Source: a virus
Direction: 5' to 3' (one strand)
Virus record (IMG/VR): IMGVR_UViG_3300035179_000073
Location: 1-21,688 of that record
Length of the DNA stretch: 21,688 bases
Shown here: positions 1-21,688 of the stretch, in pieces
How the letters are laid out: each line of letters opens with the position of its first letter
Numbering within the stretch: the first letter of the stretch is position 1
The notes under the pieces: generated by a model
What the model was told of the DNA's origin: nothing
The model's input: the letters and a program-made list of their open reading frames with translations, nothing else
Database searches by the model: none
Position numbers and translations under genes: made by a program

Positions 1-1
1 G

Positions 2-247
2 ACGAAAGAGGACTTATTGACGACATTGAAAATTGCAATGGAACAGAACCGTTTAGCAATACCGTATCATAGACAGTTATGCGAGCAGATCAACGAGCAA
101 CAATACGCTTACAGCAAAAGCGGACATCTACAGTTTAGTCATCCAGAAAACAGCCATGATGACATGTTGTGGTCCCTCGCATTAGGAGTTTACACAGGCA
201 CGCAGGCGCCTCCACCTGGACGGGGCGCAGTTATGCTTCCACATTAA
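2..247 (+). CDS. Terminase large subunit, C-terminal end (partial)
   Basis: This is the last 81 residues of an open frame that enters from the left edge. It carries the signature SHDDMLWSLALG near the end, which matches the HDD(M/L)xxxLAL motif closing the RNase H-like nuclease domain of large terminases. That domain cuts concatemeric DNA and, with the missing N-terminal ATPase, packages it through the portal. Position supports the call, because the portal gene follows after one small ORF, the usual order. The ATPase motifs (Walker A/B) lie outside the window, so the family of terminase and the packaging mode cannot be judged here. The tail after the motif ends in a Pro/Gly-rich stretch. Confidence 0.82.
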   Translation, partial: TKEDLLTTLKIAMEQNRLAIPYHRQLCEQINEQQYAYSKSGHLQFSHPENSHDDMLWSLALGVYTGTQAPPPGRGAVMLPH

Positions 248-269
248 AAGTAGTATCAAAGTGACCTGA

Positions 270-467
270 ATGGAAGAAGAAATTTTCGTTGCTAATTCAA
301 AGGGCGACGTGAAAGCCTTGGGCATGAAAATAAATTGTGCTCCAACGGACCTTCACATCTACGTTAACGGCGTGGACATTACAAAAAACGTGGTTCTCGA
401 GGAGATCCGCATTGTAATGGAGAGGGCGCCTGAAAGTAAAGGTGTTGTCTTAACGGCTACAAAGTAG
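270..467 (+). CDS. Small conserved-looking hypothetical between terminase and portal
   Basis: A 65-residue acidic protein starting at ATG 270, 22 bp after the terminase stop. The middle (DLHIYVNGVDITKNVV) reads as alternating short beta strands around a turn, and the C-terminal half continues as strands (IRIVMERA, GVVLTATK). No catalytic motif, signal peptide or membrane segment is visible. Its tight placement inside the packaging operon and normal codon use suggest it is a real gene. It could be a small accessory virion protein, but I do not recognise the family. Confidence 0.6.
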   Translation: MEEEIFVANSKGDVKALGMKINCAPTDLHIYVNGVDITKNVVLEEIRIVMERAPESKGVVLTATK

Positions 468-486
468 ATAAAGTAGCTAGAAAGTA

Positions 487-1893
487 GTGAATAAAATGCC
501 TTGGAAAAGCACTTTAAAAGACGGTTTCGAAGCTCAACGCCAAGTTCCGCCAGAAATTAGCAAGCGCCAGATTGAAGAGGAGATCCCGGTTAGCTGGAAA
601 GCTGATGGCATGCTTTGGGGCTACGTTACCAAATATATGCTTAAGGGCAGCGGTGCGGGCTTCGTCACTCCACCTTATACGGCATATTGGGAGCGCATCT
701 GGGGAGCCGTCCCCATTGAAGATTTGCCCAAATACAAAGATCTTTTTACGTTTACTCCATATATCTCCGCATGTATCAATGTTACGATTAATCTTGCGAT
801 TAGCAACGGTTTCGAGTTGGAAGGCGGAGATGAAGCTGTTAAAGAGTGGTTGACAGATTGGCTTGATGAGCATAACATCTTGCAGACTCTACGCATCATA
901 GGAACGGATATGCTTGTTTTTGGGAATGGAGAGTTTGAGATCTGCCGAGAAGAGGGTATGCCGCCTGAAGAATGGTGGCTTAAACCGCTAGATCCCGTGC
1001 ATATGCGGGTCCGCAGAGATGCTTATGGTAATGTGTTCGGTTACATTCAGCTTTTGACTTTTCCCCCTGTCGTATTTACAGCTCAGGACATGGTTCATTT
1101 TCGATGGGGCGCCAAAAGTTGGTGGTACGAGTTCAGCTATGGCACAAGCCTGCTTAGACCGTTGCTGAAGATTCAGGCATTAATTGATCAGCTTGAAGAT
1201 GACATGGCAATCATTATACATACTTACACTAAGCCCATGCTCGTAGTCAAGGCAGGCAGGCCTGAAATGCCCTTCAGCGATCCGCAGCTTCAGCAGCTAA
1301 TGGAAGCTTTCCGTGATCGTCAGCCTGCGACTGACGTGTTTGTGCGTGGTGATGTTGCTGTTGATGTTGTGCCCAGCCTTACGAAAGATGTGAATGTTCA
1401 GTTTTGGCTTGATTACCTCTACAAGCAGCGCGAAGCAGTTCTAGGCGTCCCAAAAATCTTTCTCGGACAAAGTGAAGGGACTAACCGGGCTACGGCTGAG
1501 ATCGTGATGCAAGAGTATGTCACGCGCTTGCGGATGCTACAGGAGCTCATCGGCGACACGCTTGAAACAATGCTGTTTAAACAGCTCCTGGAAGCCAAGT
1601 TTGGAGACGGCGTTGAAGTTCCCACTATTAAGTGGCGTCCGATATGGGAGCCCACGCTTGACGTGAAAGCCAAGTTCATCAGTGACCTTGTGGACAAGAA
1701 CATTATTCTGCGAAGTGAAGCTCGGCCACAGTTAGGCTATCCAGAGCAGCCTACTGATGAAGCGTTAGCAGCTGAAAACATGCTTCCTGCACCGCAGCCG
1801 AAGGGACAAGTTGACAATGCAATCCAAAAAACTGTGAAGCATGTGCTCGAGGAGTCGCAAGTGCCAGGAGAACAAGAGGAGCCCCCGCAATGA
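487..1893 (+). CDS. Portal protein
   Basis: A 468-residue protein, the normal length for an HK97/SPP1-type portal. Portals form the dodecameric ring at one capsid vertex through which DNA enters and leaves and onto which the neck assembles. Supporting features are the early segment TPYISACINVTINLAISNGF (about residues 91-110), which is typical of the portal wing. The region GTSLLRPLLKIQALIDQLEDD follows, and then the late segment LGVPKIFLGQSEGTNRATAEIVMQEYVTRLRMLQ, which resembles the portal stem/crown region (GVP..LG...G.N.A.AE). The Pro/Gln/Glu-rich tail (about the last 35 residues) looks disordered. GTG 487 gives four extra residues over ATG 496, and either may be the start. Gene order (terminase before, protease and capsid after) agrees. 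Confidence 0.9.
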   Translation: MNKMPWKSTLKDGFEAQRQVPPEISKRQIEEEIPVSWKADGMLWGYVTKYMLKGSGAGFVTPPYTAYWERIWGAVPIEDLPKYKDLFTFTPYISACINVTINLAISNGFELEGGDEAVKEWLTDWLDEHNILQTLRIIGTDMLVFGNGEFEICREEGMPPEEWWLKPLDPVHMRVRRDAYGNVFGYIQLLTFPPVVFTAQDMVHFRWGAKSWWYEFSYGTSLLRPLLKIQALIDQLEDDMAIIIHTYTKPMLVVKAGRPEMPFSDPQLQQLMEAFRDRQPATDVFVRGDVAVDVVPSLTKDVNVQFWLDYLYKQREAVLGVPKIFLGQSEGTNRATAEIVMQEYVTRLRMLQELIGDTLETMLFKQLLEAKFGDGVEVPTIKWRPIWEPTLDVKAKFISDLVDKNIILRSEARPQLGYPEQPTDEALAAENMLPAPQPKGQVDNAIQKTVKHVLEESQVPGEQEEPPQ

Positions 1894-2150
1894 GTTTTGC
1901 ATGTAAAACATTGTGCGGTTACACGAACATGAAGCGTCCACATTTCACCTGTTTGTTCTGTCGGATTAGACGGTTTTTTTATGGTAAAATGGATAAGAAC
2001 AAGTATCATTACAACAGCAAGATGCGCATAGTGATGCCGCAGGATTGTCAAACATACGTGCTTTTCATTGATAATAAACGTCCTCACGCAAGAATAAAGG
2101 AGCAGATTCTGAAGCGTATGCTTACAATTTGCGAGTTTCTTGCAAATTAG
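1890..2150 (+). CDS. Small Cys-rich basic protein, possible zinc finger
   Basis: An 86-residue very basic protein whose ATG overlaps the portal stop (ATGA), the translational-coupling arrangement used elsewhere in this cluster. Two cysteine pairs occur near the N-terminus: C5-x3-C9, then C21-x2-C24 in a HFTCLFCRIRRFF context. These could bind one zinc. The C-terminal half (HARIKEQILKRMLTICEFL) looks helical. I do not recognise a family. The overlapping start and a gene-free opposite strand make it more likely real than chance, but its codon use looks less regular than its neighbours, so some doubt remains. Confidence 0.5.
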   Translation: MSFACKTLCGYTNMKRPHFTCLFCRIRRFFYGKMDKNKYHYNSKMRIVMPQDCQTYVLFIDNKRPHARIKEQILKRMLTICEFLAN

Positions 2151-2171
2151 GAGTGGGTTGACATACCTGGA

Positions 2172-2477
2172 TTGGATGAAGGAACCACAGTCTTCAGATA
2201 TAGGATTAGTGACCCTTCAAAGTTCTCAAAATTCAGGGTTAAGGAGCTTGGGAAAGGCGTTAAGATTACGCTTGGAAAAGTGAAGGGTTCGGACCGTTGG
2301 GAGATTCAGAATTACATGTTTGAGAAGGAGTCGTTTAAGACTCGTGAGCAGGTCCGTCAGTGGCTTGATACTCACTTGAAGGGTCAGATTCGAACTTTAC
2401 TTGATTTTAGGGCATGGGATGAGTGGCGCCGTAGATTCGTTAACGCTTATGTCGAGATTTCAAACGTTTCAGAGTGA
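2172..2477 (+). CDS. Conserved-looking phage head-region hypothetical
   Basis: A 101-residue protein with a strongly phage-like middle: FRYRISDPSKFSKFRVKELG, then a GVKITLGKVKGSDRWEIQNYMF segment and a helical region (TREQVRQWLDTHLKG). The pattern resembles small domains found beside or fused to prohead proteases in other tailed viruses, where the phrase EIQ..xF is followed by a helix carrying W and L. Its role is unknown. The start is uncertain: TTG 2172 has no good upstream site at the usual distance, whereas the AGGAG at 2149-2153 would better suit a start near 2160-2166. Translation might therefore begin at an unusual codon such as the in-frame ATA at 2163. Confidence 0.6.
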   Translation: MDEGTTVFRYRISDPSKFSKFRVKELGKGVKITLGKVKGSDRWEIQNYMFEKESFKTREQVRQWLDTHLKGQIRTLLDFRAWDEWRRRFVNAYVEISNVSE

Positions 2478-2483
2478 TCAAGA

Positions 2484-2900
2484 ATGAGTTTTGTAGCGAA
2501 AGAATGGGATATGAGCTTCATAAATTCGTTGCCTGATTCAGTCTTTGCTCTCGTTGTGAAAGGCGAGAAAGATAAAGAAGGGAAAACGGTTCCTAGGACG
2601 AATAGAAATCTGCCACATCATGATTCAAGCGGAAAAGTGGACAGGCCTCATTTAGTCAACAGGATGGCTCGTGTGACGCATACGAGCCTTAGTAAGGAGC
2701 AGCAGAAACAAGCCCATGATCACTTGTTAGGGCATTACCGAGAGTTAAACATGGTTCATCCGCCCTGTAGCGTACCGGGCTGTAAGGGTTACACGCCTAA
2801 AAGCGAGAAGAAGAGTATGCTTGAAGATACTGAAGCTTTCAGAGCCTATCAAGAAGCCTGGTTTAGATCGCAAGGTAAACGTGCAGTTTTGGTGACATAA
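2484..2900 (+). CDS. Conserved head-region protein of the RNLPHHD...GKVD...LVNRMARV type
   Basis: A 138-residue protein. The central pattern (EGKTVPRTNRNLPHHD, then GKVDRPHLVNRMARV, then SLSKEQQKQAHDHLLGHYREL) recalls small phage domains with a K-x-R-x-LP-x-x-D motif, a conserved N/R-rich helix, and a final helix. These are often encoded next to or at the N-terminus of prohead proteases. The cysteines in PPCSVPGCKGY (C91 and C96) may be a metal knuckle. It starts at ATG 2484, 6 bp after the previous stop, and ends 3 bp before the protease gene, so it is part of the same transcription unit. The function is not established; a capsid-maturation accessory is an inference from position. Confidence 0.65.
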   Translation: MSFVAKEWDMSFINSLPDSVFALVVKGEKDKEGKTVPRTNRNLPHHDSSGKVDRPHLVNRMARVTHTSLSKEQQKQAHDHLLGHYRELNMVHPPCSVPGCKGYTPKSEKKSMLEDTEAFRAYQEAWFRSQGKRAVLVT

Positions 2901-2903
2901 ATA

Positions 2904-4070
2904 ATGCAGCTTCGATATTTTGTTCCGTTCAAGGCTCAAGAGGGCGTTTCGGCAGAGTATGCCCTAAAAGAGAAATTAATCAACATTGAAGGCGTAGCCA
3001 TTGACACAAGCGTTAATGCGAATAAATGGCAGGTTCCCGAGGAAGATCTTGACTTTTTCGTTCAAAGTCTTATGGGAGCTCAACTTCGTGTCGATCATGC
3101 AGAGAGTGCCTTAATGGTTGTAGGCAAGGTTCCAGAAGCAAAACGCATGGGCAATTCTGTTTGGTTCAGAGCAGAAGTGGGCGAGGAAAAACTTATTGAA
3201 AAAATACTTCGCAATTACGTCAACACCGTTAGTGCTCAGGTAGATAGCGACGATGTTGAATGCAGCAAATGCAAGAAACCTACACGCAAAGAAGGTATGC
3301 TTGTGCATTTATGCCCTGGAGCTTGGGAAATCGTGCATAAGCCGAAGGTGCGAGAATTAAGTATCGTCGCCTCTCCAGCTTATAAGACCACAGAGTTTCA
3401 TCCTGTTGGCTTCGCTGCAGCTATGAATGATTCTCAATATGATGCTATTTTAAAGAATATTCAAAATTCGCAGTTATCGGAAGATAACAAAGATGTGGGT
3501 TCTAGGCTTGAAGGGCCGCAAGAACCTGAAAACAAAAAGAGTGAAGCAAAAAAGGAGGTGAAGCACTTGCCTGAACAAAACGCTCAGCAAGGTGCTTCTC
3601 CGCATAAGGCACAAGGCGTAGTGAACGTGGCGCCAGGTGAATCGGCGCCTAAACAAGTAACATATCAGGAACTCATAGATCAAGTGACTAAACTTCAGAA
3701 GCAGATTGGAGATGGTGGCGTAAGCGCTACTGATTCTGAAATTGATGCTTTAGGCAAGAAGATCGCTGATATCGAGGGCGAACTGGCGAAGAGGACAAAG
3801 AAAGCTGAGTTAAGCAAGAAACTTAGCGACTTGACCAAGCAGCTTCAGACTCCTACGGAACAAGATGAATCTGGTGAAGGTAAAGCCTTCGAGATTCCGC
3901 CAAAAGCTGAGGGAGCTGAGGCTGAAGCTCAGAAGAACGCTGGCAAAACATCGGGCAAAGGCATCGTAGCGGTTGACGAGATACAGAAGGATGTACTCGG
4001 CAATTATGATTGGTTCAAGGACATTCTCAAAGCTCATCGAATGTTGCAGACGCAAACCTTCAAAGGTTAG
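2904..4070 (+). CDS. Prohead protease fused in frame to scaffold
   Basis: A 388-residue protein. Residues 1-170 form an HK97-type (S78/herpesvirus assemblin fold) prohead serine protease: the likely catalytic His is in LRVDHAES (H65) and the Ser in VRELSIVASPAY (S153), matching the family pattern ELSIVxxPA. Such proteases process the scaffold and capsid proteins inside the immature head. Between them is a probable zinc knuckle, C120-x2-C123-x11-H135-x-C137. Residues about 171-388 are low-complexity, Gln/Glu/Lys-rich and partly coiled coil (KLQKQI, EIDALGKKIADIEGELAKRTKK), ending in a compact helical segment (NYDWFKDILKAHRMLQ) like the capsid-binding end of scaffolds. A second start inside the gene can make the scaffold alone (see 3567). 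The cement and capsid genes follow. Confidence 0.85.
   Translation: MQLRYFVPFKAQEGVSAEYALKEKLINIEGVAIDTSVNANKWQVPEEDLDFFVQSLMGAQLRVDHAESALMVVGKVPEAKRMGNSVWFRAEVGEEKLIEKILRNYVNTVSAQVDSDDVECSKCKKPTRKEGMLVHLCPGAWEIVHKPKVRELSIVASPAYKTTEFHPVGFAAAMNDSQYDAILKNIQNSQLSEDNKDVGSRLEGPQEPENKKSEAKKEVKHLPEQNAQQGASPHKAQGVVNVAPGESAPKQVTYQELIDQVTKLQKQIGDGGVSATDSEIDALGKKIADIEGELAKRTKKAELSKKLSDLTKQLQTPTEQDESGEGKAFEIPPKAEGAEAEAQKNAGKTSGKGIVAVDEIQKDVLGNYDWFKDILKAHRMLQTQTFKG
3554..3561 (+). promoter_or_regulatory. Strong internal Shine-Dalgarno inside the protease-scaffold gene
   Basis: The sequence GGAGGTGA is a full match to the anti-Shine-Dalgarno of archaeal 16S rRNA. It sits 5 nt before an in-frame TTG at 3567. 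It is a better site than those before most genes in this window, although it lies in the middle of a coding region. Confidence 0.7.
3567..4070 (+). CDS. Nested in-frame scaffold protein from internal TTG start
   Basis: Reading from TTG 3567, in the same frame as the protease gene (codon 222), gives a 167-residue protein that contains only the scaffold-like part: Gln/Ala-rich lead, coiled coil around residues 40-90 of the product, acidic linker and C-terminal helical tail. The start is marked by a perfect GGAGGTGA five bases upstream. The arrangement equals the lambda C/Nu3 design, in which the protease-scaffold fusion is a minor product and the free scaffold is the abundant one that shapes the procapsid. 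The site is seen directly; that it is used is inference. Confidence 0.65.
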   Translation: MPEQNAQQGASPHKAQGVVNVAPGESAPKQVTYQELIDQVTKLQKQIGDGGVSATDSEIDALGKKIADIEGELAKRTKKAELSKKLSDLTKQLQTPTEQDESGEGKAFEIPPKAEGAEAEAQKNAGKTSGKGIVAVDEIQKDVLGNYDWFKDILKAHRMLQTQTFKG

Positions 4071-4078
4071 TGTTTTGA

Positions 4079-4507
4079 ATGAGCACTCCACAACTTGAAG
4101 GAACAAGTCCGCTGATTAGCGACCGTTATATTCTTCCCGAGATAGCAGGCGAAGACTTAACGATGGGGCAGGTTGTCGAAAGAAGCGCTGATAATACTGT
4201 TAAAAAGCCAACGTCAAACCCAAGTCTTCAACGCTGCGGCATATGCTTAGGAAGCGCACTTAGCGGCAAGGAAATCTCAGTTCTATGGCGAGGCGAAGCA
4301 CGAGTAAAAGCTTATGGCACCGTAACTTATGGCGACGCTGTTGGTTCAGGGCCAAGCGGCACAGTGCAAAAAGTTGGACCAGCAACCTCAAGCGATTGCA
4401 ATACGAGCGCGGGCACAGCGTTAGCGATCAACAGGGCACGTAGTCTCATCGGCTGGGCAAAAGCGGGCGCAGTAAGCGGTGGCACTGCTGTTATCCTCGT
4501 GATCTAG
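4079..4507 (+). CDS. Capsid decoration (cement) protein, DUF2190-like
   Basis: A 142-residue protein rich in Gly, Ala, Ser and Val with short beta strands. The N-terminal EIAGEDLTMGQVVERSADNT resembles the start of DUF2190-type small capsid proteins (a beta-barrel of the form ...AGEDLxxGxxVxxxxxxxV...). The C-terminus (AINRARSLIGWAKAGAVSGGTAVILVI) matches the typical closing strand region of that family (GxAlesaxxGxxxxVxl). These proteins sit on the outer capsid surface and strengthen the shell. The position between scaffold and major capsid gene agrees. No strong ribosome site is seen, and the gene begins 8 bp after the protease stop. Confidence 0.75.
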   Translation: MSTPQLEGTSPLISDRYILPEIAGEDLTMGQVVERSADNTVKKPTSNPSLQRCGICLGSALSGKEISVLWRGEARVKAYGTVTYGDAVGSGPSGTVQKVGPATSSDCNTSAGTALAINRARSLIGWAKAGAVSGGTAVILVI

Positions 4508-4517
4508 GTGATTTTAC

Positions 4518-5411
4518 ATGGCTATGATTCGTGATGCTTTTACATGGGTTGACACGGGCGCGATAGCGTATCCCGCTCTGCACAAGCACATTATAGAATT
4601 GACTATGCCCGCTCTGGTCGTAAAACGGTTATTGCCCGAGTTTCCGCTGGTTGCAGGTCGAACTGCAACATTTGTGAAGGAACAGGGCTCACGCAGTATC
4701 GGAATTAGTGAAATCAGTGAGGCAGCCGAAATTCCGATGGATTTTACGCCTTTAACAACGGTAACCGTCACGCCCTACAAGAAAGGGCTGCGAGAAAGGA
4801 TTCCGCGTGAGGCAATCGAAGACTTGTATATTCCAGTGATTGAACAGCAACTCCGGCGTCTGGCGAGACGTATGGCCTACCAGATCGACAAGGATTGCAT
4901 GACAGTGATTGATCTTGCAGCTGGTAGTAGCAGTGCTGGCACGGGCAAGAGTCTTGGAGCGACAGGTACAGAGTTTACCATAACTGGTGGCATTGGTACG
5001 AAGGATCTGCTTTGGGCTGACGCAAAAATTGCTAGTTACAATTTCATCGCCGATTCTCTGCTTTGCAATCCTGTTAATGCCCGCGATCTGAAATATTTAC
5101 CACAATTTTCATTATATGCGCAATATGGCGAGCCAGTGGTTCAAAGCGGCGCCATAGGCACAGTGTACGGATTACACTTCTATGTTAGCAACGTTGTGCC
5201 ACCAGGTACTGCTTACGTGCTTAGTACAGGGCAAAATCTAAGCGCATCCTATGCTCCTTTAGGCTTTTTCGTCATAAAGCGACCTCTGCTTACTGATATT
5301 GACATTAAAAAAGAGTTCGACGCGATCGACATTGTCCTGACAACAAGGTTCTCGCCGGTCATTACCTGCGGAGAGGCAATTTCGAAAATTACGGGTTTGG
5401 CGACAACTTAG
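4518..5411 (+). CDS. Major capsid protein, HK97 fold
   Basis: A 297-residue protein, about the size of mature HK97-fold capsid subunits. Features of the fold are an N-terminal arm, an extended segment (GRTATFVKEQGSRSIGISEISEAAEIPMDF) like the E-loop, a long spine-like helix (PREAIEDLYIPVIEQQLRRLARRMAYQIDKDC), and a C-terminal P/A-domain region ending in RFSPVITCGEAISKI. The segment DSLLCNPVNARDLKYLPQFSLYAQYGEPVVQSGAIGTVYGLHFYVSNVVPPGTAYVLS is a classic A-domain pattern (a residue lookup of the form NP...L........G......G.i.GipVyvs). An AGGTGAT ribosome site lies 5 nt before the ATG. Since the scaffold is supplied by the upstream gene, no long delta domain is expected, and none is seen. Confidence 0.92.
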   Translation: MAMIRDAFTWVDTGAIAYPALHKHIIELTMPALVVKRLLPEFPLVAGRTATFVKEQGSRSIGISEISEAAEIPMDFTPLTTVTVTPYKKGLRERIPREAIEDLYIPVIEQQLRRLARRMAYQIDKDCMTVIDLAAGSSSAGTGKSLGATGTEFTITGGIGTKDLLWADAKIASYNFIADSLLCNPVNARDLKYLPQFSLYAQYGEPVVQSGAIGTVYGLHFYVSNVVPPGTAYVLSTGQNLSASYAPLGFFVIKRPLLTDIDIKKEFDAIDIVLTTRFSPVITCGEAISKITGLATT

Positions 5412-5472
5412 AATTAGTTTCAACTTTTCGACTCATTTCCCCATTTTCAGTTTCCCGTTTTGTTTCAGTGCT

Positions 5473-5489
5473 TGAAGGTTTGCCCTTCA
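5473..5489 (+). other. Hairpin in the gap after the capsid gene
   Basis: The 117-bp gap after the capsid gene holds pyrimidine-rich DNA with short T runs (5430-5465), then a perfect 6-bp inverted repeat TGAAGG/CCTTCA with a 5-base loop, then A-rich DNA with a GAGGTGA ribosome site (5513-5519) for the next gene. The T-rich tract could be a partial terminator limiting read-through from the highly expressed capsid gene. The hairpin could mark an mRNA processing or stabilising point. Both roles are inferred. Confidence 0.4.
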
Positions 5490-5528
5490 GGCGGAACAAA
5501 ATAAAAAAGAAAGAGGTGAAAAAGAAGG

Positions 5529-5789
5529 ATGTATGAATATCTGCCATATCTGATAGAGATGCTCTTAGCCTTTGGCGGAATCACCACCTTGGGTTTCGTT
5601 ATAGGCGAACTGGTGGGCGCGTATATAACAAAGAGTGCTGCGTCAAGCATTACCCAAACAACTGCAACCGCAATTAATGCCATAGTTGCCATGACAGGCG
5701 TAGGCGTAACATCAAGTCAAGCAGCAGCAGTAACTGAAGTGTCTGGCGTGCCTACACAGATCATCGTGCCAGAAAAACCAAAAACATAA
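5529..5789 (+). CDS. Small membrane protein after the capsid gene
   Basis: An 86-residue protein with one clear hydrophobic segment (residues about 7-33, LIEMLLAFGGITTLGFVIGELVGAYIT) and a second weaker one (about 48-66, AINAIVAMTGVGVTSSQAAA). The Thr/Ala/Val-rich rest ends in a charged EKPKT tail. There is no signal-peptide cleavage motif. It has its own GAGGTGA ribosome site and is isolated by T-rich tracts on both sides, so it may be expressed on its own schedule. It could be a virion membrane or inner-capsid protein, or an egress factor; I do not recognise the family. Confidence 0.6.
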   Translation: MYEYLPYLIEMLLAFGGITTLGFVIGELVGAYITKSAASSITQTTATAINAIVAMTGVGVTSSQAAAVTEVSGVPTQIIVPEKPKT

Positions 5790-5810
5790 TAAAGTAAGAC
5801 CCACATTTTC

Positions 5811-5850
5811 CCCTTTTTTAAGCTCCCATTTTTTGAAACTTCCAGTTTTT
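5811..5850 (+). terminator. Multi-T-run archaeal-type terminator
   Basis: The gap before 5865 holds three T runs, T6 at 5814-5819, T6 at 5829-5834 and T5 at 5846-5850, each preceded by a C-rich triplet. Archaeal RNA polymerase terminates at such oligo-T runs without a hairpin. The second run is part of GCTCCCATTTTTTGAAA, a motif seen again at 15744-15760. Confidence 0.55.
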
Positions 5851-5864
5851 AGAGGTAAAACGGT

Positions 5865-6329
5865 ATGACAGTACAATATGTTACAATTAGTGATATTCAG
5901 TCTCATCTTAACGCCAGTTTTGATGCTTCAGGCTTAAGTTACACCGTGTTTGGTTTGCCCGTAGCCCAGGCATCTTTCCAAGCTCATGTTGATTATGCAA
6001 ACTTATACGCCAACAGTATTGTGGGCCAGGATTTACTTGTGACTGATCCACGGTATAATTGGGCGAAGATGGCTGCCATAAACCTAGCCTGTCTTCGTAT
6101 TCTCGTGGCTGCTAGCGGCGGGATGCTTCTAGGCGCCTTTGACTACCGTTTAGGCGATCTTTTCATTACCAAGGCTACGATCGGCAGAGTAGCCTTTCAG
6201 AATGCAGCTCAGGGCTTTAAGGATGATCTTGTTAGAATGCTAATGAATTTTGCAACTCCCGTTATTGCTGCTGAGGCTTCAGCCAAAGATGAAGTCCCGA
6301 CATATAGAGGCGGTTTAATCAACCCATAA
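5865..6329 (+). CDS. Head-tail adaptor (connector) protein, putative
   Basis: A 154-residue mostly helical protein. The layout (a short N-terminal segment DIQSHLNASF, helices such as ASFQAHVDYANLYANSIVGQDL, NWAKMAAINLACLRILVA, and a long C-terminal helix GFKDDLVRMLMNFATPVIA) is that of the head-completion adaptors that bind under the portal (HK97 gp6/SPP1 gp15 type). Its place right after the capsid genes and before the head-closure-like protein is where that gene sits in tailed viruses. An AGAGGT site precedes ATG 5865. No catalytic motifs are seen. The call rests on architecture and position, not on a diagnostic residue. Confidence 0.55.
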   Translation: MTVQYVTISDIQSHLNASFDASGLSYTVFGLPVAQASFQAHVDYANLYANSIVGQDLLVTDPRYNWAKMAAINLACLRILVAASGGMLLGAFDYRLGDLFITKATIGRVAFQNAAQGFKDDLVRMLMNFATPVIAAEASAKDEVPTYRGGLINP

Positions 6330-6342
6330 GTGGAAGACGAAA

Positions 6343-6474
6343 ATGAGTAAAGTCTTGGGTAAAGGTAACTATATCGTTGCAAAAGTGAATGGTGTAAAGC
6401 AAGTTTTAACAAGCGCTGAGATGCAGCAGCTTATCAACAATGGCTACGATGTTGAAGTAGTCACGCCAACCTAA
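6343..6474 (+). CDS. 43-residue hypothetical
   Basis: A small ORF starting at ATG 6343, 13 bp after the adaptor gene. The protein reads MSKVLGKGNYIVAKVNG and continues with VKQVLTSAEMQQLINNGYDVEVVTPT. It looks like a miniature fold: two short strands with a turn, then a helix (SAEMQQLINNGY) and a final strand. A translated beta-beta-alpha-beta order, lysine-rich start and lack of rare codons support it being real. The function is unknown. Confidence 0.5.
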   Translation: MSKVLGKGNYIVAKVNGVKQVLTSAEMQQLINNGYDVEVVTPT

Positions 6475-6477
6475 AGA

Positions 6478-6503
6478 ATCGTCTCGTGGGATTTGAACCC
6501 ATG
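6478..6503 (-). other. tRNA T-arm-like fragment
   Basis: Read on the minus strand, TGGGTTCAAATCCCA (6501-6487) has the stem and TTCAAAT loop of a tRNA T-arm, followed by GAGACGA as an acceptor-like strand. No matching 5' acceptor strand (TCGTCTC) lies at the right distance, and the outermost T-stem pair is A-C, so it is not a whole tRNA. Position 72 would be A, which is unusual. It might be the remnant of a tRNA 3' end used as an attachment core, or chance. Confidence 0.3.
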
Positions 6504-6529
6504 AACCTGGCTTTTTGAGGGCGGGAGAT

Positions 6530-6548
6530 TTTACCAATGATTGGTAAA
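6530..6548. repeat. Perfect 19-bp palindrome over a start codon
   Basis: TTTACCAATGATTGGTAAA is a perfect 9-bp inverted repeat around one central base (G6539), and it contains the ATG (6537-6539) of the next small gene. A one-base centre cannot form a simple RNA hairpin loop, so a dimeric DNA-binding protein site is more likely than an RNA structure. Confidence 0.6.
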
Positions 6549-6656
6549 CTGAAGCGTCTTAGTAAGCTTGTCTGCGAAAAATGTTCTGTAGCCGATTATT
6601 CTGTTTGCGCTAATTGCGAGATTAAAAAGTTGATAGATGAGCTGATGGAAAAGTGA
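6537..6656 (+). CDS. 39-residue zinc-ribbon micropeptide
   Basis: ATG 6537 opens a 39-codon frame that ends in a TGA overlapping the GTG start of the next gene (GTGA). The product has four cysteines as C13-x2-C16 and C24-x2-C27 (VCEKCSV...VCANCEI), a classic zinc-ribbon/knuckle spacing, between basic N-terminal residues (KLKRLSK) and an acidic/basic C-terminal helix (IKKLIDELMEK). A GGGAG at 6523-6527 is a plausible ribosome site. It could bind nucleic acid or regulate its own start through the palindrome it sits on; that is inference. Translational coupling to the long gene downstream is likely. Confidence 0.6.
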   Translation: MIGKLKRLSKLVCEKCSVADYSVCANCEIKKLIDELMEK

Positions 6657-8272
6657 ATGTTCCACAAAGCTATTACGATTTCATAATGCATTACGCACCG
6701 TATTTTTACGTTATCCCAACATTGATGACAGCGGACTCGCTGGCTGGCCAGAAAAATGTGACAGTTGCGGATGGCACAAAATTTCAAGCGGGCTTTCCGG
6801 TGCAGATCTACGATAACTCCAATAGCGAATGGAACGTTGTCGCCAGTGTCAATGGCAACGTTGTAACGATGCAGAATAACCTTGTGAATACTTATCATGT
6901 GGCAAATGGCGGAACAGTTGAAGGTCCAGATCCTGCTTATGGGCAAGGCGTGTTTCCAGCCGCTTTTGCGATTGACTTCCTATATCAAGCCTACAGTGCG
7001 CCTCAATTCGCTGCGAACCAAGCTGCCATTCTCGCGGAGATCCAGAGCCTAGCCAACTTCATTCTAACGCAGCAGTGCACGAACGCTTCAAAGAAGGCTT
7101 ATGGCGGGTTTGCAAGTGCAGTCGGCAGCACACAATACTATAGCGTCGACGCAGCAAGATGTATCCCAAGCCTTCTCAGAGCTTACGCATTAACGAAGAC
7201 AGCAAGTTATCTTTCAGCAGCAATTCTTGCAGGCTTGACGTTTCTGTATAATATGCAGCATCTTCCTGCGCAACTCGGCGTTCATGACAAGTATTACGGT
7301 GGCTTCGCAAGGTATGTCGACATTAATGATAACTGGAGTCGGCAAATGGATGTTGAGCCCATTTACGGGTTTATCGGCTTGCAAATGCTTGCACAAACTT
7401 ACGACGTCGGGAACGCGTTGACCTACAATGCTATAATGAGTGATGCTATTGGCTTCTTGCGATCTGGATTTGAGCAGCTTTACTTGTGGTTTGATCCGAA
7501 GCCGAATGGTGACGGAAAATGGCATCGTGTCGGTCTTGGCGAAACTCAGGTTTACGATGATCCAGTCAGCTTCGCATTGTTAGGGCTTTATATTTACGAA
7601 GGCTGGAGCACATCCTGCCAAAGAGTGTACAATTTCATCGAGACGATCCGGGCTTCAGCCCAGTACCCAGCCTACAACCCTGCTGTCTGCTGGCCAGGAT
7701 ACCTTGACGTCGTAACTCGTTTTCCAGCATGCGCATATTACGATGCAGTCACAAGCGGAATATTGGCCAAGATACGAGCAGCCCATGACAAGCCAAGCCT
7801 CGCCTACAGCATGCAAATAATTAACATGTATCAAATGCAGTGGATGTATTGGGGACCACAGTTCACTGATTATTCGCCGATAACGCCACAGAAGGCTATG
7901 ACGAACGTAACCTGGCTCGCGCAGCTGTTCCTTGCTTACCAAGACCCTTCAACAGATATAACGCACATTCTAAGCGTAAATGGCGAAAGCTTACTTCTCT
8001 ACCCTGTGCAGCAAGCAGCTGACCAAGTGACGTGGGGATCGCCGCTTAATCTATTGGGCTTGGTGACTTTGGGCGCAGTGGGCGAGATTGTACTTGAGCC
8101 TGGCTACATCACTGAAGCTCACATAACTGTTTTCAGTTTCTTGCCTGTACGTGTTCATGATAAGATCAGGCGATCGGGAGTAGACTACGAAGTTATCACG
8201 GTAAGTGAGGAAGACCTCAATGGCGACCCTATTTTTTATAAAAGCGTCTGTAGGAAGCTGATTAGCCAATGA
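6653..8272 (+). CDS. Six-hairpin (alpha/alpha toroid) domain fused to head-closure-like C-terminus
   Basis: A 539-residue protein that I read as three parts. Residues about 30-92 are beta-rich (QKNVTVADGTKFQAGFPVQI, NVVASVNGNVVTMQ). Residues about 100-430 show a repeated helix-pair pattern with aromatic turns (YGGFASAVG, SVDAARCIPSLLRAYALTKTASYLSAA, KYYGGFARYVDINDNWSR, DPVSFALLGLYIYEG), like six-hairpin glycosidases and related toroids. Residues about 435-539 are beta-rich and end LPVRVHDKIRRSGVDYEVITV ... DPIFYKSVCRKLI, the pattern of head-closure proteins (VRxGDxIxxxGxxYEVxxV). Its position between adaptor and tail terminator is exactly that of the head-closure gene. No proven catalytic acid can be named. 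GTG 6653 overlaps the preceding stop. Confidence 0.55.
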   Translation: MNVPQSYYDFIMHYAPYFYVIPTLMTADSLAGQKNVTVADGTKFQAGFPVQIYDNSNSEWNVVASVNGNVVTMQNNLVNTYHVANGGTVEGPDPAYGQGVFPAAFAIDFLYQAYSAPQFAANQAAILAEIQSLANFILTQQCTNASKKAYGGFASAVGSTQYYSVDAARCIPSLLRAYALTKTASYLSAAILAGLTFLYNMQHLPAQLGVHDKYYGGFARYVDINDNWSRQMDVEPIYGFIGLQMLAQTYDVGNALTYNAIMSDAIGFLRSGFEQLYLWFDPKPNGDGKWHRVGLGETQVYDDPVSFALLGLYIYEGWSTSCQRVYNFIETIRASAQYPAYNPAVCWPGYLDVVTRFPACAYYDAVTSGILAKIRAAHDKPSLAYSMQIINMYQMQWMYWGPQFTDYSPITPQKAMTNVTWLAQLFLAYQDPSTDITHILSVNGESLLLYPVQQAADQVTWGSPLNLLGLVTLGAVGEIVLEPGYITEAHITVFSFLPVRVHDKIRRSGVDYEVITVSEEDLNGDPIFYKSVCRKLISQ

Positions 8273-9255
8273 GCGCGTATGAAGACCCTGTAACAACAGT
8301 AATCAGGCTTCTCAGCAAAAAAATTCAAGTGATTAAGAATGATAACTCGATCGCAGTCCTCTATGTCAGCAAAGAATGGTACGATCGAGAGCTTTTCAAG
8401 AATTATGATGCGCAGATAAGCGTGGGTTTAGCTCAAAGTCAGGACCAGATGCTTGAGATAAGCGGGAGAATACGCAGGCGAATAGGAAGGCTGCGGCTTA
8501 ACATATGGGCCACGGATAGGCCGGCAACGTCTGACCCAGGCAGAACAATACGGCAGAAAATAGTCGAGGAAGTCAACCGTGTTGTTCACCAAAACATGAA
8601 GACTCCAAACCAAGCGTTTTACGATTTTTCTGGGTTAGGCTATCCTTCAGGAGATCCGCATAAAGCGTTTTCAGGAGCTGCAGCAACCGAGCTTGTACCA
8701 AGCGATCCTGGTTGGGCTGAGCTTTCAAATTTGGATTATCAGAAGATTTGGCACCCTGATAGCATAGATTACAGCAAAAGCACATCGGTGAACCTTCAGT
8801 ATGCGATGATGCTTTTCCGTTTCAAACTCGATATGGACGCGTCAAAAGTTCAGCAGATCGTCTTAACTTTCCTTGGCTACGGAATTGCTCCTGCGGGGAA
8901 TGGCAGCACGATTAAGGTTTGGAATGCTGTCTCTGGCGCTTGGCAAAACGCCGCGACAGGATCAGGAAGCAGCAATGAATATGTAACTATAACGTTGACT
9001 TCAAACGTTACGAATTACATCGACAGTAACGGTTATGTTTGGCTTCTCGCGAGAACAACAAACCCGAGTAACGGAACAACCGCAGCTGTGATAAACTGCG
9101 ATTATGTGAGCTGCACAGTCTCGGTTAATGGCATCACATACCTAGATATTGAGAGTTTCCGTGATATTGACAAGGTTGATGTTAAACCTTTCATCTTCAG
9201 GACGGAGTTTATCCTGAAATCATGGTCCTTTGAGGACATAGGAGGAATATTCTAA
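8269..9255 (+). CDS. Tail terminator-like protein with inserted beta-sandwich
   Basis: A 328-residue protein. Residues 1-130 (DPVTTVIRLLSKKIQVIKND, then VLYVSKEWY, then a GRLRLNIWATDRPATSDPGRTIRQKIVEEVNRVVHQN segment) have the strand-helix order of tail-terminator/neck proteins that cap the tail tube and join it to the head. The matching last strand and C-terminus, FIFRTEFILKSWSFEDIGGIF, come only at the end. The roughly 160 residues between (about 132-292) read as a separate beta-sandwich of the CBM/jelly-roll kind (MMLFRFKLDMDASKVQQIVLTFLGYG, TIKVWNAVSGAWQNA, VTITLTSNVTNYI). ATG 8269 overlaps the previous stop (ATGA). The host core plus inserted surface domain is my interpretation. Confidence 0.5.
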   Translation: MSAYEDPVTTVIRLLSKKIQVIKNDNSIAVLYVSKEWYDRELFKNYDAQISVGLAQSQDQMLEISGRIRRRIGRLRLNIWATDRPATSDPGRTIRQKIVEEVNRVVHQNMKTPNQAFYDFSGLGYPSGDPHKAFSGAAATELVPSDPGWAELSNLDYQKIWHPDSIDYSKSTSVNLQYAMMLFRFKLDMDASKVQQIVLTFLGYGIAPAGNGSTIKVWNAVSGAWQNAATGSGSSNEYVTITLTSNVTNYIDSNGYVWLLARTTNPSNGTTAAVINCDYVSCTVSVNGITYLDIESFRDIDKVDVKPFIFRTEFILKSWSFEDIGGIF

Positions 9256-9275
9256 ATGAAAAAAGGTGAGAAAAC

Positions 9276-10151
9276 ATGAGTGTTGAAACATATGGCGCAC
9301 ATGAGTGCCGCGTCTATTTCGTGCAAGAATCAACGTATGGACAGACACCATCGAATCCTGTGATGCTGGGTATGAATGCTGAAGACGTAGAGCCGAAGAT
9401 AGCCCCAAGCCTTATTGAAGTCATGGGTGTGGGCAGCAGAGACCTTCAAAACATTGTTGCTGGCATGAGAAAGGTTGAGTTGAAGATTCCGCACGCATTG
9501 AGTCCTCTTGCTCCCATCGGTTTCATTCAGCACGTGCAGACATTGAGCAGCCTGAGCGTTCTGGTGGCCTACTATAAGGGCTTATTTGCGAGTCCAACAA
9601 ACGTCATTGCCTTTATGCATCTTGGCTGCAAAATCGACAAAGTAAGCGTCTCATGCAAAGTTGATGATATAGTTAAGGCAGATGTTGAGTTAATCGGTCG
9701 AGATGTTTCAAGGTCAACATCGCTACCAACTGGTGCGACCTTCGGAGACTATTCAGGCGGAATCCCGTTCTTTGAAACTAAGGTGCAGAAAGGCGTTGCT
9801 GGCGGCGGAACTTATGCTGACTTAGTTGATGTCACGGATTGGAAGTTTGACATACAGAACAACTTTAAACGTGTCGTTACGATTCAGAGCGGCGGAACAG
9901 GGCTTTTGCTGAAGTATCTGCGTGAATGCAACCGGACACTAAGCGGAGAGCTTACGCTAGAGTTTGAGAATGATTGGGCACTTGCTGATCTCTTGGCTGA
10001 CAGCCAATTTAGCCTTAACTTCAACTTGAGTGGTGGAAAGCAAGCTGTGTTCACGTACTGTAAATGGCAAGAGTTCAATCCCACAGCAAAAATTAAGGAT
10101 CTCGCAAGCGTTAAGCTGAAGTTTCTCGCTCAAACCGTAGCCATAAGTTAG
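9276..10151 (+). CDS. Tail tube protein (major tail protein)
   Basis: A 291-residue protein with the sequence flow of siphovirus tube proteins: N-terminal ECRVYFVQESTYGQTPSNPVMLGM, then a strand-rich body (KIDKVSVSCKVDDIVKADVELIGRDV) matching the 'sVsidndvveak.el.G' pattern of the tube core. It continues with the DWKFDIQNNFKRVVTI loop, and closing strands TLSGELTLEFEND and AVFTYCKWQEFNP. It stacks as rings to form the conduit below the neck. An AAAGGTGA ribosome site is 8-15 nt before ATG 9276. The position before the chaperone pair supports the call. Confidence 0.75.
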   Translation: MSVETYGAHECRVYFVQESTYGQTPSNPVMLGMNAEDVEPKIAPSLIEVMGVGSRDLQNIVAGMRKVELKIPHALSPLAPIGFIQHVQTLSSLSVLVAYYKGLFASPTNVIAFMHLGCKIDKVSVSCKVDDIVKADVELIGRDVSRSTSLPTGATFGDYSGGIPFFETKVQKGVAGGGTYADLVDVTDWKFDIQNNFKRVVTIQSGGTGLLLKYLRECNRTLSGELTLEFENDWALADLLADSQFSLNFNLSGGKQAVFTYCKWQEFNPTAKIKDLASVKLKFLAQTVAIS

Positions 10152-10159
10152 GTGATTCT

Positions 10160-10492
10160 GTGCGGACAGAGACAGTTGAAGTTGATGAGCGTTTTGGTAA
10201 GGAATACGCGGGTACATATGTCTTCCGAGAAATCACTGGGCTTAAGAGAGACCGCATAATAACACGGTACACTAAGTATAGTCCGACTGGCGCAGTTTTG
10301 TCTTCAGACATTGGAGCGATTCGCGTCGAAACTCTTTGGGCGAGTCTCAAGGAGCAGCCTTCGAGTAAACCGCTGACTCTCGAGAAACTCTTGAATGAAG
10401 ACGCAGATGTACCACAAAGCTTGACTAATCTATTCCATAAAACCGTAAGTAGCCTTAATGAGGTTTCTTTGGAAGAGAAAAAAAACTGTTGA
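10160..10492 (+). CDS. Tail assembly chaperone, first frame (gpG-like)
   Basis: A 110-residue protein beginning at GTG 10160, 8 bp after the tube gene, with a GGTGAT site. It starts with strands (TVEVDERFGKEYAGTYVFREITGLKRDRIITRYT) and ends in a helical acidic region (SLNEVSLEEKKNC). Its size, position between tube and tape measure, and the ribosomal slippery site just before its stop identify it as the short product of the G/GT chaperone pair of siphoviruses, which binds the tape measure during tail assembly. The protein sequence is too divergent to name by motif alone. Confidence 0.7.
   Translation: MRTETVEVDERFGKEYAGTYVFREITGLKRDRIITRYTKYSPTGAVLSSDIGAIRVETLWASLKEQPSSKPLTLEKLLNEDADVPQSLTNLFHKTVSSLNEVSLEEKKNC
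10480..10486 (+). promoter_or_regulatory. -1 ribosomal frameshift slippery site A_AAA_AAC
   Basis: The last codons of the first chaperone are AAA AAA AAC TGT TGA. The heptamer A_AAA_AAC at 10480-10486 has X_XXY_YYZ form in the correct frame, and slipping back one base enters the next open frame at CTG 10486. A 5-bp hairpin GCGGG/TCCGC with a 4-base loop lies at 10503-10516, 16 nt after the slip site, and may help, although that spacing is long. Slippage would give a fused protein of 109 + 66 = 175 residues. Confidence 0.75.
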
Positions 10493-10686
10493 GGGCAATG
10501 AGGCGGGATACTCCGCACAAGTCCCTTACAGAGTTTAGGTTATGCAAAGAGTTCGGGTGGACTATTCAGCAGCTTTATCAGCAGCCGAGCAAGAAAATCA
10601 GCGAGTTTCTCATTATTCTAGCTGAAATAGACAGGCAGACGCAAGAAGAAATCGACAAGGCAAGGAGAGAGTCGGGGCGCCATTAA
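10489..10686 (+). CDS. Tail assembly chaperone, T domain reached by frameshift
   Basis: This frame lies -1 relative to the upstream gene. Counted from a possible TTG 10489 it gives 65 residues, and as an extension from CTG 10486 it gives 66. The sequence holds SLTEFRLCKEFGWTIQQLY ... SEFLIILAEIDRQTQEEIDKARRESG, the helical pattern of second chaperone domains (xLCxEFGWxxxxL...ll..l..): an aromatic/GW motif, then a long amphipathic helix. No good ribosome site precedes TTG 10489, so production as a fusion is favoured over independent initiation. The T domain is expected to contact the tail tube subunits while the upstream part holds the tape measure. Confidence 0.75.
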   Translation: MRAMRRDTPHKSLTEFRLCKEFGWTIQQLYQQPSKKISEFLIILAEIDRQTQEEIDKARRESGRH

Positions 10687-10689
10687 GAA

Positions 10690-11064
10690 ATGAGCATTCA
10701 GTTTCGTGTTGAGCTTAGCGGGTTTGAAGATTTTGCTGCGAAAATGCGTACACTAGATGAAGCTATGCAGGACTGTGTCCAAGATGCTTTGAACCAGACA
10801 GGTCAAGCGGTTGTGCGTCGTGCTCAGGAGTTGGCGCCGGTGCGGACTGGTCGCTTGATGGCGGGGATTTACGCTCAGATCATTTACAAGTGGGTCGTGA
10901 AAGTCGGGTGCATGGTGCCTTACGCTTTGTTTCAGGAGTTCGGCACAAGATACATTAGTCCACGTTATTTCTTAACGCGGGCTTTAGCGGAGAATGCGAG
11001 TAACTTCATGTTTATTGTGTCTACAGCGTTGGAACGTGCTGCAGAGGAGGCGAGTGCAGAATGA
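10690..11064 (+). CDS. HK97 gp10-like tail completion protein
   Basis: A 124-residue protein with the hallmark segments of the HK97-gp10 family: QAVVRRAQELAPVRTGRLMAGI (about residues 38-59), then strands around KWVVKVGCMVPYALFQEFGTRYISPRYFLTRAL (about 67-99). The pattern aPvrTG.L...I ... VpYA.f.EfGt....p..fl..a. is very characteristic. Family members act at the head-tail junction. The gene begins 3 bp after the chaperone and its end overlaps the tape-measure gene. Its place after the chaperones is unusual, since such genes normally lie between the head-closure and tube genes. Confidence 0.85.
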   Translation: MSIQFRVELSGFEDFAAKMRTLDEAMQDCVQDALNQTGQAVVRRAQELAPVRTGRLMAGIYAQIIYKWVVKVGCMVPYALFQEFGTRYISPRYFLTRALAENASNFMFIVSTALERAAEEASAE

Positions 11065-12659
11065 GTACAATGGGCGAGATAGCGGTTACGATTCGAGTGG
11101 TAAATGAGGCTACGCCCGAGTTTGAAGCTATCACCAGTGATGCGGCACGTATGGCTTCAGAGGTTGGCGCTCAGGCCGTAACTATTCGTACAGAAAATTT
11201 GGCAAGCCCAGAGATTAACAGGGTTGCTGAAGACGCTGCAAGAGTTAAGGCAGAGGTTGAAGGTTCGCCGATAACGATTGCCTTTGCGCCCATTGAAGTT
11301 CCGTCTATTCCTGCGATTGAAGTTCCTCCAGTTGAGACAAGTTTTGCACCCATTGAACCGCCTGTAATTCCGCCCCTAGATAGCCCTACGGTAACCGTAA
11401 ACTTTGCGCCAATTGACGTTCCGCCTCTGCCACCTATTGATACTACTGATATTCAAGATAGTTTACATGCTGTTGAAGCAGCTGCTATTGCGGCCTCTTC
11501 AACTATCTCTAGTTTACCCTTTGTCGTCACTGCTCAAAACTTGGCCTCTCCAGAAATCGACAAAATCGCAGAGGATGTTGCTACGGTGAAGGCTCAGGTT
11601 GAAGGTGCACCTATAACTATGACTTTCGCTCCTGTAGAGATTCCAGCAATTCCCATAATTGAAGTTCCGTCTATTCAGACAAGTTTTGCGCCTGTTGAAG
11701 TGCCTACGATTCCGCCGATAGAAGCTCCAACGGTAACCGTAAACTTCGCACCTATTGATGTTCCCGTTTTGCCATCGCTTGATACTTCACCTATTGAAGA
11801 CAGCTTGAACCGGGTGACTGCTGCCGCAATGAGTATGTCTTCGACGGTTTCAGCACAGTTAATAACGATTCAAGCGCAAGACTTGGCGTCACCTGAAATT
11901 AGTAAGGTCGCTGATACTGCTGCAAGCGTTAAGGCAAGTATCGAAGCCGCTCCGATAACGATTACTTTTGCGCCGATTGAAGTCCCACCCTTGCCACCGC
12001 TCGACACTACGCCTATCCAAGCAAGCCTTAACGAAGTCGGAGTTGCTGCAACAGGGATGGGTGCGGATGTTGAAGCTGCGTCGACGAGTTTTGATGATAT
12101 GTCTGCGCATGCTGAGGCGACTATGGTAAGCTTGCGCACGGTTGCTGGTGGCATAAGAACTACTGCTATGATGGGCACGGAGTTAACAACGCTTGCCGCA
12201 GATTTTGGGATTGTTGACAAGGAGACAAGCAAGTACATACGCACCATAATGCTCGTTATAATGATTGTCTCAACAGCAGCACGCATGTATAACTTTCTCA
12301 CTGTTATGACAACTGGACATACTGCTGCTCTAGCCGTTGAAACTACCACGGAAACAGGGGCTGCTGTAGCCGAGACTTCTCATTCAGTCGCTCATGGCAT
12401 TTATGCTGCTGCTTGCAACATTGCAACGATGGCTGAGAACGCCCTTAACATTTCTCATGCGACTTTTCTCGCCCTAACTGGAGTAGGAATCGCGGTTATT
12501 ATCGCGGCTGCCGCTGCCGTCTCGATTTTTGCAAGTCAAATGAACGCTGCCACTGCAAGCGTAAAAGGGTACAATGCGGCTGCTGCTGAGACGCCGACAG
12601 TCACACGTGGGATCACCCGAGCGGGTGAACAAGCTATGTATCGTAGAGGTGTTGAGTAA
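11061..12659 (+). CDS. Tape measure protein, short and proline-repeat-rich
   Basis: A 532-residue protein placed where the tape measure belongs, after the chaperones and before the tail hub. The N-terminal 46 residues (IAVTIRVVNEATPEFEAITSDAARM) resemble tape-measure starts. Residues 47-325 consist of repeats: LASPEI recurs at 47, 161 and 275, an exact 114-residue period, each unit carrying a helical stretch followed by Pro-rich FAP(I/V)(E/D)VP elements at 20-residue spacing. Residues about 345-390 are helical; two hydrophobic segments follow (about 393-412 and 468-491). The C-terminus is Ala-rich and then basic. It measures tail length and probably enters the host cell. The ATG overlaps the previous gene by four bases. 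Confidence 0.7.
   Translation: MSTMGEIAVTIRVVNEATPEFEAITSDAARMASEVGAQAVTIRTENLASPEINRVAEDAARVKAEVEGSPITIAFAPIEVPSIPAIEVPPVETSFAPIEPPVIPPLDSPTVTVNFAPIDVPPLPPIDTTDIQDSLHAVEAAAIAASSTISSLPFVVTAQNLASPEIDKIAEDVATVKAQVEGAPITMTFAPVEIPAIPIIEVPSIQTSFAPVEVPTIPPIEAPTVTVNFAPIDVPVLPSLDTSPIEDSLNRVTAAAMSMSSTVSAQLITIQAQDLASPEISKVADTAASVKASIEAAPITITFAPIEVPPLPPLDTTPIQASLNEVGVAATGMGADVEAASTSFDDMSAHAEATMVSLRTVAGGIRTTAMMGTELTTLAADFGIVDKETSKYIRTIMLVIMIVSTAARMYNFLTVMTTGHTAALAVETTTETGAAVAETSHSVAHGIYAAACNIATMAENALNISHATFLALTGVGIAVIIAAAAAVSIFASQMNAATASVKGYNAAAAETPTVTRGITRAGEQAMYRRGVE
11199..12035 (+). repeat. Coding tandem repeats in the tape measure (342-bp period)
   Basis: Two full 114-codon units start at 11199 and 11541, and a third starts at 11883 but lacks about 40 internal residues. 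Inside each full unit three FAP elements recur every 20 codons (residues 75, 95, 115 and 189, 209, 229); the third unit keeps one (residue 303). The missing 40 residues equal two FAP elements, which suggests gain or loss by recombination between them. Confidence 0.8.
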
Positions 12660-12661
12660 GA

Positions 12662-15484
12662 ATGAGCGTTGAAATTCCTAAATGTGCAATTGCCTTTGGT
12701 TCTGTGGCTCCACCTCAAGGAGATATAATCGATTTAAGGGTTCATCTTGGTTGCACGAAAGAGGTAAGCAGCTTTGAGGTTTTGCTTCAGAACTGGGATA
12801 AAAAGTATAGTCCAAGCGGAACTTCACCAATTAACGTTGGCATGGATGGAAATATAGAGATTGGTAGAGGTACAAATATTCCACAGATTATAACATGCCG
12901 TGTTGAAAGTATCAAATGCGAATCCACACCTAATGAAAACTATATTCGTGTTTCTGGTAGGTGCTGGGGAGAGAAGCTTTTCCGTAGAGTCGTAACCAAA
13001 ACTTATGAGAACAAAAAGGGCGAAGAAATCATTAAAGATTTACTTGATTACTATGTTGGCTTAAGTCATGTTAGAGATTCAACAGAACTCGTAGAAAACA
13101 CGGATACCACTTACACGCACTTGGAGTATGAAAACACTCCTGTCTGGGACATAATAAAATACATCGCAGAATCAGCCGATAAAGCAGGCGTAATAGGTTA
13201 CGATTTCCGAGTTGCTCCAGACGGTAAGTTTGAGTTTTTCCCAAAGAACAGCAAGACATCGCCTGTACTAGGAAGCGCAGAAAAAATCGAGGACAGCGAA
13301 TACCGCAAAGACATTCTGCGAATAAGAAATAGAATCAGAGTTTATGGTTGTCAAGGGAAAAATTTTCCAGCAAACTTGGACCTTTGGAGTGAATCGCTGG
13401 ATGGTTGGACATGCGATTCGGGAACTCTCGAATTGGAATCTCTAAGACAACGAGAAGGAAGCCATTGCCTTAAAATTTGGACTCCAGGAGGCGGCGGAGA
13501 AGCAACTATTCACCGCACATTCGACACATTAGTTAAGCCTCAAACTTTTGTTGCGTGGGCTTGGATGCCTGGGAATCTGGGAGGAGGCACTGGCTATGTG
13601 ATATTGCTTGCTCCTGACAGTGCAAACTATTTCGTAGGAGACATCAAATCTATTCTTGAAGGCAAATGCATTCTACAGTGGGGGTTAATATCACTGGCTT
13701 TAGGGTCCAGCCAAATGTATGACGCAAATCATAACCCTAACGGAATCTGGACAAAGGTTGGAAATCCTCAATGGAACCAAATAAGCGGTCTTAAACTCAT
13801 TATGAATTGTGTCGGTGCTACTTCATACATTTTTTGGGATGGCGACTTCGGGTTTCTAAACTGTTCTTATACTGGAACATCTGAAGATACTGGAAGCCAA
13901 AATGCCTATGGCTTACGTGAACTCACGGAGACTGATGAGGAGCTTCCAAGCGACAACGAATGTGACCTGAGAGCTAAGGCTTTACTTGCTTACCTCAAAG
14001 ACCCTGCGGAATATCTTCGCTTAAGCAGCACTGTTATAGACTATGGTAATACTCCATTGCTCTCTGGAGACAAGATTCGCGTTATATTACCAAATGAGAA
14101 TGTTGACAGTGACTATCGCATTGAAACCGTTGAATATTATGTTGACGGTAAAACGCAAACGCTTGAAATAACTTTGGAGCTTGGCAAAGAGCCTCCGCAA
14201 CTTGCTGATTACCTTTACGGTTTAAGAGCTACAACCATTACCTTGGAGAAACTTGCACGAACCAAACTTGGCAAAGGCGTGTTTCCAACTGCATGGAGCG
14301 GAGGCTTAGGAGCACACCATCAAGGACATGAAGCTGGCGATGATAATGGCGTCCAATGGCCCAGCCAGGATAAGGGCGGATGGGACAAAATCACAGGATG
14401 GGTTTGCCCCAAATATATTGGACCCTTCGATGATGCAGCAGCAATAATTAATTTCCGCACTAAAAACAAGGCTGGAACCGGAGTTTTAGACCATGAGTTC
14501 TGTCCTTCCGATGATGGACATGGAGTTTTGGGAAGTCAAACGAATAAGTGGAAGGAAATCAACACAATATATTTGTTTTTGCCCACGGATGGCTACATGC
14601 AAATCAGAACTGTTGGAGAATCAAATCCTAAGGCGAAGTTAAGCAAGGACATGCTTCAGTTTGGTCCCGGTGGAGATTCAGCCCTTGACACTTGGTTGCA
14701 TCGAATCGCTCCTGGAGTATTTGAAGTTAAAAGTGATCTTGTGCCGACCGGCGATAATGCCGGAAAGATCGGTTATGGCGGAGGTTCTCCTCTTCGTTGG
14801 AGTGAATTGCATGTTAAAGATGCTTATGCTGATAATTACCATTTCACGGGTAATTTGATTCCAGCAGCTGATAACACTTATGATCTTGGCGAGGGTGTTA
14901 CTCCGTATCGTTGGCGAGATATTTACCTTGCAGGCGCTATCAAAGCCTTAGCTGGCGGTTGCGCTGTTCACTTTTTACCTAACTCTAATGCCACATACGA
15001 CTTGGGCAGCGGCTCTCTGAAGTGGGGTAACGTGTATGTTTCTGGAGTCGGAGACTTAGGCTGGCTTAACGTTGCCGGATATACTGTCATAACAAATGCA
15101 AGATTCTTGCAGAATGTTATGGCTGATACTGCTATAATTACAAGTGGAAAGTTCATTCTTGCAAGACTTCCAAATGGAACAGCTGGTTATGTCCTTGAAG
15201 CTGAAGGTTCTTCGGATCCCATGTATGTTAATCCTAATGGGCGTTATACTCCAGCAGCTCACACTCATTCAGCAGGAGACATTGTGAGCGGTGTTTTAGC
15301 TGAAGCCAGGTGCCCAACCGTCTACGCGGGCCACATAACTTTCAATGGTGGCATAACGGCTTCTGACTATAAGAGCAGTTATGGAAATTCGGGGTTGACT
15401 ACTCAAATCATGTATTTGAAGGATCTTGCGGGCAACACGGGGGTGTTAACTTTCCAGAATGGTCTTTTGACAGGAGCTACTTAA
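12662..15484 (+). CDS. Tail hub/tip protein with CBM-like insertion and fibre C-terminus
   Basis: A 940-residue mosaic. Residues 1-230 and about 415-515 form a hub-like core (SSFEVLLQNWDKKYSPSG, RCWGEKLFRRVV, EEIIKDLLDYYVG, then KIRVILPNENVDSDYRIETVEY), like baseplate hub proteins. Residues about 238-405 interrupt it with a beta-sandwich resembling carbohydrate-binding modules (DGWTCDSGTLELES, EGSHCLKIWTPGGGGEATIHRTF). After a linker, four LG..s.rW.eiY-type elements occur near residues 622, 700, 740 and 780, typical of phage fibres. AAHTHSAGDIVSGVLAEARCP (about 865-885) is a widespread tail-fibre motif. It is probably both the tail tip and the receptor-binding protein. ATG 12662 is 2 bp after the tape-measure stop. 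Confidence 0.75.
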   Translation: MSVEIPKCAIAFGSVAPPQGDIIDLRVHLGCTKEVSSFEVLLQNWDKKYSPSGTSPINVGMDGNIEIGRGTNIPQIITCRVESIKCESTPNENYIRVSGRCWGEKLFRRVVTKTYENKKGEEIIKDLLDYYVGLSHVRDSTELVENTDTTYTHLEYENTPVWDIIKYIAESADKAGVIGYDFRVAPDGKFEFFPKNSKTSPVLGSAEKIEDSEYRKDILRIRNRIRVYGCQGKNFPANLDLWSESLDGWTCDSGTLELESLRQREGSHCLKIWTPGGGGEATIHRTFDTLVKPQTFVAWAWMPGNLGGGTGYVILLAPDSANYFVGDIKSILEGKCILQWGLISLALGSSQMYDANHNPNGIWTKVGNPQWNQISGLKLIMNCVGATSYIFWDGDFGFLNCSYTGTSEDTGSQNAYGLRELTETDEELPSDNECDLRAKALLAYLKDPAEYLRLSSTVIDYGNTPLLSGDKIRVILPNENVDSDYRIETVEYYVDGKTQTLEITLELGKEPPQLADYLYGLRATTITLEKLARTKLGKGVFPTAWSGGLGAHHQGHEAGDDNGVQWPSQDKGGWDKITGWVCPKYIGPFDDAAAIINFRTKNKAGTGVLDHEFCPSDDGHGVLGSQTNKWKEINTIYLFLPTDGYMQIRTVGESNPKAKLSKDMLQFGPGGDSALDTWLHRIAPGVFEVKSDLVPTGDNAGKIGYGGGSPLRWSELHVKDAYADNYHFTGNLIPAADNTYDLGEGVTPYRWRDIYLAGAIKALAGGCAVHFLPNSNATYDLGSGSLKWGNVYVSGVGDLGWLNVAGYTVITNARFLQNVMADTAIITSGKFILARLPNGTAGYVLEAEGSSDPMYVNPNGRYTPAAHTHSAGDIVSGVLAEARCPTVYAGHITFNGGITASDYKSSYGNSGLTTQIMYLKDLAGNTGVLTFQNGLLTGAT

Positions 15485-15485
15485 A

Positions 15486-15704
15486 ATGAGCGTTTGGGGT
15501 AGCGAGGGAACAATCAGCGCGATCTTAAGCAGTCTCACGGCTTCACCAGGGCCTGACAAGAAAATTGCGAAGCTTGCTTTCACGTGGAATCCTGACGGAA
15601 CCGTGGCAACAATCAAGTTCTATGATCCTAATAATAACCTGCTTTTCACTCTTACATTCGCTTGGAATCCAGACTCTACCTTGAATAGTGTGTCTCGATC
15701 ATGA
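15486..15704 (+). CDS. Small beta-repeat tip accessory protein
   Basis: A 72-residue protein starting at ATG 15486, 1 bp after the hub gene. It has two similar beta units, LAFTWNPDGTVATIKFYDP and LTFAWNPDSTLNSVSRS, of the (F/L)xWNPDxTxxxI form that recalls YD/RHS-like strands found on tail fibres. It lies at the end of the tail operon before the terminator. A fibre-associated or fibre-tip role is inferred; the family is not named. Confidence 0.6.
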   Translation: MSVWGSEGTISAILSSLTASPGPDKKIAKLAFTWNPDGTVATIKFYDPNNNLLFTLTFAWNPDSTLNSVSRS

Positions 15705-15743
15705 GAACAAATGACAATTAACAACATTGTGCCCTATTCTGGG

Positions 15744-15760
15744 GCTCCCTTTTTTGAAAA
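15744..15760 (+). terminator. T6 terminator sharing a motif with 5822-5838
   Basis: GCTCCCTTTTTTGAAAA lies 39 bp after the stop of the small tip gene. It is almost the same as GCTCCCATTTTTTGAAA at 5822-5838. A T6 run after C-rich DNA suits an archaeal terminator for the tail operon. The full 120-bp gap 15705-15824 also holds ACAAT/ATTGT (15714-15730) and a hairpin at 15765. Confidence 0.55.
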
Positions 15761-15764
15761 GTAG

Positions 15765-15796
15765 CTCGACATAGCTAGCATGCCTGACTATGCGAG
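15765..15796 (+). other. Hairpin between tail operon and tip protein gene
   Basis: CTCGACATAG and CTATGCGAG pair over 9 bp with one bulged A (15769) and a 13-base loop containing GCATGC. It follows the T6 run and ends 14 bases before the GGAGGA ribosome site (15811-15816) of the gene at 15825. It could be an operator or a 5'-UTR structure for that gene. Confidence 0.5.
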
Positions 15797-15824
15797 AAAC
15801 CGAAAATAATGGAGGAATAAAAAA

Positions 15825-16325
15825 ATGAGTTTCGAAGAAAAAGGAAAAGCCCATTTAACGTGGAAGTTGGAAAAGTTCAAGGCTAAAGACAGCAAAGAAA
15901 TCGAAGAAAAAAACATTAAGCCATACGAAATCGTTGAGTCCAAACATCAGTGTCTACTGAACGAAGGCATCAGCAACCTGATAGACCTTATCTGCGGACT
16001 TGCAACGCCGACAAAATGGGATAATACAAATGCAAGAATAGGCGTTGGTAATGACGGAACGGCTCCGGTGGCAACTCAAACAGGTTTGCTTGGAGCTTCA
16101 AAAAAGTTCAAAGGAATGAATGCTGGTTATCCACAAAAGAGCAGTAACCAAAGCATCTGGCAAGCGGACTTCGTTGACACTGAAGCAGAATTTGCATGGC
16201 TTGAAGAAACTATCGTAAATGCTGCAGACGATACGGGACAGAACCTTTGTAGGCAAAACACAAGCTTAGGTACGAAACCTTCTGGGCAAACTTGGAGATT
16301 GACGGGCACTATAACGTGGACTTAG
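15825..16325 (+). CDS. Tail-tip/fibre-like virion protein, phage-conserved type
   Basis: A 166-residue protein preceded by GGAGGA 8 bases before ATG 15825. The N-terminus is Lys/Glu-rich. The rest follows a widespread phage structural pattern: SNLIDLICGLATPTKWDNTNARIGVGN, then ATQTGLLGASKKFKGMNAGYP, then SIWQADFVDTEAEFAWLEETIVN, then TKPSGQTWRLTGTITW. That order (an ARIGVG strand, a K(A/G)MxxGYP turn, 'f.a.f...eAnFaW.E..i.n', and a closing LTGTITW strand) is found in small proteins of many phages and is usually annotated as hypothetical. It stands at the start of a new unit after a terminator, so it may be highly or separately expressed. Confidence 0.65.
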   Translation: MSFEEKGKAHLTWKLEKFKAKDSKEIEEKNIKPYEIVESKHQCLLNEGISNLIDLICGLATPTKWDNTNARIGVGNDGTAPVATQTGLLGASKKFKGMNAGYPQKSSNQSIWQADFVDTEAEFAWLEETIVNAADDTGQNLCRQNTSLGTKPSGQTWRLTGTITWT

Positions 16326-16338
16326 GAGTAGATAATCA

Positions 16339-16626
16339 ATGGCTGTCGGAGATGTATTTAATGGGCTTTCAAGCGTAGCGGCAGCGGGTTATCTTGACAT
16401 TCAACCCTCTTCAGGCGTTGAAGCTGTAATCCACAACATTTACCATGAATCTGATATTCAACTTGAGTTCTATGACGGCACAAACAGTCTCGTTTTTGAC
16501 ACTGACGCTGGTGCGGGAATTTATGCAAAATACGCTTTTCACGTGACAAACGCTAAGAGAATACGTGTTAAAAACACCGCTTCGGCAGCGAAACTTATCG
16601 GGTATGATGGTGTGCAAACTAAATGA
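16339..16626 (+). CDS. Small beta-rich virion hypothetical
   Basis: A 95-residue protein with strands throughout: YLDIQPSSGVEAVIHNIYHE, IQLEFYDGTNSLVFDTD, YAFHVTNAKRIRVKNTASAAKLIGYDGVQ. The pattern (i.p..g.e..i.ni......v.l...dg.......) is common in small phage jelly-roll proteins of the tail tip. The gene lies 13 bp after the previous one and overlaps the next by four bases (ATGA). No catalytic residues are seen. A small structural or decoration role is inferred. Confidence 0.6.
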   Translation: MAVGDVFNGLSSVAAAGYLDIQPSSGVEAVIHNIYHESDIQLEFYDGTNSLVFDTDAGAGIYAKYAFHVTNAKRIRVKNTASAAKLIGYDGVQTK

Positions 16627-17354
16627 CAAGGATAACACCGCTTCTTACATCGAGGAAAGTTTTAACTTTCACTTATCCAAACGTTCAGGAAACACAAATT
16701 ACCCCTGAAACTCTTCCCACTTCTGAACCAACTGACCCTCAGATAAGTTATACAGTGGGGCAGTCAGATTTAGTTCAATTAAGCTTCAACGTTTTTCAAA
16801 GAATAGAGGTTGCTATTCTTAATGCAAGCGGTCAATTCATAACTGCTGGAACGCTTAATTATCGAATGGTGAAAAATGGAAGTTCAGTTAAGACTGGCTC
16901 TTTCGCTGTTTCCGCAAATTATTATTACAGGTTAGGTTGCTATTTTTATAATGTTGCAGTCGGTGACGTTTTAGGTATTAAACTTTGGTCTTCCGTAGCG
17001 GATAGCAACTGGGATATGAAAACTTTCTGGATGGACGTCACTCGAATAACCCCGCTTAACAAGCCTCGATGTCTATATAATGTGGAAGTGGCAGCAGCTG
17101 TCCAACGTTTCTCAGGGGCGGGTGGTGGAACTCTTAATTATTATCTTCATGATAATTTTTATTACGCCATATCAACCGCTTTTACTATTCCATTGTGGTA
17201 TCCTGCAGCAACTTATGGAATGTTTCGAGTCTCTCGAGGAGATAACATATACCCAAATAGTATAGAATCTGGAACGGGGGCAACACGCCCTGACCGAAAA
17301 GGTCTGAACTATGTTCCTTCACAGATAATCTTTCGAGGCTTAAGAATTGACTGA
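16623..17354 (+). CDS. Distal tail hypothetical, beta-rich
   Basis: A 243-residue protein translated from ATG 16623, overlapping the preceding stop. A Thr/Pro-rich leader (TQITPETLPTSEPTDPQ) leads into strands such as QSDLVQLSFNVFQRIEVAILNASGQF and TLNYRMVKNGSSVKTGSFAVSANYYYRLGCYFYNV. It is rich in aromatics and Asn. There is no membrane segment or signal peptide. The look is of a receptor-facing beta protein, but I do not recognise the family. Its last codons overlap the start of the repeat protein. Confidence 0.55.
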   Translation: MTRITPLLTSRKVLTFTYPNVQETQITPETLPTSEPTDPQISYTVGQSDLVQLSFNVFQRIEVAILNASGQFITAGTLNYRMVKNGSSVKTGSFAVSANYYYRLGCYFYNVAVGDVLGIKLWSSVADSNWDMKTFWMDVTRITPLNKPRCLYNVEVAAAVQRFSGAGGGTLNYYLHDNFYYAISTAFTIPLWYPAATYGMFRVSRGDNIYPNSIESGTGATRPDRKGLNYVPSQIIFRGLRID

Positions 17355-18204
17355 CTTGACTGAATACGGCGACGTGATGCTTGACGGCGTAGACGAATGG
17401 GGCTTCCGCAAGATAGACGGCTTGCTTGAAGATGGAACAAAAATAATAATTATCGGAGTCGGCGTTATTGACAAAAGCTTTTCTGAATCTGGTGCAGGTA
17501 GCGAAGTATTCGGCATACCGTTTAAAGCGTTGCCTTTCAGCGATGCTGGTCAAGGTGTAGATGCGTTTAACACATCATTCAGAACTATGGGATTTTCAGA
17601 CACTGGCTCTGGCTTAGATTCGTTTATTGTTTTATTGTCTAAAGCGTTTGCTGATGTGGGATTCGGCTCAGATGTATTCACGAAAGAACTTATAGGCTTT
17701 ATTGAAAAAGCTTTTGCTGATTCGGGCTTAGGTGCCGACGCATTCTTAATTCCATTTAAAGCAATGATGTTTTCTGATGTGGGTAGCGGAGCAGATATTT
17801 TCTCTCTTTTACGTGAGTTAGCGTTTTCTGATCTTGGCTTTGGTTCAGACGTCTTTGCCATTTTACTTAAAGTATTAGGTTTCAATGATGTTGGAGGCGG
17901 AGCGGATGTTTTTGCATTATTGCGTGAATTGGCATTCTCAGACTTAGGAGGTGGCAGTGATGCGTTTACCAACGAAATTTTCGGTTGGATTTTAAAGGCT
18001 TTCTCCGATGCAGGCTTAGGTTCTGACGTGTTTAACACTCCATTCCGAGCCATGAAGTTTCAAGACTCTGGGCTGGGAGCCGACGTTTGGAGAGGAGCCA
18101 ATTTGATTGAGGCTCCGTTGGTAATTATTACTGTCGACGGAAAAATAATTTTAAGAATTTCAAGAGCTACAAAAAAGGAGCCTGATTACATATTTCTTGG
18201 TTGA
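17347..18204 (+). CDS. Repeat protein with eleven DxGxGxDxF units
   Basis: A 285-residue acidic protein from TTG 17347, overlapping the end of the previous gene. Residues 43-248 are eleven imperfect units of about 19 residues with the core (F)(S/A)D-x-G-x-G-(S/A)-D-x-F, for example FSDVGSGADIF and FADVGFGSDVF. The next hydrophobic stretch of each unit (such as LLRELA or IPFKAM) may pack between turns. The Asp/Gly spacing is like that of calcium-binding beta-roll repeats but is not the RTX consensus. The N-terminus (DVMLDGVDEWGFRKIDG) and the C-terminus (LVIITVDGKIILRISR) are beta-rich caps. A distal fibre or spike protein is the likeliest role, from position. Confidence 0.6.
   Translation: MTDLTEYGDVMLDGVDEWGFRKIDGLLEDGTKIIIIGVGVIDKSFSESGAGSEVFGIPFKALPFSDAGQGVDAFNTSFRTMGFSDTGSGLDSFIVLLSKAFADVGFGSDVFTKELIGFIEKAFADSGLGADAFLIPFKAMMFSDVGSGADIFSLLRELAFSDLGFGSDVFAILLKVLGFNDVGGGADVFALLRELAFSDLGGGSDAFTNEIFGWILKAFSDAGLGSDVFNTPFRAMKFQDSGLGADVWRGANLIEAPLVIITVDGKIILRISRATKKEPDYIFLG
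17473..18090 (+). repeat. Coding tandem repeat array (11 units of about 57 bp)
   Basis: The repeat region of the gene above. Units vary from 17 to 23 codons and have diverged in bases more than in protein, so selection keeps the D-x-G-x-G-x-D-x-F core. Two units (near residues 64-82 and 226-248) keep the N-terminal neighbours KA/RAM, and two others share the lead ELAFSDL. Confidence 0.75.
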
Positions 18205-18229
18205 GTGATTAGGAGGTGTGCCAGCTTAA

Positions 18230-18307
18230 ATGAGTGTTGGCAAGGGTAAACTGAAGAGGCTGCGGGAGAAGCTGAAGCGGAAACAGGTTGAAGGTGTAAC
18301 ACGTTGA
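18230..18307 (+). CDS. 25-residue basic micropeptide A
   Basis: ATG 18230 follows a strong AGGAGGTG (18211-18218) 11 bases upstream. The peptide is MSVGKGKLKRLREKLKRKQVEGVTR: a basic amphipathic helix followed by a VEGVTR end. A related peptide ends in KLEELRKKLKKHQVSGVTR at 19389 (13 of 19 aligned positions identical). It might be a small RNA/DNA-binding peptide, or a leader that couples translation of the next gene. Confidence 0.5.
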   Translation: MSVGKGKLKRLREKLKRKQVEGVTR

Positions 18308-18323
18308 AAAGTAAGGGAGAAGC

Positions 18324-18728
18324 ATGAAGATGAACAAGAATAGGGGTTTGAAGAGGCAGTTGGAAGCATGTAGCTTAGGCGATTTGATCTGCGTCAACTG
18401 GTATGATGCTTCAATTGGTAAGAGCTTAGGCAGTGGAGTAGCTGTGGATGTGCCTGTGCGGAGCTGGGGAGTTTTCATCGGCATCATGGGCGACAAAAGC
18501 AAGCATATTATTTTAGCCCAGAACAATTTTCTTTACATGGATGGCGTGTATGATATTGATTACACTGCGGTGCCTGTGAGCTGGAGCAGCAGGATAACAG
18601 TGATAGTCAAAAATTATATTCCATCAAAAGAGGCAGGACAGTTGCTTAACAGTTTTCTAGTCGGCGGCAGAAGGCGGGAGCGCAAGGCTCAGCAGAGGGT
18701 GAAAAATCATCATGAGGGACTGGGTTAA
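18324..18728 (+). CDS. Hypothetical with a beta-barrel-like core and basic tail
   Basis: A 134-residue protein whose core (LEACSLGDLICVNWYDASIGKSLG, then SWGVFIGIMGDKSKHIILAQN, then VYDIDYTAVPVSWSSRITVIVKN) reads as a small barrel. A GDLI.v.w.das......g....vrsWG.fiGi.g...ki...l pattern of this kind is seen in archaeal proteins. The C-terminus is very basic (GGRRRERKAQQRVKNHH), suggesting nucleic-acid contact. ATG 18324 lies 16 bp after micropeptide A. The 3' end overlaps the next gene by 17 bp. I do not recognise a named family. Confidence 0.55.
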   Translation: MKMNKNRGLKRQLEACSLGDLICVNWYDASIGKSLGSGVAVDVPVRSWGVFIGIMGDKSKHIILAQNNFLYMDGVYDIDYTAVPVSWSSRITVIVKNYIPSKEAGQLLNSFLVGGRRRERKAQQRVKNHHEGLG

Positions 18729-18969
18729 GCGTGCTTTAACTCGAACTGTGGCTCGTAAGGGTCCACGTGGAAAAAGAGAAATAATAGTTGTTGAGCCGAA
18801 CGAAAAACTTGTTTTAGGCGTGAAATTCGCAATAGCCATGACTGCTTGCTTGTCAGCTCTCGAGGTTGCCCACATGGCTTTTCTGGGTAGGTGGAACAGC
18901 GAGATATTTGCGGCAATCACTGGCTTATCTGGGACAGTTACGGGCATATTCGTGGGGCAGAAAGCGTGA
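18712..18969 (+). CDS. Two-helix membrane protein, holin-like
   Basis: An 85-residue protein with a basic, charged N-terminus (MRDWVKRALTRTVARKGPRGKRE), then two hydrophobic stretches: about residues 33-58 (VLGVKFAIAMTACLSALEVAHMAFLG) and about 64-82 (IFAAITGLSGTVTGIFVG). Two short membrane helices in a small protein near the end of the structural cluster match the look of phage holins and related small membrane proteins. No endolysin is visible nearby. A role in membrane association or egress is plausible. The start overlaps the preceding gene by 17 bp and its stop overlaps the next gene's GTG. Confidence 0.5.
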   Translation: MRDWVKRALTRTVARKGPRGKREIIVVEPNEKLVLGVKFAIAMTACLSALEVAHMAFLGRWNSEIFAAITGLSGTVTGIFVGQKA

Positions 18970-19265
18970 AAAGTTTTGAGTTTAGAGCTTTCTTCGAGAA
19001 GATTCTGCAAAAACTTGATATTATTGATGCTAAGGTTACTGCTATGCCCCAAGTGCAGGTCCAAGTTTCGAATAAATTCTTAGGAACTTTGAGTGCACTT
19101 CAAAAGTTAAGTCGCCCAGCTACAGCCACAGAAATTGCAGAAATTACTGGACATGCTCGTGCTTTTGAAAGTAAAACCTTGAATGAATTATGGGGTAGAG
19201 GTATCCTGATAAAGCAGAGGTTGGGGCGTAGACAGCTTTTCAGCTTGAAAAAACTAGAGGGGTAG
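18966..19265 (+). CDS. Winged-helix DNA-binding regulator
   Basis: From GTG 18966 (overlapping the previous TGA as GTGA) the protein has 99 residues. A longer frame begins at 18891, but the overlapping GTG is the more natural start. Residues about 1-35 (FEFRAFFEKILQKLDIIDAKV) form an N-terminal helix. Residues about 45-98 are a winged helix: LGTLSALQKLSRPATATEIAEITGHARAFESKTLNELWGRGILIKQRLGRRQLFSL, with the helix-turn-helix ATATEIAEITG..RAFESKTLNEL and a wing RLGRRQLF. It is a candidate regulator of viral genes or of its own block. Confidence 0.72.
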   Translation: MKSFEFRAFFEKILQKLDIIDAKVTAMPQVQVQVSNKFLGTLSALQKLSRPATATEIAEITGHARAFESKTLNELWGRGILIKQRLGRRQLFSLKKLEG

Positions 19266-19278
19266 GGGTAGGTCCATA

Positions 19279-19389
19279 TTGGTTAAAATTTCACGCAATA
19301 GATTTTCATTGGACAAAAAACGTAGCGTCAAGCTCGAAGAGTTGCGGAAGAAGCTAAAAAAGCACCAGGTTTCAGGCGTAACGAGATGA
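19279..19389 (+). CDS. 36-residue basic micropeptide B, related to A
   Basis: TTG 19279 opens a frame that ends in a TGA overlapping the ATG of the next gene (ATGA). The C-terminal 19 residues, KLEELRKKLKKHQVSGVTR, match micropeptide A at 13 of 19 positions (18251-18307 versus 19333-19389, no gaps), including the final GVTR and stop. The N-terminal part (VKISRNRFSLDKKRSV) is unrelated. The start codon is not secure: upstream DNA is G-rich (GGGGTAGG) but has no clean ribosome site. Confidence 0.45.
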   Translation: MVKISRNRFSLDKKRSVKLEELRKKLKKHQVSGVTR

Positions 19390-19667
19390 GGAAACTCGTT
19401 GATTTTCTTCGCAAACTGCTTCATCGCCCCATCGAAAAAGCAGAAGTAACCTGTGAACCTATCGAATTGGTACAAGACAAAACAACCTCCGAAGAAGAAA
19501 GGGTCATGAGGTCTGAACCGTTGTTGTCTGCAAGAGCCATTGTTGTTAGGCGGTCTGGCGTGCAAGCAACAAGACAAGATATAGGCAAGTTTATGAAGCA
19601 TGGACGGCAGGCTCCTTGGTATCGGAAAAGCGTTAAAGCCAAAGTAAAACTCGAAGACGAGGACTAA
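19386..19667 (+). CDS. Small basic hypothetical at the end of the viral block
   Basis: A 93-residue protein whose ATG 19386 overlaps the stop of micropeptide B. It has an N-terminal amphipathic helix (MRKLVDFLRKLLHRPIEKA), an acidic linker, and then a basic part (SARAIVVRRSGVQATRQDIGKFMKHGRQAPWYRKS). A glutamate/aspartate tail closes it. No recognised domain. As the last gene before a 404-bp non-coding stretch, it may be the end of a transcription unit. Confidence 0.5.
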   Translation: MRKLVDFLRKLLHRPIEKAEVTCEPIELVQDKTTSEEERVMRSEPLLSARAIVVRRSGVQATRQDIGKFMKHGRQAPWYRKSVKAKVKLEDED

Positions 19668-19753
19668 ACTTCTTTTGAGCATTTTAATCGCGGTCAGCGG
19701 AGAGCATTGCTTTCTTTTCTTCGATTCTTCGTCTCCATGTCAATTAGCACAAT

Positions 19754-19767
19754 TTCCCCCGGGGGAA
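19754..19767. repeat. 14-bp GC palindrome
   Basis: TTCCCCCGGGGGAA is a perfect palindrome with no spacer, inside otherwise AT-rich DNA; AATTTC and GAAATTT flank it, the second shifted by three bases. It may be a protein-binding site or part of a recombination or replication region. Confidence 0.5.
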
Positions 19768-19867
19768 GCGAAATTTTATGTTGTTTCGGTTCTCCGCAAT
19801 CATTTAGCCCTTCATTGTTTTGGTAAGTCATTTTGAGGGCCTCATCAAATTCCCCATTGTTTTAAAA

Positions 19868-19890
19868 GGGTTCGAATCCCCGTGTGGCAA
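19868..19890 (+). other. tRNA T-arm-like 3' fragment, possible attachment site
   Basis: GGGTTCGAATCCCC followed by GTGTGGC A resembles the T-arm and 3' acceptor strand of a tRNA. The bases to its left (TTTTAAAA) do not continue a tRNA: the two outer T-stem pairs are mismatched and no GCCACAC-type 5' strand is present. That is the look of a tRNA 3' end left at one edge of an integrated element. Base 72 would be A if the T-stem has five pairs, which is unusual, so chance similarity remains possible. Confidence 0.3.
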
Positions 19891-20044
19891 AATTCATGGG
19901 TGATGGAATCTATCATTATATAGGGTCCCGAATAGGATGTCTTACGACTTCGTCTTGTTGTCGGGCTCTTGAAAAATTACCATGCTTTTTCATTTTAACT
20001 TGTCTCTCTCCCTGAGGGTTGATTGTGTCTTTTCTGCAATGCGA

Positions 20045-20067
20045 TTTTAAACTCTGGTTTGCAGAGT
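20045..20067 (+). promoter_or_regulatory. TATA-like box and operator-like repeat, leaderless start
   Basis: TTTTAAA (20045-20051) is centred about 24 bases before ATG 20072, so transcription would start at or next to the start codon, as in leaderless archaeal mRNAs. No ribosome site is present. An exact inverted repeat, ACTCTG/CAGAGT with a 5-base spacer (20051-20067), lies between box and start codon, where a bound repressor would block the polymerase. Confidence 0.5.
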
Positions 20068-20071
20068 ATTT

Positions 20072-21559
20072 ATGGAGATTCCAGCGTTGAGAAGGCGCCG
20101 AGAGTACTTCCGAATCCAGAAATTTAGGCGTGTTTATGATAGGGTTTCTGGCAAGTTCACGTTTAACATAGCCTATGAGACTGCTGCTAAATTGACGCCT
20201 AGGAGTGTTGCGGTTGCTGAGGCATTCGGTTTGGGTTTGGATCAGCAGCGTAAGTTTGTTATTTTGGATAATGTTGAGTTGAAGATAAGCCCAAACGACA
20301 TTGTCTTGATCACCGGTGACAGTGGCAGCGGCAAAAGCGTGTTACTACGAGCATTGCTGCAGGATCTGGGCGGTGAAGCTGTCGACATGGCTAGGGTCCG
20401 TGTTACTCGTAGTAAGCCTTTGATCGAAACAGTGGGCAAGACTGTTGAGGAAGGCTTGGATGTACTCAGTAGGGTAGGCCTCAATGATGCGTTTCTTTTC
20501 CTACGTACATACGATCAGCTTAGTGATGGCCAGAAATATCGTTATCGCATTGCCAAACTTGTTGAAAGTGGCAAGCAATGGTGGGTTATGGATGAGTTTA
20601 TTGCTACGCTTGATCGTGATACGGCTAAAATTGTGGCGTTTAATGTGCAGAAGTTTGCGAGAAGTCTAGGGAAGGCTGTTGTTGTGGCTACTACGCACAT
20701 GGATTTGTTTGAGGATCTCAAGCCTAGCGTGCATGTGCATAAGCGCTTCGGCAAAGAAATAACTGTCAACTACTATCCGAATGAAGCTGCTAAAGAGTGC
20801 AGCCTTGTCAAGGAAATGGAAATTAGGCCTGGTATTCGTGATGATTGGCACCGTCTGGAAGAGTTTCACTATCGTAGCCCTAACCTGGGCGCTGTCCGCG
20901 AGATCTACGGCCTGTGGCGTGGCTACGACCTCTGCGGTGTGATCGTTTATAATTATCCGCCGATGACTTGCATGGGTCGTAATCTTGTTTTGCCGAAGAT
21001 GACTCCTAAAGAGTTGAATAAGAAGCTGAGCATAATCGGGCGTGTCGTGGTACATCCGAAATATCGTAGCATAAGCCTAGGAGCCAAACTTGTTAAGGAA
21101 ACGTTGCCCTTGGCTGGAACGCCTTATGTGGAAATGGTTGCGGTCATGGCGAAGTATAATCCGTTTGCTGAGAAGGCTGGGATGAAGCGTGTGGTCTTTC
21201 AGGTTCCAAGCAAAGAAGCGTTAAAGATTTGCGACGTACTTGAGCAGCTGGGGTTTAACACTAAATTGTTAGGTAGCGAATCCTATGTACGTCGCAAACT
21301 TGAAAAGTTAAGCCCAAAACAAATGGCAACGCTGAAAGAAGCCTTCATAAGAAATAGTCATCCACGCCTGCACAAGGAAATTGCAGTTAATCGACACAGG
21401 GCCTTCGGCACAAAAGCACATTACGTTGAAGGCATCAAAAATGCAGATTTATCTAGGATGGCGAAGCTCATCAAGGTTGTTGGGATTCTTCTTCAGGTGA
21501 AGGCTTACCTTTTCTGGGAGAACTTGGCTTTTCAACATATGCAAACTCATAGACCGTAA
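20072..21559 (+). CDS. ABC-type ATPase fused to GNAT acetyltransferase (COG2401-like)
   Basis: A 495-residue two-domain protein. The ATPase has Walker A GDSGSGKS (residues 82-89), a signature LSDGQ (150-154), Walker B WWVMDEF (D174, E175), and the switch His in TTHM (H209). It lacks membrane segments, so it is not a transporter. A GNAT domain follows (about 248-420): motif A in IGRVVVHPKYRSISLGAKLV (322-341), with RSISLG as the acetyl-CoA loop, and motif B in NPFAEKAGMKRV. The fusion is that of COG2401 proteins, common in archaea and some viruses, whose role is unknown. The last 30 codons overlap the opposite-strand gene. The protein could be host or viral. Confidence 0.85.
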   Translation: MEIPALRRRREYFRIQKFRRVYDRVSGKFTFNIAYETAAKLTPRSVAVAEAFGLGLDQQRKFVILDNVELKISPNDIVLITGDSGSGKSVLLRALLQDLGGEAVDMARVRVTRSKPLIETVGKTVEEGLDVLSRVGLNDAFLFLRTYDQLSDGQKYRYRIAKLVESGKQWWVMDEFIATLDRDTAKIVAFNVQKFARSLGKAVVVATTHMDLFEDLKPSVHVHKRFGKEITVNYYPNEAAKECSLVKEMEIRPGIRDDWHRLEEFHYRSPNLGAVREIYGLWRGYDLCGVIVYNYPPMTCMGRNLVLPKMTPKELNKKLSIIGRVVVHPKYRSISLGAKLVKETLPLAGTPYVEMVAVMAKYNPFAEKAGMKRVVFQVPSKEALKICDVLEQLGFNTKLLGSESYVRRKLEKLSPKQMATLKEAFIRNSHPRLHKEIAVNRHRAFGTKAHYVEGIKNADLSRMAKLIKVVGILLQVKAYLFWENLAFQHMQTHRP

Positions 21560-21686
21560 CGATCTGCTCAGGGTCCCAAGACGCATTTATTTCTATCCAA
21601 GCCTTACGAAACTCTTCTAGGCTGTTGAATCCTTCCTTTTTCACATCTTCGGGGCTTATTTCTCCGAGTTTTTGTTGGAAGCGGCG
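21471..21686 (-). CDS. ASCH-domain protein, C-terminal part (partial)
   Basis: The opposite strand has a 72-codon frame that starts outside the window and stops at TGA 21473-21471. The readable part, KLGEISPEDVKKEGFNSLEEFRKAW, then IEINASWDPEQIVTVYEFAYVEK, matches the C-terminus of ASCH domains (dxxxEGFxsLeeFxxxwxxxxxxwdpdxxVxvyeF), a PUA-like RNA-related fold. The tail SSPRKGKPSPEEESQQP looks disordered. It is convergent with the ABC-GNAT gene and overlaps its 3' end by 89 bp. ASCH proteins are thought to act in RNA-linked regulation; the substrate is unknown. Confidence 0.65.
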   Translation of the reverse strand, partial: RRFQQKLGEISPEDVKKEGFNSLEEFRKAWIEINASWDPEQIVTVYEFAYVEKPSSPRKGKPSPEEESQQP

Positions 21687-21688
21687 GG

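Follow-up and report, generated by a model that had tools for sequence, protein, structure and literature searches.

An (alpha/alpha)6 toroid of carbohydrate-active type fused to the probable head-closure protein of tailed viruses of Bathyarchaeia: a predicted glycan-binding neck collar

Introduction

What would a domain built like a sugar enzyme be doing in the neck of a tailed virus? The question is raised by a gene at positions 6653-8272 (plus strand, GTG start) of a linear virus record from IMG/VR, a fragment of 21.7 kb whose full 21,688 bases are called the window below. The gene encodes a protein of 539 residues, in which a preliminary description had noted YGGF and DPVSF turns followed by a C-terminal pattern, and which it had interpreted as a toroid at about residues 95-430 joined to a head-closure domain. 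The ORF exists as described, and the motifs named there can all be located: KAYGGF (residues 148-153), YYGGF (214-218), DDPVSF (302-307) and LPVRVHDKIRRSGVDYEVITV close to the C-terminus. The two GGF motifs are near-invariant in a family whose members are 44-91% identical, so these motifs are no chance pattern.

The answer developed here is that the ORF probably encodes the head-closure protein of a tailed virus of Bathyarchaeia, with an (alpha/alpha)6 domain of carbohydrate-active type fused at its N-terminal side, and that this domain is predicted to form a neck collar binding, and probably trimming, host glycans. The fold, the fusion, its conservation, the strong purifying selection acting on it and its place between probable adaptor and terminator genes are established by computation.

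Domain architecture of the toroid-closure protein

From the 539-residue sequence alone, AlphaFold2 returned an unusable model (pLDDT 34), and an alignment of relatives was needed for a confident one. With 101 relatives, the model reached a pLDDT of 95.4 (about 97 in the toroid part) and a pTM of 0.93. In this model, residues 1-22 and 93-430 together form a closed ring of 12 helices, or six hairpins, as the preliminary description had anticipated. In model numbering, which is protein numbering minus one, helices 1-6 span residues 4-13, 99-114, 116-138, 163-180, 183-206 and 234-249, and helices 7-12 span residues 251-273, 301-315, 319-329, 365-377, 379-391 and 415-427. Most of the ring is encoded by positions 6929-7942 (plus strand; residues 93-430), a segment of six-hairpin glycosidase/epimerase-like type. 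The first helix (residues 1-22, positions 6653-6718, plus strand) closes the toroid as partner of the last inner helix (415-427), a pairing of first with last that follows from the helix order, and it is kept even in the one relative in which the toroid is fused to a tail protein (L034, discussed below).

Between this helix and the remainder of the ring lies an inserted, mobile beta domain (residues 23-92, positions 6719-6928, plus strand) that weakly resembles the K1-lyase Rider domain (Pfam PF24149). The C-terminal residues 431-539 (positions 7943-8269, plus strand) form a separate beta domain, with beta strands filling residues 444-534 of the model, to which a head-closure (stopper) role is assigned from Foldseek matches and a stand-alone homologue in the provirus L246. 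The model contains toroid and closure only, and no coiled coil. The layout first proposed is thus borne out for the toroid and the closure domain; the inserted beta domain and a jelly-roll-like insertion in the next gene had been overlooked.

Fold and conservation of the toroid

Since the Foldseek output gave no residue ranges, matches of the 539-residue protein were assigned to toroid or closure by their length. The best toroid match in the PDB was CPF_2247 (E 2e-6, TMt 0.64), which we take to be a GH126 enzyme and whose PDB entry is titled novel alpha-amylase; further toroid matches were glucose and cellobiose 2-epimerases (AGE), GH76, PssZ and GH8. The SSV19 tail structure 7xdi_F was also among the toroid matches. 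Searched directly against PDB and Pfam, the window sequence gave nothing significant, and no carbohydrate-enzyme family of Pfam matched the window protein at E<1. Among 30 diverse toroid relatives, 28 matched Pfam C5-epim_C (PF06662). Against the curated cut-off of 23.3 of this profile, L034 scores 25.4, proviruses in the genomes G099 and G102 also lie above it, and the window member lies below it. A profile search of PDB sequences ranked a D-glucuronyl C5-epimerase first (E 0.04). Genome searches with GH76 and C5-epimerase profiles gave no decision on the nearest sugar-enzyme family: the GH76 profile did not reach the viral toroids in the genomes searched, and of three C5-epimerase matches above the cut-off, two proved to be the viral toroids in G099 and G102. 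The viral toroid shares its fold with six-hairpin sugar enzymes (GH126, GH76, GH8, AGE and the C-terminal domain of C5-epimerase), but at about 10-14% identity and as part of a predicted virion neck protein. The C5-epimerase domain gives weak but repeated profile matches to the viral toroids, which have a conserved acidic cavity.

Conservation was assessed in 30 members with 42-73% identity to the window protein. Six acidic residues (D166, D302, D303, E316, D364 and D379), three arginines (R169, R292 and R375) and several aromatic residues (W290, Y341, Y350, Y363 and W400) of the toroid are invariant in all of them. The invariant acids, whose presence in the cavity had been proposed as a check on the toroid, lie at the cavity face or adjoin it. 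The share of invariant positions is highest, at 31%, where the inner helices begin with their N-terminal turns; it is 24% over the remainder of these helices and 17% in the loops leading into them, whereas outer helices have 13% and the closure domain has 6%. The dN/dS ratio is about 0.1 in every domain, with 0.07-0.11 for the toroid and 0.06-0.09 for the closure. Judged from sequence, the invariant residues of these three kinds and the low dN/dS mark the toroid as a functional module. A catalytic site would give such a pattern, and so would a pocket that binds a specific ligand.

The closure domain and the neck gene cassette

In the PDB, the C-terminal domain matches the neck protein 8hdr_A of cyanophage Pam3 (TMt 0.76, rmsd 3.5, over about 110 residues) and the phiCD508 neck protein 9gb5_G. 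Its matches among viral models carry the names head-to-tail stopper, closure knob and head-tail joining protein. Profile matches are weaker, with E 0.22 against PHROG 161 (head closure Hc1); PHROG 939, annotated 'head protein', reaches up to E 5e-5 in closures of relatives and 8e-8 in L246. The fold and the gene order, with weak sequence support, thus favour the head-closure (stopper) function that the preliminary description had put forward. A separate closure gene, which would speak against this assignment, was looked for in the proviruses L046 and L040, and no second closure ORF was found in either. In fold and in the adaptor-closure-terminator order, which is seen in the window, L046 and L246 with adaptor and terminator labels that are partly positional, the domain resembles SPP1 gp16, HK97 gp7, the Pam3 and phiCD508 neck proteins and PHROG 161 Hc1. 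However, closures of the SPP1 gp16/HK97 gp7 type stand alone, with a length of about 100-130 aa, whereas in the present chain the domain follows a toroid of about 340 aa.

The surrounding genes of the window, of which those listed here with coordinates are on the plus strand, are those of a tailed virus. Upstream are a portal protein (487-1893; Pfam PF06074, E 5.8e-10; PHROG 9232), a decoration-like protein, a major capsid protein (4518-5411; PF25209, E 4.4e-10) and, by position, a probable head-tail adaptor of gp6/gp15-like type (5865-6329), whose positional counterparts match adaptor/connector PHROGs weakly (E 0.22 in L046 and 5e-5 in L034). Downstream follow a probable tail terminator (8269-9255), a tail tube protein of the Phage_tube_2 family (9276-10151; PF18906, E 2.5e-17), an HK97-gp10-like neck/tail-completion protein (10690-11064; PHROG 5, E 4.8e-20), and the tape measure and tail hub genes. 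The HK97-gp10/SPP1 gp16.1-like gene stands after the tail tube gene here, and within the neck cassette in SPP1.

Both end regions of the terminator protein align with the short terminator-like protein that L246 encodes (E 6.6e-26). Alignment with L246 and L205, whose terminators lack it, delimits a jelly-roll-like insertion at about residues 122-298 (positions 8632-9162, plus strand), which has weak similarity to GH114_assoc (PF14741). Of 132 toroid viruses whose terminator gene is complete, 126 carry this insertion; strict co-occurrence of toroid and insertion is ruled out by the six others, which have the toroid only.

Several other features of the window and its relatives may be recorded. 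The window tape measure (11061-12659) is 532 aa long and expanded by proline-rich repeats (FAPIEVP..PP); in relatives the median length is 238 aa. A 285-aa ORF at 17347-18204 with about nine SDxGxGxDxF repeats is possibly a tail fibre. A conserved large gene (window 20072-21559, L034 13886-15319, L281 7046-8341) encodes an ABC-type ATPase region and possibly an acetyltransferase-like C-terminal part, and in L034 it adjoins the terminase large subunit gene. A tRNA 3'-end-like stretch at about 6488-6501 (reverse complement TGGGTTCAAATCCC), between the adaptor and toroid genes, is possibly an attachment site; it stands at the same place in L003, L004, L006, L008 and L010, and had no match in 251 host genomes. 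A search upstream of the toroid-closure ORF found no tRNA gene or Rfam RNA. In proviruses, the portal gene can lie on the strand opposite to the remaining head and tail genes (L046 2912-4117 and L246 1-808, both minus strand), and L246 carries nucleotide-sugar epimerase-like and glycosyltransferase-like genes (6081-8238) between its capsid and adaptor genes.

Distribution and hosts

Among the 50,697 phage records of INPHARED, no relative of the toroid-closure ORF was found. IMG/VR yielded 34 relatives by single-sequence search and 151 with the toroid alignment. The same fusion had been expected in related viral genomes, and it recurs in 163 ORFs with repeated boundaries (toroid at about 92-430, closure at 431-539). 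As locus counts include overlapping fetches of identical contigs, distinct-sequence counts are given where possible, and the 163 ORFs correspond to 139 distinct viral sequences. Toroid-only ORFs number five, four of them cut, truncated or split (L035, L047, L048 and L081) and the fifth being the hub fusion L034. Two further candidates did not hold up: a 794-aa fusion in L211 was rejected because a frameshift there joins the closure and terminator genes, and a toroid-hub chimera in the genome G122 (L212) looks like a deletion remnant.

Proviruses carrying the ORF were found in Bathyarchaeota genomes, including one in a 2.15-Mb contig (L046) and one in JAAKEZ010000002 (L040), which is the contig of BATPV1. 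The main text of the BATPV1 paper mentions no neck, head closure or connector protein (PMC11705971). The toroid profile matches 42 of 257 Bathyarchaeia genomes, a few of these by weak cellular or fragmentary matches only, and a larger set of 398 phylum genomes gave no further genome with a strong toroid match. The family appears to consist of tailed viruses of Bathyarchaeia with short tails.

Relatives as natural controls

The provirus L246 carries a cassette of adaptor, stand-alone closure (125 aa), terminator-like protein (153 aa) and tube. Against the window family, the L246 closure gives a match of E 1e-16. The L246 terminator-like protein aligns with the start of the window terminator and picks up again beyond the inserted domain, which it lacks. 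Since L246 has the same cassette without toroid or terminator insertion, both are additions. By this comparison of genes, the toroid is an added module, separate from the DNA gate itself.

More distant Bathyarchaeia viruses carry other genes at the same place. In five of them, the neck cassette includes a beta-helix-type gene encoding about 350-510 aa (L286 8682-10196, L289 4236-5762, L283 7150-8217 and L284 7575-8843, all on the minus strand, and L287 2590-4104), which immediately precedes the stand-alone closure gene in four of the five. Pfam confirmed the beta helix in all three tested (L286, L287 and L289). Of 135 distinct relatives of the window protein, 69 have the window-type inserted beta domain and 66 lack it. 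The domain recurs in these beta-helix neck proteins (E 6e-17 to 8e-25), four of the five viruses carrying it. In L282 (7189-8541), a 450-aa ORF spans the whole gap between adaptor and tube as the only gene there, and likewise in its relatives L290-L293. The N-terminal domain of this ORF, which has no database match, is possibly TIM-barrel glycosidase-like. A search of PDB and Pfam with a profile of the ORF found nothing, and hhalign did not confirm a terminator at its end. Judged by its gene content, the cassette looks like a place where glycan-active modules dock and can be swapped for one another.

In one virus, the toroid lies elsewhere. On a single contig (L034, the same contig as L248; 7923-11159), it is fused to a protein that is a hub by its position, with a second toroid-like repeat region, seen by inspection, at the C-terminus. 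As the module is at the neck in most viruses and at the tail in this one, a host-contact role fits better than a role in DNA gating.

Two side observations may be added. The same inserted beta domain is found in a tail tube protein and in large tail proteins of related viruses (L109 8270-9352, L063 5693-8989, L246 13361-15436), at least one of the large tail proteins, that of L246, being a hub. In L247 (8327-10411, G058:C1), a topoisomerase VI subunit B-like gene has about 100 C-terminal residues that match the viral closure profile (E 1.5e-13); the gene possibly reads through into a provirus remnant or has captured one.

Comparison with known systems

The preliminary description knew of no common precedent for a glycan-active domain at the neck. 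This stands only in part. Modules that bind carbohydrate or resemble carbohydrate enzymes are present at the head-tail junction of lactococcal 936 phages and TP901-1, in the neck passage structure (PMC6669499). The 936 structure is, however, a separate fibre-forming protein with a BppU-like N-terminal ring and a trimeric coiled coil, unfused to the stopper, and it is non-essential in TP901-1. In the haloarchaeal siphovirus HFTV1, a turret head protein has glycan-binding and deacetylase/hydrolase-like domains away from the tail tip (PMC12494034). These turrets stand on capsid hexamers and have galactose-binding and deacetylase-like folds; the toroid-closure protein differs from them in fold and gene position. 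The adaptor of roseophage R4C bears an accessory domain on a neck ring protein, which its authors read as structural (PMC10276861); the fusion to a neck ring is alike, but the domain is Ig-like and sits in the adaptor.

Another archaeal parallel is the spindle-shaped virus SSV19, whose virions, with the mannanase-like domain of VP4, hydrolyse the host N-glycan (PMC12042106). VP4 is likewise an archaeal virion protein with a sugar-enzyme-like domain, but it forms a tailspike of 137 kDa, sits at the tail and belongs to an unrelated virus, whereas the toroid here sits on a closure fold; the L034 hub fusion is nearer to the VP4 arrangement than the neck fusions are. Glycan modules off the tail tip and an accessory domain on a neck ring are therefore already known. 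What appears new is the (alpha/alpha)6 toroid within the head-closure polypeptide, for which no description was found in the literature searched.

Proposed mechanism and alternative explanations

The closure domain would join the stopper ring, which has six copies in R4C (PMC10276861), so that the neck would carry a collar of toroids, their cavities lined by the conserved acidic, arginine and aromatic residues. The jelly-roll-like domains of the terminator would sit below this collar, in the next ring. Toroids and jelly-roll-like domains may then bind, and probably trim, surface-layer glycans of the host as the virion adsorbs or its tail penetrates. Tail length follows the tape measure at about 1.5 angstrom per residue. 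With tape measures of 157-617 aa in these viruses (median 238), most tails would be some 25-60 nm long and the neck would lie near the surface layer; with tails this short, a neck-borne enzyme could reach the host surface during adsorption or penetration.

The most serious competitor, which we nevertheless consider rather unlikely, is that the toroid is lectin-like and has lost catalysis, serving as a neck decoration for reversible adsorption, like the collar modules of the 936 phages. Weakly binding modules on neck collars are indeed known (PMC6669499), enzyme-derived virion proteins may lose their activity (PMC12042106), and the adjoining jelly-roll-like and Rider-like domains resemble accessory or binding domains. 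Yet the six invariant acids and three arginines resemble a retained active site and not a loose binding surface, and SSV19 virions, with their mannanase-like VP4, do hydrolyse a host glycan (PMC12042106). A purely structural toroid, stiffening or spacing the stack of portal, closure and terminator with no sugar contact, is very improbable: constraint on the toroid equals that on the closure, and the Ig-like domain of the R4C adaptor provides a structural parallel (PMC10276861), but L246 has the same neck gene order without a toroid, conservation is strongest at the cavity face and not in the outer helices, and one virus has the toroid at the tail hub position.

It could also be asked whether the C-terminal domain is a closure at all, or whether the ORF is a spike or fibre bound near the neck in a virus whose head is closed by another gene product. 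The beta-helix gene placed right before the closure gene in distant relatives indicates that the neck position can hold a spike. Against this stand the matches of the C-terminal domain to solved neck proteins and annotated stoppers, its homology to the separate ORF that L246 carries between its adaptor and terminator genes, and the lack of a second closure in L046 or L040, so that we give this explanation very little credence. The head-closure protein with a toroid that binds and probably trims host glycans thus remains the preferred reading.

Implications for Bathyarchaeia viruses

A broader and more tentative proposal, which we regard as possible but do not favour, is that the neck of Bathyarchaeia viruses is a modular surface-glycan organ, with exchangeable catalytic or binding modules mounted on the connector rings of short-tailed siphoviruses. 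The closure toroid, the jelly-roll-like domain of the terminator, the beta-helix protein beside the closure and the domain of the 450-aa ORF would be such modules, taking on part of the tasks that usually fall to the tail tip. Cutting of glycans at the neck might even be coupled to the opening of the DNA gate, which is part of the same polypeptide.

Almost nothing is known of how viruses recognize Bathyarchaeia, which are among the most abundant archaea of sediments. A widespread and strongly conserved putative enzyme fused to the DNA-gate protein offers a concrete candidate for glycan recognition. If the proposed function is true, the connector is more than the inert gasket it is usually taken for: it can bear an enzyme, and a single polypeptide would combine the processing of glycans with the retention of DNA.
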